Below are positions 1-64,000 of a stretch of DNA of 64,000 nucleotides, piece after piece. The notes below the pieces were generated by a model. That model made no database searches. It had not been told where the DNA came from and saw nothing but the letters and a program-made list of their open reading frames with translations. The translations under genes were made by a program, and so were the position numbers. How positions within the stretch are numbered: position 1 is the stretch's first letter; each line of letters begins with the position of its first letter. Where the stretch lies: positions 1,798,001 to 1,862,000 of the forward strand of contig NZ_CP076128.1 of assembly GCF_018736065.1 (NCBI RefSeq). Direction: 5' to 3'. This stretch comes from Flammeovirga kamogawensis (GTDB taxonomy: Bacteria > Bacteroidota > Bacteroidia > Cytophagales > Flammeovirgaceae).

Positions 1-1
1 T

Positions 2-574
2 AAAGAGTTTCCTTGGCCGGGTTCAAGATGTGGGTGGATGGAATATTATAATAGAAAAAATGATATTCAATTTGATGCACTATGTCAGACGCTAGATAAT
101 GCTAAAATGATTGAGGTATGTTCTACAAAGTTGCCACAAATGGCAATTCCAAGAATTATGTCTGATAAGCGTTACTTACCTTATAGAGAAGAAGCCAACA
201 AAGCAATTGGCCGTAGAGCTGAAATAATTGCTAATTTATTAGGCGATTTACCTCAGCTTACGTTTAATAAAACATACGGTGCCTTTTACAATACTATCAT
301 CTTTAAAAAAGGGGTATTAAAAGAAGGGCAAAAATTACAAATTAATAATCCTGAAGTTGCAGAAATGCTTTCTACATGGATAGAAGAAGATATGCCTCTT
401 GATAAACGCTTTGTATATTATTTACTGGCATCAAAAGGAGTATGTGTAGTACCAATTTCATCATTCTGTTCTGAACTCCAAGGATTTAGAGTTACATTAC
501 TAGAAGAAAATGAGGAATTGCTAGAAGAAACTTTTACACACATCCGAGAGGCTGTGCTCGAATATTGTAACTAA
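2..574 (+). CDS. Class I/II pyridoxal-phosphate aminotransferase, C-terminal part (5' end outside window)
   Basis: The frame is open to the left edge, so the gene begins before the window; the internal ATG at 38 is not the start. The first residues read KEFPWPGSRCGW, which matches the K-x7-R segment of fold-type I aminotransferases (compare SKTYAMTGWRLGY). The first visible lysine is therefore probably the PLP Schiff-base lysine and the arginine the phosphate-binding one. The rest has the small C-terminal domain pattern (YGAFYNTIIFKK, GVCVVPISSFCS, GFRVTLL). The amino-acid substrate cannot be told from this half. A strong terminator follows within 30 bases. Family assignment is good; specificity is unknown. 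Confidence 0.85.
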   Translation, partial: KEFPWPGSRCGWMEYYNRKNDIQFDALCQTLDNAKMIEVCSTKLPQMAIPRIMSDKRYLPYREEANKAIGRRAEIIANLLGDLPQLTFNKTYGAFYNTIIFKKGVLKEGQKLQINNPEVAEMLSTWIEEDMPLDKRFVYYLLASKGVCVVPISSFCSELQGFRVTLLEENEELLEETFTHIREAVLEYCN

Positions 575-603
575 TAAAAGTTCTCGACTTTATTTAGATG
601 ACT

Positions 604-637
604 ATCCACTATCGAATTTTCGGTAGTGGATTTTTTT
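604..637 (+). terminator. Rho-independent terminator of the aminotransferase gene
   Basis: A 12-bp stem (604-615 with 620-631, one G-U pair) closes a 4-nt loop and runs directly into a T tract at 631-637. Confidence 0.85.
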
Positions 638-932
638 ATGAACAAATCATTAACCTGTTTAAGATTAACCTTTGTTTAATCAACAACAAAACTCACAGTG
701 TATTTTTAAAAACTTTTGAGATGTATAATCAAAATTTACAGAATAAAAATACTAAATATTAAAAAATACACACATTAAATTCTAAAACACTCTTACTAAA
801 AAAATATACAACTGTAATCGTTCATTCAAATTAAAGTAACATTCAACCTCTACTTTTGCAGCGTAAAATAACAAACAAAAGCATTAATCTTATCTAAAGA
901 TTAAAACCAATTTTTAAAACTTTCAACCAATT
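638..932. other. Intergenic leader region upstream of the TonB-dependent receptor
   Basis: Very AT-rich and without a plausible ORF. Apart from the -7 box at 851-858 I see nothing recognisable. The leader from the predicted start of transcription to the ATG is about 65-70 nt. Confidence 0.5.
851..858 (+). promoter_or_regulatory. Bacteroidetes -7 promoter box (TACTTTTG)
   Basis: TACTTTTG matches the Bacteroidetes -7 consensus TAnnTTTG, followed by GCAGC. No clear TTG -33 box is visible at the expected distance. It lies about 75 bp before the receptor ATG. Confidence 0.6.
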
Positions 933-3614
933 ATGAAATCAGTTTATTACCTAATTATTATGGTATTCTTGTGCGGAATACCCCTTACACATTACGCTCA
1001 AAATAATGGTAGTATTGAAGGGAAGGTAACAGACCCTTCTGGCGATGCATTACCTTATGCACAGGTTACCTTAGAGAACACAGCCTTTGGTGTAGTAACT
1101 GATGCTGACGGTTACTACTCTATTAAAAATGTTCCGTATGGAGAGTATATTATCTCGGCCTATTACTTAGGGTTTGATAAAGAGAATGTGTCAATTTCAT
1201 TACAGTCTCCCACCTTTAAATTGCAGATAAAAATGCAATCAGACATTACAGAATTGGATGGCGTAACCGTCTATGGTGAGTATACAAAAGGACAGGCTAA
1301 ATCTTTAAACGAACAAAAAAATGCCATTGGTATTAAAAATATTGTATCGTCAGAACAGTTTTCTACAATGCCCGATAGAAATGGTGCAGAAGCATTACAA
1401 AGAATACCTGGTATTTCTATTGTGAGAAACAGAGGAGAAGGCCAAAATATTCAGATTAGAGGTATGGCATCGGAGTACAATCAAGTACAAATGAATGGAA
1501 CGCCAATGCCCGGCGGAGAAGAAAGCAGAGGTGCCGCTTTAGATTTTATGTCAGCAGATATCATGGAATCTATAGAAATAAAGAAAACACTAACACCAGA
1601 TATGGATGGTGGTGCAATTGGTGGTGCTGTCAACTTTTCTTTAAAAGATGCTCCTTCAGAATTATCTATTAAAGGGGTAACAAGTGGCGGTAAAAACTTC
1701 CATGCAGATCCTTTTAACGATGGTTGGGGATTAGGCCAACAAAACCATAGTTTATACATAGGTAACCGCTTCTTTAATGATAAACTTGGCGTATTTGCTA
1801 CAGGTAGTTATTACCAAACAAATAGAGGTACCGTATTGGCAGAATATACATTAAATGATGACGATCAACTTACAAGAAAACGTTGGAATGATTACGATGT
1901 TAGAAGAGTACGTTACGGATATAATGTAGGGATGGACTATAAGTTTAATCAAAACCATACTATTAGAGCATCTTATAATTCTAACTATTTTAATGATGAC
2001 AGAAGAAGAGGTAGAACCAATTTTAATTTCAAATATGATGATACTACTCCAGATGCTTCTATAAGTGATTTTTCTGAAGATCGAGAAACACAAACCCGAG
2101 CAAAACGAACAGTAATGGATATGTATGGTATTGGTGGAGACCATACTTTTAAAAATGGTATCACTTTAGATTATAAAGCTACTCATATTGTTACTACCGT
2201 TGATGAACCCGATGGAACTCAATATTACTTTACAAGAAATGTTGGTGTAGACAATATAAATGGCATGGACCCTTGGGGGTTAGATGGAACAATGAAAATT
2301 GACCCTGATAATTTACTCGAAATGGATAAACCTGTACGTTTAGATACCAAAGAGAACAGAGAAATTGATAACTCTTTTGTGATTAATGCCTCTTTACCTT
2401 TTAAATTTTTAGGAGAACAATCTACCTTATCTTCTGGGTATAAGCTTTGGCATAAAGACAAAACCAATACGGCAAGCAGATATATGCAACAAAACAACGC
2501 CCCAATTTATTTACAAACAGGGTCGTTCTACAGAAGGGATTTAAGGTTTACTGATAATGAATATAGTAACCTACCTTTAGATGCTCCTACGGAAGTTTAT
2601 AGTATTAGAAATCAAAATTACCAAGCAGACGAGATGATAAATGCTGCTTATTTAATGGCTGATTTACAATGGACATCAAAGTTCAATACTTTAATTGGTG
2701 CTAGGGTGGAACACACAAAAAATGGCTATAGTTTTGATGAATACAACGAAGACAATGGTGATTACATTCGTACTTTATCTGATAACTCTGATTATATAAA
2801 TGTGCTTCCTTCTATAAATGCAGTTTATAGATTTGATGAGAGAACATCTTTAAAAGCAGCTGTTGCACAAGGTTTAAGTAGACCCTCTTTTACATCTTTA
2901 ATACCAAGAGAGGTGATAGACGATGAGAATTATACAATTGGTTTAAGTAATCCAGATTTAAAGCCTGTGACATCTACTAATTTCGATTTTATTTTTGAGC
3001 ATTACACTTCAAACATGGGGTATTTTACTTTTGGCATGTTTGCAAAATTCTTAGAAAATCAGATTTATACTTCAAAAAACATAGAGGAAAGAAACGGGCA
3101 ACTTTGGGAAATTTCTAAGCCAGAAAATGGTGGTAGTTCTCATTTATATGGATTTGAAGTAGCTTATAATAAAAACTTAAAAGACTTAAATATCCCAATG
3201 CTTAAATGGGTAAACATTATGGCTAACTATACTTTCACACTCTCAGAACAAGAGTTAGAAGATGGGAGAACAGTTGTAATGGGAAACAGCCCAAGAGATA
3301 TGGCCAATGTGATATTAACATACGATAATCCTAAAAATGGATTTATGATTGCCCTTGCCGGTAACTACAGAGGGCCATTACTAATTAGTGTGGCAGATAG
3401 AGAAGACCGAGATGTTTATTTTAATTCTCAGTTTCATTTAGACTTATCAGCGAGTTACCAAATTAACTCTGCCTTTACTGTCTTTACACAAATGAATAAC
3501 CTTACTAATCAAATGGAAATAGAAACATACGGTAACCCAATTGATCAACCAATACTTCATCAAACAGAACAATACGGGCCAACAGTTACAGTAGGTTTAA
3601 AGTTTGAATTATAA
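933..3614 (+). CDS. TonB-dependent outer-membrane receptor
   Basis: 893 aa. A signal peptide ends near ...LTHYAQ. It is followed by a carboxypeptidase-regulatory-like beta-sandwich (about 27-110: GSIEGKVTDPSGDALPYAQV), a plug domain (about 130-240: MPDRNGAEALQRIPGISIVR, then an IQIRGM motif and DGGAIGGAVNF) and a long beta-barrel ending in VTVGLKFEL. The plug resembles the Xanthomonas/Caulobacter-type receptors more than SusC, and no SusD gene adjoins it. It should import a ligand across the outer membrane using TonB energy; the ligand is unknown. The next gene starts 13 nt after the stop and probably belongs to the same transcript. Confidence 0.93.
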   Translation: MKSVYYLIIMVFLCGIPLTHYAQNNGSIEGKVTDPSGDALPYAQVTLENTAFGVVTDADGYYSIKNVPYGEYIISAYYLGFDKENVSISLQSPTFKLQIKMQSDITELDGVTVYGEYTKGQAKSLNEQKNAIGIKNIVSSEQFSTMPDRNGAEALQRIPGISIVRNRGEGQNIQIRGMASEYNQVQMNGTPMPGGEESRGAALDFMSADIMESIEIKKTLTPDMDGGAIGGAVNFSLKDAPSELSIKGVTSGGKNFHADPFNDGWGLGQQNHSLYIGNRFFNDKLGVFATGSYYQTNRGTVLAEYTLNDDDQLTRKRWNDYDVRRVRYGYNVGMDYKFNQNHTIRASYNSNYFNDDRRRGRTNFNFKYDDTTPDASISDFSEDRETQTRAKRTVMDMYGIGGDHTFKNGITLDYKATHIVTTVDEPDGTQYYFTRNVGVDNINGMDPWGLDGTMKIDPDNLLEMDKPVRLDTKENREIDNSFVINASLPFKFLGEQSTLSSGYKLWHKDKTNTASRYMQQNNAPIYLQTGSFYRRDLRFTDNEYSNLPLDAPTEVYSIRNQNYQADEMINAAYLMADLQWTSKFNTLIGARVEHTKNGYSFDEYNEDNGDYIRTLSDNSDYINVLPSINAVYRFDERTSLKAAVAQGLSRPSFTSLIPREVIDDENYTIGLSNPDLKPVTSTNFDFIFEHYTSNMGYFTFGMFAKFLENQIYTSKNIEERNGQLWEISKPENGGSSHLYGFEVAYNKNLKDLNIPMLKWVNIMANYTFTLSEQELEDGRTVVMGNSPRDMANVILTYDNPKNGFMIALAGNYRGPLLISVADREDRDVYFNSQFHLDLSASYQINSAFTVFTQMNNLTNQMEIETYGNPIDQPILHQTEQYGPTVTVGLKFEL

Positions 3615-3627
3615 TCCCTTATCAAAT

Positions 3628-4410
3628 ATGAAATTCTTCTTATCATTAATTCTAATTACTGTTGCAATAAATGATTTAGTTGCACAGTCTACCTCAACAG
3701 TTAAAATATTTGATGCTCCGCATGCAAGACAAGCAGTATGTGCCGATAGTAGTTTCTTTTATGTGATTGATAATACCACTATTATTAAAAGAGACAGAGA
3801 AGAGGGCTTAGAAATTAAAAGTTGGTCTGATGATAGATTACACCATTTAAATAGTGGTTTTATAAAAGACTCTTTACTGTATTGTGCACATTCTAACTAC
3901 CCTCAAATACCAATGCACAGCTCAATAGAAATTTGGAACACAACTACCTTAGAACATATTGGAACCCATAGTTTTGGTATTGAGAATGGGTCTTGCACTT
4001 GGATTGTAGAGCAAGATGATTTCTACTATGTCATGTTTGCACATTATAATAATGAAGGTAAAAAACAGAAAAATAGAGATGTATCATGGACTCAATTAAT
4101 TAAATATGATAAAGAATGGAGAAGAGTTGCGGGTTGGGTTCTCCCAAAAGAATTAGTTGAAAAAGTTTCACCTTACAGTATCTCTGGAGGAATCCTATTA
4201 GAAGATGGAAGACTGCTCTGTACACATCATCATTTTAAAGAATTGTACATTCTGTCTTTTCCAAAAATGGGAAGTGAGTTAATCCATGAAGCGACAATTT
4301 CTACAGAAATAAGAGGGCAAGGTATCTATTTAGATACTGATGGATATTTATGGGGAATTGATAAAAAAGAGAGAAAAGTTATTCAAACAGTATTGCCACA
4401 ACTCCTATAA
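3628..4410 (+). CDS. Secreted propeller-like protein paired with the TonB-dependent receptor
   Basis: 260 aa from the ATG at 3628. An in-frame TTG at 3604 would overlap the receptor gene, but only the ATG gives a clean signal peptide (MKFFLSLILITVAINDLVAQ). The mature part has repeated strand patterns (SFFYVIDNTTIIKRD, SLLYCAHSNYP, DGRLLCTHHHFKELYILSFP, DGYLWGIDKKERKVI) suggesting a small beta-propeller-like fold. I recognise no catalytic motif. The 13-nt spacing implies co-transcription and a periplasmic or surface job linked to the receptor, such as substrate binding or processing. Function is inferred only from context. Confidence 0.7.
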   Translation: MKFFLSLILITVAINDLVAQSTSTVKIFDAPHARQAVCADSSFFYVIDNTTIIKRDREEGLEIKSWSDDRLHHLNSGFIKDSLLYCAHSNYPQIPMHSSIEIWNTTTLEHIGTHSFGIENGSCTWIVEQDDFYYVMFAHYNNEGKKQKNRDVSWTQLIKYDKEWRRVAGWVLPKELVEKVSPYSISGGILLEDGRLLCTHHHFKELYILSFPKMGSELIHEATISTEIRGQGIYLDTDGYLWGIDKKERKVIQTVLPQLL

Positions 4411-4417
4411 AAAAACA

Positions 4418-4455
4418 AAAGGCTATTACAAGAGTGTATTCTTGTAATAGCCTTT
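4418..4455. terminator. Bidirectional terminator between convergent genes
   Basis: A perfect 15-bp inverted repeat (4418-4432 and 4441-4455) with an 8-nt loop. An A tract lies on its left, giving a U run for minus-strand transcripts. It sits between the convergent stop codons at 4410 and 4479. Confidence 0.8.
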
Positions 4456-4478
4456 ACTATATAAGTATTGATTAAAAA

Positions 4479-5870
4479 TTAGTTTAATCTCTTTTCTAAT
4501 TTTCTATCAATAGCATCTTTATTTTCTACTTTACCAAAAGGTAAATTAACACCAAAACGCATATTTGCTGTCTTTGCTTTATCCCATTGTAAACCTGCTG
4601 TAAGTAAGTTGTCTGAAACAACATACATTTGAAAACCAGGAAAACCAAAAGAAACCAATGCTCCTACATTTGCATAACTACCCTTGTCCATTGTATAGCT
4701 TAATCCCAAGCCAAAGAACTTACCAAATTGCTTATCAATAGATAAAGTTAAAGATGGATAATATTCTCCTTCATAAAATGTTTGCGAGAATAATGCACCT
4801 GCTGTAGAGTGTTCCCAAACCTCGTAAGTAGCTGCCAAGTTTATTGTAGTTGGCAAAGTTGTATTTTTGCTATCTGATCCATCAGTTGGCTTAAAAACTA
4901 ACGAATCTGAGAATGTAGGAAAACTATCATCAGTTTCACCATTTAAGATGTCAGATGGGTCCATTCCTGAATACGAAAGATCTGCCAAAGAAGCATTATA
5001 ACTGTACTTTCTATCATCTTGCCAAAAAATAGCACCTAAGTTTCTTACAGAGGCTTCAAAAGTTAACTTTTCATCGTACTGATAAACTGCACCTAAATCT
5101 ACAGCAAAACCAACATTAGAAAATTCTGAAAGTGAATTTAAAGGCTCTTCATCATCAATCTCAATCTGTCCGTCAGCATCAACAATATTTCCAAGTCCAT
5201 TTGCATCTATATCAACATCTCCAGAAATTGTTATTGGCATGTTTGCTCCTTCACCTTGTAATAAAGAACCGTTAATTTGTGCTTTAACGTTGTAAGTTCC
5301 AAACATTAATTTCATTCTAGCACCCACTACAAGTTTATCATTTACTTTATAGTTACCACCTAAAGAAACATCGTAGAATGCATACACATTCGCAATAGAA
5401 CTGAAGTCTTGAGTTTTACCTAAAGTCCCCTCTTGAGCAGGTCCTCTTAAAATGGTACTGAATAATTCTTTAGAATAAGTAAGGTGTTCATAAGTAGATA
5501 CATTTGCTGTAAGGTTAACACCAAATCTATCTTTCTGAAAATAAATACCAAACAGTTCTGATGATATAGAAGAATACTGCTCGTTTGTTTTATCCAGCTT
5601 ATTTAAAAAACCATCAATATCAAGGTACGTTTTGTTATTCTCCTGATAAGTTACATCGTTATAATTAAATTGGTTATACACAGTTGCAGAAATATTAGTA
5701 ACTGGAAAAGATACAGACCATTTATATTCAGACTTTTTTGCAGGGTTGTATTGAATAGCTTGTGGTACACTATTCATAAAGTAAAGTGTATTAACTTGTT
5801 GTGCAAAACTACTCTTGTTGCTTATAAACAAAACAGCAGTAGTTACGAGTATATATTTTAATAATTTCAT
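4479..5870 (-). CDS. DUF5723-type outer-membrane beta-barrel protein
   Basis: 463 aa with a signal peptide (MKLLKYILVTTAVLFISNKSSFA). The mature N-terminus (LYFMNSVPQAIQYNPAKK) followed by alternating amphipathic strands fits the Bacteroidetes DUF5723 family of predicted outer-membrane barrels. Glycine/aromatic-rich strands such as LGLSYTMDKGSYANVGALVSFGF near the end support a barrel. It follows the large lipoprotein gene by 32 nt and probably shares its transcript. The role is not known; a structural or surface-assembly role is a guess. Confidence 0.7.
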   Translation of the reverse strand: MKLLKYILVTTAVLFISNKSSFAQQVNTLYFMNSVPQAIQYNPAKKSEYKWSVSFPVTNISATVYNQFNYNDVTYQENNKTYLDIDGFLNKLDKTNEQYSSISSELFGIYFQKDRFGVNLTANVSTYEHLTYSKELFSTILRGPAQEGTLGKTQDFSSIANVYAFYDVSLGGNYKVNDKLVVGARMKLMFGTYNVKAQINGSLLQGEGANMPITISGDVDIDANGLGNIVDADGQIEIDDEEPLNSLSEFSNVGFAVDLGAVYQYDEKLTFEASVRNLGAIFWQDDRKYSYNASLADLSYSGMDPSDILNGETDDSFPTFSDSLVFKPTDGSDSKNTTLPTTINLAATYEVWEHSTAGALFSQTFYEGEYYPSLTLSIDKQFGKFFGLGLSYTMDKGSYANVGALVSFGFPGFQMYVVSDNLLTAGLQWDKAKTANMRFGVNLPFGKVENKDAIDRKLEKRLN

Positions 5871-5902
5871 ATTAGTTTCTTTACAAATTGAAGAGGTAGT
5901 TA

Positions 5903-7606
5903 TTATTCAGAGTCAGGGTCGATTGTTGCATTAAGTAATAATCCCATTTCTAAAGTCATGGTCTGACTATCCAAAATTAATACAGGATCTAGGGTAGAGT
6001 TTGTTGTATTTGCATCTGCTTCTAAGCCAAAAGCGATATCAATATAACCTGCATTTAAAATTGCCTGAACTTGCTCTTGTGTAAGACTTGTTTCTAAATA
6101 GTTTTCAGTCTCTTGTGCATTCTCTCCATTTTCATCTGTAGTAGCTGCTTCTATCAATGAGTTACCTAGTTGACCACCATTAATTGGAATAATAGCCGTT
6201 ACCGATCCATTTTCAGAAGTTTTAGTAGTAAGAATCATAGAACCACTAATTGGGATTCTATTGTTTACTTGTGTTCTTAGTGTAGCAACATTAATATCTT
6301 GAATTTCTGCAGAGAAATCCAAATCTATAGAAGAACCACTATTGTATGTCATTCCTGTAAATCCGATATGCAATGGTAATCTTGTAGTAAATACTGCCTC
6401 TACATTATCTTCATTACTAAAGAAAATTTCTGATCCAGCAGGTACATCGTAACTTGCTTGGCCACCAAACTGAATTTGTGTTGGTCTTGCACTTAGAATT
6501 GCTCCTGCATCACACATAAATTTTGATGTAAGTGTAGGATCATCAAAATCTGTTGCTGGAGACACATCAATTTCTTGAGAACATCCAACTGCATTATCTG
6601 CATCATTTTTATTAGAGTTAAACGAAACAGGAATAGTAGAATTGTCCGTAATTGCAATCATTCCACCTGTTGGCCCTGTACCTAAATCTAAATTAACGCT
6701 TGCTCCAATTGGATTATTAAATTGAAAACTTATTGTTGGGTCTGCAAATGCAATATCTGCTCCTGCAGGAAAAATATCACTTAAATAATCTGTGTCTATT
6801 CTTTCATTTGGAATATCGAAAGATGCATCACTTAAACCTGTTGGGAATAATAACTTCAATCTATCTGTAGCATTCGATCTCGATAACCCAATACTTGATA
6901 ATGAACCTGAAGCTGTTCCTGAACCATCAACCAATGTAAGCGTTAATGTTGGAGTTTGCGCCATATCAAATTCAATAGAAGCTAGGTCTATGGCTGTTCT
7001 AATGTCAGCACCTGCAGAACTTGCTAAGATTGTATTTGTTTCGGTAAGTGTTGTACTAGTACCGTTTCTTAAAACATTTGATAAGGTCATAGTGAACTGA
7101 TCACCTGCATTACCAGAGTATTCTACAATCATATTACCTTCTTCAAACCTTAAGTAAGAAACAGAGGCAATATCATTTTGTAATTCAACACAATAATCGG
7201 CTCCTGCACAATTTGCTGTGTTTGTTGTAAAACCTAAGCTAACCCCTCCTGCTGGAAATGGAACACTTACTCCTGTAATTGGGTTTGGAAAATCGATACT
7301 AAAAAAATCATCAGTATTTGTACTACCAAATGCCTGAACAATATCTTCTGTAGTCGCTACTTCCATTGTGTCTGCAAAAGCAAAGAAGATTGTATCGTTC
7401 TCTACAATTACATTTGAGTTGTCTACATCTTGTTGTGATAATAGTTGTTTAAACCCGATATCTCCATTTAGAACTGGTATACCAACAGCATAATTTTCTA
7501 TTGGAGGAATTATAATATCATCTAACGTTGGTCCACACGATAATAGAGATGAAGATAACAGCGCAAAAGAGAAATACTTTCGCAGATAAAGATTCTTGAA
7601 ATTCAT
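5903..7606 (-). CDS. Large surface lipoprotein, function unknown
   Basis: 567 aa. The N-terminus is a lipoprotein signal with lipobox LLSC (cysteine near residue 24) followed by GPTLDDIIIPP. The mature protein is acidic and rich in Thr/Ser/Asn, with repeated beta-strand patterns (for example TPTLTLTLVDGSGTASGSL), suggesting beta-sandwich repeats. Four mid-protein cysteines might form disulfides. It lies directly upstream of the DUF5723 barrel gene, so the two may form an outer-membrane lipoprotein/barrel pair. No enzymatic motif is visible. Confidence 0.65.
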   Translation of the reverse strand: MNFKNLYLRKYFSFALLSSSLLSCGPTLDDIIIPPIENYAVGIPVLNGDIGFKQLLSQQDVDNSNVIVENDTIFFAFADTMEVATTEDIVQAFGSTNTDDFFSIDFPNPITGVSVPFPAGGVSLGFTTNTANCAGADYCVELQNDIASVSYLRFEEGNMIVEYSGNAGDQFTMTLSNVLRNGTSTTLTETNTILASSAGADIRTAIDLASIEFDMAQTPTLTLTLVDGSGTASGSLSSIGLSRSNATDRLKLLFPTGLSDASFDIPNERIDTDYLSDIFPAGADIAFADPTISFQFNNPIGASVNLDLGTGPTGGMIAITDNSTIPVSFNSNKNDADNAVGCSQEIDVSPATDFDDPTLTSKFMCDAGAILSARPTQIQFGGQASYDVPAGSEIFFSNEDNVEAVFTTRLPLHIGFTGMTYNSGSSIDLDFSAEIQDINVATLRTQVNNRIPISGSMILTTKTSENGSVTAIIPINGGQLGNSLIEAATTDENGENAQETENYLETSLTQEQVQAILNAGYIDIAFGLEADANTTNSTLDPVLILDSQTMTLEMGLLLNATIDPDSE

Positions 7607-7851
7607 AATAAATAGTTTTATTTTTTGTCAGTCTGAAAACATTCAACTTTCTATCACAATAATCGGGTAATCAATTACTGTTAATTGAAGTTAATACAAT
7701 ATTTGAAGCTGAGTTAGTTTTTATTAAAATACTACAATTTTGTAATAAATACTTACAACATTATTTTTAAGAATATTAATATTGATATTTATATCTTTAA
7801 TGTAAGATTTAAACAAATCTAATAAGATTTACTAAAACAACAACGTATAAA

Positions 7852-10800
7852 ATGCTTAATGCAAAAGATTACTATAGTTACATCACAAAAACTTTAACAG
7901 ATGATTCTTTTTCTAACTTGCAAAAACACCATCGAATTAAAGACTTATTAGAATGGCTATGCAAAGAGCAAACCAAACAAGAGAAAATCTTACTTTCAAG
8001 CCTGTTTGCGAGGATTGCATATATTGGGCAAAAGCTAAAATTACCACAACATTTAATTTGGCGATTACAAAAAGTTCGAATAAATGATCGGCTTTCTAGG
8101 AAATCTACAAAATTCATATCTATTAATGATGTGCATTTTGCTATGCGTGGTGTTGCAGAAGCAGTAAAACTTATCTATAACTTTCCAATACCTAAAGAAC
8201 TTGACAAAACCCTACCTCCATTACCCACAATTGAAGAGTCTAAAAAGCAAAAAGAAAACTTTGTTGAGGAGTTAAGAGTAGAGGTAATTAAAATTGATAA
8301 AAGTAATAAAATACTATTTTGCATTGAAGATGATGACGCTGAAAGTGAAGCACCAATTCAAGTAAAATATGGCGTACATAATTTAAATGACATGTACGAT
8401 GTAATGATGGATAACTTATGGGAAGGCGTACAATTACACCTTCTGAATGCTCGTTTGGATGATGATGACGCACTCATTCCATTGCATTTTGTAGTAGAGC
8501 CTGACTACCTTCTTGATGTAACTGCAGTAGCAGAATCTTTTACCATGAACGGCAGTATTCCATTAACTCACCTTCTAAAAAAGTTTACATCTGCTCCTTC
8601 TAGTACTCCAATGATGCTAGGAAATGTAGCCAATTATTTTTTAGATGAAATCATTCATTCTGAGAACACTAATGAACTTTCTTTTTTAGATGTATTTACC
8701 AAAACATTTAAAGCCAATCCATTAGAATATATCACCTTACCCGAGCTACAAACAAAAGAAGGTTTTAAAAAATTTATGGCTGATGCTGAGTTCCAGTTCA
8801 AAAACATTATTAATACTGTTAATGATAACTTCTCTCAGCAAAACATAGATAAAGACGGGTGTAACATAGAACCATCTTTCTATTCTCCTAAGTATGGTTT
8901 ACAAGGTCGTCTTGACCTACTACACATCAATAAAGATCAATCTGAATTTAGGATAGTTGAATTAAAATCTGGTAAACCTCCACAGGCTGGGTTTAATAAT
9001 GCGGGTTTATGGAAAAACCATGCGGCACAAACTTTAATGTACCAAATGATTTTAACAGATGCCTACAATACAGATAAACAGAATATCTACCCAATGATAT
9101 TCTATTCTAAAGCCATTCAATCTCCACTCCGATACGATACCTACACCAATACAATGGAGCAAGCTATTATCTTATCGAGAAACCAAATTGTAATAAATGA
9201 ATTAATGCTTGCCAAAGCAGATACATTACAAGATGTTGGTAATGTATTACGACAAATAAATGAAGTAGCCTTTGCTAGTGCAGCTCCTTTTACAAAAACA
9301 GATGTCAATAAATTTATTGCAGGCGTACGTGCTTTATCTCAACTTGAACGTGCATACCTTTTCTCGTTCGTGAGTTTTATTGCAAAAGAACATCAATTGG
9401 CAAAAGTTGGAGATACCATTTTTAATCAAGGTGTTGCTTCTTTATGGTTAGATGACTTTGGAGCAAAAAAAGATAGTTTTAAAATATTCTTCGATCTAGA
9501 AGTTTATTCAAATCAAACAAACGAAAACACTCCTGAATTAATCTTCACTAGAACAAATACAGAAAATGCTTTCGTTAATTTTAGAGTTGGTGATATTGTT
9601 ACAATCTACCCTAGAGAAAATAGCGAATCTATTGCTACAAAAGGACAGATTAATAAGGGTACAATTACCCAAATGTCAAAAGATAAAGTACACGTTCAGT
9701 TAAGACACAAACAGCGTAATGCTGAAGTTTTTGATGCAGATACAAAATGGGCTTTAGAAGGTGATTTTATGGAAGCCTCTTTTAATGCTATGTACAGAGG
9801 GCTTTTCAATTTTATCACTTGGCACAATAAAGAGAAAAAAGATATTCTTCTTGGTTTAAAACCACCTACTCAGCCAGAGAAAATGTTTACGCATGAAGAA
9901 GTGCTGACATTGGCTCAAGATAAAAACTTAAATAAAGTAGAGTTAAATACACTTTCAAAAGCATTATCTGCAGAAGATTATTGTCTTGTTGTAGGTCCTC
10001 CTGGCACAGGAAAAACATCTAGAATGCTAAAAAATCTAGCACATATTCTTTATAAAACAGACCCCACTAGAAATATACTTTTTATTGCTTACACCAATAG
10101 AGCTGTTGATGAAATATGTGAAGCATTAGACGAAGCAATTGAACACCCTACTGATGATGGAAGAAAATTTCTACGTATTGGTTCTGAACATTCTTGCTCT
10201 CCACAGTGGCGTAATAATTTAATGAATAAAATGGCAGAAGAAGCCAATAATAGAAATTCATTAAAAAAAGGAATTGAACAACATAGAATTGTAGTGACTA
10301 CTTTAGCAAGTATTTCTGGTAGATCGTCTTTATTTAGATTGAAAGATTTTGACATGGCTGTTATAGATGAAGCTTCTCAAATTTTAGAACCTCAATTAAT
10401 GGATTTACTTACAAGAGTGAATCGCTTTATTCTAATTGGTGATCAAAAACAATTACCTGCCATCACTCAGCAAGATGAAGCCTTGTCTCAAATTTCTTTT
10501 AACGGTTTAGAAGAAATAAATCTAACCGATAGAAGAACTGCTTACTTTGAAAGAATATATAGCCTTTGCCAAAAAAATGATTGGAATTGGGCTTTTGATA
10601 TGCTAAAAAATCAAGGGCGAATGCACCAGCAGTTAGGCAATTTTGCCAATGAGCATTTTTACCAAGGAAACTTAACAACCGTTCCTTTACCATGGCAGAG
10701 TGATGATCTTAAATGGGATATCAGTTCCCATTATAATTCGCTAGAAAAATTACTTTCAGAAAAGAGGTTACTATTCTTCCCTACGCAAACAATGAGTACA

Positions 10801-11277
10801 GAAACTTCTGACAAGATAAACATGGAAGAAGCTCGTAAAATTGCAGCAGTGGCCATTGCAACAAAAAATAGATATATAGAGCAAAAAGGAGAGTTTGATA
10901 TTGATAAAACTTTAGGAATAATTGCCCCATATAGAAATCAAATAGCCGCCATCCGACAGGCATTAGAAGAAGCGGGAATGGAAGAAGCTAATCAATTAAG
11001 TATAGACACTGTAGAGAGGTATCAAGGAAGTCAAAGAGAGGTTATTTTAATCTCTTTCTGCGCAAATACGCCTTTCCAGATGTTAGGAATGCTATCTTTA
11101 ACAGAAGATGGAAGTGTTGATAGGAAACTAAATGTTGCTATTACAAGAGCAAAACAACAAATGATATTTTTTGGCTCACCAACGATACTTTCAAGATCTG
11201 CTATTCATGATAAATTAATGGATTGGATTAAAGAACAAAATGGTTGGATAGAAAATGATACTTCCCTATTTTCATGA
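7852..11277 (+). CDS. PD-(D/E)XK nuclease fused to a superfamily 1 DNA/RNA helicase (Dna2-like)
   Basis: 1141 aa. A Cas4/RecB/Dna2-type nuclease lies at about 340-400: GRLD with D355, then VELKSG with E370 and K372, then a QTLMYQ motif. A DNA2/NAM7-class SF1 helicase fills the C-terminal half: Walker A GPPGTGKT at 715-722, Walker B VIDEASQ with D839-E840, GDQKQLP, VERYQGSQRE and the final NVAITRAK motif. The architecture suggests end-processing or flap cleavage coupled to unwinding in DNA repair. I see no clear four-cysteine iron-sulfur set like that of eukaryotic Dna2. A TATCTTTA sequence at 7792-7799 is a weak -7 candidate. Domains are certain; role is inferred. Confidence 0.9.
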   Translation: MLNAKDYYSYITKTLTDDSFSNLQKHHRIKDLLEWLCKEQTKQEKILLSSLFARIAYIGQKLKLPQHLIWRLQKVRINDRLSRKSTKFISINDVHFAMRGVAEAVKLIYNFPIPKELDKTLPPLPTIEESKKQKENFVEELRVEVIKIDKSNKILFCIEDDDAESEAPIQVKYGVHNLNDMYDVMMDNLWEGVQLHLLNARLDDDDALIPLHFVVEPDYLLDVTAVAESFTMNGSIPLTHLLKKFTSAPSSTPMMLGNVANYFLDEIIHSENTNELSFLDVFTKTFKANPLEYITLPELQTKEGFKKFMADAEFQFKNIINTVNDNFSQQNIDKDGCNIEPSFYSPKYGLQGRLDLLHINKDQSEFRIVELKSGKPPQAGFNNAGLWKNHAAQTLMYQMILTDAYNTDKQNIYPMIFYSKAIQSPLRYDTYTNTMEQAIILSRNQIVINELMLAKADTLQDVGNVLRQINEVAFASAAPFTKTDVNKFIAGVRALSQLERAYLFSFVSFIAKEHQLAKVGDTIFNQGVASLWLDDFGAKKDSFKIFFDLEVYSNQTNENTPELIFTRTNTENAFVNFRVGDIVTIYPRENSESIATKGQINKGTITQMSKDKVHVQLRHKQRNAEVFDADTKWALEGDFMEASFNAMYRGLFNFITWHNKEKKDILLGLKPPTQPEKMFTHEEVLTLAQDKNLNKVELNTLSKALSAEDYCLVVGPPGTGKTSRMLKNLAHILYKTDPTRNILFIAYTNRAVDEICEALDEAIEHPTDDGRKFLRIGSEHSCSPQWRNNLMNKMAEEANNRNSLKKGIEQHRIVVTTLASISGRSSLFRLKDFDMAVIDEASQILEPQLMDLLTRVNRFILIGDQKQLPAITQQDEALSQISFNGLEEINLTDRRTAYFERIYSLCQKNDWNWAFDMLKNQGRMHQQLGNFANEHFYQGNLTTVPLPWQSDDLKWDISSHYNSLEKLLSEKRLLFFPTQTMSTETSDKINMEEARKIAAVAIATKNRYIEQKGEFDIDKTLGIIAPYRNQIAAIRQALEEAGMEEANQLSIDTVERYQGSQREVILISFCANTPFQMLGMLSLTEDGSVDRKLNVAITRAKQQMIFFGSPTILSRSAIHDKLMDWIKEQNGWIENDTSLFS

Positions 11278-11331
11278 TAGAATTAGATAAAAGTATTAAA
11301 AAGAGGAACATTAAATGTACTCAATGTTGAT

Positions 11332-11838
11332 ATGAAAGATTTTGATGAGCATTGCGAATGTGCAAGAGATAACTTCTGTAACTTTGTACAAAACAATAAG
11401 AAATATACCACAGATGAAGCTAATTATTTAATAGAACACAGCCTTGGAAGAGGTGTTTCTAAAATATTTCGAGTTGGTTATGTATTAATTGTTTGGAGCT
11501 TTGTAGCTGTTTGGATAGATAATTTATTAATTCCTGGAGCAATTGGTTATTCTATTTTCCATGGAAAAATTAGTTGGGCAACGGCTACACCTATTTTCTT
11601 TTTAGTTGGTAATGCTACCTTAAAAGCTCTGTTTATTAAATGGAGAATGGGTAAAAAAATTAGCGTTTTTGGTGCCTACTTAAGTGCCGTTCCTTATATT
11701 GGATTTGCTTTTTTACTCAAAACACAATTTAAAACAGATAAACTACTTTATGTAGCTGCTAAAGATTACTTTTTATATCAAAAAACGGTTGTAAAAAACG
11801 CAGTAAGAGGTTTTTTAGGAATGAAAGAAGTAGCTTAA
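11332..11838 (+). CDS. Small integral membrane protein, unknown function
   Basis: 168 aa, starting 55 nt after the helicase gene on the same strand. The first 40 residues are soluble and Cys-containing (MKDFDEHCECARDNFCNF). Hydrophobic stretches follow: YVLIVWSFVAVWI, a segment around ATPIFFLVGNATLKALF, and VFGAYLSAVPYIGFAFLL, giving about three membrane passes. I do not recognise a family. Its stop at 11836-11838 directly abuts the convergent rrf2-family stop at 11839, with no terminator visible between them. Confidence 0.65.
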   Translation: MKDFDEHCECARDNFCNFVQNNKKYTTDEANYLIEHSLGRGVSKIFRVGYVLIVWSFVAVWIDNLLIPGAIGYSIFHGKISWATATPIFFLVGNATLKALFIKWRMGKKISVFGAYLSAVPYIGFAFLLKTQFKTDKLLYVAAKDYFLYQKTVVKNAVRGFLGMKEVA

Positions 11839-12270
11839 TTATCCTTGTAAAAAAGACAATCCATCTACTACATCTGTACTTAATTCTCCAAGTGTAGTTT
11901 CTGATAACATATCATTTAACCCTGCTCTAACCGACTTAAATTTATTGTGCATTGGACATGGGCGCTCCTCAGAACATTCGTGAAAACCAAGACCGCACCC
12001 TGTCATTAGTGTATCTCCATCTATTGCTTTCACAATAGTATATAATGTGGTCTCTTTCTGCTCATCAGAAATAGAGAACCCTCCTTTTGGCCCCTTATTA
12101 GATTGTATTAAACCTAACTTTGTGAGTTGTTGTAATATTTTAGCTACAAAAGGCTCTGGAGTATCTGTATCTTTTGAAATTTCTTTAACACCAATTCTGC
12201 ACCCTTCCTGACTCTTTTTTGTAATTAAAATCATGGCACGGATACCATATGTACACGCTTTTGAAAACAT
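11839..12270 (-). CDS. Rrf2-family iron-sulfur transcriptional regulator (NsrR/IscR-like)
   Basis: 143 aa, the usual length. A winged helix occupies the N-terminus (YGIRAMILITKK, EISKDTDTPEPFVAKILQQLTKLGLI, GPKGGFSIS). Three cysteines, C92, C99 and C105 (C-x6-C-x5-C), sit where NsrR/IscR regulators bind an iron-sulfur cluster. It diverges from ric, whose product repairs iron-sulfur clusters damaged by nitric oxide or oxidants. The likely job is to sense such stress and control ric and itself. Its own -7 box is TATATTTG on the minus strand (12311-12318). Regulation of ric is inferred from position and the inverted repeat between the genes. Confidence 0.9.
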   Translation of the reverse strand: MFSKACTYGIRAMILITKKSQEGCRIGVKEISKDTDTPEPFVAKILQQLTKLGLIQSNKGPKGGFSISDEQKETTLYTIVKAIDGDTLMTGCGLGFHECSEERPCPMHNKFKSVRAGLNDMLSETTLGELSTDVVDGLSFLQG

Positions 12271-12310
12271 CTTTTCTATAAATTATCCTACTAATACACA
12301 ATTCAGAATA

Positions 12311-12318
12311 CAAATATA
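12311..12318 (-). promoter_or_regulatory. -7 promoter box of the rrf2-family gene
   Basis: The minus strand reads TATATTTG, a perfect TAnnTTTG box, about 40 bp before the regulator ATG. Confidence 0.55.
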
Positions 12319-12347
12319 CGGAGTAAAATTTTAGAATGATTATAAAT

Positions 12348-12381
12348 AAATAATAAAAGACCTTTTTATCTTTTATTATTT
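12348..12381. promoter_or_regulatory. Perfect 13-bp inverted repeat, candidate Rrf2 operator
   Basis: Left arm 12348-12360 and right arm 12369-12381 are exact reverse complements across an 8-bp spacer. The element ends 4 bp before the ric -7 box, so a bound protein would cover the -33 region. It lies upstream of the divergent rrf2 promoter. An operator is more likely than a terminator, because it lies between two promoters. Confidence 0.6.
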
Positions 12382-12385
12382 TTAC

Positions 12386-12393
12386 TATGTTTG
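12386..12393 (+). promoter_or_regulatory. -7 promoter box of ric
   Basis: TATGTTTG matches TAnnTTTG. Transcription would start near 12400, which excludes any upstream TTG start and supports the ATG at 12430. Confidence 0.6.
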
Positions 12394-12429
12394 TGCAAGA
12401 CAAAAAAAATTAACACAAATACTAATATC

Positions 12430-13158
12430 ATGAATTTTGAAACACAAAACACAGTAGGAAGCGTAGTAGCAAAAGACCTTAGATTTGCAGATGTTTTTAA
12501 GAAAAATGGCATCGATTTTTGTTGTGGCGGAGGAGCTACTATAGAAGCAGCTTGCGAAGGTAAAAATATTGATCCTAAAGAAATTTTACGTCAAATTGAA
12601 GAGATGGAGGCTACTAACTCTAAAGTAGTAGGTATTGATTTTAATACTTTCCCACTAGACTTACTGGTTGATTACATAGAAAAAACACACCATAGATATA
12701 TTCGTGAAAATGTACCTCTAATTATACAGTATGTAGATAAAGTTGCTTCAGTTCATGGTGATCGTCACCCAGAATTAGTAGAAGTTAGAGATTTGTTTCA
12801 CGGTTGTGCTACAGAAATTACTAACCATTTAGCTAAAGAAGAAAACATCTTGTTCCCTTATATTAAGCAATTGGTAGAAGCAGATCTTAGTGGTTCACAA
12901 ATTTCAATGGCTCCATTTGGATCAGTTAAAAATCCAATTGCCATGATGATAGAAGAACATGAAGGTGAAGGTGCTAGGTTTGAAAAAATATCAACCTTAA
13001 CCAATAATTACACTGCACCAGAAGATGCTTGTATGACGTATAGAGTAACATTTGATAAATTGAAAGATTTTGAAGAAGATTTACATAACCATGTTCATTT
13101 AGAAAATAACATCTTATTTTTAAGAGCTGCTGAATTAGAAAATAGATTAGTTAAATAA
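12430..13158 (+). CDS. ric: Iron-sulfur cluster repair di-iron protein Ric (ScdA/YtfE)
   Basis: 242 aa from the ATG at 12430. An in-frame TTG at 12391 lies inside the promoter and is rejected. The N-terminal ScdA domain carries GIDFCCGGG. The C-terminal hemerythrin-like domain carries the expected histidines and glutamates (KTHHRYIRE, HLAKEENILFPYI, EEHEGEG, HNHVHLENNILF) that bind the di-iron centre. The protein restores iron-sulfur clusters after nitrosative or oxidative damage, in the cytoplasm. It is divergent from an iron-sulfur-binding Rrf2 regulator, a common pairing. Confidence 0.95.
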   Translation: MNFETQNTVGSVVAKDLRFADVFKKNGIDFCCGGGATIEAACEGKNIDPKEILRQIEEMEATNSKVVGIDFNTFPLDLLVDYIEKTHHRYIRENVPLIIQYVDKVASVHGDRHPELVEVRDLFHGCATEITNHLAKEENILFPYIKQLVEADLSGSQISMAPFGSVKNPIAMMIEEHEGEGARFEKISTLTNNYTAPEDACMTYRVTFDKLKDFEEDLHNHVHLENNILFLRAAELENRLVK

Positions 13159-13162
13159 TTGC

Positions 13163-13192
13163 TACTTGATTAAACCTTAATGTAATCAAGTA
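13163..13192. repeat. 10-bp inverted repeat between ric and the PepSY gene
   Basis: Arms 13163-13172 and 13183-13192 are exact reverse complements with a 10-bp spacer. There is no U tract afterwards, so it is a weak terminator candidate. It could be an operator or a processing hairpin. Confidence 0.4.
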
Positions 13193-13241
13193 AGTAAACA
13201 ACATATACAGTGCTGCATCTAAAATTCCACTCCAGTAATAC

Positions 13242-14792
13242 ATGAGTAAATTAGGTAAAAGTATATACAAGAAAGTACAAAAATGGCATAAATACATTGG
13301 TATTTCTATATCAATTGTACTTGTATGGATGAGTATTTCGGGAATACTCCTTAACCACCCTAATTTAATAGCAGGAGTTGGTGTTAATCAAAATTTTATT
13401 CCAGACGATTACCTTCCTCAAAATTGGAACAGAGGAGGAATTTTAGATGCAGTTCATATTGGCTCTGACACTATTTTTTTGGCAGGGAAACAAGGTATTT
13501 GGAAAAGCATCAATAAAGGAAAGTCATTTTCTTCTGCTATGAATAACGGTTTTCCTGAAGAAATTTTCTATCAAAAAACAAACGACTTACTTTACTTAAA
13601 ACATGAAAACTCTTTATTTGCTGCCACTTTTGGTGGAGTTTATAAGCTAAATTTATTAAACAATAAATGGTGCTATATTCCTACAAAATCATCTAATAAA
13701 GAACAATTTGTAAAACTCCTAAAAGTAAAAAATAACCTATTTGCTGTAAGTCAATCCGGAATATATTTATATAATAATTCAACATTACTACCTCAAAACC
13801 TTTTAAAAGACAAGCGAACTACAATGAATTTAATTCAATTTACGTTTGCCTTACACAGTGGTTGGTTATGGGGTACTACTGGTAGAGTTATTTACGATTT
13901 TGTAGCACTTATATTGATTTTCCTTTCTATTACTTCACTGTACATTACATTTAGAAAGAAGGTAAAAATTGAAGATAAGACAAAGAGAAAAAAGAGAAAT
14001 AACCGACTAGGTTTTATGATTAAATACCATACTCAAATTGGAGTTTGGACTTCTTTAATTCTCCTTATTATTGGAGGTACAGGTTTATTTATGCGTCCTC
14101 CCCTTTTGGTAGCTCTTGTTGGTGGTAAAGTTCCATTAAAGTACATACCCTCTTCTATTAATTATAACCCTTGGTATCATACTATAAGGAATGCTTTATA
14201 TGATAAAAAAACAGATAGGATAGTTTTTGATACAACCGAAGGTATATACGAAGGAAATAGTAATTTAGAATCCTCTTTTACTAAAACTGATTGGGATGTA
14301 AATATTTTTGTGATGGGGGCAACAGTATTTGAGCCTCTAGCGAATGGCCATTTTTTAATAGGTTCTTTCTATGGTCTTTTTGATTACCAACGAGGAGATA
14401 ATTTTAGTATTGATGTAATTACCAATCTTAAAACACCTAAATATTCATCTTTACAAAGACCCAGTGATTATATGGTAATGTCTCATTTTTCACATCCAGA
14501 TAGCACCAATTACATTACCACTTTTCAACAAGGCTTACTGGCTTTAAATCAACCTAAGCATAACAGCTATTATGCTGTCCCTCATCAATTAATTGAAAAT
14601 TATAGAATGCCTTTATGGAATTATATGTTTGAATTACATAATGGCCGATTATTTCACTTTTTTATGAACAAGTGGGGTATTTTATTCATTCCTTTAATCA
14701 GTCTATTATTTATAATACTAACAATTAGTGGAGTATATGAATATGGCTACAGGAAAAAATCTAAAATCAAGAAGTTTTTCAAAAAGCATTAA
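13242..14792 (+). CDS. PepSY-associated multi-pass membrane protein
   Basis: 516 aa. It opens with the PepSY-TM pattern (KKVQKWHKYIGISISIVLVWMSISGILLNHP). A large periplasmic part follows with propeller-like repeats (GKQGIWKSINKGKSF, GGVYKLNLLNNKWC, SQSGIYLYNN). Further helices lie at about 215-235, 262-285 (KYHTQIGVWTSLILLIIGGTGLFM) and 478-498. Relatives include membrane flavoreductase-like and siderophore-uptake reductases, but no heme or flavin motif can be proven here apart from membrane histidines. Its position after ric, 83 nt away, suggests a possible redox link; that is inference. Confidence 0.75.
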   Translation: MSKLGKSIYKKVQKWHKYIGISISIVLVWMSISGILLNHPNLIAGVGVNQNFIPDDYLPQNWNRGGILDAVHIGSDTIFLAGKQGIWKSINKGKSFSSAMNNGFPEEIFYQKTNDLLYLKHENSLFAATFGGVYKLNLLNNKWCYIPTKSSNKEQFVKLLKVKNNLFAVSQSGIYLYNNSTLLPQNLLKDKRTTMNLIQFTFALHSGWLWGTTGRVIYDFVALILIFLSITSLYITFRKKVKIEDKTKRKKRNNRLGFMIKYHTQIGVWTSLILLIIGGTGLFMRPPLLVALVGGKVPLKYIPSSINYNPWYHTIRNALYDKKTDRIVFDTTEGIYEGNSNLESSFTKTDWDVNIFVMGATVFEPLANGHFLIGSFYGLFDYQRGDNFSIDVITNLKTPKYSSLQRPSDYMVMSHFSHPDSTNYITTFQQGLLALNQPKHNSYYAVPHQLIENYRMPLWNYMFELHNGRLFHFFMNKWGILFIPLISLLFIILTISGVYEYGYRKKSKIKKFFKKH

Positions 14793-14796
14793 GCAA

Positions 14797-14827
14797 AAAA
14801 AACAATAACTTAAAAAGTTATTGTTTT
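14797..14827. terminator. Bidirectional terminator between convergent genes
   Basis: 13-bp stem (14799-14811 with 14815-14827) and a 3-nt loop, with an A run on the left and a T-rich right arm, between the PepSY gene and the convergent acyltransferase gene. Confidence 0.7.
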
Positions 14828-14862
14828 CTAATCTTATCTATTTACTACTACCTAAAATATTT

Positions 14863-15759
14863 TTAAACTGCTACAGCTCTAGGTTTAATTAATACCTCTT
14901 TCGCTGTTTTTGTTCTTTTCCATCTTTTATGCGACCATAACCAACATTCTGGTTGTGCCATAATATCTCTTTCCAAAAGCCTAACATGCTTTTCTGTAAT
15001 ATCTCCAAAATTAGTTGCCTTTGGTTTATCTTCAATAAGTTCGATATCAATTGTAAATTGACCTCTACTCGTTTTACCTAATTTTAAATACAATACCACC
15101 ATATCTAATCTCTTAGAAATTATTTCTGGACCATAAAATACAGCAGTTTCTTGGTGTAAAAACTCCGTCCATACCACTTTTTTAGTGAACGTTGGTGATT
15201 GATCTGCTGCAAAAATTAATGCTTTTTTCTCGTCCTTAAATCCAGTACCTAAATAACTATTTACCTCTTGTTTAGGTAATAATTCCATTCCGCAGATACC
15301 TCTAGATTTCTTAATTTGATTATTTACATGTTCATTCTTCAATGGAGAATATATGCAGACAACTTGTTGGTCTATAAAAGAATTAATTGCTGCAGCTACG
15401 TATTCCCAATTACTATAATGACCAGCAACTAATGCTAAGTTTCTGTCTTTATATTTTTCTAAAATACTGATATCTCCAATAGTACATCTCTCAAATAATT
15501 CCTTTTTAGAAATAGTTAAGAGCTTAATATTTTCTACAAGAAAATCTGTGAAATGTCGGTAAAAGCCTCTTTCAATTTTTAGAAGTTCTTCTTCAGATTT
15601 ATCTGCGAAAGAGTTTTTTAAATTAGCCCTTACTACCTTTACTCTATACCCAATTACACGATATACTATAAAATTCAATATATCTGATATAAAGTACAGT
15701 ACTGAGAATGGTAAATAGGAAATCGGTTTTACAAATATTGTAAATAAGAAGCGAGTCAT
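14863..15759 (-). CDS. Lipid A biosynthesis acyltransferase, LpxL/HtrB family
   Basis: 298 aa, typical length. An N-terminal membrane-associated helix (PISYLPFSVLYFISDILNFIVY) is followed by the acyltransferase motif GHYSNWE, with the H-x4-E pair at H114 and E119. AADQSP and the C-terminal PECWLWSHKRWK are also family landmarks. It should transfer a secondary acyl chain to lipid A or a related lipid at the inner membrane. The exact acyl position cannot be told from sequence. It stands alone on the minus strand. Confidence 0.9.
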   Translation of the reverse strand: MTRFLFTIFVKPISYLPFSVLYFISDILNFIVYRVIGYRVKVVRANLKNSFADKSEEELLKIERGFYRHFTDFLVENIKLLTISKKELFERCTIGDISILEKYKDRNLALVAGHYSNWEYVAAAINSFIDQQVVCIYSPLKNEHVNNQIKKSRGICGMELLPKQEVNSYLGTGFKDEKKALIFAADQSPTFTKKVVWTEFLHQETAVFYGPEIISKRLDMVVLYLKLGKTSRGQFTIDIELIEDKPKATNFGDITEKHVRLLERDIMAQPECWLWSHKRWKRTKTAKEVLIKPRAVAV

Positions 15760-15804
15760 GATGATTGAAATAGTTAATTATACAATTTTTTTATAATGCA
15801 AATA

Positions 15805-16230
15805 TTATTTTTTTTGACTTAATTTAAAAGTACCTTTTGCAACAATAAAGTATTTATTTAAAACTTCATTTAATTCTGCTATTTGGTACTCGCCAATAAT
15901 TTGATTGTTCACTACATCCCCTGTTACATAAGACATAAATGGATCGTTTTCGGATAAATTAATAAAAATTTGATTCTTCGCTTTAAAAGCATATCCAACC
16001 ATATTTGTATCCTTAAATGTTTTTTCTACTTTATAGTCATTCAATTCTCCTGATACTTGAATAGAATAGCCAACTATTAGATTACCTTTCAGGTCAATAT
16101 ATACTTTAGTATTTTTATCTGTATGTCCTTCATATTTTACTACACCTTCTGGTTCTGGGTGAGTAACATCTAGCGTACAGCTAGTTAGAAACATAAATAG
16201 GACTGATATAGAGAGTAATATATTTTTCAT
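15805..16230 (-). CDS. Small lipoprotein, unknown function
   Basis: 141 aa with a lipoprotein signal (MKNILLSISVLFMFLTSC, cysteine at 18). The mature part is predicted mainly beta (VKYEGHTDKNTKVYIDLKGNLIVGYSIQ, QIIGEYQIAEL). Its strand and turn pattern is similar in style to the neighbouring small envelope protein genes at 16369 and 17564. I recognise no family. Probably periplasmic or outer-membrane anchored. Confidence 0.6.
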   Translation of the reverse strand: MKNILLSISVLFMFLTSCTLDVTHPEPEGVVKYEGHTDKNTKVYIDLKGNLIVGYSIQVSGELNDYKVEKTFKDTNMVGYAFKAKNQIFINLSENDPFMSYVTGDVVNNQIIGEYQIAELNEVLNKYFIVAKGTFKLSQKK

Positions 16231-16311
16231 TCTGTGTTTATTTAATACAAAAACAAGACAGAGAAACAGCAGTAATGAACAATTATATAAACATTCCTTA
16301 ACGTTTAAACA

Positions 16312-16345
16312 TAAAAAAACACCCTATTGAAAACAATAGAGTGTT
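16312..16345 (-). terminator. Terminator of the DUF4251 gene
   Basis: 12-bp stem with one mismatch (16318-16329 with 16334-16345) and an A tract at 16312-16319, giving a U run on the minus-strand transcript. Confidence 0.7.
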
Positions 16346-16368
16346 CTTTTAATTTATTTCTCTAAATT

Positions 16369-16983
16369 TTAGTATCTAATCATACCTTGGTATGTTTTAC
16401 TTTGGCTATTTGGCTTAAGTATACCACGCATTTTTAACTGACTAGAACTAAATACACCATCTATTCTACAGTTTGCATAGTTACCAACACCATCAAGATC
16501 ATAAGTAACCTTAGCTGTTAAGGTTGGTCCCATTATATTAAAAGATACATACGTTCTTTTAGATTTTTCATCAAACCTAACTTTCCAATCTGATATTTTA
16601 CCATCAACGGTAATACCACCAACACCATTATATCCTACAAGACTTGCAGAACCAATTTGAACAACTCCAACATCGCCAGATACTTTAATAAAGTTGATAT
16701 TAGATTGTACGTTTACAGTTCTACCTCTTCGGTCGTAAAGTTGATTTGCTTCAAGCACAAATTGTTGGCTATCTATAGCAGTAACAGCTTGTTCATGAAT
16801 TATTTTTTCATAAGCTTCTTGCTCAGCTTTCTTTTGTTCTTTTGCCTTACGCTTTTCTTCTTTTTTTAAAGCCTTTTGTTCCTTTTTTGTTAAAGTTGTT
16901 TCTTGTGCAATTGCAGTTGTTAAAGTAAAACCAAATAACAATGTTATTGCAAATGTGATCTTTCTAATTATAGACGTATTCAT
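16369..16983 (-). CDS. DUF4251-family secreted protein
   Basis: 204 aa. A signal peptide ends at ...TTAIAQ, followed by a highly charged Lys/Glu helix (about 30-62: KKEQKALKKEEKRKAKEQKKAEQEAYEKI). A DUF4251-like beta domain then carries the typical pattern FVLEANQLYDRRG, NFIKVSGDVGVVQIG and GYNGVGGITVDGKISDWKV. The family is widespread in Bacteroidetes and has no known activity. The gene has its own terminator. Confidence 0.8.
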   Translation of the reverse strand: MNTSIIRKITFAITLLFGFTLTTAIAQETTLTKKEQKALKKEEKRKAKEQKKAEQEAYEKIIHEQAVTAIDSQQFVLEANQLYDRRGRTVNVQSNINFIKVSGDVGVVQIGSASLVGYNGVGGITVDGKISDWKVRFDEKSKRTYVSFNIMGPTLTAKVTYDLDGVGNYANCRIDGVFSSSQLKMRGILKPNSQSKTYQGMIRY

Positions 16984-17133
16984 AATATTATCAGTTTTAT
17001 TTCGTATCAGTGTTTTGTTTAATATTATACGAGATTGATTACTAAATGGTGTTAATTAAGTACTAAAATAATCAAAAAATGCTCTGATTGTTTTAAAATT
17101 TATTGTTTTTCATAATAAAAAGAGATAGGGTAT

Positions 17134-17165
17134 AAAAAAAGTCATACCATTTAAATGATATGACT
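17134..17165 (-). terminator. Terminator of the 83-aa gene
   Basis: Imperfect stem 17140-17165 with an A run at 17134-17140 on the distal side for minus-strand transcripts. Confidence 0.6.
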
Positions 17166-17188
17166 CTTGTAAAAATAGAAACACTTAA

Positions 17189-17440
17189 TTATGCATCAAG
17201 CAATAATTTTAACGTTTCTACTGCCTTCGCTTTATTTTTTTCTGGCTGAGAACCCTCTTCTACTTCTACAGTAACTAAAAAATCAGCTACTTTTGCTGCA
17301 ATACCTTTTACATTTTCTTCAGGTAAATTCATTCCTTGAAGCATTGCAAAAGCAGACTGCATCATTGCAGCTATTTGATTTTCATCTTCTGTTGTATTAA
17401 TAGCATTTGCAAACTGCATTGCAATCATATTTTCATCCAT
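17189..17440 (-). CDS. Small acidic helical protein, unknown function
   Basis: 83 aa, no signal peptide. It is methionine-rich and helical at the N-terminus (MDENMIAMQFANAINTTEDE, MMQSAFAMLQGMNL) with an acidic loop EVEEGSQPEKN and a C-terminal helix VETLKLLLDA. It has its own terminator, which supports a real gene. No family is recognised. Confidence 0.55.
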   Translation of the reverse strand: MDENMIAMQFANAINTTEDENQIAAMMQSAFAMLQGMNLPEENVKGIAAKVADFLVTVEVEEGSQPEKNKAKAVETLKLLLDA

Positions 17441-17503
17441 ATCAGTATTTTGAATAAATGGGTAATAATTTATTTTTTGACAAAATTAATCAAATTATAG
17501 GAT

Positions 17504-17538
17504 AAAAAAATAAGAGGACATTAAAACATATCCTCTTA
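17504..17538 (-). terminator. Terminator of the 17.6-18.0 kb lipoprotein gene
   Basis: Perfect 8-bp stem (17511-17518 with 17531-17538), 12-nt loop, A run at 17504-17510. Confidence 0.65.
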
Positions 17539-17563
17539 CTTTAATAATGCACTTTTCTGTTAT

Positions 17564-18046
17564 TTAAGATTTACAATAACTTCTTGGTATTCCTCTACCA
17601 AATTGCATTCTATTTTCTTCGTTAGTGTATATGTATACACCATCTTTTAAACGCATTTTCCCTCCTACTCTAAAATAAGCAGACTCTTTGTCTAACTTAA
17701 TAAACCTTTCTTCTTTAATATCAACACCGTCTATAGCATATGTATAAACAGCTTTTATTAAGTCATCTTGTATGGTACCTACTAAGGTTCCTGCAAAATG
17801 ATCTTTTTCAGATGGAGACCAATCAAATGTTCCGGTTACTGTTGTTCCTTTTATATCAAGATGTAAAATCATCTGATCAAAAAAGTTTATCAACTGACCA
17901 TTTGTTCCTTTTACAGGCTTTCCAGAAATCACTTTCTCAAAACAAAGAGTGTGTTTATTCATAGAACTAGCCCTTTTTCCACAAGAATTAAGAATAAAAA
18001 CTGTGGGTAGTATTAAAAGGAAGTAGAATATTCTTCTACTATTCAT
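17564..18046 (-). CDS. Small lipoprotein, unknown function
   Basis: 160 aa from the ATG at 18046; the TTG two codons upstream is less likely. The lipoprotein signal is RRIFYFLLILPTVFILNSC. The mature part is beta-rich with FDWSPSEKDHFAGTLVGTIQDDLIKAVYTY, a pattern seen in many Bacteroidetes small envelope lipoproteins of unknown role. A terminator follows. No catalytic motif is visible. Confidence 0.6.
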   Translation of the reverse strand: MNSRRIFYFLLILPTVFILNSCGKRASSMNKHTLCFEKVISGKPVKGTNGQLINFFDQMILHLDIKGTTVTGTFDWSPSEKDHFAGTLVGTIQDDLIKAVYTYAIDGVDIKEERFIKLDKESAYFRVGGKMRLKDGVYIYTNEENRMQFGRGIPRSYCKS

Positions 18047-18184
18047 ACACAAATTAATTCGTTAAACATCTAGTAATTAACCTTTTAAAACGGGCCATTA
18101 CTAAAAAACTGATTTCAAAAGTAGAAGAAACTTTTTGTTTCACCTATTTCATTAAGTTAAAAGATGTTTACAAAAAAGTGTCAT

Positions 18185-19453
18185 TTACAATTCATTAATT
18201 TCTGCTACTACAAATGTACTGCCCCCAATAAATACTAAATCTTTATCTTTTGCTCGTTTTTTTGCTTTAAGTATAGCAGTATTAATATCAGGTTCACACT
18301 CTCCTTTTAAGCCGAGTTTTTGTGCTTCTTCTGTTAATACTTCTGCAGACAAACCTCTTGGCACATTAGGCTTACAGAAAAAATAGTACGCATTTTTAGG
18401 CAGCTTGCTTATCATGCTAGGTAAATCTTTTTCTTGTACCACTCCCAATACCATAAATAACTTATCAAATTCTTGTTCTTGAAGCTGCTCTAATACAAAT
18501 CGCCAGCCATCTTCATTATGGCCAACATCTGTAATTACCAAAGGCTTATGTTGTAAAATTTGCCATCTTCCTTTTAAGCCTGACAATGCTACAACATCTT
18601 TTAAACCTTTTTTGATCGCCTCTTTAGAAATAGAAAATGTTCCTTTTTTATTTAATTGATCAATTAACATTAAAACGCCAAGTACATTATGTTTTTGGTA
18701 GTTTCCTTTTACACCTATTTCAACATCAGTACAGTATTCTTCATTATTTTTAAGTATCGAGTTTCCTTTCCAACTTAAATGATTCTCTGCAAAAAATAAA
18801 GGTGCTTTTTTCTCTAATGCCACTTCTGTAAATACAGGCGTTGTTTCTGTCTGTTTTTGACTAATAACAACTGGTGTCTCTTCTTTAATAATACCTGCCT
18901 TTTCTTTACTAATCAAACGCAATGTATTCCCGAGCATATCCATATGATCTAATCCAATATTCGTAATTAAACAAGCCTCTGGATTAATAATATTTGTAGA
19001 ATCTAAGCGTCCACCTAAACCTACTTCAATTACAGCAATATCAACTTCTTGCTCAGCAAAATGCTCAAATGCCATTGCTACTGTTAACTCAAAAAAAGAG
19101 GGGTGAATTTGTTCAATTGCTGGTTTAACTTTTTCTGTAAAAGCAACAACTTCACCTTCAGAAATTTCTTGACCATTAATACGTACTCTCTCTGTAAAGC
19201 TTTTTAGGTGAGGCGAAGTATATAAACCTACCTTGTAACCTGCAGCTTGTAATATTGCAGATAACATATGAGACGAACTACCTTTTCCGTTTGTGCCTGC
19301 AACATGAATTGATTTAAATTTCTTTTCAGGATTACCCAAAAAGTTGCATAAAGCTATGGTATTCGATAGGTCTTTTTTAAATGCAGATTTCCCGTCTCTT
19401 TGAAACATAGGGAGCTGAGAATATAAAAAATCTAATGTCTCTTGATATGTCAT
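18185..19453 (-). CDS. folC: Bifunctional folylpolyglutamate/dihydrofolate synthase
   Basis: 422 aa. The Mur-ligase-type ATP loop is HVAGTNGKGSSSHML. Further landmarks are YTSPHLKSFTERVRINGQ, the metal/ATP segment EVGLGGRLDSTNI, TNIGLDHMDMLGNTL and the C-terminal domain element ITDVGHNEDGWRF. It adds glutamate to dihydropteroate or folates in the cytoplasm. It lies 3' to the AlkD-like gene on the same strand, 67 nt away, without an obvious functional link. Confidence 0.95.
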   Translation of the reverse strand: MTYQETLDFLYSQLPMFQRDGKSAFKKDLSNTIALCNFLGNPEKKFKSIHVAGTNGKGSSSHMLSAILQAAGYKVGLYTSPHLKSFTERVRINGQEISEGEVVAFTEKVKPAIEQIHPSFFELTVAMAFEHFAEQEVDIAVIEVGLGGRLDSTNIINPEACLITNIGLDHMDMLGNTLRLISKEKAGIIKEETPVVISQKQTETTPVFTEVALEKKAPLFFAENHLSWKGNSILKNNEEYCTDVEIGVKGNYQKHNVLGVLMLIDQLNKKGTFSISKEAIKKGLKDVVALSGLKGRWQILQHKPLVITDVGHNEDGWRFVLEQLQEQEFDKLFMVLGVVQEKDLPSMISKLPKNAYYFFCKPNVPRGLSAEVLTEEAQKLGLKGECEPDINTAILKAKKRAKDKDLVFIGGSTFVVAEINEL

Positions 19454-19520
19454 TTCTTATTTTAATCAATTTTGAACATGCAAATAGCAGTAATTGATTA
19501 AAAATCACAAACAATACTCT

Positions 19521-20228
19521 TTAACATCTTGCCTTCTTTTTCTTTTTCCCAATTCTATCCATGTTTTTCACTTTTAGAATATACTCTTCTGCTAAAGGTA
19601 CCTTACAACTTGTATCACCCATAAAAACATCTACTTTACCTACTTCTCTTGCAATAGAAAGTGCTTTTTCTGTATAATCTATCAAATAACAACCTACAGC
19701 AATCAAGAAACCATTCATGGTATACCTTACTCTGTTCTTTGCCTTATGAATGTTCTTTTCAATTACATTTAATAGCTCATCTATATCTGCATAATTCAAC
19801 TCTTCATCAGTAATTATGGCTACACAGTTTGCTAATGTAGACCAACCTGAACTGCTAATATTTTCTTGATCTGAGATGATCCATTGCCTACCCATTTCCC
19901 ATCCAAAGTTGCTTTCTGCTGCTACTGTTGCTACTGTATACTCACTTAGTAGATACCAATTGGCTAGTTCTGCCCATTCTTGAAGTTCCTCTTTTGATAA
20001 TGCTTTGGGTTTACAGATTAGCCCTGCCAAATACATTGCATCAGAATTACCTGTATGATAAAGCGTTAAAGCGAGTTCGTGATCTATTTTAGTTTTCTTC
20101 TTTATTTTTTTAAGGTCACCTACTTTTACACCAAACAAAGGTTCGTTAGCTCCGTGTTTAAGGTAAATTGATTTTGTTCCTTCATTTCCAAAATCATATA
20201 GTTCATTGAGTACTTCGTCTTTTGTCAT
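19521..20228 (-). CDS. AlkD-like DNA alkylation repair protein (HEAT-repeat family)
   Basis: 235 aa. The pattern MTKDEVLNELYDFGNEGTKS, then GVKVGDLKKIKKK, LALTLYHTGNSDAMYLAGLI and NWYLLSEYTVATVAAES is that of the PF08713 HEAT-like family. The protein ends in a lysine-rich tail (GKKKKKARC). Characterised members are DNA glycosylases for alkylated bases, but many relatives lack proven activity. The key acidic residue cannot be confirmed without alignment. Confidence 0.82.
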   Translation of the reverse strand: MTKDEVLNELYDFGNEGTKSIYLKHGANEPLFGVKVGDLKKIKKKTKIDHELALTLYHTGNSDAMYLAGLICKPKALSKEELQEWAELANWYLLSEYTVATVAAESNFGWEMGRQWIISDQENISSSGWSTLANCVAIITDEELNYADIDELLNVIEKNIHKAKNRVRYTMNGFLIAVGCYLIDYTEKALSIAREVGKVDVFMGDTSCKVPLAEEYILKVKNMDRIGKKKKKARC

Positions 20229-20291
20229 AATTTCCTTTGAGTTATTCTGGAGGTTATGTTAGCAACTTGACAGATCAAAAATTTAATTTAC

Positions 20292-21041
20292 TTACGGTAG
20301 TTTCACTTTCAAATCCATCATAGAAAACAGATTCCCTTCGTAAGCCACTTTCTGAGCCTTAATCAAATTTCTTAATCTAAAATAAATAAAAGTATCTGAT
20401 ATTCTTTGATCAATAGAAGAAAGTGTTTGCCCTACCACACGCCCAGATGGTTGGAAGCTTGTTGTTACAAAAGACAATAAATGGTCGTCATAAAATGTGA
20501 TTGGAACTTCTATGATTTCACCATTTTCTAAGATTCGTAATGGCTGTTTACCTAATTTGTTCCAGTTATTAATTAAGCTTTTCCTTTTACCTTCAGAAAT
20601 AAGTTTCCATTTCCCCCAAATTTGAGGAAATAGGATTGGGTTTACCTCTGCTACATTTTTGTATTCAGCATCAATAGTGGCAACTTCAGCAACATATATA
20701 TCTTTAAATCTTGAAAAATTAGCAACAAAACGAAGTAATAACTCTTCTGCTACATTTTCTCCTTTCCAAACAACAATAGAAGAATACTCATTTAAGTCAG
20801 AAAAATAATTTGGATGAACAAACTTAGATATGTAAAAATCTCTTGTTGGGTCATCAAACTCTAAATACTCTTTATAGAATGTAGTTCTGTTTTCTGTAAA
20901 TAAGGAATTTAAATCTGGCGAAAGTGGTCCGACTGTTAACTCATTATGCAGACAAATTATTTTATGATCAGAAATACCTTGCTGTAAGAAAAAATATTTC
21001 AATGCTCCCCTTTCAGGGTCTGATAAACAAATATGATACAT
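20292..21041 (-). CDS. DUF1835-domain protein
   Basis: 249 aa. The N-terminus MYHICLSDPERGALKYFFLQ and LHNELTVGPLSPDL are characteristic of DUF1835, followed by SSIVVWKGENVAEELLLRFV. The family's function is unknown. Its ATG overlaps the ribD stop codon in a TAATG arrangement at 21039-21043, implying translational coupling to ribD. Confidence 0.8.
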   Translation of the reverse strand: MYHICLSDPERGALKYFFLQQGISDHKIICLHNELTVGPLSPDLNSLFTENRTTFYKEYLEFDDPTRDFYISKFVHPNYFSDLNEYSSIVVWKGENVAEELLLRFVANFSRFKDIYVAEVATIDAEYKNVAEVNPILFPQIWGKWKLISEGKRKSLINNWNKLGKQPLRILENGEIIEVPITFYDDHLLSFVTTSFQPSGRVVGQTLSSIDQRISDTFIYFRLRNLIKAQKVAYEGNLFSMMDLKVKLP

Positions 21042-22093
21042 TACTTTAATGCTTTATATATTGCGTATTCGTCTTGTTCTACGGTTGTAACTTGAACTCT
21101 CTTTTTATGTGGTAGTAATGGAGCTTCTATCCCACTACCAAACGCAGCGCTCGATGAAGTAAAAACATGTGCTTCATCCCATAGTTTTCTATCAATAAAT
21201 TCTTTAAGGATTGTACTTCCACCTTCTACAATAATTGAATGAATGCCTTTAGAAAATAGATCAACAAGCATATCTTCTAAAAAAGTTTCTTTATTCAAAG
21301 GAATAAAAGCAAGGTTTTCTTTCTCCTCATCAAATTCTGATGTATAACAAATTGTTCTAATAGAATTATCAAACAGTTTTAGATTATCATCAAGTTTTTT
21401 AGACCTATCAATAACAACCCTTAGCGGATCTTTACCTGCCCAAGCTCTTACATTTAAAGCAGGGTCATCATATTTAGCTGTATTTGTTCCCACTAAAATG
21501 GCATCTTCTTCAGCTCTCATTTTATGTACCAATTGACGAGAAAGAGGATTACTGATCCATTTAGAATCAAAATTCTCTCTTGCTACAAAACCATCTGATG
21601 TTTGGGCATATTTAAGCAATACAAAAGGTTTTTTCTCTGTCATTGCTTTAAAGAAGCGTTTATTAACCTCTAGTCCCTCGTTTTCTAAAATTCGGGTAGC
21701 TACTTTGATACCTGCATCTTCTAATCTTTTAATCCCTCTACCAGCAACAAGTGGGTTAGGATCTAAATTACAAACAATAACTTTTTTGAAGTTGTGTTTA
21801 ACCAAAAGATCTGCACATGGAGGTGTTTTACCATAATGGCTACAAGGTTCTAAGGTTACATATATTTCTGCTTCAGACAATAACGGTAGGTTCTCCTTAC
21901 TTACTGAAGCTACAGCATTTACTTCGGCATGAGGTTGCCCATATTTTTGATGGTAGCCCTCTCCAATAATTTGATCATTATGTACAATAACAGCCCCTAC
22001 CATTGGATTAGGACTTACATTACCTTTACCTAATGTTGCTAGTTGCAACGCCCTCTTCATATACTTCTCTTCCATAGAACTTGATTTGGTCAT
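21041..22093 (-). CDS. ribD: Bifunctional riboflavin biosynthesis deaminase/reductase RibD
   Basis: 350 aa. The zinc deaminase domain carries HAEVNAV (H55, E57) and PCSHYGKTPPC (C84, C93). The reductase domain has FVLLKYAQTSDGFV, DAILVGTNTAKYDDP and IIVEGGSTIL. It performs the second and third steps of riboflavin synthesis after GTP cyclohydrolase II. M7 or M12 could also be the start; the ATG at 22093 is used. Its stop overlaps the start of the DUF1835 gene. Confidence 0.95.
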   Translation of the reverse strand: MTKSSSMEEKYMKRALQLATLGKGNVSPNPMVGAVIVHNDQIIGEGYHQKYGQPHAEVNAVASVSKENLPLLSEAEIYVTLEPCSHYGKTPPCADLLVKHNFKKVIVCNLDPNPLVAGRGIKRLEDAGIKVATRILENEGLEVNKRFFKAMTEKKPFVLLKYAQTSDGFVARENFDSKWISNPLSRQLVHKMRAEEDAILVGTNTAKYDDPALNVRAWAGKDPLRVVIDRSKKLDDNLKLFDNSIRTICYTSEFDEEKENLAFIPLNKETFLEDMLVDLFSKGIHSIIVEGGSTILKEFIDRKLWDEAHVFTSSSAAFGSGIEAPLLPHKKRVQVTTVEQDEYAIYKALK

Positions 22094-22113
22094 GAAGCGA
22101 AGTTACTCAATCA

Positions 22114-24102
22114 TCATTTTACAGTAAAACGATGCGTCTTATTTTTTCCTGCTTTCGTTTTAATATTTACAATATATATTCCTTTTTGAAGAGAATGAAC
22201 GTCTAAAGTTTGAAACCGTTCTAAAGAAGCTGTTCGTCTTACCTCAACACCTATAAGATTGTAGATAGATATTTGTGTAAGCTCATCTAAATCGTCTAAA
22301 ACTACATCAAGAGAAAGTGTATTTGATGTTGGGTTTGGATACAAATTAAAATCAAATAATTCTGTTGATTGGTTTTCAAAAGACAATACATACGTATATT
22401 CAAACTGTCCATCAAAATCTACTTGACGTAAACGGTAATAGTTGTATTTCTCTTTGTTAGATGCATTAATTTTAAAACTATAATCAAGAGCTATATTAGA
22501 ATTACCAGCCCCTTTTACTTCGGCAATTTTACTATAATAAGTACCTTCTTTTGACGCTTCAACTTCAAACCTATCATTATTAATTTCTGAAGCTGTACTC
22601 CAAAATAAAGTAAGTGCTGCATCTTCTAATTTACCATAAAATGAGGTAAGCTCAACAGGTAGATCATGTACAGAGTTATCTCCCCCAACTGCAAACGGAC
22701 TAAAACTTGTTGCTACGGCACTTATATATCCAGTACCTCCACTTCCTGCATGTGTTGCAGAACCATCGTCAACTGTACCATAAGATTCCCAATGACCTTC
22801 AGCTGTATTGTAATGCATTAAATGTATACTTTTTATATTATCTGCAGTTGATGTATTTACACCTGATCCAGAATGATATGGAATCAAAACAGTAAATTTA
22901 CCATTGGTAGAACTGCTCCCTGAAACACTTACATCAAAATATTCTGAAGCTGATACTCCAATATCCGTTAAATCTGGATCTATATCTTTATCTGAGTGTT
23001 CACCCAAATTATAGATACCTGTAATTGTAAAATTATCAGAATAACCTCCCGTGTTTTGTGCTCCTACAGCTCGTAAATTAGTACCATCTCCTATTGGTAA
23101 TATAACGCACCCCGTAACACTACTCTCTCTTATAATACTTAAAGACCCTAATATATGAGAGCCGTTACTTCCTCCAGAAGACGATGCTGCTGGAGTTGAG
23201 TTATTAGTCATACCTGAAATTGTAGCATCAGATAACAATATCATGCTATTACTATTTGTAATAATATCTCCAGTAGTTAATGTAAGCGTTCCCTCCATTT
23301 GTAATCGACTACCTAAAGTAATATCATGGGAAGAAGCCATTGATAGATCATTTACGATAGAAGTTGATGGATCATAAATAGTTAATGTACCTGCTGCGTT
23401 TGAAGAAAGCTCGATTGAACCTACATTTCCAGATACTGTACCAGGGTTAATAGTCGTGTTTGTACCAAGGTCACCATCTACAGTCAGTATATTTTTACCT
23501 GTATTAATTGTGAAAGATTCTCCGGTTCCTGCAAAGAAATTGGAGATAGATCTATCAGTAGTTAAAGTATATGAACCGTTGTTTGCTACTAAATAACTGA
23601 GTAATTCGCCTGAAGTATTAGCTCCACTAACACCTGTTTTTGAAAAAGTATCAATTCCGCCTGAAACAAAAATTAAACCCGTATGGTTTATTTGCATAGA
23701 TGAATTTGAAAATAAAACCTTTGCTCCCGAAAAGCAATGCAAATTATTAACTATTAAAGTTGAATTTCCAGATGCGAAATTCACATTACCCCCAATATTA
23801 AATTCGCTTCCTATTTGAAGTGTGCCTATCTCTCCTCCTTGATTAAAATTACCTAATACATATAAAACAGCTATTTCTATAGCTGTATTCGGAAAAGTTA
23901 TTGTATGTCCCGAAAGAATTACAAAAGTATCTTCACTTTCATCATAAGAAGCAAAATCAATTACCGACCCTACCTCACCGGATACAGTTGACCAAGTAGT
24001 TTCAGCAAAATTCCCACTTGTTCCAGAATAATATGTAGTAGCATGTAGATTTGAAAAAATAGAGGTAATTAGGTAAAGTGAAAGTATTAAGAAAATTTTC
24101 AT
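22114..24102 (-). CDS. Secreted beta-helix-like protein with T9SS type A sorting domain
   Basis: 662 aa. A signal peptide (MKIFLILSLYLITSIFSNLHA) precedes a long region rich in Gly/Ser/Thr/Asn with short strand repeats (FNQGGEIGTLQIGSEFNIGGNVNF, SIELSSNAAGTLTIYD), fitting a parallel beta-helix or adhesin-like fold. A linker beginning LPVELTSFYGKL leads to a T9SS C-terminal domain (NLYPNPTSNTLSLDVV, LQKGIYIVNIKTK, HRFTVK). It should be exported by the type IX system and attached to the cell surface. Its linker resembles that of the T9SS proteins at 59-63 kb. Confidence 0.88.
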   Translation of the reverse strand: MKIFLILSLYLITSIFSNLHATTYYSGTSGNFAETTWSTVSGEVGSVIDFASYDESEDTFVILSGHTITFPNTAIEIAVLYVLGNFNQGGEIGTLQIGSEFNIGGNVNFASGNSTLIVNNLHCFSGAKVLFSNSSMQINHTGLIFVSGGIDTFSKTGVSGANTSGELLSYLVANNGSYTLTTDRSISNFFAGTGESFTINTGKNILTVDGDLGTNTTINPGTVSGNVGSIELSSNAAGTLTIYDPSTSIVNDLSMASSHDITLGSRLQMEGTLTLTTGDIITNSNSMILLSDATISGMTNNSTPAASSSGGSNGSHILGSLSIIRESSVTGCVILPIGDGTNLRAVGAQNTGGYSDNFTITGIYNLGEHSDKDIDPDLTDIGVSASEYFDVSVSGSSSTNGKFTVLIPYHSGSGVNTSTADNIKSIHLMHYNTAEGHWESYGTVDDGSATHAGSGGTGYISAVATSFSPFAVGGDNSVHDLPVELTSFYGKLEDAALTLFWSTASEINNDRFEVEASKEGTYYSKIAEVKGAGNSNIALDYSFKINASNKEKYNYYRLRQVDFDGQFEYTYVLSFENQSTELFDFNLYPNPTSNTLSLDVVLDDLDELTQISIYNLIGVEVRRTASLERFQTLDVHSLQKGIYIVNIKTKAGKNKTHRFTVK

Positions 24103-24329
24103 AGTAGTATTAGGTTATATTAGGTGGCTTTATCTATAATTTAGTCATAAAATTCATCTCTTCTATTTTAAAACATGTAAGAAAAAAAGTGTATTTAAAT
24201 AGGCTTTAGTTAATAAAAACATTGGTTTGTATAAATTATTATCTCTTTTGTAGATTAGTTGGTACTTTCGTTATGATAATGATTAATTTTCGAACGTGAC
24301 ATTCAAAATAAAAATGAATCTTTAGCACT

Positions 24330-25232
24330 ATGAACCCGTCAATTCTTTCCACTCTAAAAGTAAATAATGATTATTCTGATAAAGACAGAGTTTTTGATTA
24401 TATACTTAAAAACAATACTATCATTACTTCTAGAAATGGATTAAAAAAAGCATTTAAAAAAGGACGGATTCTTTTAAATGATACGATATTGAATGGCGCA
24501 GAATGGTGTGCCGCTGGAGATATTTATCAAATTTTTGGTGAAGAAGAAAAAGTACCTAAAATTTTTGAACTATCATTAAATGTATTGTATGAAGATGATG
24601 ATTGTGCTGTAATTTATAAACCTGCTGGTTTTTCTGTCAGTGGAAATCAATTTAGAACAATAGAGAATGCACTTCTTTACAATATTAAACCAAGTGATTT
24701 AATTGATAAAATGCCGTGGCCTAAACCTTGCCATAGACTTGACGCTCCAACTTCTGGCGTTTTGTTAATTGCTAAAACACGTTTGGCTAGAGTTGCTTTT
24801 GGACAACAGTTTGAAAACAAAACTATTAAAAAGAAATACCATGCTGTTGTAATGGGAAAACTACATGCTGATGAAGGTGATATTAGAACACCCATTGAAA
24901 ATAAGGAGTCACACAGTTCTTATAAAGTAATAGAAACCGTTGCTTCTTTACGTAGTGAACAATTATCTATCGTAGAATTAACCCCACATACAGGACGAAC
25001 ACATCAACTTAGAATACACATGGCTAGTTTAGGAACTCCGATTGTTGGTGATAAACTATATGGAATTGAAGGAAATACATTAGAAGGAAAAGGGTTATTT
25101 CTCTCTTCTGTAGAAATTACTTTTAAACACCCTAGAACTTTAGCTTTTAAAACAATAAAAGCTCCTCAACCAGAAAAGTTTGAGAAGCTTTTAATAAGAG
25201 AGACTAAAATGTGGAATAAATTCCGTTCTTAG
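24330..25232 (+). CDS. RluA-family RNA pseudouridine synthase
   Basis: 300 aa. An S4-like N-terminal domain (VFDYILKNNTIITSRNGLKKAFKKGRILLND) is followed by the catalytic motif CHRLDAPTSGVLLIAKT with the conserved aspartate, then HTGRTHQLRIHMASLGTPIVGD. It modifies uridine in rRNA or tRNA; the target site is not predictable here. A TACTTTCG sequence at 24263-24270 is a weak -7 candidate. It ends one base from the convergent LURP-like gene. Confidence 0.93.
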   Translation: MNPSILSTLKVNNDYSDKDRVFDYILKNNTIITSRNGLKKAFKKGRILLNDTILNGAEWCAAGDIYQIFGEEEKVPKIFELSLNVLYEDDDCAVIYKPAGFSVSGNQFRTIENALLYNIKPSDLIDKMPWPKPCHRLDAPTSGVLLIAKTRLARVAFGQQFENKTIKKKYHAVVMGKLHADEGDIRTPIENKESHSSYKVIETVASLRSEQLSIVELTPHTGRTHQLRIHMASLGTPIVGDKLYGIEGNTLEGKGLFLSSVEITFKHPRTLAFKTIKAPQPEKFEKLLIRETKMWNKFRS

Positions 25233-25233
25233 T

Positions 25234-25821
25234 TTACTCTTTTAATACCATATCGATGCACATAACCGCTGCCAAAATGAGTAACCTTAATCGGTTATCT
25301 TGCGGTACCTCTGGGTTAATTTCTAATGCATAATTGTCTGCAGTAGTAAAAAACTCTTTTGCAATACCAGCAAAATGTTTACTTACATGAGCAAACTCAA
25401 AATCATCTTTTACAAATCTGAAATCCCAACTTGTCCATTTTCCTTTAAGCATACAAAGCGACACCCCGTTAGGGTCTATTACCTCAAATTTACCGCCTAT
25501 AGAGAATAGTTTTTGCTTAAATGTACCTACAAGCTGATCGTGTTCATCAAAAACTTCTACATCCGACAAAAAAATTGAGATACCTCTTTTCACCGTTAGT
25601 ATTTTTTCTCCAGTAGCCGATTTAATTTCAATATTAAAAGGCGTCATTCGTTTGTAGTCTGTAAAACGAAGCAACTTAGTAATAAAACCTAGATTGTCTT
25701 CACGACATTCCATCATGATCTCATCAGTTTCTGGATCGTGGATGTCGTAGTTGTTGGCAGCTTTAAACATACCAACATGCTCTTTTACAAAAAATACGTT
25801 ATGATTTAATAAGGGATGCAT
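25234..25821 (-). CDS. Phospholipid scramblase/LURP-one-like protein
   Basis: 195 aa. MHPLLNHNVFFVKEHVGMFKAANNYDI starts a twelve-strand-type tubby-like domain with GEKILTVKRGI, FDEHDQLVGTFKQKLFSIGGKFEVID and a C-terminal hydrophobic helix LRLLILAAVMCIDMVL. This is the bacterial scramblase-related LURP-one family, probably membrane-associated and of unclear function. The start lies 2 nt after the upstream esterase stop, suggesting an operon. Confidence 0.8.
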   Translation of the reverse strand: MHPLLNHNVFFVKEHVGMFKAANNYDIHDPETDEIMMECREDNLGFITKLLRFTDYKRMTPFNIEIKSATGEKILTVKRGISIFLSDVEVFDEHDQLVGTFKQKLFSIGGKFEVIDPNGVSLCMLKGKWTSWDFRFVKDDFEFAHVSKHFAGIAKEFFTTADNYALEINPEVPQDNRLRLLILAAVMCIDMVLKE

Positions 25822-25823
25822 AG

Positions 25824-26498
25824 CTAAAAATTAGTTTTACAGTTTAGTTTTTCTATTATCGTTTCCAAAACATCTCGTTTTACCAGATGTCCTCCTTCAA
25901 ACGATACAAATTCTGTGCTACATGGTAAACTTTGCAAGAGTTCTTTTTGTCTGGTGATATCAATCATTTTAGCAAATGGATCTTGAGTTCCCAAAACCAC
26001 AAATAAATTAGATTTTGCTGATAAGAATTTAAAATCATCTTCTGTAAACTCAGACGGTAAATCTGCTGCCCACATAATCAGATTATCTACCTTTGGCTGA
26101 GCATCTTTTAACCATCTAAGTAATGTTGCTCCACCTTGTGAAAAAGCAAAAAAGTTTAATTTAACCTCCTTTTTATCAGCTTTCATTAACCTATTGTAAA
26201 AGACTTCGTCAATGTATCTTTTTTGATGAAGAATATCTACCTCACGTTCTAATTTTGTCATCCAAGAAGCTCCTACTTTCTTGTAGCTACTGTCTAAATA
26301 AAACTTTGAAAGTCCTTGTAAAGCAACCACATGGTTCTTAGATAAATCTAAAACATCAAAACGTCTGATAAAATGTTCTGCTAATTGACCATAACCATGA
26401 AAAACGAACCATAATGATTCCATTTCTGACGTTAGTGTATTATTTGTTAGAAAAGGAGTATCAAATTTTATAGAAACCCATTCTTTTGTAGACGACAT
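25824..26498 (-). CDS. Alpha/beta-hydrolase (carboxylesterase-like)
   Basis: 224 aa from the ATG at 26498; a TTG farther upstream overlaps the fadD terminator and is rejected. HGYGQ forms the oxyanion-hole loop. FSQGGA carries the nucleophile serine, LGTQDPF the acid and EGGHLV the histidine, in the order of PF02230-type esterases. Probably a cytoplasmic esterase or lysophospholipase-like enzyme. The next gene follows by 2 nt. Confidence 0.82.
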   Translation of the reverse strand: MSSTKEWVSIKFDTPFLTNNTLTSEMESLWFVFHGYGQLAEHFIRRFDVLDLSKNHVVALQGLSKFYLDSSYKKVGASWMTKLEREVDILHQKRYIDEVFYNRLMKADKKEVKLNFFAFSQGGATLLRWLKDAQPKVDNLIMWAADLPSEFTEDDFKFLSAKSNLFVVLGTQDPFAKMIDITRQKELLQSLPCSTEFVSFEGGHLVKRDVLETIIEKLNCKTNF

Positions 26499-26531
26499 AT
26501 AAACTATTTTTTGAAGTTGGTTTGTTCTATA

Positions 26532-26570
26532 CAAAAAAAGGCACTGCGCAGAAATTCTTTGCAGTACCTT
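26532..26570 (-). terminator. Terminator of the acyl-CoA ligase gene
   Basis: 10-bp stem with one mismatch (26538-26547 with 26561-26570) and an A tract at 26533-26539 for minus-strand transcripts. Confidence 0.7.
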
Positions 26571-26588
26571 ACTTTATTTTTTTACGAC

Positions 26589-28286
26589 TTAATGTAAAGC
26601 CTTTTTTGTTTTGGCTAATTCTTCCTCTTTCAGCACACGCCTTAAGATTTTTCCTACGGCAGATTTTGGTAATTCTGTACGGAACTCATAATGCCTTGGT
26701 ACTTTGTACCCTGCCAAGTTCTCTTTACAGAAGCTCTTTAACTGCTCTTGAGTTAGATGCTGATCTTTCTTTACAATAAAACATTTTACTGCTTCTGTAG
26801 ATTTTTCATCAGGTACACCAATTACGGCACATTCATCTACGCCTTCATGCATTACTAAAACATCTTCTACTTCGTTAGGGTAAACATTAAAGCCAGAGAC
26901 TAAAACCATATCTTTTTTACGGTCTACAATTTTAAAATAACCATGATGGTCCATTGTTGCAATATCTCCAGTTCTTAACCACCCATTTGGGAAGAACGTA
27001 TCTTCAGTATCTTGTGGTCTGTTCCAGTAGCCTTTCATTACCTGAGGACCATTAACACAAAGCTCTCCAGTATCACCAATAGGTACTTCTTGTCCATCTG
27101 CATCTAAAACTTTTACATCTGTAGAAGGGTAAGGTAACCCGATAGTACCAATTTTGGGATTATCTAATCTATGTACACATACTACAGGAGATGTTTCTGT
27201 TAATCCATATCCCTCTGCTAAAGTACATTTTGTAATTTCCTCCCAACGTTTTGCTACAGCTTGCTGAACTGCCATACCGCCACCAATGGTCACTTTTAAC
27301 TTTGAGAAATCAAGATCTGCAAATTTATTATGATTCAGCATACCATTAAAGAGTGTATTTACACCCGTCATGATCGAGAACTTGTATTTACTTATCTCGT
27401 TGATAAAGGCATCCATATCACGAGGGTTAGTAATTAATAAATTGTGAGCACCAATCTTCATCATCGTCATACAATTTACTGTTAAAGCAAAAATATGATA
27501 TAAAGGAAGCGCTGTAACTACTAATTCTTCTCCTTCTTTTAAAACTCCTTGTAACCAAGCATTTGATTGTTCTAGGTTAGCAACAATATTTCTGTGCGTT
27601 AGAATTGCTCCTTTTGCAACACCTGTTGTACCTCCTGTATATTGTAAAAAAGCGTGATCTTCTCCTGTTAAGATTGGTCTAACATATGTAGACGTAGCTC
27701 CTTTTTTTAATGCTGCTTTAAACTTCACTGCCTTAGGTAAACTATAAGCAGGTACCATTTTCTTAACATACTTTACTACAGAGTTTACAATCAAGTTTTT
27801 AGGAAACGTTAGTAAGTCGCCTATTTCTGTAGTAATTATATTTTTTATAGATGGAGCTTTTGGTAAAATATGCTGTAATTTATCGGCAAAGTTGGCCATA
27901 ATCACAACAGTTTTTACACTAGCATCAGTAAACTGATGTAGCATTTCTCTTTCAGTATAAAGCGGGTTAGTATTCACTACTACCATGCCTGCACGAATTG
28001 CTCCAATCATTGCAATAGGGTATTGCAATACATTTGGCATCTGAATAGCAATTCTGTCCCCTCTATCCATACCGCATGAGTCTTGTAAATAAGCTGCAAA
28101 ACGTTCCGAAGCTAAATCAACCTCTTTATAAGTTAATTTACCACCCATACATTCATAAGCTACCTTATCAGAGAATTTCTTAAACGATTCTTCAAAAAGA
28201 GCTATTAACGATTGGTAGTTGTCAGGGTTTATTTCCTGAGGAGTAAAATCAGCGTAGTGTTTATACCAAGGTCGCTTTTGTTCCAT
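26589..28286 (-). CDS. fadD: Long-chain fatty-acid--CoA ligase (AMP-binding)
   Basis: 565 aa, standard FadD length. The AMP-binding signature is YTGGTTGVAKGAILTHRN. Others are EGYGLTETSPVVC, the NGWLRTGDIA hinge aspartate, DRKKDMVLVSGFNVYPNEVE and the catalytic lysine motif PKSAVGKILRR. It activates fatty acids to acyl-CoA for degradation or lipid synthesis, at the inner membrane or cytosol. A 25-bp near-palindrome lies about 110 bp upstream and may be an operator for a TetR-type fatty-acid regulator. Confidence 0.93.
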   Translation of the reverse strand: MEQKRPWYKHYADFTPQEINPDNYQSLIALFEESFKKFSDKVAYECMGGKLTYKEVDLASERFAAYLQDSCGMDRGDRIAIQMPNVLQYPIAMIGAIRAGMVVVNTNPLYTEREMLHQFTDASVKTVVIMANFADKLQHILPKAPSIKNIITTEIGDLLTFPKNLIVNSVVKYVKKMVPAYSLPKAVKFKAALKKGATSTYVRPILTGEDHAFLQYTGGTTGVAKGAILTHRNIVANLEQSNAWLQGVLKEGEELVVTALPLYHIFALTVNCMTMMKIGAHNLLITNPRDMDAFINEISKYKFSIMTGVNTLFNGMLNHNKFADLDFSKLKVTIGGGMAVQQAVAKRWEEITKCTLAEGYGLTETSPVVCVHRLDNPKIGTIGLPYPSTDVKVLDADGQEVPIGDTGELCVNGPQVMKGYWNRPQDTEDTFFPNGWLRTGDIATMDHHGYFKIVDRKKDMVLVSGFNVYPNEVEDVLVMHEGVDECAVIGVPDEKSTEAVKCFIVKKDQHLTQEQLKSFCKENLAGYKVPRHYEFRTELPKSAVGKILRRVLKEEELAKTKKALH

Positions 28287-28753
28287 CTTTAATTTATGTT
28301 TTTTTTAATAAGACAGATTATAGGTAAATCTGTCTGCCAATTAGTAGTAAGTACCCAAACTAAATTATATTTACCATTCTTAGTCTTTAGTTTATTTTAC
28401 TATTAACGCGTTTAATAGTAACGTAAACCCAGAAAACAAATGTTATCTATTTATAAATCATTTTAGACTGAGTACCAAAAGAGAATATTTCGAAACTACT
28501 TCTAACATATAAAAATATAAATTTACAGTTAGAAATATAAAAAAAATTGAGTGTGTTTATAATAAATAACACAAGCGTAACTACCGCTTATATTAAGTTT
28601 CCAATATACACTTATGAAATAATATGTCAAAAAAAATAAATGAAAAATCATTCACAAATAACTTTTTAAGTAAAAAAGCATCTTTTTTAGTAACTTTTCG
28701 TGTTAAATATATATAGGTATATATTATCTATAGTGTCAAATAAAAAATTAAAC
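28287..28753. other. Divergent intergenic region between fadD and the J-domain gene
   Basis: 467 bp, very AT-rich, no convincing ORF. The only clear structure is the palindrome at 28397-28421. No TAnnTTTG box is obvious on either strand. Confidence 0.5.
28397..28421. promoter_or_regulatory. 25-bp near-perfect palindrome, candidate operator upstream of fadD
   Basis: TTACTATTAA at 28397-28406 and TTAATAGTAA at 28412-28421 are exact reverse complements around CGCGT. Size and symmetry fit a TetR-family operator. There is no U tract, and it lies in a divergent intergenic region, so a terminator is unlikely. Confidence 0.5.
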
Positions 28754-29179
28754 ATGCTAGTAGATCGATTTAAAGACATATTAAAAGCAACCATAAACGA
28801 TCAGATTGATAAAAATCCGTTATTTGAGAACCTCTTTAAAAATGAAGATGGTTTTGATGCTGAGTGGAAAAAGTATTACGATGAGATAAAAAATTCCACA
28901 TACTCATACAAAGAGGAATCTTCTTATCAAGGCTATTCTGGTCAACAACAATCTTATCAGCAACAACCACAGAAAAAAACCAAAGAACAAGAATATTATA
29001 GTGCTTTGGAAGTAAAACCTGGTGATGATTTTCCAACTATAAAGAAATCTTATAGAAAATTGGTTAAATTATACCATCCAGACCTGTATGCTGGGGATAA
29101 GAAGAAACAAGAAATGGCTCAGAAGGTAACTTTAGAAATAAACGAAGCCTATAACTTCTTTGAAAAAACTTTAAAATAG
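28754..29179 (+). CDS. J-domain (DnaJ-like) protein
   Basis: 141 aa from the ATG at 28754; the longer frame begins at a GTG at 28700 with no signal sequence logic. A Gln/Ser/Tyr-rich linker (YQGYSGQQQSYQQQPQ) separates an N-terminal helical part from a C-terminal J domain (EYYSALEVKPGDDFPTIKKSYRKL, then YHPDLY with the HPD triad). It should stimulate an Hsp70 partner. The PspA gene follows by 25 nt, so the two are probably co-transcribed. Confidence 0.88.
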   Translation: MLVDRFKDILKATINDQIDKNPLFENLFKNEDGFDAEWKKYYDEIKNSTYSYKEESSYQGYSGQQQSYQQQPQKKTKEQEYYSALEVKPGDDFPTIKKSYRKLVKLYHPDLYAGDKKKQEMAQKVTLEINEAYNFFEKTLK

Positions 29180-29204
29180 AAATTAATAACAAAAATATAC
29201 GAAC

Positions 29205-30035
29205 ATGTTTGGATGGCTAAAAAGACTTTTTGGAATTGCAGAATCAGAAGCTCATTCTGTTTTAGATAAATTAGAAAATCCAATAAAGCAGACGGAACAA
29301 GGGATAAGAGATTTAAAAGGTGACTTATCAAAATCTATGCAAGGACTTGCAGAGGTTAAAGCGTTAACTATTAGAGAAAAGAAAGAATTTGAATCGAATA
29401 ATAGAAACGCGAAAGAGTTTGAACAGAAAGCTATGTTGCTTGTACAAAGAGCATCACAAGGGCAATTAGACTCTGACGAAGCAGATAGATTAGCTACTCA
29501 GGCTTTAGAAAGAAAACAACAATATGCACAAAGAGCAGGTGCAAATCAGAAAAATATTGATAATTATTCTGGTATGCTAACTAAAATGGAGCAAAATGTT
29601 CAACAGCTTAAATCTCAAATTGGCAGTTGGGAAAATGAGTTAAAAACATTACGTGCTCGTGCTACAGTAAGTGATGCATCTGCAAAATTAAATAAGCAAT
29701 TATCTAATGTTGATTCTTCTACAACATTGGCTCGTTTAGAAAAAATGAAGCAAAAAGTTGAAGAAAAAGAAGCTTTGGCAGAATCTTATGGTCAAATAGC
29801 AGATCTAAATCAGCAAACACCAGAAAATGAGATTGACAAAGCTTTAGGAATAGCTCCTGGTGGTAATGTTTCTATTGGGGCATCTGATGAGTTAGCTAAA
29901 TTAAAAGCTCGTTTGTCTGAAGGTACTTCAACTGATAATACAAGTTCTGCTTCTAGTGCAAATGATACTTCTTCGTCAGCTAGTGGCGAACCATCAGAAC
30001 TAGATAAGTTAAAAGAACAATTGAAAAACAAATAA
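29205..30035 (+). CDS. PspA/IM30-family membrane-stress protein
   Basis: 276 aa. It starts MFGWLKRLFGIAESEAHSVLDKLENP, the amphipathic membrane-binding helix followed by the family pattern. Long coiled coils (about 30-215) follow, including GIRDLKGDLSKSMQGLAEVKAL and KMEQNVQQLKSQIGSWENELKTLRARATV. A Ser/Thr-rich linker and a C-terminal LDKLKEQLK helix extend beyond typical PspA. It should coat or remodel damaged inner membrane as ESCRT-III-like oligomers. It is coupled to a J-domain gene, hinting at chaperone-assisted assembly or disassembly (inference). Confidence 0.88.
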   Translation: MFGWLKRLFGIAESEAHSVLDKLENPIKQTEQGIRDLKGDLSKSMQGLAEVKALTIREKKEFESNNRNAKEFEQKAMLLVQRASQGQLDSDEADRLATQALERKQQYAQRAGANQKNIDNYSGMLTKMEQNVQQLKSQIGSWENELKTLRARATVSDASAKLNKQLSNVDSSTTLARLEKMKQKVEEKEALAESYGQIADLNQQTPENEIDKALGIAPGGNVSIGASDELAKLKARLSEGTSTDNTSSASSANDTSSSASGEPSELDKLKEQLKNK

Positions 30036-30067
30036 TCAAACCTGATTAATATTTGTACTTTTCTAAT

Positions 30068-30106
30068 AAAGCCCTTTTCATTATTAATTTAATGGAAAGG
30101 GCTTTT
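30068..30106 (+). terminator. Terminator of the J-domain/pspA operon
   Basis: 16-bp stem with one G-U (30068-30083 with 30090-30105) and a 6-nt loop, ending in a T run. Confidence 0.8.
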
Positions 30107-30220
30107 GTATTTTCTTAATAAAGAATTGGAATAAATAGAAGTACAGAAGAAAAATTATAACGATGGGCACTTTATTTTATTGTTGATTGTTATCTTGAAG
30201 TACACCAACCTAGAACCTAT

Positions 30221-30745
30221 ATGAAAAAACTCTTACTCATTATTCTATCATCATTGTCTATTACATTTGCTTACGGTCAGCACCATGTTGTTGTTACTGA
30301 TATAAATGAGGCATATGATTTTTATCAGACTTCTCATGAAGGTGCTGAAACGGCTTTACACTTTATTAGTGAATGCTTCGATTGTCAAACAATGGATTGT
30401 ATGAAAGAAAATGTTGGCCTTGCTAAGAACGAAGCAGAAGCTGCTATGAGAAATGCTCATTTTGCAAAAGATGAAACTCACAATGCAAAATCTCAAGCAT
30501 CGTTAATATGTGAAGTTGCAAGTAACCAAACTTTTGATGCACATGGTTCATTTCATGATGCTAAAAGAATTTTTGATATCGCATCAACAACTCTTTCTAC
30601 TGCACATTACTCAGACGATATAGATGAGATGCATAACCATCTTAATGATGCAATAGATCATATTCAAGAGGCTATTCTACATTTAAATGATGGTGTTGAT
30701 GGTCTTAATGGAGCTTTGGGCGAATTAGAAATTTGTAAGAATTAA
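30221..30745 (+). CDS. Secreted Cys/His-containing helical protein, unknown function
   Basis: 174 aa with signal peptide MKKLLLIILSSLSITFAYGQ. The mature protein is helical and contains CFDCQTMDC (C-x2-C-x4-C), two more cysteines (LICEV, EICKN) and many histidines spaced along helices (HHVVV, TSHEGAETALHF, AHFAKDETHNAK, HDAKRIF, MHNHLNDAIDHIQEAILHL). Metal binding or disulfide stabilisation is possible but unproven. It has its own terminator. I recognise no family. Confidence 0.6.
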   Translation: MKKLLLIILSSLSITFAYGQHHVVVTDINEAYDFYQTSHEGAETALHFISECFDCQTMDCMKENVGLAKNEAEAAMRNAHFAKDETHNAKSQASLICEVASNQTFDAHGSFHDAKRIFDIASTTLSTAHYSDDIDEMHNHLNDAIDHIQEAILHLNDGVDGLNGALGELEICKN

Positions 30746-30768
30746 TTTTAACTGAAATAGTAAATACA

Positions 30769-30807
30769 AAACAGGCTATACTAATTAAAGTATAGCCTGT
30801 TTTTTTA
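30769..30807. terminator. Terminator between convergent genes
   Basis: Perfect 14-bp stem (30769-30782 with 30789-30802), 6-nt loop and a T run to 30807. It terminates the secreted protein gene and reaches into the 3' end of cysE. Confidence 0.8.
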
Positions 30808-31620
30808 TATTGCTGTTTTCTTTTTCCTTACACTCACCGTACTTTGATTATAAACGGTTGCATCTTTATGTACACTTTCTGTAAGCCAAACGTTACCACC
30901 AATAATAGAATTGGCACCAATAACGGTTTCGCCACCTAGAACTGTAGTCCCTGAATAGATAATTACATTATCCTCAATTGTTGGGTGCCTTTTTTTAGTA
31001 GCCATATCTTTACTTACACTCAAAGCACCTAATGTAACACCTTGGTATAATTTAACGTGGTCTCCAATATCTGTTGTTTCTCCAACAACAATACCCGTTC
31101 CATGATCTATACAAAAATATTCTCCAATATTAGCTCCAGGGTGTATATCTATTCCTGTTTTACTATGTGCGTATTCAGAAAATAACCTTGGTACAATAGG
31201 TACTTCACAATTGTACAACTGATGTGCAAGTCTGTAAACATAGATGGCGTAAAAGCCAGGATAAGCAAGTATAACCTCTTCAATATGCTTTGCTGCTGGA
31301 TCTCCATCAAAAATTGCTTGAGCATCTTTCATTAATTTGATGTGTACTTCTGGAAGTGCATCAAAAAAGCTTTCTGTAGCTCTAGAGCATCCAATATCAA
31401 ACTGATCTCTTATTGGAAGAAATAACTCTTGCATTTTGCCTTTTAAACGTAATAAAGCAAGTTCTGCAGCATAATGTCCTTGTTCAACTCCTGAAACAAC
31501 AGGAAATAAAAATCGGAACATATCATCTATAAACTCATCAGACTTCTGTTTTGAAGGCATCTGAAACATACACTTATTCGCATTTATCTGAGCAATGATA
31601 TCCTTATCTACTTCTTCCAT
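30805..31620 (-). CDS. cysE: Serine O-acetyltransferase (EpsC/CysE type)
   Basis: 271 aa. A helical N-terminal domain is followed by the left-handed beta-helix with HSKTGIDIHPGANIGEYFCIDHGTGIVVGE, GVTLGALSV and RHPTIEDNVIIYSGTTVLG. It makes O-acetylserine from serine and acetyl-CoA, the first committed step of cysteine synthesis. No cysK adjoins it here. Family is certain. Confidence 0.93.
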   Translation of the reverse strand: MEEVDKDIIAQINANKCMFQMPSKQKSDEFIDDMFRFLFPVVSGVEQGHYAAELALLRLKGKMQELFLPIRDQFDIGCSRATESFFDALPEVHIKLMKDAQAIFDGDPAAKHIEEVILAYPGFYAIYVYRLAHQLYNCEVPIVPRLFSEYAHSKTGIDIHPGANIGEYFCIDHGTGIVVGETTDIGDHVKLYQGVTLGALSVSKDMATKKRHPTIEDNVIIYSGTTVLGGETVIGANSIIGGNVWLTESVHKDATVYNQSTVSVRKKKTAI

Positions 31621-31685
31621 TCTTCTTCATTTTAGGATTCCAATAGTTAATTGATAGTACAATATTAATTATAATTCTTAAATAA

Positions 31686-32387
31686 TTAAGGATTAGTTGC
31701 CCATACTGTTACTTCTGGAATAAACCCTCTATCATCAAGTTCCAAACTACTTACAATGGTATGTGCAATTTCTGTAGCTGTAAGCTTTTTAACTTCTTCT
31801 GGTTTTTCTTCTCTGCTTTCTGTGCCAAAAGCTGTAACTACTTCACTTGGGTTTATTAATGAAACTCTAATGTTGTACTTTCTTAATTCGGCTTGCCAAC
31901 ATTGTGTTAACCCTCTTAAGGCAAATTTAGAGGCTACATATACAGAACCAAAAGCAAAACCTTTAGCAGCTGCAGTAGAACCAATATTAATTATATTACC
32001 AGACCCTTGTTCTTGAAAATAAGGTAAAATACATTTTGTTAATTCTGCTAATCCAAAAACATTTACATCAAACACTCTTTGAAAAGAAGATAGAGATACA
32101 TCTTCCAATTCAGCAAATTCGCCAATACCTGCATTATTAATAAGTACATCAATTCCACCATCTAATGCTTTAACACAAGCAAGTGCACTTTCATGAATAG
32201 TATCGTGTTTTGCTATATCAAAAAGTAATGGAATTGCTCCAATCTCTTCTGCAACTTTTAATAATTTTTCTTCAGATCTACCTGTAATAACTACTTTTGC
32301 TCCTTTAGCTATTAAAAGTTTAGCTGTCTGTTTACCAATACCCGAGCTTCCTCCAGTAATTAAAATTCTTTTGTTTTGTAAATCCAT
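31686..32387 (-). CDS. Short-chain dehydrogenase/reductase
   Basis: 233 aa classical SDR. The cofactor motif is TGGSSGIG (11-18), then NNAG, a catalytic serine in INIGSTAA and YVASK. The arginine in TGRSEEK suggests NADP(H). The substrate is unknown. It sits upstream of cysE on the same strand (65 nt), probably by chance. Confidence 0.9.
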   Translation of the reverse strand: MDLQNKRILITGGSSGIGKQTAKLLIAKGAKVVITGRSEEKLLKVAEEIGAIPLLFDIAKHDTIHESALACVKALDGGIDVLINNAGIGEFAELEDVSLSSFQRVFDVNVFGLAELTKCILPYFQEQGSGNIINIGSTAAAKGFAFGSVYVASKFALRGLTQCWQAELRKYNIRVSLINPSEVVTAFGTESREEKPEEVKKLTATEIAHTIVSSLELDDRGFIPEVTVWATNP

Positions 32388-32423
32388 GTTTTTCTATTTT
32401 ATAATTTTAGCTATATGAATTTA

Positions 32424-32454
32424 CAAAAAAAGGAAAGGGATAATCCCTTTCCTT
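32424..32454 (-). terminator. Terminator of the PlsC-like gene
   Basis: Perfect 11-bp stem (32430-32440 with 32444-32454), 3-nt loop, A tract at 32424-32430. Confidence 0.75.
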
Positions 32455-32509
32455 CAAATAATATTTTTAAAGTACCTATTTCACTCAAGAATAGCTACAA
32501 AGTTTACTT

Positions 32510-33100
32510 TTATACAAACCTTTCGTCAAGGCTATAAAGTTCAGGAAATTTTGCTGTAGGATTATTAGTTTTATACACTGAAGTAATATATTTCATATCC
32601 TCTTCAAAATTACCTGTAGGCTCAAAAACTTCATACACTCCTGCAGTTTTCTTCTTATAATCAAGGTAAGCTAACGCAATAGGAACTTTAGATTGAACGG
32701 CAACATAATAAAAACCTGATTTCCATTCCTTTCTAAGTGATCTCGAACCTTCCGGAGGCATCACTAAAGCCAGTTTATCATTTTCCTTAAAAAGATTACT
32801 TATAGCATCAACCATACTTATCTTTTTCTCTCTTTTATTAATTGGTCTTCTATCTATACCAATTGCACCCATAGGTTTAATAGCAATACTTAACGGAAAA
32901 CGAATCCATTCTTTTTTAATTGCAAACCTCAATTTTACATTAATCTTTCGCATTGCAGCAACCATGTAAACTGCATCCCAGTTTGTAGTATGAGGTGCTG
33001 CTAAGAAAACACTTCTCTCTAATTTATCTACTGGAACATGATCTACTTTAAGCGACCAACCATTAAAATTAAATAAGAAACGAAAAATTAATCTAATCAT
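32510..33100 (-). CDS. PlsC-like glycerolipid acyltransferase
   Basis: 196 aa. The H-x4-D motif is HTTNWD (H37, D42), and the second motif is PEGSRS. FPLSIAIKPMGAIGIDRR lies between them as in 1-acylglycerol-3-phosphate acyltransferases. It is shorter than typical PlsC (about 240 aa) and has a short hydrophobic N-terminus. It probably acylates a lysolipid at the inner membrane; substrate uncertain. Confidence 0.85.
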   Translation of the reverse strand: MIRLIFRFLFNFNGWSLKVDHVPVDKLERSVFLAAPHTTNWDAVYMVAAMRKINVKLRFAIKKEWIRFPLSIAIKPMGAIGIDRRPINKREKKISMVDAISNLFKENDKLALVMPPEGSRSLRKEWKSGFYYVAVQSKVPIALAYLDYKKKTAGVYEVFEPTGNFEEDMKYITSVYKTNNPTAKFPELYSLDERFV

Positions 33101-33229
33101 AGATGTTATATTAGAAACCTCCTAAGAGATTATGATGCTAAAAAAGATATTGTGTAGTACAACAAAATTAACAACATCTACTTTGATAACTTTGTGACAA
33201 AAACAGTTATTTATTTTCTTTAAAGATTG

Positions 33230-33949
33230 TTAACTGTCTAATAAATCACGTAAAGCTACAGAAGCTACCGTTAGACCAAACACTGCTGGCATATAAGAAA
33301 TTGTACCAATAGTAGAGCGTTTATGCTTTACTCCTTTAACTTCTTCAACTTTATTTTTGTCGATTACTTCTGGTGAGAATACAACTTTTATTTTTCGTCT
33401 GTATCTCTGAGTACCTACCATTTTTCTCACTTTTTTGGCTAGTAAGCAATTGTAAGTATCTCTAAGTCTAGCTACTTGAGTTTGTGTAGGATCCATTCTT
33501 CCGCCAGCTCCCATAGAACTTACAACCTTAATTTTTTTATCTATACATGTAGTAAGCAATGTTACTTTAGGTGTTAATGTATCAATACATTCTACTACAT
33601 AATCATAGTTATGTTCATCTAAAAGCGTTGAAATATTATCTCCATCAAGATAAATTTGTTTTGTTTCTAATTGTACATATGGGTTAATGTCTTTAATCCT
33701 ATCGCCAATCACTTTAACTTTAGACATATTTTCTGTACTAACTAAAGCTGCAATTTGTCTATTTCTGTTACTTACATCAACAACATCGCCATCTACAATT
33801 GTAATTTTCCCTACGCCTGCTCTTGCAATTGCTTCTGCGGCAAAGCCACCAACACCACCAACACCCACTATTAATACGTGTTTATTTCCTAACTTTTCAA
33901 TACCTTCTTGCCCAATAAGTAGCTCTGTTCTTTCCTGCCAGTGTCCCAT
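33230..33949 (-). CDS. tcdA: tRNA threonylcarbamoyladenosine dehydratase (TcdA/CsdL, ThiF/E1-like)
   Basis: 239 aa. The nucleotide loop GVGGVGG (29-35), DGDVVDVSNRNRQ and YVVECIDTLTPKVTLL are E1-like landmarks. SSMGAGGRMDPTQTQVA and the C-terminal KHKRSTIGTISYMPAVFGL match TcdA. It cyclises t6A at tRNA position 37. The neighbouring TatD gene is on the same strand, 33 nt upstream. Confidence 0.88.
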   Translation of the reverse strand: MGHWQERTELLIGQEGIEKLGNKHVLIVGVGGVGGFAAEAIARAGVGKITIVDGDVVDVSNRNRQIAALVSTENMSKVKVIGDRIKDINPYVQLETKQIYLDGDNISTLLDEHNYDYVVECIDTLTPKVTLLTTCIDKKIKVVSSMGAGGRMDPTQTQVARLRDTYNCLLAKKVRKMVGTQRYRRKIKVVFSPEVIDKNKVEEVKGVKHKRSTIGTISYMPAVFGLTVASVALRDLLDS

Positions 33950-33982
33950 ATTTGTGTGTAAATTTAAATTCTAGGTGCGAAT

Positions 33983-34654
33983 TTAAAGAAGTTGATTTAG
34001 TTTGGGAAATAACTGTTTTGCTATTTTAAGTTTTTGTTGCTGAATTGATGACATTTCTTCATTAAAAGTTGTACAGACAAACTTATAAACCTCTTCTATT
34101 AAAAGATTATCATCATCATCTGTTTCAAATAGAACTTTTGATTTATCTGCTGATTGGTATGCTTCGATCAATTTTGGTCTTTTGTACATTAATGCTTTTC
34201 CAAACGATAAATAACAACCACTTTTTATCAGTTGGTTAGCTGTTTCTTTATTACCTTGATACCCATGAATAACCCAAGGTTGATAACATTTACATTGTTT
34301 TCTTAAAGCCAATAGATCAGAATATGCCTTAACGCAATGGATAATCATTGGTTTTTTAAACTCTTCTGATACTTCTATTTGAGCATTAAACACCTCTTTC
34401 TGTAATTCTATATCAGTTTTAATAGCACGGTCTAAACCAGCTTCACCAACTGCATCCAAAGTAGAAATTTTGCTTTTTAATTTATCAAGATAATCTGTAA
34501 TGGACACCTCTTCGATATACCACGGATGGATACCCGCACTGTTTAACTGAGATTTTAAAAGCATGAAATTATTCTGAAGTAAATGATTATATACTCCAAT
34601 AACATTTGGATTTATACTTTTATGGTGAGTGTGTGCATCAAAATAAATAAACAT
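33983..34654 (-). CDS. TatD-family metal-dependent hydrolase
   Basis: 223 aa, slightly short for TatD (about 260). Metal-binding landmarks are DAHTHH at the start, AVGEAGLDR, IIHCVKAYSDLL, WVIHGYQGN and FETDDDD. The family includes 3'-5' nucleases and D-aminoacyl-tRNA deacylases; which activity applies here cannot be told. Probably co-transcribed with tcdA. Confidence 0.88.
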   Translation of the reverse strand: MFIYFDAHTHHKSINPNVIGVYNHLLQNNFMLLKSQLNSAGIHPWYIEEVSITDYLDKLKSKISTLDAVGEAGLDRAIKTDIELQKEVFNAQIEVSEEFKKPMIIHCVKAYSDLLALRKQCKCYQPWVIHGYQGNKETANQLIKSGCYLSFGKALMYKRPKLIEAYQSADKSKVLFETDDDDNLLIEEVYKFVCTTFNEEMSSIQQQKLKIAKQLFPKLNQLL

Positions 34655-34701
34655 AAAAAAAACCTTCTAATTTAATCTGATTCAGAATTAAATTAGAAGG
34701 T
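34654..34701 (-). terminator. Terminator of the PfkB-family kinase gene
   Basis: Perfect 15-bp stem (34662-34676 with 34687-34701), 10-nt loop, A tract at 34654-34662 on the minus-strand distal side. Confidence 0.85.
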
Positions 34702-34724
34702 AAATATATTTTTAAGATACTCCC

Positions 34725-35645
34725 TTATAAAGTTGTATCAAATGCTGTCAATTTGTGGAATTCTTTTACACGTGCTTGAACATCAGCATCTGTAATTTCT
34801 AATAAACGTTCTGTACCAAATTTCTCAACACAGAAAGAAGCCAATGCTGATCCGTAAATCACCGCTTTTTTCATGTTTTCGAAAGAGATATCATCTGTTT
34901 TTGCTAAGTAACCAATAAAGCCACCTGCAAAAGTATCTCCTGCTCCTGTTGGATCAAATACTTCTTCTAATGGTAACGCTGGTGCAGAGAAAACCTCATC
35001 TTTATGGAATAATAAAGCACCGTGTTCACCTTTCTTGATGATTAAGTACTTTGGTCCCATTGCCATAATTTTCTTTGCTGCCTTTCTTAATGAATACTCA
35101 CCAGATAACTGACGTGCTTCTTCATCGTTGATAGATAATAAATCTACCATTGAGATAGTTTTCATTAAATCGTCAAAAGCAATGTCCATCCAAAAGTTCA
35201 TTGTATCCATAACAATTAACTTTGGCTTTTGCGTTAAACGCTCAATTACTGTACTTTGAACTTGAGGAGAAAGGTTTCCTAACATTACGTACTCTGAACC
35301 TTGATAGCTTGCAGGTACAATAGGGTCAAAGTTTTCTAATACATTAAGTTCTGTAACCAATGTATCACGAGAGTTCATATCGTTATGGTACTTACCAGCC
35401 CAAAAGAAAGTTTTTTCATTTTCTTTAATTTGTAAGCCTTCAGTATCAACTCCCTGATCTTCTAAAGTTTTGATATACTCTTTTGGAAAATCATCCCCTA
35501 CTACTGCTACAACTCGAACAGGTTTTGTAAAGAATGATGAAGCGATAGAGATATAAGTACCTGCTCCGCCAATTATTTTATCTGTTTTTCCAAAAGGTGT
35601 TTCAATAGCATCAAATGCTACAGAACCTACTGTTAATAAACTCAT
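34725..35645 (-). CDS. PfkB-family sugar/nucleoside kinase
   Basis: 306 aa ribokinase fold. An N-terminal GGAGTYISIASSFF segment, LLSINDEEARQL and the C-terminal signature FDPTGAGDTFAGGFIGYLA with the catalytic aspartate are visible. It resembles the adenosine/inosine-kinase-like branch, but substrate is unassigned. It is monocistronic with a strong terminator. Confidence 0.88.
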   Translation of the reverse strand: MSLLTVGSVAFDAIETPFGKTDKIIGGAGTYISIASSFFTKPVRVVAVVGDDFPKEYIKTLEDQGVDTEGLQIKENEKTFFWAGKYHNDMNSRDTLVTELNVLENFDPIVPASYQGSEYVMLGNLSPQVQSTVIERLTQKPKLIVMDTMNFWMDIAFDDLMKTISMVDLLSINDEEARQLSGEYSLRKAAKKIMAMGPKYLIIKKGEHGALLFHKDEVFSAPALPLEEVFDPTGAGDTFAGGFIGYLAKTDDISFENMKKAVIYGSALASFCVEKFGTERLLEITDADVQARVKEFHKLTAFDTTL

Positions 35646-35753
35646 GTAATTATTTTTAATTATTCTCTTTCATAAGAAGAAGACAAAAATAATTAAAATT
35701 AACTGTTAAATGGAAAGATTGTAAAATATCATTAAGATAAAAGAGGAATAATA

Positions 35754-36125
35754 CTAGAGTTTTTGGAAAGGAGCACCAACTTCACATAGATATTTCAATT
35801 CTTCTATAAGTTCTCTCATTTCCTTTATGCTCTCGTCTGCTTCTGCTTCAGAATTTACTCCATCTTCATTAAGAACTAATAAAATTATGAGACAATTATA
35901 ATTGACATCCAAAAATTCTAACATCTCATCAGAGGATGCAACTATTGTTTCACAATCAGAATTTTCTATTGCATCTCCAACTATTTCAACATACGTTTCA
36001 AACTTATTCTTAACTACTTCTTCATCACATGAATTGATATTAGTCTCTTCTTTATCACATGCTGAAAATAATAATAAGGATAGTACACAGTACGGAAAAA
36101 AATATAGTTGTAAAAACTTACTCAT
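35754..36125 (-). CDS. Small acidic lipoprotein, unknown function
   Basis: 123 aa. The longer frame to 36236 is rejected because the ATG at 36125 gives a proper lipoprotein signal (SKFLQLYFFPYCVLSLLLFSAC). The mature part is acidic and helical with spaced cysteines (NSCDEEVV, NSDCETIV, VNYNCLII, LKYLCEVG), suggesting disulfides. No family recognised. Confidence 0.6.
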   Translation of the reverse strand: MSKFLQLYFFPYCVLSLLLFSACDKEETNINSCDEEVVKNKFETYVEIVGDAIENSDCETIVASSDEMLEFLDVNYNCLIILLVLNEDGVNSEAEADESIKEMRELIEELKYLCEVGAPFQKL

Positions 36126-36584
36126 ATTATTATATACTATTATTCTATTAAGTAGACAAACGAAAACATCAAACGAACAAAAAAATAATAGAATTTTAGA
36201 CAGTAGATTATCATTAATTATAGCAAAGATACTCAATTAATGTGTTGAATAAAATGTGTTTTAAAATTCTCTTATTATTATTCATCCATCTCTACACCTT
36301 TAAGTGTATTTAGTCCAAAAAAGTGCCTTTAATAGTTCATTTACTAGCTATAAGTCTAAAATGTGCTATTTATTTAGAAAATTGTAATAGTAACTTAATG
36401 CAATATTAAACACATTTGTACAACACGTATATAGAACTGTCGGATGTATCATTTTATATAAGTGACTTAGTTTTACGTTAAGTACACTTCTTAAATAAAA
36501 ATAGCACCTCAATTTTATTCTATATAACGATTTGAAATGAAGAAAATTACTTTTTAAGACTACAGAATTATAAACTAATTTAAA
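36126..36584. other. Intergenic region upstream of the sulfatase pair
   Basis: 459 bp, strongly AT-rich, with no convincing ORF, clear hairpin or TAnnTTTG box. It probably contains the sulfatase promoter and HTCS binding sites, which I cannot identify by eye. Confidence 0.4.
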
Positions 36585-38081
36585 GTGAAACGAATTATTA
36601 AACTGACAGCCCTACTACTACTTATAAATTTGAATGTTTGGGCACAAAATACAGCAGAAAAACCTAATATTATCTGGATAATGGCAGAAGATATAGGTCA
36701 TGATTTTGCTTGTTATGGAATGGAAGCTGTTAAGACTCCTAACTTTGATAAACTAGCAGAAGATGGTACAATTTATTACAATGCTTTTGGTACTGCCACT
36801 ATCTGTTCTACCAACCGATCTGCAATGATGATTGGAACACATCAGTTAAAAACGAACACGATGCACCATAGGAGTAATAGAAATGTAGAACTACAAGATC
36901 CTTTTAAACCATTTACTTACTGGTTAAAAAAAGAAGGATATACTACAATTCTTGGACATCATGGTGTACAAGCTAAAGGTAGAAAAACAGATTGTAATTT
37001 TAAATATACTCCTATTGGGACTTGGGAAGAGAACAGAGGCCTTTTTGATAAACATGACCGTTTTGAAAAAGCTGATGAACCTTTCTTTGCACAAATTCAA
37101 TTAAATGTGACGCATCGCGGTGGATGGTGGAACAATGTTCGAAACAAATCGGAACATCCTGTTTCTGTAGACGATGTTGTACTTCCTCCATATTATGCAG
37201 ATACTCCAGAAATTCGTTTAGACTGGGCTAAATACTTAGATCAAATTGAGTATGCAGATAATGAAATGGGTATGATTGTCCAAGAATTGAAGGAGAAAAA
37301 CATGTTAGATAACACTATTATTGTTGTTATTGGTGATAACGGAAGATGTAATTTAAGAGGTAAAGGGTATTTACAAGATCCTGCTATCCGTATTCCTTTA
37401 ATTGTAAAATGGGCTAAAGATTTTGATCATGAAGATGAAAGTGATCAAATTATTGCTTCTACAGATATTACAGCAACAATTTTAGATCTTGCAGGTGCAG
37501 AATTACCAGAATATTTAACAGGTAGATCTTTCATTAGAAGTGATTTTGACCGCCAATCTGTATACTCTTATAGAGGGCTATGGGATGAAGTTATGGAAGA
37601 TATGTATGCTGTTTCTGATACACGTTACAGATATGTAAAAAATAATAAACCAGAACTTCCTTACGATGCTCACCAAGCTTATTTAGAGTTTTACCGTCCG
37701 GCTGTTCATGTAATGAGAACCTTAAATGAAGAGGGAAAGCTAAATGATTATCAAAAGATATTTTTTGAAGACCATAAACCTGTAGAAGAATTCTATGATC
37801 TTAAAAATGATCCTTATGAGCTAAATAACTTAGCAGGTAATCCTGAGTATAAAAAACTCATCAAAAAGTACCGTAAAGAAGCAGAGAAATATACAAAAGA
37901 AATGGTTTCTGAAGAGGATACTTATGAGCCAGTTACTGCATATGCTGTTGAGGTGTATCAATATGTAAAAAATGAATTCCCAGAGGCTTATAAAAGAATG
38001 CAAGCTGGTGAAGAAATTGGCTTTGGTAAATTCAATAAGAAATATAAAGCTGCTCAGGCAAAAGAGAAAGGCTCAAAATAA
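36585..38081 (+). CDS. Secreted sulfatase-family hydrolase with atypical active-site sequence
   Basis: 498 aa. The start is GTG: in-frame TAA precedes it and a signal peptide (KRIIKLTALLLLINLNVWAQ) begins at once. It has the alkaline-phosphatase-fold sulfatase pattern NIIWIMAEDIGHD, TPNFDKLAEDGT, TTILGHHGVQ, VVIGDNGRCNLRGKG and DPAIRIPLIVKW. The formylglycine site is C74-S-T-N-R78 instead of C-x-P/A-x-R, and the usual D-D metal pair is E35-D36. It may be a sulfatase of a divergent subfamily or have changed chemistry. The second sulfatase starts 6 nt after its stop; together with the HTCS and GH2 gene this suggests sulfated-glycan degradation. Confidence 0.88.
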   Translation: MKRIIKLTALLLLINLNVWAQNTAEKPNIIWIMAEDIGHDFACYGMEAVKTPNFDKLAEDGTIYYNAFGTATICSTNRSAMMIGTHQLKTNTMHHRSNRNVELQDPFKPFTYWLKKEGYTTILGHHGVQAKGRKTDCNFKYTPIGTWEENRGLFDKHDRFEKADEPFFAQIQLNVTHRGGWWNNVRNKSEHPVSVDDVVLPPYYADTPEIRLDWAKYLDQIEYADNEMGMIVQELKEKNMLDNTIIVVIGDNGRCNLRGKGYLQDPAIRIPLIVKWAKDFDHEDESDQIIASTDITATILDLAGAELPEYLTGRSFIRSDFDRQSVYSYRGLWDEVMEDMYAVSDTRYRYVKNNKPELPYDAHQAYLEFYRPAVHVMRTLNEEGKLNDYQKIFFEDHKPVEEFYDLKNDPYELNNLAGNPEYKKLIKKYRKEAEKYTKEMVSEEDTYEPVTAYAVEVYQYVKNEFPEAYKRMQAGEEIGFGKFNKKYKAAQAKEKGSK

Positions 38082-38087
38082 TTGATC

Positions 38088-39485
38088 ATGAAAGTATTTA
38101 AGTTTTTACCTCTTATAGGAATTAGCCTTTTGTGCTTGTCATTTAAAAGTATTTCTGATAAACCAAAAGAAGGCAAAAAACCCAATATCGTACTTATCCT
38201 GGCTGATGATATGGGGTTTGGTGACCTTGGAATTACAGGATCAACAGAAATTAAAACACCTAATATTGATGCTCTTGGAGAAAAAGGTGTCTTTTTTAAT
38301 CAAGGGTATGTTTCTTCTCCAGTTTGTAGTCCGTCTAGAGCGGGGTTATTAACGGGTAGAAATCAGGTTACTTTTGGTTATGATAACAACCTACCAAAAA
38401 ACCTTTCCTACACAGATGGTTTACCTACTGAAATAAAAACAATTCCAGAATACTTAAAGCCTTTAGGTTATACCTCTGGAATAATTGGCAAATGGCATCT
38501 TGGTGACGGAGAAGAGCATCATCCTAAAAATCGTTTTGATGAATATTGGTCGTTCCCATATGGAGGACATAATTATTTTAAAAATGGTAAAGCAACTAAA
38601 AAAGCACAAAAAGCATATGCTTCTGCATTAGAATCTAATTATAAAACACCTCAAGAAATCACTTATTTAACAGATGATATTGGTGATGAATGTGCTGACT
38701 TTATTAAAAGACATAAAGACGAACCGTTCTTTTTATATGCCTCTTTTAATGCTCCACATGCTCCGTTACAGGCTTTAGAAGAAGACATTGCCTTATACAA
38801 TCATATTAAAGACCCTAAAAGAAGAACATACGCAGCTATGGTTCATCGTTTAGATTTAAATGTAGCCAAAATTATTGCTATGTTAGAAAAGCATAATCTT
38901 GATGACAACACCATAATTGTGTTTTTAAGTGACAACGGTGGTCCTATTGGAAATGGGTCGTTAAATGCTCCGTATTCAGGTAAGAAAGGTACTTTACTAG
39001 AAGGTGGAATTCATGTTCCTTTTATGATGAAATGGAGTAAACATATTCCAGAAAACATTAGATATGAACAAACAATTTCTTCTTTAGATCTTGCTGCTAC
39101 ATTTGTTACTGCTGCAGGTGGTAAAGTAAATGATGTATTGGATGGTGTTGATCTTGTACCTTACGTAAACGGAGAAAATAAAGAAGCTCCTCATCAGCAA
39201 ATGACCTGGAAATTTACAGTAAGTAGATCTATAAGAGATGGTAATTGGAAATTAGTAACTATTCCGAACCACTTACCTATGTTGTTCGATTTATCAAAAG
39301 ATATCTCTGAACAAAATGATTTACTTTTTAAAGAAAAAGAAAAGGCAGAAAAAATGATTAAGCAATTAGGAAATTGGGAAGTAGCATTACCTAATCCTAG
39401 TTACTTTGAAGAAAATAAATACAAGGCGTTGCAACAAAAAGATTACTATAAAAAGTATCAATTAAAGCAACCGTCTACTTTATAG
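38088..39485 (+). CDS. Secreted type I sulfatase
   Basis: 465 aa from the ATG at 38088. The signal region is MKVFKFLPLIGISLLCLSFKS; a lipoprotein cysteine at 16 is possible but the lipobox is poor. The motif VCSPSRAGLLTGR is canonical, with C80 converted to formylglycine. NIVLILADDMGFGDLG holds the metal aspartates, GIIGKWHLGDG and FLSDNGGP complete the active site, and GTLLEGGIHVPFMMKW is conserved. It removes sulfate esters, probably from a marine polysaccharide. Co-transcribed with the upstream sulfatase. Confidence 0.95.
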   Translation: MKVFKFLPLIGISLLCLSFKSISDKPKEGKKPNIVLILADDMGFGDLGITGSTEIKTPNIDALGEKGVFFNQGYVSSPVCSPSRAGLLTGRNQVTFGYDNNLPKNLSYTDGLPTEIKTIPEYLKPLGYTSGIIGKWHLGDGEEHHPKNRFDEYWSFPYGGHNYFKNGKATKKAQKAYASALESNYKTPQEITYLTDDIGDECADFIKRHKDEPFFLYASFNAPHAPLQALEEDIALYNHIKDPKRRTYAAMVHRLDLNVAKIIAMLEKHNLDDNTIIVFLSDNGGPIGNGSLNAPYSGKKGTLLEGGIHVPFMMKWSKHIPENIRYEQTISSLDLAATFVTAAGGKVNDVLDGVDLVPYVNGENKEAPHQQMTWKFTVSRSIRDGNWKLVTIPNHLPMLFDLSKDISEQNDLLFKEKEKAEKMIKQLGNWEVALPNPSYFEENKYKALQQKDYYKKYQLKQPSTL

Positions 39486-39508
39486 CTTAGAATAATAAAC
39501 ATACTTGG

Positions 39509-39541
39509 AAAGGAATATGAGTTATCATGTTCCTTTTTTTA
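39509..39541 (+). terminator. Terminator of the sulfatase operon
   Basis: 12-bp stem with one G-U (39509-39520 with 39525-39536), loop GTTA, then a T run to 39541. Confidence 0.75.
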
Positions 39542-39772
39542 TACCCAATATTTCAAAAAAGCCTCCCTTTACTAGCAGAAAATTTACCTACAATAGCAGA
39601 TTTCCATATTTTTTATGCGATAAAAAATATCAAATTAGAAATATGCTACTAATTTTAATTATTGTTTTTAATTTGAAACTCAGTAAACAGCATTTTTTAA
39701 AAAGAATAGGCTATCCATTGATAAGTCTATTTTACTATTCGATTTTTTTCCAAATAAGATTATTTAATCAGC

Positions 39773-42700
39773 ATGAATACTAACATAAATATCAAATTCA
39801 TTTTTTTACTCATCGCTACAATACTAAGTAGTTTACTATTTGGTCAGCAAAAAGAATTACCAAAGTTTGAGAACATAAAATTCCCACAAGCATCAAATGG
39901 GCAATTAATCATTTCTGATATTATTCAAGATCAAAATGGTTATACGTGGTTTGGTACTACAATAGGTATTTTTAGGTACGATGGTTTTGAGATGAAGGAA
40001 TACAAAATGTTTAGTAATCCTAATCAACCTATAAAAAGAGTTACATCCATGGCTATTGATAATAACAATACACTATGGATTAGCACAAACATTGGTGTGT
40101 TTTACTACTCGCCTACTAAAGATGTTATTCAGAAATCTGATATTAATGACATCGGTTTTATTCATCACCTTAATTACACAAGAGAGGGGGATCTACTTAT
40201 TGGAGGCATAAATGGCTTACTGATTTATAACATCGAAAATAAAACATCTGAGACATTTACACACGTAAAAGGAGTAGATAAAACATTGTCTGCAAATTTA
40301 GTAAGATGTACTTACCTTGATACTAAAGGAAACTTATGGGTAGGAACTGAAAATAAATTGAATAGAATTGATGCTAAAACGAAAGAAATAAAAAAATATA
40401 AACTCATTGATAAGAACCACGGAGATCTTATTAAAAACAATTACATTCTGTCAATCTTACCTTTTGATGAAAATGATGACGAAACATTAATTGTTGGTAC
40501 AGAAACAGGGTTATGCAAATTCAATACAACCACAGAAGAATATCAATTGTATAACCAAAAAAACAGCAATCTATCTAACCCTGTAATTAAAACAATTTGT
40601 AGAATAAACGAAGATGAAATTTGGTTAGGAACAGACAGAGGTTTAACAATTTGGAACACAAAAACCGATAATTTCAATTCCTTTTTTCATAATAGTAAAT
40701 TAAAGTACTCTATCAATAATAATATTGTTACTCAGATAATAAAAGGGCAAAAAAATAATATTTGGATAGGTACAGAAAATGGGGCTAGTAAAGTTTATCT
40801 CAAACCTTCGTTTTTACATTTTAATAAAACCCCTACTGGTAACACTCAATTAGAAAGTGATTTAGATATAAACGATATCAAAATTGCAAAAAATAATGAC
40901 ATGTGGATAACAACCAACAATGGCCTTGTTAAATACAGTAGTAAAACAGATTCATATAAAACGTTTAGTTACCCTTCAATACTTCACACAAAAACAAGAA
41001 GTACGCTAATAAAAGATAATGGTGAAGTCTGGATCACTTCTCTTGGTGGTTTAAATATTTATAATGAAAAAACAGATTCTTTTGAAAAATATGTTGCCGG
41101 ATCTAAAAATGTAAAAGGGTTAGATACTAACTATTTAAATTTTATACAAGAAGATGAAACTGGAGATATCTGGATTACTTCCTACCTTGGTTTATTAAAC
41201 GTAAAAGAACTAAAAAACAAAACCTTAGAATTTACAAACATCACTAAGAATTTAGGTAATAAGCCTATAGATACTTATTATTCTACTTCTCCTATTATAG
41301 TTTACGACAAAAGATTATGGGCTGGTAATGGAAGAGGAGTTGCTGTGCTTAATAGTAGTAGAGGTAGGTTCCAGCCTATTCATTTTGAAAACCAAAAAAG
41401 TTATAATTATCATAATCCGAAATTTGCAATTGGAGATTCATCGTTATGGTTAGCAGATAATAAGGCTCTCTATAAAATGGATAAAAGGAAACCTAAATGG
41501 GTGTCGTATTTCACAGAAAATATAAAGGCAGTACAAATTACTAAAAAACAGATTTGGGTAGCGACAGCACATACGCTTTATGCATTAGATCGAAAAACAA
41601 AAAAGTTACATAAATTCACTCAAGACGATACGGGTATTGACGTGTACAAAGAAGGTTCTGCAAAGGATAGTAATGGAAATATTTATTTTGCAGGTATGAC
41701 TGGTTTTGTATCATTTAACCCTAATGAAGTTGTTTTTAATGATGATATAAGTGTTGTACATCTTACTGGTTTGCAAATTAAAGATATTGATGTTATACCA
41801 AATATGGGGCTTCAAGACACTCCTATTTTAACAAAAGATATTAATGATACAGATAAGATTGTATTAGATTATGCCAACAATTCATTTTCCCTTAAATTTT
41901 CTACCATAGATTACAAAAACAATAATTCTTCTAAATTCTTTTATAAGCTAGAAGGTATTGATGATGATTGGGAAAGCATTAGTAAAATTCATCATAGTGC
42001 TACTTACAAAAAGCTAAGTCCTGGTACTTATATATTTAAAATTAGAGCTTCTAAAAGGTATCAAGATCAAGCCAATAAAATCTTAAAAATAGTAATTAAA
42101 TCACCTTGGTGGGCTAGTACTACTGCTATAATTGCATATATCGCTTTTCTTATTCTTGCTATTTTCTTATTAAGAAAATTAATGATGGGACAAATGAAAA
42201 TTCAAAATCAACTTGAATTAGAAAAATATAAGAGGGAAGAAAATGATCAATTAACACAGCAAAAAATCACCTTTTTCACCAACGTATCTCACGAACTTCG
42301 AACTCCTCTTACGTTAATTAAGAGCCCATTAGAGTTTATGATTTCTGAAGAAGATGACCCTAAGAAACTGACCATGCTTACCCGCATGAAAAATAACAGT
42401 GATAGATTAGGTCGTTTGGTAAATCAGGTTCTTGATTTAAGAAAAATTGAACAAGGTGGAGAAACATTAAATACTCACCAATATGATATTGTACAATTTG
42501 TACAATCTATTCAAGATCACTTTGAAGAAGCCTCGCTAAAAAGAGGGTTACAAGTTAAATTTACAGCTCCTTTTGAACATTATATTCAAGAAATTGATGT
42601 TACAAAAATGGAAAAAGTGATTTACAATTTGTACTCAAATGCTATAAAGTTCACGCCAGATGATGGTAAAATCGAAACTACTATTGGGATAACAGATCAA

Positions 42701-43876
42701 GATTATTCAGAAAATGTACAAGACCATATTTTTATAAAAGTTGCAAATACAGGCCAAGGGATTCCTAAAGAGTACCTCACAAAAATATTTGATCGTTTTG
42801 TAAATGTGCAGCTACCAAATTACAACGGACAAAAAGGTACGGGTATTGGCTTAGCTTTGGTTAGAGATTACGTTACACTTCATAATGGGCAAGTAACTGT
42901 TGAGAGTGTAGAAAATGAATGGACTACATTTACAATCTTTTTGCCAATACAAGAATTGAAATCTGTAAATAAAAATGAAATTGAAGACCATGTTGTAGTT
43001 TCTGAAGTTGAAATAGACAGCATTGTCCCATCTCAAAAAGAAGAAAGTTTACATTTAGAAGAGGGATATGATGATAAGGAGGAAGAAACAACTATTGAAG
43101 ATAGTAGACCTACTTTACTTATTGTTGAAGACGATGTAGATATGCAGGCTTTTCTAGTTGAATTATTTGAAGATGAATACCATATTTTAAGAGCAAATAA
43201 TGGTGCTGACGGATGGAAATTAGCAAAATCTAAGTTACCTACAATCATTATTTCTGACTGGATGATGCCTAAAATGAATGGCGCTAAAATGACGGAGAAA
43301 ATTAAATCTGATTTAAGAACAAGTCATATTCCTACAATTCTACTAACGGCAAAAAGTGGCATTGATAGTAAAATGGAAGGGATTGAAATGGGTGCTGATG
43401 AATATATTGAAAAACCTTTTAATGTAGATTACCTTAAACTAAGAGTACGTAAACTTATTGAACAGCGTACAATGTTAAGGGAAAATGTAAAGAAAGAAGC
43501 TATTATTAAACCAGACGAAGTTACCATCAACTCTATTGATGAAAATTTCTTAACTGAAGTGATTGATATTATTGAGAGAAAGATAGACAACCATGAGTTT
43601 ACTGTAAAAGAACTTTGTGAGGAAGTTGGTTTAAGTCATTCTAATTTACTGAAGAAAATTAAATCACTTACGGGACAGACTGTCAATGAATTTATTCGCG
43701 AATACAGGCTTAAAAGAGCTGCTCAGTTACTTAGAGATAGCTCATATAATATCTCTGATGTAATGTACATGGTTGGTTTCAACCACCCGTCGTACTTTAC
43801 CAAAATGTTTAAAGAGATGTTTAAATCAACTCCTAAAGAATATAGAACTAAGAATAAAGAAGCAGTAAATAGCTGA
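39773..43876 (+). CDS. Hybrid two-component system sensor-regulator (HTCS)
   Basis: 1367 aa. Order: signal peptide (to about 25), periplasmic two-propeller sensor with Reg_prop repeats such as DQNGYTWFGTTIGIFRYDG, a Y_Y_Y domain (about 690-775, DYANNSFSLKFSTIDY), one transmembrane helix (about 783-803), a histidine kinase with H840 in FFTNVSHELRTPL and ATPase GQKGTGIGLALVRDY, a receiver with D1162 in SDWMMPKMNG, and an AraC-type HTH (about 1260-1365). HTCS proteins sense glycan fragments in the periplasm and activate nearby degradation genes. Here sulfatases lie upstream and a GH2 gene downstream, so a sulfated galactose-containing oligosaccharide is a reasonable guess. Confidence 0.95.
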   Translation: MNTNINIKFIFLLIATILSSLLFGQQKELPKFENIKFPQASNGQLIISDIIQDQNGYTWFGTTIGIFRYDGFEMKEYKMFSNPNQPIKRVTSMAIDNNNTLWISTNIGVFYYSPTKDVIQKSDINDIGFIHHLNYTREGDLLIGGINGLLIYNIENKTSETFTHVKGVDKTLSANLVRCTYLDTKGNLWVGTENKLNRIDAKTKEIKKYKLIDKNHGDLIKNNYILSILPFDENDDETLIVGTETGLCKFNTTTEEYQLYNQKNSNLSNPVIKTICRINEDEIWLGTDRGLTIWNTKTDNFNSFFHNSKLKYSINNNIVTQIIKGQKNNIWIGTENGASKVYLKPSFLHFNKTPTGNTQLESDLDINDIKIAKNNDMWITTNNGLVKYSSKTDSYKTFSYPSILHTKTRSTLIKDNGEVWITSLGGLNIYNEKTDSFEKYVAGSKNVKGLDTNYLNFIQEDETGDIWITSYLGLLNVKELKNKTLEFTNITKNLGNKPIDTYYSTSPIIVYDKRLWAGNGRGVAVLNSSRGRFQPIHFENQKSYNYHNPKFAIGDSSLWLADNKALYKMDKRKPKWVSYFTENIKAVQITKKQIWVATAHTLYALDRKTKKLHKFTQDDTGIDVYKEGSAKDSNGNIYFAGMTGFVSFNPNEVVFNDDISVVHLTGLQIKDIDVIPNMGLQDTPILTKDINDTDKIVLDYANNSFSLKFSTIDYKNNNSSKFFYKLEGIDDDWESISKIHHSATYKKLSPGTYIFKIRASKRYQDQANKILKIVIKSPWWASTTAIIAYIAFLILAIFLLRKLMMGQMKIQNQLELEKYKREENDQLTQQKITFFTNVSHELRTPLTLIKSPLEFMISEEDDPKKLTMLTRMKNNSDRLGRLVNQVLDLRKIEQGGETLNTHQYDIVQFVQSIQDHFEEASLKRGLQVKFTAPFEHYIQEIDVTKMEKVIYNLYSNAIKFTPDDGKIETTIGITDQDYSENVQDHIFIKVANTGQGIPKEYLTKIFDRFVNVQLPNYNGQKGTGIGLALVRDYVTLHNGQVTVESVENEWTTFTIFLPIQELKSVNKNEIEDHVVVSEVEIDSIVPSQKEESLHLEEGYDDKEEETTIEDSRPTLLIVEDDVDMQAFLVELFEDEYHILRANNGADGWKLAKSKLPTIIISDWMMPKMNGAKMTEKIKSDLRTSHIPTILLTAKSGIDSKMEGIEMGADEYIEKPFNVDYLKLRVRKLIEQRTMLRENVKKEAIIKPDEVTINSIDENFLTEVIDIIERKIDNHEFTVKELCEEVGLSHSNLLKKIKSLTGQTVNEFIREYRLKRAAQLLRDSSYNISDVMYMVGFNHPSYFTKMFKEMFKSTPKEYRTKNKEAVNS

Positions 43877-43907
43877 TAGTTTACTAAAGTACTTCGTCAT
43901 TAAATAA

Positions 43908-43943
43908 CAAAAGAGATACAAAATTAATTTCATATCTCTTTTG
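43908..43943. terminator. Terminator of the HTCS gene
   Basis: Perfect 11-bp stem (43908-43918 with 43933-43943) with a 14-nt loop; a weak T run is included in the right arm. Confidence 0.6.
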
Positions 43944-43985
43944 GGTTATGGGGGAATTTAGTCGTTATGCAGCACTATCATTATT

Positions 43986-44093
43986 CTAAGTATATAAACT
44001 TAAAAAAGTTACTATTAACAATGTAATACCGCCACATAATGTTGCATAAATAAGAGCTTCAATTCTTCTGCTCTGTTTTACTTTAGTTTTCAT
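43986..44093 (-). CDS. Predicted 35-aa single-pass membrane protein
   Basis: Between the HTCS terminator and the GH2 stop the minus strand encodes MKTKVKQSRRIEALIYATLC followed by GGITLLIVTFLSLYT and a TAG stop. The N-terminus is basic and the next 22 residues form a good transmembrane helix, following the positive-inside pattern. There is no G-rich ribosome site, which is normal here. Conservation in relatives would be needed to prove translation. Alternatively this is non-coding DNA that happens to be open. Confidence 0.4.
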   Translation of the reverse strand: MKTKVKQSRRIEALIYATLCGGITLLIVTFLSLYT

Positions 44094-44213
44094 TATAATG
44101 TTATTGATATTTATACATCAAATATCAAAAAATAACACATTCTTCTTTATCATAAAACTTGATTAGTTTAGCACATTTACTGTTACATCAAGGTATTCTT
44201 TTGAATAGAAGCT

Positions 44214-47390
<3,177 letters not shown>

Positions 47391-47391
47391 T

Positions 47392-47399
47392 CAAAAATA
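47392..47399 (-). promoter_or_regulatory. Candidate -7 box of the beta-galactosidase gene
   Basis: The minus strand reads TATTTTTG (TAnnTTTG) about 62 bp before the chosen ATG; no clear -33 box. Confidence 0.4.
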
Positions 47400-47633
47400 G
47401 GTTTATTTCTGTAATATCATTAACACTAATCCATGCAAAATTTATCCTTTTCAGACTTATAAAAAAAATGTGCTATTACATTCTACAAATAAAGTCTTTC
47501 TCCGTAAAAAAACGGCTTTAATGTACTTATTTTAAGGTATTACCATCATTCAATAAAACATACCGTTTATGCAAATATTAAATTTTGTGCTATATATTTT
47601 ACTATAATAAATAGCGAAAACCGTATTCGAGGT

Positions 47634-47836
47634 AAAAAAAACCTCTATCAACTAAATGATAGAGGCATTATGTCATGAAGTTAGTTAAATAGTCACGTAG
47701 TAAAATTGTGAGTCACACATAACCTTGAAATGCAAGGCATACACATTATTAATTCTGTTTAATTCGCTATAATTTCTTTAAGCCACACATCAGCTTTTTT
47801 TCTACTATACTTGTTCTTTTTGTTATTACAAATGTA
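47634..47836 (-). ncRNA. Candidate small RNA or small-peptide transcript
   Basis: The minus strand has a TACATTTG -7 box (47829-47836) and, about 190 nt downstream, a terminator hairpin (47642-47650 with 47657-47665) followed by eight U (47634-47641). A small hairpin (47723-47727 with 47733-47737) lies inside. No long ORF uses this transcript. A 31-aa frame (47759-47854, MKTIVLYICNNKKNK...) overlaps the promoter box, so it would need an upstream promoter. A regulatory RNA or 6S-like RNA is possible; I cannot identify a known family. Confidence 0.45.
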
Positions 47837-48124
47837 CAGTACAATGGTTTTCATCTATATCTCATAATCGTTTAATAATAATACAAATATTAAAAGGCCG
47901 CTTTAAATACTATTAAAGGCTATTTTTAAAACATATTTTTAGCTCAAAAACGTTTTTATGATATAAAAAAAATAAACCTGTTGAATATTTAACTTTTCTT
48001 AATTGCTGTAAAACAGATGTGTCAAAGGCACTTTTCTATCTTTATAACGGTTTCTATTGTAGAATATCAAACTAAAATTGAAATCAAACCGTTTAATAGG
48101 TTTCAAACATAACTACACGAGAAT

Positions 48125-49123
48125 ATGACTAATTTTATCAAGTACAATTTTATCATTCTTATAGCAGCACTATTTTCTAGCTGTGCCACTTCAAAACAAC
48201 CTACAGCTAATCATAAAACGATGGTTATTGGTGCACAACAAGTAGACTGCACTGGAGTAGGTCCTCAAAAATGTTATCAAGTAAAAGAAGGAGATGCTAC
48301 GGAATGGAGTAATTTCTACGGGGCTATTGAAGGCTTTGATTATAACGAGGGGACAGAATATGTTGTTGAAGTAGCGGTATCTAATGTGGAAAACCCACCT
48401 GCAGATGCATCTTCTTTAAAATATAAACTTGTGAAAATCTTGAAAGAAACAGAAAAACCTTTTGTAAAAATAAATGGTACGTGGGTAATCTCTACTTTAA
48501 ACGGAGAGGTGACTGACCCAATGAAAACATATATTATTTTTGACACCAATAAAAACAGCATTTTTGGTTTTGCAGGTTGTAACGGCTTAAACGGACAAAT
48601 GGAATATGACGAGGAGAAAAACACTTATAAAGGTGGTCCTTTTATGTCTACAATGATGTTCTGTGAAGAAGTTGCAGAAAACGAAAGAGCGTTAGGTAAG
48701 ATTCTAGAAAAATTTAATAAAATTGCAGTCGAAGGTGATGTAATCACTATTTCTTTAGATGATGAAGTTCTTTTAACAGCAAAAAAAGGTGTAAATCATC
48801 AAAAAATTTATAAAAATTGGAAAGTATCTTTCATTAATGGTGTAGATGATTTAGGTGAAACAGCACCTTCTATATTCATAAACAACCGTGGTGAAGTAAA
48901 TGGCAACGGTGGTTGTAACAACTTTAAAGGTGCTATTCAATTAGATGCTTTTTCTAACAATGTAAAAATTGGTCCTTTAGCGGCAACTAGAATGATGTGT
49001 CCTAATGGTGACGTTGAAAGTACTTTCTTTGCACAAATAGACAAAGTAGATAATTACAAAATTGAAAATGGAGAACTTCAACTTTTTGCTGGTGATCAAC
49101 TAGTAATAAAAGCAAAAAAATAA
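48125..49123 (+). CDS. Lipoprotein with DUF4377 and two META domains
   Basis: 332 aa with a lipoprotein signal (NFIKYNFIILIAALFSSC). A DUF4377 domain lies at about 35-105 (QQVDCTGVGPQKCYQVKEG). It is followed by two META domains: about 108-222 (FVKINGTWVISTLNGE, FAGCNGLNGQ, MSTMMFCEE) and about 225-330 (NNRGEVNGNGGCNNFKGA, AATRMMCPNG). The META family includes HslJ, linked to heat and novobiocin response in E. coli; its biochemical role is unclear. The cysteines may form disulfides in the periplasm. Family assignment is firm, role is not. Confidence 0.88.
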   Translation: MTNFIKYNFIILIAALFSSCATSKQPTANHKTMVIGAQQVDCTGVGPQKCYQVKEGDATEWSNFYGAIEGFDYNEGTEYVVEVAVSNVENPPADASSLKYKLVKILKETEKPFVKINGTWVISTLNGEVTDPMKTYIIFDTNKNSIFGFAGCNGLNGQMEYDEEKNTYKGGPFMSTMMFCEEVAENERALGKILEKFNKIAVEGDVITISLDDEVLLTAKKGVNHQKIYKNWKVSFINGVDDLGETAPSIFINNRGEVNGNGGCNNFKGAIQLDAFSNNVKIGPLAATRMMCPNGDVESTFFAQIDKVDNYKIENGELQLFAGDQLVIKAKK

Positions 49124-49143
49124 GTTCAGTTTAATAGTAAAAC

Positions 49144-49184
49144 AAGAAAGCCACTCCTCTATTATTTAGAGAAGTGGCTTTCTT
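49144..49184. terminator. Terminator between convergent genes
   Basis: 18-bp stem with one G-U (49144-49161 with 49167-49184) between the META lipoprotein and lactonase genes. Confidence 0.8.
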
Positions 49185-49238
49185 ATTTATAAAATAATCT
49201 TGATTATTAATCAGATAGTAATTCTACTTAGCGTATTT

Positions 49239-50336
49239 CTAGAAGAATACAATATTTACGGGTTGAGGAACTTCTAATTCACTAGAGTAAGTTAACATTC
49301 CTGTTTTTCTATCTCTTTTAAGAACAACCACATTATTAGAAACCTGATTAGCTACAACTATAAAATCTTCTTTAGGAGAGAAAGAAAAATCTCTAGGTGA
49401 ATCTCCATGTACTTTAGCAAAACCAATATTTGTAAGTAATCCCGACCCCTTTTCTATTTTATACATTGCAATACTATTATGCCCTCTATTTGATGCATAT
49501 AAATACTTCCCATCTTTAGAAACTTTAATTGCAGCACAAGTATTTTTACCTTCAAAAGATTTTGGCAAAGTAGAAATTTCACCTGCCATTGCATACGCAT
49601 CTTCTGTAACCTGATTAAAAATTGAAATAGTACAAGTCAATTCATTTAAAACATACATTACCTTTTTATCATTAGAAAAATTAACGTGTCTTGGTCCTGA
49701 ACCTTTTGCAACCTCTACTGTTGTTTTTTCTGATAACTTACCATCTTCAACACCATAAATATGTACTTTGTCAGTGCCTAAATCAACCGTAAAAACTTCT
49801 TTTTGCTTTGCATCAAAATGAGCAAAATGTGCGTGAGCTGCTTCCTGACGCTGTTTATTAGGTCCATTACCTTCGTATTGAATAACCTGATGATGCGGCT
49901 CTAATAAACCATCTTTAATTTGGAAAACACCTACATTACCTCCAGAATAGTTTGCAACAAATACAGTATTATTTTCATCAAGAGATACATAACAAGGGTG
50001 TGCCCCTCCTGAAGGAACTTTATTTACAAAAGTTAGATTACCTGTAGATTTATCAACAGTAAACAAACTAACCTCTCCATCTTTATTTTTTGCTTTGGGA
50101 TCTGATGTTTCATTAACTGCAACAACATATTTATGGTCTTTAGAAAAAGCTACATAAGAAGGTTCTTCAGATTTAGCAGCCAAATTGATTAACGAAACCG
50201 TTCCTTTTTTTGCATCTAAATTTAGATGGTAAATACCTTCAGAAGTTGTCTTTGTGTAAGTACCAACATAAAAATCTTGCGCATTTACTACCATTGTAAA
50301 TAAAAAAGATAATAGCGTTAAAATTATATACTTCAT
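49239..50336 (-). CDS. Secreted lactonase-family seven-bladed beta-propeller
   Basis: 365 aa with signal peptide MKYIILTLLSFLFTMVVNAQ. The propeller carries DFYVGTYTKTTSEGIYHL, SGGAHPCYVSLDENNTVFVANYSGGNVGVF, HAHFAHFD, GSGPRHVNFS, YLYASNRGHNSIAMY and GDSPRDFSFSP, typical of the 6-phosphogluconolactonase-like PF10282 family. Secretion argues against a pentose-phosphate role; an extracytoplasmic sugar lactone is more likely (inference). Its promoter overlaps that of the divergent SelW-like gene. Confidence 0.88.
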   Translation of the reverse strand: MKYIILTLLSFLFTMVVNAQDFYVGTYTKTTSEGIYHLNLDAKKGTVSLINLAAKSEEPSYVAFSKDHKYVVAVNETSDPKAKNKDGEVSLFTVDKSTGNLTFVNKVPSGGAHPCYVSLDENNTVFVANYSGGNVGVFQIKDGLLEPHHQVIQYEGNGPNKQRQEAAHAHFAHFDAKQKEVFTVDLGTDKVHIYGVEDGKLSEKTTVEVAKGSGPRHVNFSNDKKVMYVLNELTCTISIFNQVTEDAYAMAGEISTLPKSFEGKNTCAAIKVSKDGKYLYASNRGHNSIAMYKIEKGSGLLTNIGFAKVHGDSPRDFSFSPKEDFIVVANQVSNNVVVLKRDRKTGMLTYSSELEVPQPVNIVFF

Positions 50337-50349
50337 ATTGTCTGTTATT

Positions 50350-50376
50350 TATATTTGTGTCGAAAATACAAATTTA
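50350..50376. promoter_or_regulatory. Overlapping divergent promoters
   Basis: Plus strand TATATTTG (50350-50357) for the SelW-like gene and minus strand TAAATTTG (50369-50376) for the lactonase gene, both perfect TAnnTTTG boxes with about 11 bp between them. Polymerases could not occupy both at once. Confidence 0.55.
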
Positions 50377-50400
50377 GAATTACAATCTTATCCTTTTAGT

Positions 50401-50670
50401 ATGAAAGTAAAAATAACGATAGAATATTGTACGCTCTGCCAATGGACGCCAAGAGCTGTATGGATGCAACAAGAATTGCTATATACTTTTAACGAACAAA
50501 TTGAAGAAATTGCACTTCGCCCTACAAATGGAGGTGTATTCAAAATTTCTGTCGATGATCAATTAGTATGGGATAGAAAAGAAGATGGCTTCCCTGAACC
50601 AAAAGCTGTTAAACAAAAAATTAGAAATAAAATTGATCCTGAACGCTCGTTAGGTCATTCTGATAAATAA
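50401..50670 (+). CDS. SelT/SelW/SelH (Rdx-type) thioredoxin-like protein
   Basis: 89 aa from the ATG at 50401, which follows the -7 box; upstream extension is rejected. It starts MKVKITIEYCTLCQWTPRAVW, with the CxxC redox motif C-T-L-C in place of the selenocysteine form. ALRPTNGGVFKISVDDQLVWDRKEDGFPEPKAVKQ is the family core. A small cytoplasmic redox protein of unknown partner. Confidence 0.9.
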   Translation: MKVKITIEYCTLCQWTPRAVWMQQELLYTFNEQIEEIALRPTNGGVFKISVDDQLVWDRKEDGFPEPKAVKQKIRNKIDPERSLGHSDK

Positions 50671-50709
50671 ACTTTAGAAATCAGCATTTGTTAACAGACC
50701 AAAACAAAA

Positions 50710-50736
50710 CTGCCTATAAATAACAGGAACCTGTCT
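50710..50736 (+). promoter_or_regulatory. Bipartite promoter-like element, copy 1 (CTGCC-N17-TGTCT)
   Basis: CTGCC at 50710-50714 and TGTC at 50732-50735, 22 nt apart start to start, and 36 nt from the ATG at 50768. Confidence 0.55.
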
Positions 50737-50767
50737 TAGGATTGAATAAATCAAAAACTCAATTCTC

Positions 50768-51358
50768 ATGAAAAACTTATTAATTCTATTATTCTTATCG
50801 CTTTCTTTCTTCTCTTGCTCTGATAAAGAAGAACCACAACCTATTGTAAAAGAAGTTGTTAAAGCAAACAATACAAAAGATAATACTGTTGATATAGTAA
50901 AAAAAGAGAAAGCTACTGAAGATACATCAAAGACTAAAAAAGAAGAGTCTAAAAAAACACCAACATCTACTCAAACGTCTATATCAAACAAGAAAAAAGT
51001 TACTCATAGTTCTGGTAAATCGATCTTTATTGATCCTCTTTTAAAGATTTCAGCTAGTGAGCTTGATCGTTATTTTATTATTAAAAATAGTATTTCTAAG
51101 TTGATGAAAGAACATAGCGATTATAATTCTAAATGGAAATTAGCATTAAAAAAATCTAAAGATATCACAAAAGAAATAAGTGAATTAAAAGCTAAAAAAG
51201 CCTCTCAAAGTGAAATCGATGCTAAATATGAAGCGTTTAAAAAAGAAACAGTTAATATATTTAGAAATGCATCAAAAACTGGAAACTTAAGTAGAGCAAT
51301 AGATAAAGCACAAAAAGATTTAGATGGAATTATTATCACATATTCTATTACAGAATAA
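50768..51358 (+). CDS. Lysine-rich lipoprotein, tandem paralog 1
   Basis: 196 aa. Lipoprotein signal MKNLLILLFLSLSFFSC, then a lysine/threonine/glutamate-rich, probably disordered linker (to about 75), then SSGKSIFIDPLLKISASELDRYF and a helical coiled-coil-like C-terminus ending YSITE. It is nearly identical to paralog 2 through the linker and SSGK segment and diverges afterwards. No known family. A surface or periplasmic spacer-anchored protein is likely. Confidence 0.7.
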   Translation: MKNLLILLFLSLSFFSCSDKEEPQPIVKEVVKANNTKDNTVDIVKKEKATEDTSKTKKEESKKTPTSTQTSISNKKKVTHSSGKSIFIDPLLKISASELDRYFIIKNSISKLMKEHSDYNSKWKLALKKSKDITKEISELKAKKASQSEIDAKYEAFKKETVNIFRNASKTGNLSRAIDKAQKDLDGIIITYSITE

Positions 51359-51381
51359 GTAGATAGATTAGAATATACATT

Positions 51382-51418
51382 AAGCTACTTCATCAGTATA
51401 TGGTGGGGTAGCTTTTTT
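51382..51418 (+). terminator. Terminator of tandem lipoprotein gene 1
   Basis: Stem AAGCTAC/GTAGCTT (51382-51388 with 51408-51414), T run to 51418. Confidence 0.65.
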
Positions 51419-51481
51419 GTTTACTACTGATACACAAGTGGTAATCTTCAAACTTCCCTTTGTTAACACATCAAAATAGTA

Positions 51482-51508
51482 TTAGCAAACAACAGATTTT
51501 GTATGTCT
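51482..51508 (+). promoter_or_regulatory. Bipartite promoter-like element, copy 2 (TTAGC-N17-TGTCT)
   Basis: TTAGC at 51482-51486 and TGTC at 51504-51507; 22-nt spacing, 36 nt from the ATG at 51540. Confidence 0.5.
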
Positions 51509-51539
51509 TAAAGACGAATAAAACAAAAACTCAATTCTC

Positions 51540-52130
51540 ATGAAAAATTTATTAATTCTACTACTTGCCTCTTTTTCATTCTTTTCTTGCTCTGATAAGG
51601 AAGATCCACAACCTACTATTAAAGAGGTAGTTAAGAAAAACAATAAAAAAGATACTACTGTTGATCTAGCTAAAAAAGAGAAAGCTACTGGAGATACGTC
51701 AAAAACTAAAAAAGAAGAGTCTAAAAAAACACCAACATCTACTCAAACATCTATTTCAAATAAGAAAAAAGTTACTCATAGTTCTGGTAAATCAATTTTT
51801 ATTGATCCTCTTTTAAAGATTTCAGCTAGTGAGCTAGACCATTATTTTACGTTAAAAAATAGTATTGCTAAGTTGGTAAAAGAACACGACGGTTTTAATT
51901 CTAAATCAAAATTAGCAAAAGAAAACGCTAAAGTTATTAATAAAGAACTGATTGAATTAAGAGCAAAAAAAGCCCCAAAAATTGATATTGATGCTAAGGT
52001 TAAAGAGTATAAACAAGAGGTAAATAATATGATTAATTATGCTTCGAAAACAGGATATTTAAAAAGAAGAATATATAAAGCACAAAAAGATTTAGATGGA
52101 ATTATAACCACATATTCTATTACAGAATAA
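51540..52130 (+). CDS. Lysine-rich lipoprotein, tandem paralog 2
   Basis: 196 aa, same length as paralog 1. Signal MKNLLILLLASFSFFSC. The linker and the SSGKSIFIDPLLKISASELDHYF segment are almost the same as in paralog 1, including silent positions in the DNA. The last 90 residues differ more (KLAKENAKVINKELIELRAKK, YKQEVNNMINYASKTGYL) before a shared end LDGIITTYSITE. Recent duplication or gene conversion is likely. Function unknown. Confidence 0.7.
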   Translation: MKNLLILLLASFSFFSCSDKEDPQPTIKEVVKKNNKKDTTVDLAKKEKATGDTSKTKKEESKKTPTSTQTSISNKKKVTHSSGKSIFIDPLLKISASELDHYFTLKNSIAKLVKEHDGFNSKSKLAKENAKVINKELIELRAKKAPKIDIDAKVKEYKQEVNNMINYASKTGYLKRRIYKAQKDLDGIITTYSITE

Positions 52131-52153
52131 GTAGATAGATAAGAATATACATT

Positions 52154-52189
52154 AAGCTACTTCATCAATATATGGTGGGTAGCTTTTTT
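52154..52189 (+). terminator. Terminator of tandem lipoprotein gene 2
   Basis: Same AAGCTAC/GTAGCTT stem as copy 1 (52154-52160 with 52179-52185), T run to 52189. Confidence 0.65.
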
Positions 52190-52252
52190 GTTTACTACTG
52201 ATACACAAGTGGTAATCTTCACACTTCCCTTTGTTAACACATCAAAATAGTA

Positions 52253-52279
52253 TTGGCTAAGTGTAGAGATGATATGTCT
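52253..52279 (+). promoter_or_regulatory. Bipartite promoter-like element, copy 3 (TTGGC-N17-TGTCT)
   Basis: TTGGC at 52253-52257 and TGTC at 52275-52278; 22-nt spacing, 36 nt from the ATG at 52311. The sequence between the boxes differs from copy 2 although the flanks are near-identical. Confidence 0.5.
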
Positions 52280-52310
52280 TAAAGACGAATAAAACAAAAA
52301 CTCAATTCTC

Positions 52311-52931
52311 ATGAAAAATTTATTAATTCTACTTTTAGCTTCATTTTCTTTATTCTCTTGTTCAGATAAAAAAGACCCTGAACCTATTGTTAAAGAAGTT
52401 GTTAAAACAACAAAAAAAGATAATTCTACAGATAAAGTAGAAGTTAAAAAAGCATCTAAAAAAAATACATCATCAACATCTAAATCAAGTAAGGAAAAAG
52501 TTACAGTTCCTACTCCAGTAGCTACACCTGCTCCTGTTCCATCATCAAATACTTCTTCAAAAAAGAAGAAACATACATCTTCAGATGGTAAAGTACTATT
52601 TACAGAGTCTAGCTTTATAATTACTCAAAATGATATAGATAAGTATTTCAAAATCAAAAAAGAGTTGGAGAATTTGATAAATGAGCATAAGATTATATCG
52701 ACTGAATTCTTAGCTTCTTCAACTAAATCAAAAGCACTTAATCAAGAAGTAATAGAGCTTAAAAAGAATAATGCTCCAATAAGTGAGATCAATACAAAAA
52801 AAGCTGAAGTACTTAGTAATCATAAAAAGACTTTAAATATTGCAATAAAGAAGACAAATAAAGAAGCTGAAATTAGATCTAAGAGAATAGATTTAAGTGA
52901 GCTAGTGAAGATGTTTAACATCACAGAATAA
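52311..52931 (+). CDS. Lysine-rich lipoprotein, tandem paralog 3
   Basis: 206 aa. Lipoprotein signal MKNLLILLLASFSLFSC. The linker differs from paralogs 1 and 2 and contains a Pro/Val/Ala stretch (VTVPTPVATPAPVPSS). The core pattern is retained as SSDGKVLFTESSFIITQNDIDKYFKIK, with a helical end FNITE. It is the most diverged member, although its upstream segment is almost identical to that of paralog 2. Function unknown. Confidence 0.7.
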   Translation: MKNLLILLLASFSLFSCSDKKDPEPIVKEVVKTTKKDNSTDKVEVKKASKKNTSSTSKSSKEKVTVPTPVATPAPVPSSNTSSKKKKHTSSDGKVLFTESSFIITQNDIDKYFKIKKELENLINEHKIISTEFLASSTKSKALNQEVIELKKNNAPISEINTKKAEVLSNHKKTLNIAIKKTNKEAEIRSKRIDLSELVKMFNITE

Positions 52932-52963
52932 TAAACTACTCTTTAATTTTGAGTTATTTGAAT

Positions 52964-52999
52964 AAAGACTATTTCATATATATATGAAGTAGTCTTTTT
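52964..52999 (+). terminator. Terminator of tandem lipoprotein gene 3
   Basis: 14-bp stem with one G-U (52964-52977 with 52984-52997), T run to 52999. It differs in sequence from the two preceding terminators. Confidence 0.75.
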
Positions 53000-53105
53000 G
53001 TGTTTTAGAAGGTAGAATAAATAGAAATATGCATCGAATAAGAAAAACATTATTATAATTGAATAAAAATTCATTATTTGTCAACTCATTAAATAAATAG
53101 TGAAT

Positions 53106-54740
53106 ATGATACATCCTATGAATAGAAGAGGGTTTTCTCAGCCACATTATGATGCCATCATTATTGGAGGAGGAATTACCGGTGCTGCTATTGCTTATGA
53201 ACTAAGTTGTAAAGGTGCTATTGTTGCTTTGGTAGAAAAAGGTGACTTTGGTGGAGGTACTTCTGCCGCTACTTCTAAACTTATTCATGGAGGATTACGC
53301 TATTTAAAAAATTTAGAACTAGGTCTTGTTAGAGAATCTCTCAAAGAGCGTTTACGTTTATCTAATATTGCACCAAATTTTGTCCGCCCCATTCCATTTA
53401 TGCTTCCACTTTATTCTTATAAAGATAAGTGGCTCCTTAAAGCTGGAATGGAAATGTACGACTACCTTTCTTTTGACAAAAAAGACACACTTTTAAAAGA
53501 AAATGCCCTTGAGAATTATGACTATTACAGTGCTAAAAAAACATTAATTAGAGAGCAAGATATACGTAAAGAGGGGTTATTAGGAAGTTATATCTATCAC
53601 GATTGCCAAAATGCCAATGCAGAAAGACTTACATTAAGTTTTATAAAATCTGCAATGCAATACAATACAGAAGTCGCAAATTATGCAAAAGTTGAAGACT
53701 TTATTATTAAAGATGGAAGAGTTAAAGGTATTATAGGTCGTGATCTTATTAACGATACTCCCATTAAACTTTTAGCAAAAGTGGTTATTAACTGTGGAGG
53801 TGCTTGGGCAAACGATATTCTACAATTTAAAAATGCACCAAAAACAGACAAAGCGACTTTACGTTCAGAAGGTATTCATATTGTAACCAAAGCAATTGGT
53901 GGACAACATGCTATTGCTTTAGTTACCCCTAAAGGAAGGCATGTTATGGTACTCCCTTGGAGAGGACATTCTATAATTGGAACTACAGACAAACCATATA
54001 CTGGAGAAGTTGACGATTGGAAAGTAAGCAAAGAAAGTATAGAAGAATTAATAGAAGAAATAAATGCTTGTTACGGTGATGGTCAACTTTCTTATAAAGA
54101 TGTCTGTTATTATTATGGCGGTTTACGTCCATTGGTAGATCATCAAACAGAAAATACATACGATCAATCCCGCAAGCATGAAGTTATAAATCACACGGCA
54201 GACGGATACCCTGGATTGTATACTGTTGAAGGAGGAAAATACACCACTTCTAGGCACTTAGCTGAGATTGTAAGTGCTAAACTTTCATCAGAAATCACTT
54301 TAGAAAATGACCGTCAAAAAACAGCAAAAATTCCATTATTTGGGTGTAAAATCACCAATTTACACCAATATCATGAATATTTAAAACTTCAATTCCCTTA
54401 CCTATCTCAACACATGTTATGGACATTTATAGGTATGTATGGAGAGGAATCTGAAAGTATTTTAAAGCGCTTTGTAAATGAAGAGCATAATCCTACATTA
54501 CTAAATGCAGATGGGGAAATTATAACACAAGTATACCATGCTATTGAAAATGAAATGGCATTTACCTTAGAAGATATATTTTTAAGAAGAACAGGTTTAG
54601 GCACTTTAGGAAAACCTAATACTGTTTTAATTGATATGGTCTCAGTAATTTTACAAGAAAAATTAGGGTATTCTGATCTAGTAATCACGCAGCAAATAGA
54701 AAACCTACTTACACACTACCAACTTCTTGAGGAAGATTAA
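53106..54740 (+). CDS. glpD: FAD-dependent glycerol-3-phosphate dehydrogenase
   Basis: 544 aa from the ATG at 53106 (an ATG at 53118 is also possible; a GTG lies at 53100). The FAD loop is AIIIGGGITGAAIAYE. GGTSAATSKLIHGGLRYLKNLELGLVRE, VLPWRGHSIIGTTD and YYGGLRPLV are GlpD landmarks. It oxidises glycerol-3-phosphate to dihydroxyacetone phosphate at the inner membrane, feeding electrons to quinone. The AGPS-like gene follows by 11 nt. Confidence 0.92.
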   Translation: MIHPMNRRGFSQPHYDAIIIGGGITGAAIAYELSCKGAIVALVEKGDFGGGTSAATSKLIHGGLRYLKNLELGLVRESLKERLRLSNIAPNFVRPIPFMLPLYSYKDKWLLKAGMEMYDYLSFDKKDTLLKENALENYDYYSAKKTLIREQDIRKEGLLGSYIYHDCQNANAERLTLSFIKSAMQYNTEVANYAKVEDFIIKDGRVKGIIGRDLINDTPIKLLAKVVINCGGAWANDILQFKNAPKTDKATLRSEGIHIVTKAIGGQHAIALVTPKGRHVMVLPWRGHSIIGTTDKPYTGEVDDWKVSKESIEELIEEINACYGDGQLSYKDVCYYYGGLRPLVDHQTENTYDQSRKHEVINHTADGYPGLYTVEGGKYTTSRHLAEIVSAKLSSEITLENDRQKTAKIPLFGCKITNLHQYHEYLKLQFPYLSQHMLWTFIGMYGEESESILKRFVNEEHNPTLLNADGEIITQVYHAIENEMAFTLEDIFLRRTGLGTLGKPNTVLIDMVSVILQEKLGYSDLVITQQIENLLTHYQLLEED

Positions 54741-54751
54741 TATTTTTTGAA

Positions 54752-56389
54752 ATGAAATCAAAATTAAAAAACACATACAGACAAGTCTTGCGCTGGGGAA
54801 ACCCACACTACGAAGAAAAATTAAATGAGCAAGGCAAAAAAACTATTCAAGAGTTAGTAGGAATACCTATTACCGAGGTTAACCTTCCTACATTTCTACC
54901 TGGTGAAAAAGAAATTACACTAGAAAAACCTATTGGGCTACCACCTAAATATGTTTTAGAATTTACAGATATTGTTGGTGCAGAAAATATAAAAACATCT
55001 GATTTTGATAGGGTAAAACACTCTGCAGGAAAGTTTTATGGTGAATTAATGCAACTACGCCAAGAACAAGTACTTACACCTCCTGATTTAATTATCACTC
55101 CTATTGATGAAGCACAAATAGAGACAATTTTACAGCGTTGCCAACAATGGAAAATTCCTGTAGTGCCTCAAGGGTTACGCTCTTCTGTTACAAAAGGAGT
55201 TGGTTTGCCAGATGGCGGAATTGCCTTAGATCTAACTGCTCATTTAAATCAGATTATTAGTTTTGATGAAGTAAGTCAAACCGTTACAGCACAGTCTGGA
55301 ATTACAGGTCCATCGTTAGAAAAGTTTCTAAATAGTAAAGGATATACTTGTGGGCATTTCCCTCAATCTTTTGAATTTTCTACGCTTGGTGGTTGGGTAG
55401 CTGCTAAAGGTGCAGGCCAATGTTCTACTGGTTATGGTAAAATTGAAGATATGGTTTTGAGTCTAAAAGCATATACTCCATCTGGAATTATTCAGAATGA
55501 AACCTATCCAAAGTCTGCCCAAGGTTTTGATATTATGCCTTTATTTATTGGTTCTGAGGGTACACTTGGTGTAATTACTCAAGTAACAATGAAAGTGAGA
55601 AAACTTAATGTCAAAAACCGTAGAAATGCCTGTATTATCTTCAAGGATTTTGAAAATGCTGCTGCGGCAATGCGTGCATGTATTCAAGGCCAATTTGGGT
55701 TACCTCACCTTTTCAGAATTTCTGATCATGAAGAAACAGAAGTAGCTTTTAGAATGAAAGGTTTTGAAGGTTCTTTTTCTGATAAAGCACTAAAAGCTTT
55801 GGGGTATAAACCTAATAACAGGTCTTTAATGTTTATTTCTGTTGAAGGTGATAGTGATTATACTTCTTTTGTAGTTGATAAAATAAAAGTAACTGCTAAG
55901 AAATTTGGTGGTAGAAGTATTGGTAGTAAACCTACCAGAAAATGGTTAGACCAACGTTATCATTCTGCTTACATGAGAGAGCCTTTGATGGACTTAGGGC
56001 TAATGACTGATACCATAGAAACAGCTGCTATGTGGTATGATATTGAAAAACTTTGGAAAAATGTACGAACATATATAAAAGCAAGACCCAATACAGTTTG
56101 TATGTGCCATATCTCTCATGTATATGAAAATGGAGCAAACCTGTATTTCACTTTTATTACACCAACGGACAAATCGGCACCATCAGAAGATTATAAAACA
56201 TTCCATTCTGGATTAGTAGATACCATTTTAGCAAACAAAGGCTCACTTTCTCATCATCATGGAATTGGTAGAGCTCTTGCACCTTGGATGAAAGATAAAT
56301 TAGGCGAACGTTCTTTCGAATTAATGAAAAGTATTAAAAAAGATTTAGACCCTAATGGTGTGATGAATCCAGGTGCTTTATTCGATTAA
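54752..56389 (+). CDS. FAD-binding oxidase, alkyldihydroxyacetonephosphate synthase (AGPS)-like
   Basis: 545 aa of the VAO/PCMH flavoprotein family. The N-terminal RWGNPHYEEKLNEQGK and SAGKFYGELMQLRQ segments resemble AGPS. The FAD domain has PVVPQGLRSSVTKGVGLPDGGIALDL and TLGGWVAAKGAGQCSTGYGKIEDMV, and the C-terminal SLSHHHGIGRALAPWM contains the triple histidine of AGPS. AGPS makes the ether bond of ether lipids in eukaryotes; bacterial relatives are largely untested. Placement between glpD and an FGGY kinase ties it to glycerol/DHAP chemistry (inference). Confidence 0.85.
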   Translation: MKSKLKNTYRQVLRWGNPHYEEKLNEQGKKTIQELVGIPITEVNLPTFLPGEKEITLEKPIGLPPKYVLEFTDIVGAENIKTSDFDRVKHSAGKFYGELMQLRQEQVLTPPDLIITPIDEAQIETILQRCQQWKIPVVPQGLRSSVTKGVGLPDGGIALDLTAHLNQIISFDEVSQTVTAQSGITGPSLEKFLNSKGYTCGHFPQSFEFSTLGGWVAAKGAGQCSTGYGKIEDMVLSLKAYTPSGIIQNETYPKSAQGFDIMPLFIGSEGTLGVITQVTMKVRKLNVKNRRNACIIFKDFENAAAAMRACIQGQFGLPHLFRISDHEETEVAFRMKGFEGSFSDKALKALGYKPNNRSLMFISVEGDSDYTSFVVDKIKVTAKKFGGRSIGSKPTRKWLDQRYHSAYMREPLMDLGLMTDTIETAAMWYDIEKLWKNVRTYIKARPNTVCMCHISHVYENGANLYFTFITPTDKSAPSEDYKTFHSGLVDTILANKGSLSHHHGIGRALAPWMKDKLGERSFELMKSIKKDLDPNGVMNPGALFD

Positions 56390-56400
56390 ATTTTCAGTCC

Positions 56401-57945
56401 ATGATTTTATCTATTGATGCGGGAACGCAATCCATCCGAGCTTCGATTATTGATAAAAAAGGAAATATTTGTGCCTTAGTTAAGACACCTATTACTCCTT
56501 ATTTTTCTCATAAAGCAGGATGGGCAGAACAAAATCCTGCTTACTATTGGGACGTATTCTGTACAACTACACAACAACTTTTTAACGAAAATACTTCTTT
56601 AAAAGAGCAATTACTAGGGATAACCGTTACCACACAGAGAGGAACGGTTATTAATGTAGACAAAGAAGGCAACCCCTTGCGCCCTGCAATTTTATGGCTC
56701 GACCAAAGGAAAGCAAAGGTAGAAGCTTTCCCCAATTGGTGGTTAAGAACTGCCATGAAAGGTATTGGCATTTACAGTATTGTAGAACATGCAATAACAG
56801 AATCTGAAGCCAATTGGATCCGCCAAAACGAAGCAGATATTTGGAATAAAACGCATAAATTTTTATTCTTATCTGGCTACTTTCATTATCAACTAACTAA
56901 CCGCTTTATTGAAACAAAAGGTAATATGGTGGGTTACGTACCTTTTGATCATAAAACGGGAGATTGGGCTTCAAAAAGGGATGTTAAAAGTAAAATGTTT
57001 CCTATAGCACTCAATAAATTACCAGAATTGATTGATGTAGGAGAAGTAATTGGGAATATAACTGAAAAAGCTGCAAAAGAAACAGGCATACCTGTACAGT
57101 TACCCGTAATTTCTACAGCTTCAGATAAAGCGTGTGAATTGTTAGGTACGGGAACTTATACATCTAATGTAGGGTGCTTGAGTTTTGGGACAACAGCAAC
57201 TTTCTCTACTAATATCAAAAAATATAAAGAGATTATCCCCTATTTCCCTCCATATACCAGTGCTATAAAAGGGTGTTTTAATACTGAAATAATGGTTTAT
57301 AGAGGCTATTGGATGGTTAGCTGGTTTAAAAAAGAATTTGGAAGTAGAGAGGTTTTACAAGCTGAAGAACTTGGTATTGCAGCTGAATCAATTTTTGATG
57401 AAATGATCAAGGATATTCCTGCCGGTGCAATGGGACTAACACTTCAACCTTTTTGGTCGCCAGGAATTAAATCACCAGGAAAAGAAGCAAAAGGAAGTAT
57501 TATTGGTTTTGGTGATGTACATACCAAAGCTCATATTTATAAAGCAATTTTAGAAGGTATTGGATATGCTTTAAGAAATGGAGCTGAGCAGACTCAAGAA
57601 AAAACAGGAAATAAAATTACTGAATTAAGAATTTCTGGAGGAGGTTCTCAAAGTGATGAAGCCATGCAGCTTACTGCTAATATTTTTAACCTACCAACAC
57701 ACCGTCCGCATACCTTCGAAACTTCTGCTTTAGGGGCTGCTATGTTAGGGTTTATAGGACTGGGTTTACATACTTATGAAAGTGCCATAAAAGAAATGAC
57801 ACATATAAAAAAGACGTTCTACCCTAATAAAAAAGAAGTAGCAATTTATGATCAATTGTACAAAGATGTCTACCTACAAATGTACCCTCGTTTAAAACCT
57901 ATCTACGAAAAAATTCAAAAAATTACAGGCTATCCTAAAATCTAG
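56401..57945 (+). CDS. FGGY-family carbohydrate kinase
   Basis: 514 aa. The N-terminal phosphate loop is SIDAGTQSIRASIID; RPAILWLDQRK, TASDKACELLGTG and SFGTTATFSTN follow; the C-terminal FGGY-type motif region is ELRISGGGSQSDEAMQLTANIFNLP. The first loop differs from classical glycerol kinase (DQGTTSSR), so the substrate may be glycerol, a pentulose or another polyol. It is the third gene of an operon with 11-nt gaps. Confidence 0.88.
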   Translation: MILSIDAGTQSIRASIIDKKGNICALVKTPITPYFSHKAGWAEQNPAYYWDVFCTTTQQLFNENTSLKEQLLGITVTTQRGTVINVDKEGNPLRPAILWLDQRKAKVEAFPNWWLRTAMKGIGIYSIVEHAITESEANWIRQNEADIWNKTHKFLFLSGYFHYQLTNRFIETKGNMVGYVPFDHKTGDWASKRDVKSKMFPIALNKLPELIDVGEVIGNITEKAAKETGIPVQLPVISTASDKACELLGTGTYTSNVGCLSFGTTATFSTNIKKYKEIIPYFPPYTSAIKGCFNTEIMVYRGYWMVSWFKKEFGSREVLQAEELGIAAESIFDEMIKDIPAGAMGLTLQPFWSPGIKSPGKEAKGSIIGFGDVHTKAHIYKAILEGIGYALRNGAEQTQEKTGNKITELRISGGGSQSDEAMQLTANIFNLPTHRPHTFETSALGAAMLGFIGLGLHTYESAIKEMTHIKKTFYPNKKEVAIYDQLYKDVYLQMYPRLKPIYEKIQKITGYPKI

Positions 57946-57980
57946 TTCTAATATACGTTGCTCTTTTATATCTTCGCCTT

Positions 57981-58892
57981 ATGAGTATCAAAGTAGAGAA
58001 TTTGACAAAAGTGTACGGTGAACAAAAAGCCGTTAATAATATCAGTTTTGAAGCAAAGCCAGGAGAGATTTTAGGTTTTCTAGGACCAAACGGTGCAGGA
58101 AAATCTACAACAATGAAAATTGCTACCTGTTATGTTCCTCCTACAGAAGGAACAATTAAAATTTGCGACTATGATGTTGTCGAAAACCCTATCGAGGTAC
58201 GTAAAATGGTAGGGTATTTACCAGAACACAATCCTCTTTATTTAGATATGTATGTCAGAGAATATTTAGAATATTCAGCTGCTATATACAATATAAAAGG
58301 GCAGAAAAGAAAGCAACGTGTAGACGAGATGATTGAGCTTACTGGTCTTACTCGTGAACGCAAAAAGAAAATTGGAGCTTTATCAAAAGGGTATAGACAG
58401 CGTGTTGGCCTTGCTCAAGCTTTAATACACGATCCTGAAGTGCTTATTCTAGATGAACCTACTACAGGTCTCGATCCCATTCAATTAGAAGATATTCGTG
58501 CTTTAATAAAAAAAGTAAGTCAGAATAAAACTGTTATGCTTTCTACGCACATAATGCAAGAAGTACAAATACTTTGCGACCGTGTTGTTATTATTAGAAA
58601 AGGTGATTTAGTTGCCGACGATAAAGTAGAAAACTTACGTCATTATGGAGCAAAAACAGCACTAAACCTTAAATTTGAATCGCCTACTTCTGCTGCTTTT
58701 TTATCAAGTATTGAAGGTGTAGAAAAAATTGAAATTATAGACCCTGCCAACGTTCTTGTTTACTATGCCAACGATTTAGATTTAAGAGGTGATATTTTCA
58801 GAAAATCAGCAACTGAAAATCAAGCCATTATAGAAATGAATATGCAGATTCAATCTATGGAAGAAATCTTTACACAGTTAGCTCAAGGTTAA
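57981..58892 (+). CDS. gldA: Gliding-motility ABC transporter ATP-binding subunit GldA
   Basis: 303 aa. Walker A GPNGAGKST (35-43), signature LSKGYRQRVGLA, Walker B LILDEPTTGLDP and switch HIMQE are intact. MSIKVENLTKVYGEQKAVNNISF and GYLPEHNPLYLDMYVREYLEY match GldA closely. It should power an ABC exporter with GldF/GldG, which are not in this window. A TATCTTCG box at 57969-57976 may be its promoter. Confidence 0.88.
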   Translation: MSIKVENLTKVYGEQKAVNNISFEAKPGEILGFLGPNGAGKSTTMKIATCYVPPTEGTIKICDYDVVENPIEVRKMVGYLPEHNPLYLDMYVREYLEYSAAIYNIKGQKRKQRVDEMIELTGLTRERKKKIGALSKGYRQRVGLAQALIHDPEVLILDEPTTGLDPIQLEDIRALIKKVSQNKTVMLSTHIMQEVQILCDRVVIIRKGDLVADDKVENLRHYGAKTALNLKFESPTSAAFLSSIEGVEKIEIIDPANVLVYYANDLDLRGDIFRKSATENQAIIEMNMQIQSMEEIFTQLAQG

Positions 58893-59018
58893 TAAAACAC
58901 ACTCTCTACTTGATAACATAATTTAAAAAATGAGTGTCAATGTTAGCGAATAACAATAAATGAATTTGTCTTCATTTTAGCCACTACCGTTTCATAAATC
59001 AAACATTAACACTGATTT

Positions 59019-59945
59019 ATGAAAAAGCTACAATACTTATTTCTATTTCTAAGTCTAATTTTATTATCTGTAATTTCCAATACTATTCATGCTAAAATTA
59101 GTAATGATATAGTTATTCCTGTTGGAGATTCTCAACTCCTACCTTCTTTAGATGTTAGTGGGAGAACTCATTATATTATCCAAGGTACTTTAACTATTAA
59201 TGGAGATGTTAACGTAACAGGTAACGGACAAATTACTGTTGATGGCGGTGAGTTAATTATTTATGGCAACCTAAAAGCTGCCGGAAATGGAGTTGTACTT
59301 GTAGATGGCGGTGATCTATATGTTGATCGTATAATTAAGCCTGGTAATGGAGAAGTTACAACAATTAACGGAGGTGAAATACACCATACTTCAGATCTTC
59401 CTGTAGAATTAATTAGTTATAATATTGAAGTTGATAAAAATAAAAATGTAGATATTTATTGGGAAACCGCTCAAGAAATAAATAATAGTCATTTTATTAT
59501 TGAAAAATCTTATGATAGAAAAAATTATGTTTTTGTTGATTCTGTTGGCGGACACGGAAATACGAACAGTAATGTTTATTATGAAAGTAGTGACCGATTA
59601 GAGAACAATAAAACAACCTATTATAGACTTACACAATTTGATTTTGATGGTAAATCTGAAGCTTGGATACAAAGTGTTGCAGGTACTAATAACGATATTA
59701 GCTTTAATATCTATCCTAATCCAACATCTGAATATTTAAGAGTTCAAACTACTATAAATGATAAAGAACTAATGGAGTTTTACCTTGTAAATGCTAGTAA
59801 CGGTAGTAGACATAAACTAAATAATACTTCTATTTCTTATGCAACACAAACCTTTGATCTTACTCATTTAGCAAATGGTATATACATCATAGAAATTACA
59901 AAAGGAAATCAAGTGATTTATCAAGATAAAATCATTAAAATATAA
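59019..59945 (+). CDS. Small secreted solenoid-like protein with T9SS type A sorting domain
   Basis: 308 aa. Signal peptide ends at ...NTIHA. Four to five short strand repeats follow (about 35-120: IIQGTLTINGDVNVTGNGQITVDGGELIIYGNLKAAGNG...), suggesting a parallel beta-solenoid. From LPVELISYNIEV a linker and T9SS domain follow (YPNPTSEYLRVQT, LANGIYIIEITKGNQ). It is a more distant member of the 60-63 kb set, and its upstream region lacks the bipartite element. Confidence 0.85.
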   Translation: MKKLQYLFLFLSLILLSVISNTIHAKISNDIVIPVGDSQLLPSLDVSGRTHYIIQGTLTINGDVNVTGNGQITVDGGELIIYGNLKAAGNGVVLVDGGDLYVDRIIKPGNGEVTTINGGEIHHTSDLPVELISYNIEVDKNKNVDIYWETAQEINNSHFIIEKSYDRKNYVFVDSVGGHGNTNSNVYYESSDRLENNKTTYYRLTQFDFDGKSEAWIQSVAGTNNDISFNIYPNPTSEYLRVQTTINDKELMEFYLVNASNGSRHKLNNTSISYATQTFDLTHLANGIYIIEITKGNQVIYQDKIIKI

Positions 59946-59972
59946 GTACTTCGATTCATTAAAATTTAAGAG

Positions 59973-60002
59973 CACCTTTCTTTTTGGAAGGTGTTTTTTT
60001 AT
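59973..60002 (+). terminator. Terminator of the 59.0-kb T9SS gene
   Basis: 8-bp stem with one G-U (59973-59980 with 59986-59993) followed by a T run. Confidence 0.75.
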
Positions 60003-60057
60003 TGTCACTCAAAAAGTGTGAATAAAAGGAAATAGAATTCAACAGATCTTAATACTT

Positions 60058-60084
60058 CTGCCTGTTCAATTAGGTTACCTGTCT
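60058..60084 (+). promoter_or_regulatory. Bipartite promoter-like element, copy 4 (CTGCC-N17-TGTCT)
   Basis: CTGCC at 60058-60062 and TGTC at 60080-60083; 22-nt spacing, 35 nt from the ATG at 60115. A 20-bp stretch just upstream (60034-60053) recurs exactly at 61561-61580. Confidence 0.55.
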
Positions 60085-60114
60085 ATAAAAGACAAGAACT
60101 AAATTTCTGTTTCT

Positions 60115-61548
60115 ATGAAAAATTTACACCTATCAAATAGTCGCTTTAAAATATTCACTTTAATTAGTCTAGTCTCATTTTTAATGATAAATGTGGATGG
60201 GTTTTCTGAAGATGTAAATTTCAGTTTTGCTAATACCAAATATTCAAAGAATGTAAAATTTCATTATATACAGAAACACTATAAACTTGATGAATACCAA
60301 GATTTTGTTAGATATACATTTCCTCAAAAAATAGGCGAATTCTTAATTGAAACAAAAGAAGAAACACAACAAGATTATACTTTTATTATAGGTAAAGTAA
60401 AAATCTTAAGTGGAAAAAGTTTAACTATTAAAAAAGGACATACTTTAGTTATATATGGTAAATTAACAGCTCTTCCAGGTTCTACATTAATTAATGAGGG
60501 CAATTTAGTTATAAGAGGTTCTTTATTTATTGGTGATCAAGTTACAGCAGGTCAAGAGTCATATATTGTAAATTTCCAAAATAAGCCAAATGCAAACTTA
60601 TATATCACTCAAGGGCTAGTAGGTCAGCATGTTCATGGTTCTACAATAGCAGGAAATATTGCTGTAATACAAAATGTAATGTACCATTTCCATTTAAATG
60701 AAAATACTATCAATCCAAAAGGTGGAGTATTTTATTATAGAAATAATGATTTTAGTGCTAAAGCTAATGAAGGAACGGAAGTTATAATGAAACTGGATAG
60801 TAAGAATAGAGCTAGCAAAAAATATAGTAGAGGGGAAAAAAAAATAGATAAAGAAGATAAAGAAAAAGATAGAAATCATAATAAAATTACAAATCTACCT
60901 TACAAAGAATACTTTAAGAAAATCTGTAATAAAAATCCTATAAAAAAAGAAAGTTTACTAAAACTTCAACCCTACCTAACAAAACAATTTAAAGACCTCC
61001 CAGTAGAACTCTCAAGCTTCTCTTGTACTCAAGAAGAATCTTTTACAGCTATCAAATGGGCTACTGCTCAAGAAATTAATAACAGTCACTTTACAATTGA
61101 AAAGTCTTATGATAAAAAGAATTTTGAAAAAATTGATGAAGTTGAAGGGCAAGGTAATTCGAATACAGTAAAGCAATACAAAATTAATGTTCCCATAGAT
61201 AATAAAAATAGAACCGTTTATTACAGGTTAACACAATTTGATTTTGATGGAAAATCAGAATCGTGGATTCAAGCCGTAATGAGCAATGAAGATACTAAAG
61301 TAGATGTGAGTGTTTACCCTAATCCTACTACGGACTTTCTTAAAGTAGAAACAAATTCTACTGATGATACTCCAATGGATTACTATTTAATTAACACAAG
61401 TACAGGTGCTAAAACGAAATTAACGAGTAGTTCATCTCAATATACTTCTCAAAAATTTGATGTATCTGGCTTATCTCAAGGGATATATATATTGGAAATC
61501 ATTCAAGGCAATAAGCGTATTTATCAGAATAAAGTGATTAAGAAGTAA
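60115..61548 (+). CDS. Secreted solenoid-like surface protein with T9SS type A sorting domain
   Basis: 477 aa. A signal peptide (to about 31) is followed by a unique N-terminus, then a strand-repeat region (about 100-200: LTIKKGHTLVIYGKLTALPGSTLINEGNLVIRGSLFIGD, LYITQGLVGQHVHGSTIAGNIAVIQNV) and a charged Lys/Asp/Glu spacer (KKIDKEDKEKDRNHNK). From LPVELSSFSCTQEES the linker and T9SS domain (VYPNPTTDFLKVET, LSQGIYILEI) are almost the same as in the next gene. It should be exported by the T9SS and tethered outside the cell. Confidence 0.85.
   Translation: MKNLHLSNSRFKIFTLISLVSFLMINVDGFSEDVNFSFANTKYSKNVKFHYIQKHYKLDEYQDFVRYTFPQKIGEFLIETKEETQQDYTFIIGKVKILSGKSLTIKKGHTLVIYGKLTALPGSTLINEGNLVIRGSLFIGDQVTAGQESYIVNFQNKPNANLYITQGLVGQHVHGSTIAGNIAVIQNVMYHFHLNENTINPKGGVFYYRNNDFSAKANEGTEVIMKLDSKNRASKKYSRGEKKIDKEDKEKDRNHNKITNLPYKEYFKKICNKNPIKKESLLKLQPYLTKQFKDLPVELSSFSCTQEESFTAIKWATAQEINNSHFTIEKSYDKKNFEKIDEVEGQGNSNTVKQYKINVPIDNKNRTVYYRLTQFDFDGKSESWIQAVMSNEDTKVDVSVYPNPTTDFLKVETNSTDDTPMDYYLINTSTGAKTKLTSSSSQYTSQKFDVSGLSQGIYILEIIQGNKRIYQNKVIKK
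60994..61480 (+). repeat. Near-identical T9SS C-terminal domain block, copy 1
   Basis: 487 bp nearly identical to 62437-62920, differing by a few substitutions and one codon. The preceding coding parts of the two genes are far more diverged. Confidence 0.85.
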
Positions 61549-61584
61549 ATAAAACACAACAGAATTCAACAGATCTTAATGCTG

Positions 61585-61611
61585 CTGTCTACAGAATTTG
61601 GCTAGCTGTCT
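61585..61611 (+). promoter_or_regulatory. Bipartite promoter-like element, copy 5 (CTGTC-N17-TGTCT)
   Basis: CTGTC at 61585-61589 and TGTC at 61607-61610; 22-nt spacing, 35 nt from the ATG at 61642. Confidence 0.55.
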
Positions 61612-61641
61612 ACAAGATATAATAACTAAAAATCTGATTCT

Positions 61642-62988
61642 ATGAAAAGTTTTTCACATAATTATAATAGCTTCAAAATAGTCACTTTAATTAGTTTTTT
61701 AATGCTAATTACCTTAGGTAATGATAGTATAGCTCAAAAAGGTACCATTAAAAAAACATTAAATAGACAAACACTTCCAACGGATACTTTTCGTTTTAAG
61801 TATGTATATAAAAATATAACTGAATATCAAGTTTTTGATCGATACAAACCAAATAATGACAAAGGTTTTCTTGTAAAAGGAACATTTAAAGCTGGTGAAG
61901 GTTTAAAAGATGGAAAACCATTTAATAGGAAAAAATACACAGGTATTTATAGTAATGTAACTATCAAATCAGGTAGCACATTACATATTCCAGTTGGACA
62001 AACTTTATTAATACAAGGAAATGTGTATTTAAAAACTGAAGGAACTCTAAAAAATGAAGGACGTTTAGTTATTATAGAAGGAAACCTTTTTATAGGTAAT
62101 TATAGCGAAAATTCAATATTAGGACATCAAGATCATACAAACTTTATAAATACAGGAGATTTATATGTACAAGGTAACTTAATTGGTCAACATCCCCATG
62201 GTTGTACTTTTAAAGGAAATATAGCAATTGAAGAAAATGTTGCTTTCCATTTTCATAAACACAAATCTCCATCAGAAGCTAATTTTTATTTTAATGAAGT
62301 AAAAGATAAATTTGAAAAAGTTAAAATTCACGATCCTCAAAAACATGTAATGTCAGCTCAATTAAGTAAAGGAAAAAAACATGCAGGGTTAGGCCAAAAT
62401 ATACCTCTACAAAAATTAAAACCTTACCTTGGTTTGGACCTCCCAGTAGAACTCTCAAGCTTCTCTTGTACTCAAGAAGAGTCTTTTACAGCTATCAAAT
62501 GGACCACTGCTCAAGAAATTAATAACAGTCACTTTACTATTGAGAAATCTTATGATAAAAAGAATTTTGAAAAAATTGATGAAGTTGAAGGGCAAGGTAA
62601 TTCGAATACAGTAAAGCAATACAAAATTGATGTTCCCACAGATAAAAACAGAACCGTTTATTACAGGTTAACACAATTTGATTTTGATGGAAAATCAGAA
62701 TCGTGGATTCAAGCCGTAATGAGCGATGAAGATACTAAAGTAGATGTGAGTGTTTACCCTAATCCTACTACGGACTTTCTTAAAGTAGAAACAAACTCTA
62801 TTGATGATACTCCAATGGATTACTATTTAATTAACACAAGTACAGGTGTTAAAACGAAATTAACGAGTAGTTCATCTCAATATTCATCTCAAAAATTTGA
62901 TGTATCTGGCTTATCTCAAGGAGTGTATGTATTAGAAGTTCTACAAGGAAATAAGCGCATTTATCAGAAAAAAATTATAAAGAATTAG
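61642..62988 (+). CDS. Secreted solenoid-like surface protein with T9SS type A sorting domain (paralog)
   Basis: 448 aa. Signal peptide ends at ...NDSIAQ. The solenoid-like part reads VTIKSGSTLHIPVGQTLLIQGNVYLKTEGTLKNEGRLVIIEGNLFIG, then LYVQGNLIGQHPHGCTFKGNIAIEENVAFHFH, paralleling the preceding gene. A short Lys/His spacer leads to LPVELSSFSCTQEES and the T9SS domain. Sequence identity with the preceding gene is high only in the C-terminal domain. Confidence 0.85.
   Translation: MKSFSHNYNSFKIVTLISFLMLITLGNDSIAQKGTIKKTLNRQTLPTDTFRFKYVYKNITEYQVFDRYKPNNDKGFLVKGTFKAGEGLKDGKPFNRKKYTGIYSNVTIKSGSTLHIPVGQTLLIQGNVYLKTEGTLKNEGRLVIIEGNLFIGNYSENSILGHQDHTNFINTGDLYVQGNLIGQHPHGCTFKGNIAIEENVAFHFHKHKSPSEANFYFNEVKDKFEKVKIHDPQKHVMSAQLSKGKKHAGLGQNIPLQKLKPYLGLDLPVELSSFSCTQEESFTAIKWTTAQEINNSHFTIEKSYDKKNFEKIDEVEGQGNSNTVKQYKIDVPTDKNRTVYYRLTQFDFDGKSESWIQAVMSDEDTKVDVSVYPNPTTDFLKVETNSIDDTPMDYYLINTSTGVKTKLTSSSSQYSSQKFDVSGLSQGVYVLEVLQGNKRIYQKKIIKN
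62437..62920 (+). repeat. Near-identical T9SS C-terminal domain block, copy 2
   Basis: 484 bp partner of the 60994-61480 block; both start at the codons for the DLPVEL/LPVEL linker. Confidence 0.85.
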
Positions 62989-63028
62989 ATTTATACTATA
63001 GATAATATAGAACAGACAATTAGTTAGT

Positions 63029-63062
63029 AAGCGCCTCATTTTTAATGGGGTGCTTATTTTTT
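63029..63062 (+). terminator. Terminator of the 61.6-kb T9SS gene
   Basis: 12-bp stem with two G-U pairs (63029-63040 with 63044-63055), then a T-rich tail. Confidence 0.65.
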
Positions 63063-63087
63063 CATCCATTAATAAATCTAAATAAAA

Positions 63088-63114
63088 CTGACATTCAATG
63101 AGCTATAGCTGTCA
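63088..63114 (+). promoter_or_regulatory. Bipartite promoter-like element, copy 6 (CTGAC-N17-TGTCA)
   Basis: CTGAC at 63088-63092 and TGTC at 63110-63113; 22-nt spacing, 35 nt from the ATG at 63145. Confidence 0.5.
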
Positions 63115-63144
63115 TAAAACCAAATAAATCTAATTACTATTTCT

Positions 63145-63942
63145 ATGTTAAACACCTCAACCTCTCTAGACATTTACTGTAATTTAAAAACTGCTTTCAA
63201 GGTAATGGCAACAGTCGTAATGTTCTCGTTAGCTTTTACAACTAAGGCACAAAATGTTCACGAACATATAAAAGTATATGGTAAAGCTCATAGCAAAAAA
63301 ATATACACTGTTAAGCACAATTTAGAAACTTCTAATGGAGAAGAGTATAAAAAAGGCATTGGACATGTGGTGTATATAAATGGAAAAGTTAGAGTACCTG
63401 CCAATAAAAAAATTGTTATTCAGGCTACAGATACATTAGTAGTTTATGGTAACCTAACATTGTTCGAAAATAGTGCTTTAATTAACTATGGAAATTTAGT
63501 TATTAAAGGGAATCTTATTTTGGGAACTCCTGAACATAACGTTGAAGCTATACAGTTTTTAAATGATAAAAACGCAAATTTAATTGTAGAAGGTAACCTA
63601 ATTGGGCCCCACCCAGAAGATGTTCATTTAAATGGTAAGATTGCTGTATGTGGTAATGTAGACTTTAATTTTCATTTATATGGAATCCACAAAAATGAAA
63701 TGAGAAATAATAAGGTGTTTTACTACCAATCAAACATAAATGGATTGGCTGAAGGTGGAAATAAAGATTTAAAAATTAGTAAGTTGAAACACCATAAAAA
63801 CGAAGGAACTCATTTTATAGAAATTGATAAAAAAGTAGATATCACAGAACGTAATTTAAGTAACCTATTCTATTACTTATCAGAAGAAACATACTCTCGA
63901 GTAATGCCGCTTATTCTTTCAAAAATCTCATCATTGAAATAA
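63145..63942 (+). CDS. Secreted solenoid-like protein lacking the T9SS domain
   Basis: 265 aa. Signal region ...KVMATVVMFSLAFTTKAQ. It shares the core of its two neighbours (KIVIQATDTLVVYGNLTLFENSALINYGNLVIKGNLILG, LIVEGNLIGPHPEDVHLNGKIAVCGNVDFNFH), but ends at SSLK without the LPVEL linker or sorting domain. It should therefore be periplasmic or secreted without T9SS anchoring. A lipoprotein gene begins 7 nt downstream and may encode a partner. Confidence 0.8.
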   Translation: MLNTSTSLDIYCNLKTAFKVMATVVMFSLAFTTKAQNVHEHIKVYGKAHSKKIYTVKHNLETSNGEEYKKGIGHVVYINGKVRVPANKKIVIQATDTLVVYGNLTLFENSALINYGNLVIKGNLILGTPEHNVEAIQFLNDKNANLIVEGNLIGPHPEDVHLNGKIAVCGNVDFNFHLYGIHKNEMRNNKVFYYQSNINGLAEGGNKDLKISKLKHHKNEGTHFIEIDKKVDITERNLSNLFYYLSEETYSRVMPLILSKISSLK

Positions 63943-63948
63943 TCATAC

Positions 63949-64000
63949 ATGAAAAACATCTACTTCTCTCTTCTTCTCATTACAACATTATTTGGATGTC
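63949..64000 (+). CDS. Lipoprotein gene, first codons only (runs off the window)
   Basis: ATG at 63949 opens MKNIYFSLLLITTLFGC, a lipoprotein signal whose LFGC lipobox ends at the window edge. It follows the preceding stop by 6 nt and is probably in the same operon. Nothing can be said about the mature protein. Confidence 0.6.
   Translation, partial: MKNIYFSLLLITTLFGC

Follow-up and report, generated by a model that had tools for sequence, protein, structure and literature searches.

A three-box promoter-like element before lipoprotein and T9SS-like genes of Flammeovirga kamogawensis and its likely link to a FecR-paired ECF sigma factor

The window analyzed here is a stretch of 64,000 nucleotides (positions 1,798,001 to 1,862,000 of contig NZ_CP076128.1) from Flammeovirga kamogawensis. 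Toward its right end lie three consecutive lipoprotein genes, two genes encoding proteins with a T9SS sorting domain, and a further gene (63145-63942) that shares an N-terminal family with these T9SS-like neighbors and in which no sorting domain was found. The next gene downstream of 63145-63942 encodes a metalloproteinase-like lipoprotein. A sequence-only reading had described a bipartite element, [CT]TNNC-N17-TGTC, before these six genes, and all six copies are present as claimed, with TGTC at 50732, 51504, 52275, 60080, 61607, and 63110 and lying 36, 36, 36, 35, 35, and 35 nt before the ATG. That reading overlooked a third box, 19 nt upstream of the first, as well as a seventh site on the opposite strand, whose TGTC lies 30 nt before the ATG at 16230 and which we traced via its ortholog (L261) in the closest relative (genome G004; F. 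kamogawensis is G000). The sites, with the predicted function of each, are as follows.

50691..50768, + strand: putative promoter of lipoprotein gene 50768-51358; box A 50691-50699, box B (candidate -35) 50710-50714, box C (candidate -10) 50732-50735, predicted start 50744, ATG 50768
51463..51540, + strand: putative promoter of lipoprotein gene 51540-52130; box A 51463-51471, box B 51482-51486, box C 51504-51507, predicted start 51516
52234..52311, + strand: putative promoter of lipoprotein gene 52311-52931; box A 52234-52242, box B 52253-52257, box C 52275-52278, predicted start 52287
60039..60115, + strand: putative promoter of T9SS sorting-domain gene 60115-61548; box A 60039-60047, box B 60058-60062, box C 60080-60083, expected start 60092
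61566..61642, + strand: putative promoter of T9SS sorting-domain gene 61642-62988; box A 61566-61574, box B 61585-61589, box C 61607-61610, predicted start 61619
63069..63145, + strand: putative promoter of gene 63145-63942; box A 63069-63077, box B 63088-63092, box C 63110-63113, predicted start 63122
16230..16301, - strand: seventh site, putative promoter of lipoprotein gene 16230-15805; A-like box 16301-16293 (TTAAGGAAT), box B (TTGTT) 16282-16278, box C 16260-16257, predicted start 16248

Alignment of sites from F. kamogawensis and G004 resolves the element into box A, box B, a 17-nt spacer, box C, and a pyrimidine-purine (YR) step. Box A reads TTAAYAGAT with a second AA 10 nt on, its TTAAY-like part lying 19 nt upstream of box B. 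Box B is nTGnC, often TTGGC, CTGnC, or TTGTC, with its fourth base free, and box C is a fixed TGTC, mostly followed by T. In 22 of the 23 sites aligned, all but the one with the expected start at 60092 (no pyrimidine precedes it), the YR step lies 11-12 nt past the T that opens box C. It is also found at +11/+12 in all nine aligned sites taken from profile R1, whose columns end at +7, and in 41 of 42 sites from 21 ortholog pairs between F. kamogawensis and G004. These pairs were hand-picked from sites with both partners available (51504, for example, is absent), and many of their sites were used in later training. We read the YR step as the predicted transcription start, which would make box B the -35 element (about -34..-30) and box C the -10 element (-12..-9). 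Transcription would then begin with the purine of the YR step, 12 nt beyond the T of box C, and give the six genes leaders of 23-24 nt.

Promoters of extracytoplasmic function (ECF) sigma factors consist of two short boxes at a near-fixed spacing of about 16-17 nt; the -10 box is of the CGTC/TGTC kind and lies about 12 nt before the start, and an AAC core in the -35 box is typical, if not universal. The 17-nt spacing holds in all six sites described earlier, and TGTC stands at the appropriate distance from the predicted start. Box B, as nTGnC, carries no AAC core, so our claim is limited to the element working like an ECF promoter. The housekeeping box TAnnTTTG is absent from the 120 nt upstream of all seven window site genes; among the other window genes, 10 of the 29 whose upstream DNA is free carry it there, as do 9.4% of random stretches.

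The two boxes alone do not exceed chance. The bare pattern [CT]TNNC-N17-TGTC has 16 matches in the window (9 on the plus strand and 7 on the minus strand), and the genome-wide scan proposed with the sequence-only reading found no enrichment in its bare form. A strict direct repeat, CTGNC-N16-CTGTC, was rejected as a motif after 11 matches in the F. kamogawensis genome compared with 12 for the reversed control, and TTGTC-N17-TGTC gave 52 compared with 125, a rough control in that reversal alters pattern composition. Among nine TTGTC-N17-TGTC sites inspected (eight picked by eye, plus L181), four lie inside genes and five are intergenic, each of the latter with a T-rich stretch directly before TTGTC. 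For the element to stand out, the third box and the start region are needed. With these included, a PWM finds only the six sites above a score of 14 in the window, at 36.7-42.0; its training set included the six, and the seventh site falls below the cutoff.

The copies are less independent than had been claimed. Copy 1 resembles copies 2 and 3 upstream of box B (GTTAACA..CAAAA), the copies at 60080 and 61607 have 20 identical bases in common upstream of the first box, and the T9SS-like genes, including the one at 63.1 kb, form a single protein family, so that six copies represent two gene families. Such relatedness, along with the upstream sequence common to adjoining copies, would be expected if the layout had merely been inherited with duplicated genes and had no function. 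We consider this very improbable, because between orthologs the boxes have been kept while the spacers have diverged, and because the element also precedes unrelated lipoproteins, a 33-aa peptide, and, in one site pair, a stretch without an ORF. Across all 21 pairs, the mismatch between F. kamogawensis and G004 is 0.00 for TGTC, 0.05 for the B core, 0.11 for box A, and 0.05 for the second AA, compared with 0.32 for the spacer and 0.38 upstream. In 19 pairs (the FecR pair and a 26-aa peptide pair excluded), 2 of 20,000 random draws of seven columns reached the conservation of the B+C core, and 99 of 20,000 draws of six columns reached that of the A core, although the conservation of the boxes is partly ascertainment since they were used to find the sites.

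Profiles built from the sites find scattered matches in F. kamogawensis and its closest relative, with R1 sites outside training reaching 6.8e-7, whereas the best match in seven other Flammeovirga genomes has an E value of 0.036 (R1) or 0.029 (R2). The box-A regulon was seen in these two genomes; absence elsewhere is to be read as incomplete, since the searches scored the best 150 first-look candidates per genome. For R1, we examined the loci of 17 matches, kept nine by eye because they preceded a gene or were conserved across the two genomes, and left eight out of the alignment. One of these eight, C1:4528651 with an E value of 0.0095, runs antisense within a gene and was taken as chance. For R2, seven of 20 examined loci were kept for R3, the others lying inside genes, having no gene close, or showing B and C without box A; the 22 loci of R2 matches in other genomes fall for the most part within genes, with some located upstream of genes for exported or other proteins.

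At E ≤ 1e-3, 10 of 16 F. kamogawensis sites precede lipoproteins (judged by eye, all 16 being R3 training sites), whereas a simple lipobox rule picks out 10 of 109 background genes, the seventh-site gene among them; lipoproteins are therefore overrepresented. In a grey zone of 35 R3 matches in the two genomes (E 0.002-0.6; a part of such matches, including the training-site orthologs L259, L260, L267, and L274), the rule identified eight lipoproteins, four other exported proteins, and three other proteins, with 20 sites having no start within 60 nt and a ninth lipoprotein (L267) scored as exported. A control of 14 from 56 matches in G003 and G008 (E up to 3) gave no lipoproteins, three exported proteins, one other, and ten with no start within 60 nt. 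A lipobox followed by charged residues is the export-signal rule for surface exposure, and by this rule the products are inferred to be surface exposed. Lipoproteins make up most of the predicted output, joined by a few exported proteins of T9SS or other type, the 33-aa peptide, and probably at least one small RNA; Rfam found no family at four site loci before short or no ORFs. The surface-protein regulon proposed earlier is supported, mainly for lipoproteins and not for T9SS cargo in general; the sorting-domain gene at 59019, part of that gene cluster, has no copy of the element.

Our results point to a candidate sigma factor. A Sig70_bacteroi1-type ECF protein is encoded at C1:3804985-3805611, adjoining a gene for a FecR-type anti-sigma factor (FecR and FecR_C; PF04773, PF16344); the gene next to the pair looks like mnmE. 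The layout TTG[AT][CT]-N17-TGTC lies behind the ECF gene and before FecR at all 16 family loci with readable downstream DNA, where mononucleotide shuffling predicts 0.1; among other spacers from 8 to 30, only N18 (three loci) and N27 (one locus) occurred. The spacers at these loci are on average 40% identical. The sigma gene is present in all 18 family genomes searched, compared with two genomes for the box-A regulon, a mismatch that speaks against the link. In a wider scan that kept 80 of 494 ECF loci, the layout was found in six of the seven nearest (the other one has no gap), their gap sequences duplicating some that had already entered the count, and in 2 of 73 others. It was found at none of 12 paralogous loci, a weak control given that eight gaps measure only 41-54 nt and two loci have no gene behind the sigma gene. 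The suggested comparison with ECF autoregulatory promoters came out differently than envisaged: upstream of the 21 genes with Sigma70_r2 matches in F. kamogawensis (not all ECF) there was no site with a PWM score ≥9, and the layout instead lies behind one sigma gene, before its FecR partner.

Reasoning from the observed layout, conservation, and gene neighbors, we infer promoter function, start site, sigma identity, and an activator at box A. Taken as one reading, the element is probably an ECF-type promoter read by the sigma factor encoded at C1:3804985-3805611, joined upstream by an activator box specific to the clade. The sigma factor would be held in check by the FecR-type protein encoded beside it, and the same-layout promoter in the gap would let it drive its own inhibitor. 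Box A (TTAAYAGAT..AA, about -53..-40), found with many of these putative promoters in the species and its closest relative, is probably an activator site. More tentatively, one Flammeovirga lineage may have given a family-wide sigma factor a second input, a fixed-phase upstream box (about -53..-40) added to its promoters, through which scattered lipoprotein genes unrelated to one another, along with peptides and small RNAs, have come under a single surface-coat regulon; the FecR partner and the activator would switch it jointly.

The earlier preference for an ECF-like -35/-10 promoter over TAnnTTTG is supported by the YR step, the ortholog footprints, the missing housekeeping box, the further sites found before unrelated lipoproteins, and the layout at the sigma/anti-sigma pair. 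Which factor reads it is a separate question. Box B of the lipoprotein promoters follows a looser pattern than the TTG[AT]C found after the sigma gene. On the lipoprotein-derived PWM, four of the nine FecR sites in Flammeovirga score low, at 6.4-7.7 compared with 20.8-31.1 for training sites, so another ECF factor of similar taste, or several with overlapping taste, could be responsible; for the SM6 promoters of Flavobacterium psychrophilum, overlap between ECF regulons has been discussed (PMC9723704). We regard a different or additional sigma factor as rather unlikely, given that nTGnC-N17-TGTC in sense orientation was found at none of the other 20 Sigma70_r2 loci and the layout at none of the 12 paralogous loci. 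Boxes B and C could also be direct repeats (TGnC, 21 bp apart, or two helical turns) at which a transcription factor dimer binds over a promoter of the usual kind, and several sites do have similar B and C boxes, with CTGTC..CTGTC at 61585/61607 and C2:1156887. Yet the YR step lies at promoter distance from C, the housekeeping box is absent, and the fourth base is free in B whereas C is fixed, which makes such an arrangement improbable. The constant ATG distance of the six window genes might suggest a 5' leader RNA signal acting posttranscriptionally, but elsewhere this distance varies (about 10-44 nt where an ATG is close, 84 nt in one pair, and 80-204 nt at most FecR genes), one site pair has no ORF, and the boxes come before the predicted start; the chance of this explanation is slight in the extreme. 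A sigma-54 promoter was dropped on inspection by eye of a few sites.

For Flammeovirga, the analysis names a specific sigma factor and anti-sigma factor as candidates, along with a putative promoter sequence and a list of likely targets, and because starts are predicted to the base, the reading is directly testable. The candidate pair resembles FecI/FecR-type systems in that an ECF sigma factor and a FecR protein with FecR_C are encoded side by side. It differs in its conserved promoter-like layout in the gap and in that no TonB receptor or SusC/D gene was recognized in the 14 kb read around it, suggesting that in Bacteroidota a FecI/FecR-like pair can govern a lipoprotein regulon with no TonB partner encoded alongside. 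Compared with sigma-A promoters, whose TAnnTTTG box is placed at -12..-5 (PMC9723704), box C would begin at the same -12, with TAnnTTTG missing. The PorXY-SigP system of Porphyromonas gingivalis likewise ties an ECF sigma factor to surface-protein secretion; the motif reported for SigP is C(T)AAA(G/C/T)A(T)A(C)T(A/G)A, with T9SS components as targets (PMC4800418), while the Flammeovirga factor is FecR-paired and of the Sig70_bacteroi1 type. The SM6 promoters (PMC9723704) also have a -10 box of ECF type, CGT as against TGTC in the present element, and the genes they serve likewise include a sigma/anti-sigma pair and are linked to the cell surface. Their targets include T9SS machinery genes, whereas here they are mainly lipoproteins and a few exported proteins, and the third upstream box sets the element apart from them.

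The six elements that the sequence-only reading placed before lipoprotein and T9-family genes were each recovered by inspection of the window, with TGTC at 50732, 51504, 52275, 60080, 61607 and 63110. A seventh, on the minus strand, precedes the lipoprotein gene whose ATG is at 16230; this site has TTGTT as its box B and is retained in the closest relative (G004). The bare two-box pattern, by comparison, occurs 16 times within the window, and our scan of the genome itself (6.97 Mb, four contigs) revealed none of the enrichment that had been anticipated. Because the bare pattern is common and not enriched, the case for the element needed other evidence. As had been proposed, the element differs from the TAnnTTTG housekeeping box, which is found within 120 nt upstream of 0/7 window site genes, compared with 10/29 of the window's remaining genes whose upstream DNA is free and 9.4% of random stretches. 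Judged by its sequence, the element is not a housekeeping promoter.

Our comparisons indicate that the element is larger than originally described. A third box (box A, TTAAYA-like) lies 19 nt upstream of box B in the lipoprotein and T9-family paralogs and in their G004 orthologs. Across 21 ortholog pairs between the genome and G004, the mismatch was 0.00 in TGTC, 0.05 in the core of box B and 0.11 in box A, rising to 0.32 in the 17-nt spacer and 0.38 upstream, a footprint that is partly ascertainment since the site set is defined by the boxes themselves. A sequence-only profile (R1) built from 14 three-box sites and run on nine Flammeovirga genomes returned new sites in the genome and G004, the strongest at E 6.8e-7; across the remaining seven the best E was 0.036. 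Nine of the 17 matches retrieved were retained as sites by eye. Loci L100 and L106 sit upstream of further lipoproteins, the weaker pair L108/L109 upstream of an unrelated lipoprotein, and L104 lies 220 nt from a large exported protein that appears leucine-rich-repeat-like by inspection. One strong match (C1:4528651, E 0.0095) was rejected as antisense within a gene. Later profiles (R2 and R3) lengthened the target list; R3, searched in the genome, G004, G003 and G008, gave best E values of 0.041 in G003 and 0.050 in G008. Every profile search scored the best 150 first-look candidates per genome.

At E<=1e-3, the genome holds 16 sites, all in the R3 training set, and a lipoprotein lies downstream of 10/16, against a background of 10/109 genes by a simple lipobox rule. 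The others precede the three window T9-family genes, one other exported protein, a 33-aa peptide and no ORF. Among weaker R3 matches, lipoproteins followed 8/35 in the genome and G004 (by rule) and 0/14 in G003 and G008. The suggested surface-protein regulon would be mainly one of lipoproteins; it does not extend to T9SS cargo in general, given that no site precedes the sorting-domain gene at 59019. Two further targets among the nine R1-found sites are conserved in both genomes:

L102, G000:C2:1156885-1156932, minus strand, three-box promoter, no ORF downstream
L105, G004:C2:347387, plus strand, three-box promoter, no ORF downstream
L101, G000:C3:365628, minus strand, three-box promoter, 33-aa peptide ORF
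L112, G004:C1:4079124, minus strand, three-box promoter, 33-aa peptide ORF

The first pair shares about 150 nt of conserved downstream DNA that lacks an ORF and contains a terminator-like hairpin; it has no Rfam match and is probably a small RNA. In the second, the conserved peptide ORF (MKKLIQLTYLIAHYFL..) is followed by more conserved DNA and a terminator-like hairpin. Elsewhere, boxes B and C without box A precede a short hydrophobic peptide ORF at L172 (G000:C1:3084336, plus strand) and L110 (G004:C1:4804332, minus strand); the L110 peptide has 26 aa (MMTFLKYFGLAV..), and its L172 counterpart is similar over the part read. The gene at 63145-63942 is closely trailed by a zinc-metalloproteinase-like lipoprotein gene (L064:1450-2436; 59.5 bits to TIGR03952, below the cut-off of 208.1), perhaps in one operon. 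An AraC-type-looking regulator gene, so classed by inspection, occupies an ORF on the minus strand of L100, 1022-2009 nt beyond TGTC. It adjoins one lipoprotein target and is a candidate for the activator that may bind box A.

A pyrimidine-purine step falls 11-12 nt past the T of TGTC in 22/23 aligned sites, compared with cluster-weighted fractions of 0.00 to 0.56 at adjacent offsets. Its columns lay outside R1, and the step was present in 9/9 R1-found sites; among paired sites, many used in later training, it occurs in 41/42. The boxes can thus be numbered from this predicted start, which would put TGTC at -12..-9, box B at -34..-30, box A at about -53..-45 and a second AA near -41.

Comparison with ECF autoregulatory promoters, as the sequence-only reading had suggested, gave no such site upstream of the sigma genes but a matching layout in the gap behind one of them. 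None of the 21 genes with Sigma70_r2 matches in the genome has an upstream weight-matrix score >=9. The Sig70_bacteroi1-type gene at C1:3804985-3805611, however, is followed by a FecR/FecR_C gene, an assignment made by Pfam on this genome's FecR, whose N-terminus the proteins at other loci resemble. Orthologs of the sigma factor at 78-85% identity are all from Flammeovirga among named records. TTGTC-N17-TGTC occupies the sigma/FecR gap in 9/9 Flammeovirga genomes, with a poor fit to the rest of the lipoprotein matrix in 4/9. Across the family (18 genomes), TTG[AT][CT]-N17-TGTC lies behind the sigma gene at 16/16 ortholog loci with readable downstream DNA, against a shuffle expectation of 0.1; this count leaves out one locus without FecR downstream and one truncated locus, and includes one TTGTT variant where no following gene was found. 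The spacers are only 40% identical, and other spacings are nearly absent (N18 three, N27 one). The layout was seen at 0/12 paralogous loci, where 8 of 12 gaps are short, and in 2/73 wider relatives, both within long gaps. Inspection of the 14 kb around the pair turned up no recognisable TonB or SusC gene. On these alignments, the gap layout is the strongest link between the element and one sigma factor, which would recognise boxes B and C.

Similar layouts occur elsewhere in Flammeovirga. TTTTGTC-N17-TGTC, with a T-tract replacing box A, is found at L227 (G000:C1:279990, minus strand) and L232 (G001:C10:214358, plus strand), and at L228 (G000:C1:2648778, minus strand) and L181 (G004:C1:16578, plus strand). 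Within each pair the intergenic DNA is similar between the two genomes and shows no clear gene; these are possible core targets of the same sigma factor, or RNAs under its control. TTGGC-N17-TGTC also lies about 72 nt upstream of a protein that by inspection looks like the hemolysin III family (L142 in G007, L143 in G005, L148 in G006).

In the literature searched, no such regulon appeared for Flammeovirga sigma factors (where the match concerns, by its title, alginates and gut microbiota), among the listed papers on Flammeovirga lipoproteins (by title) or for Bacteroidetes ECF lipoprotein regulons with TGTC. The nearest systems direct T9SS machinery genes. In F. psychrophilum, the targets of SM6 promoters include these together with a sigma/anti-sigma pair, and the -10 box is CGT (PMC9723704); the corresponding box of the Flammeovirga element is TGTC. 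SigP of P. gingivalis likewise targets T9SS machinery genes, and its reported motif differs from the element described here (PMC4800418).
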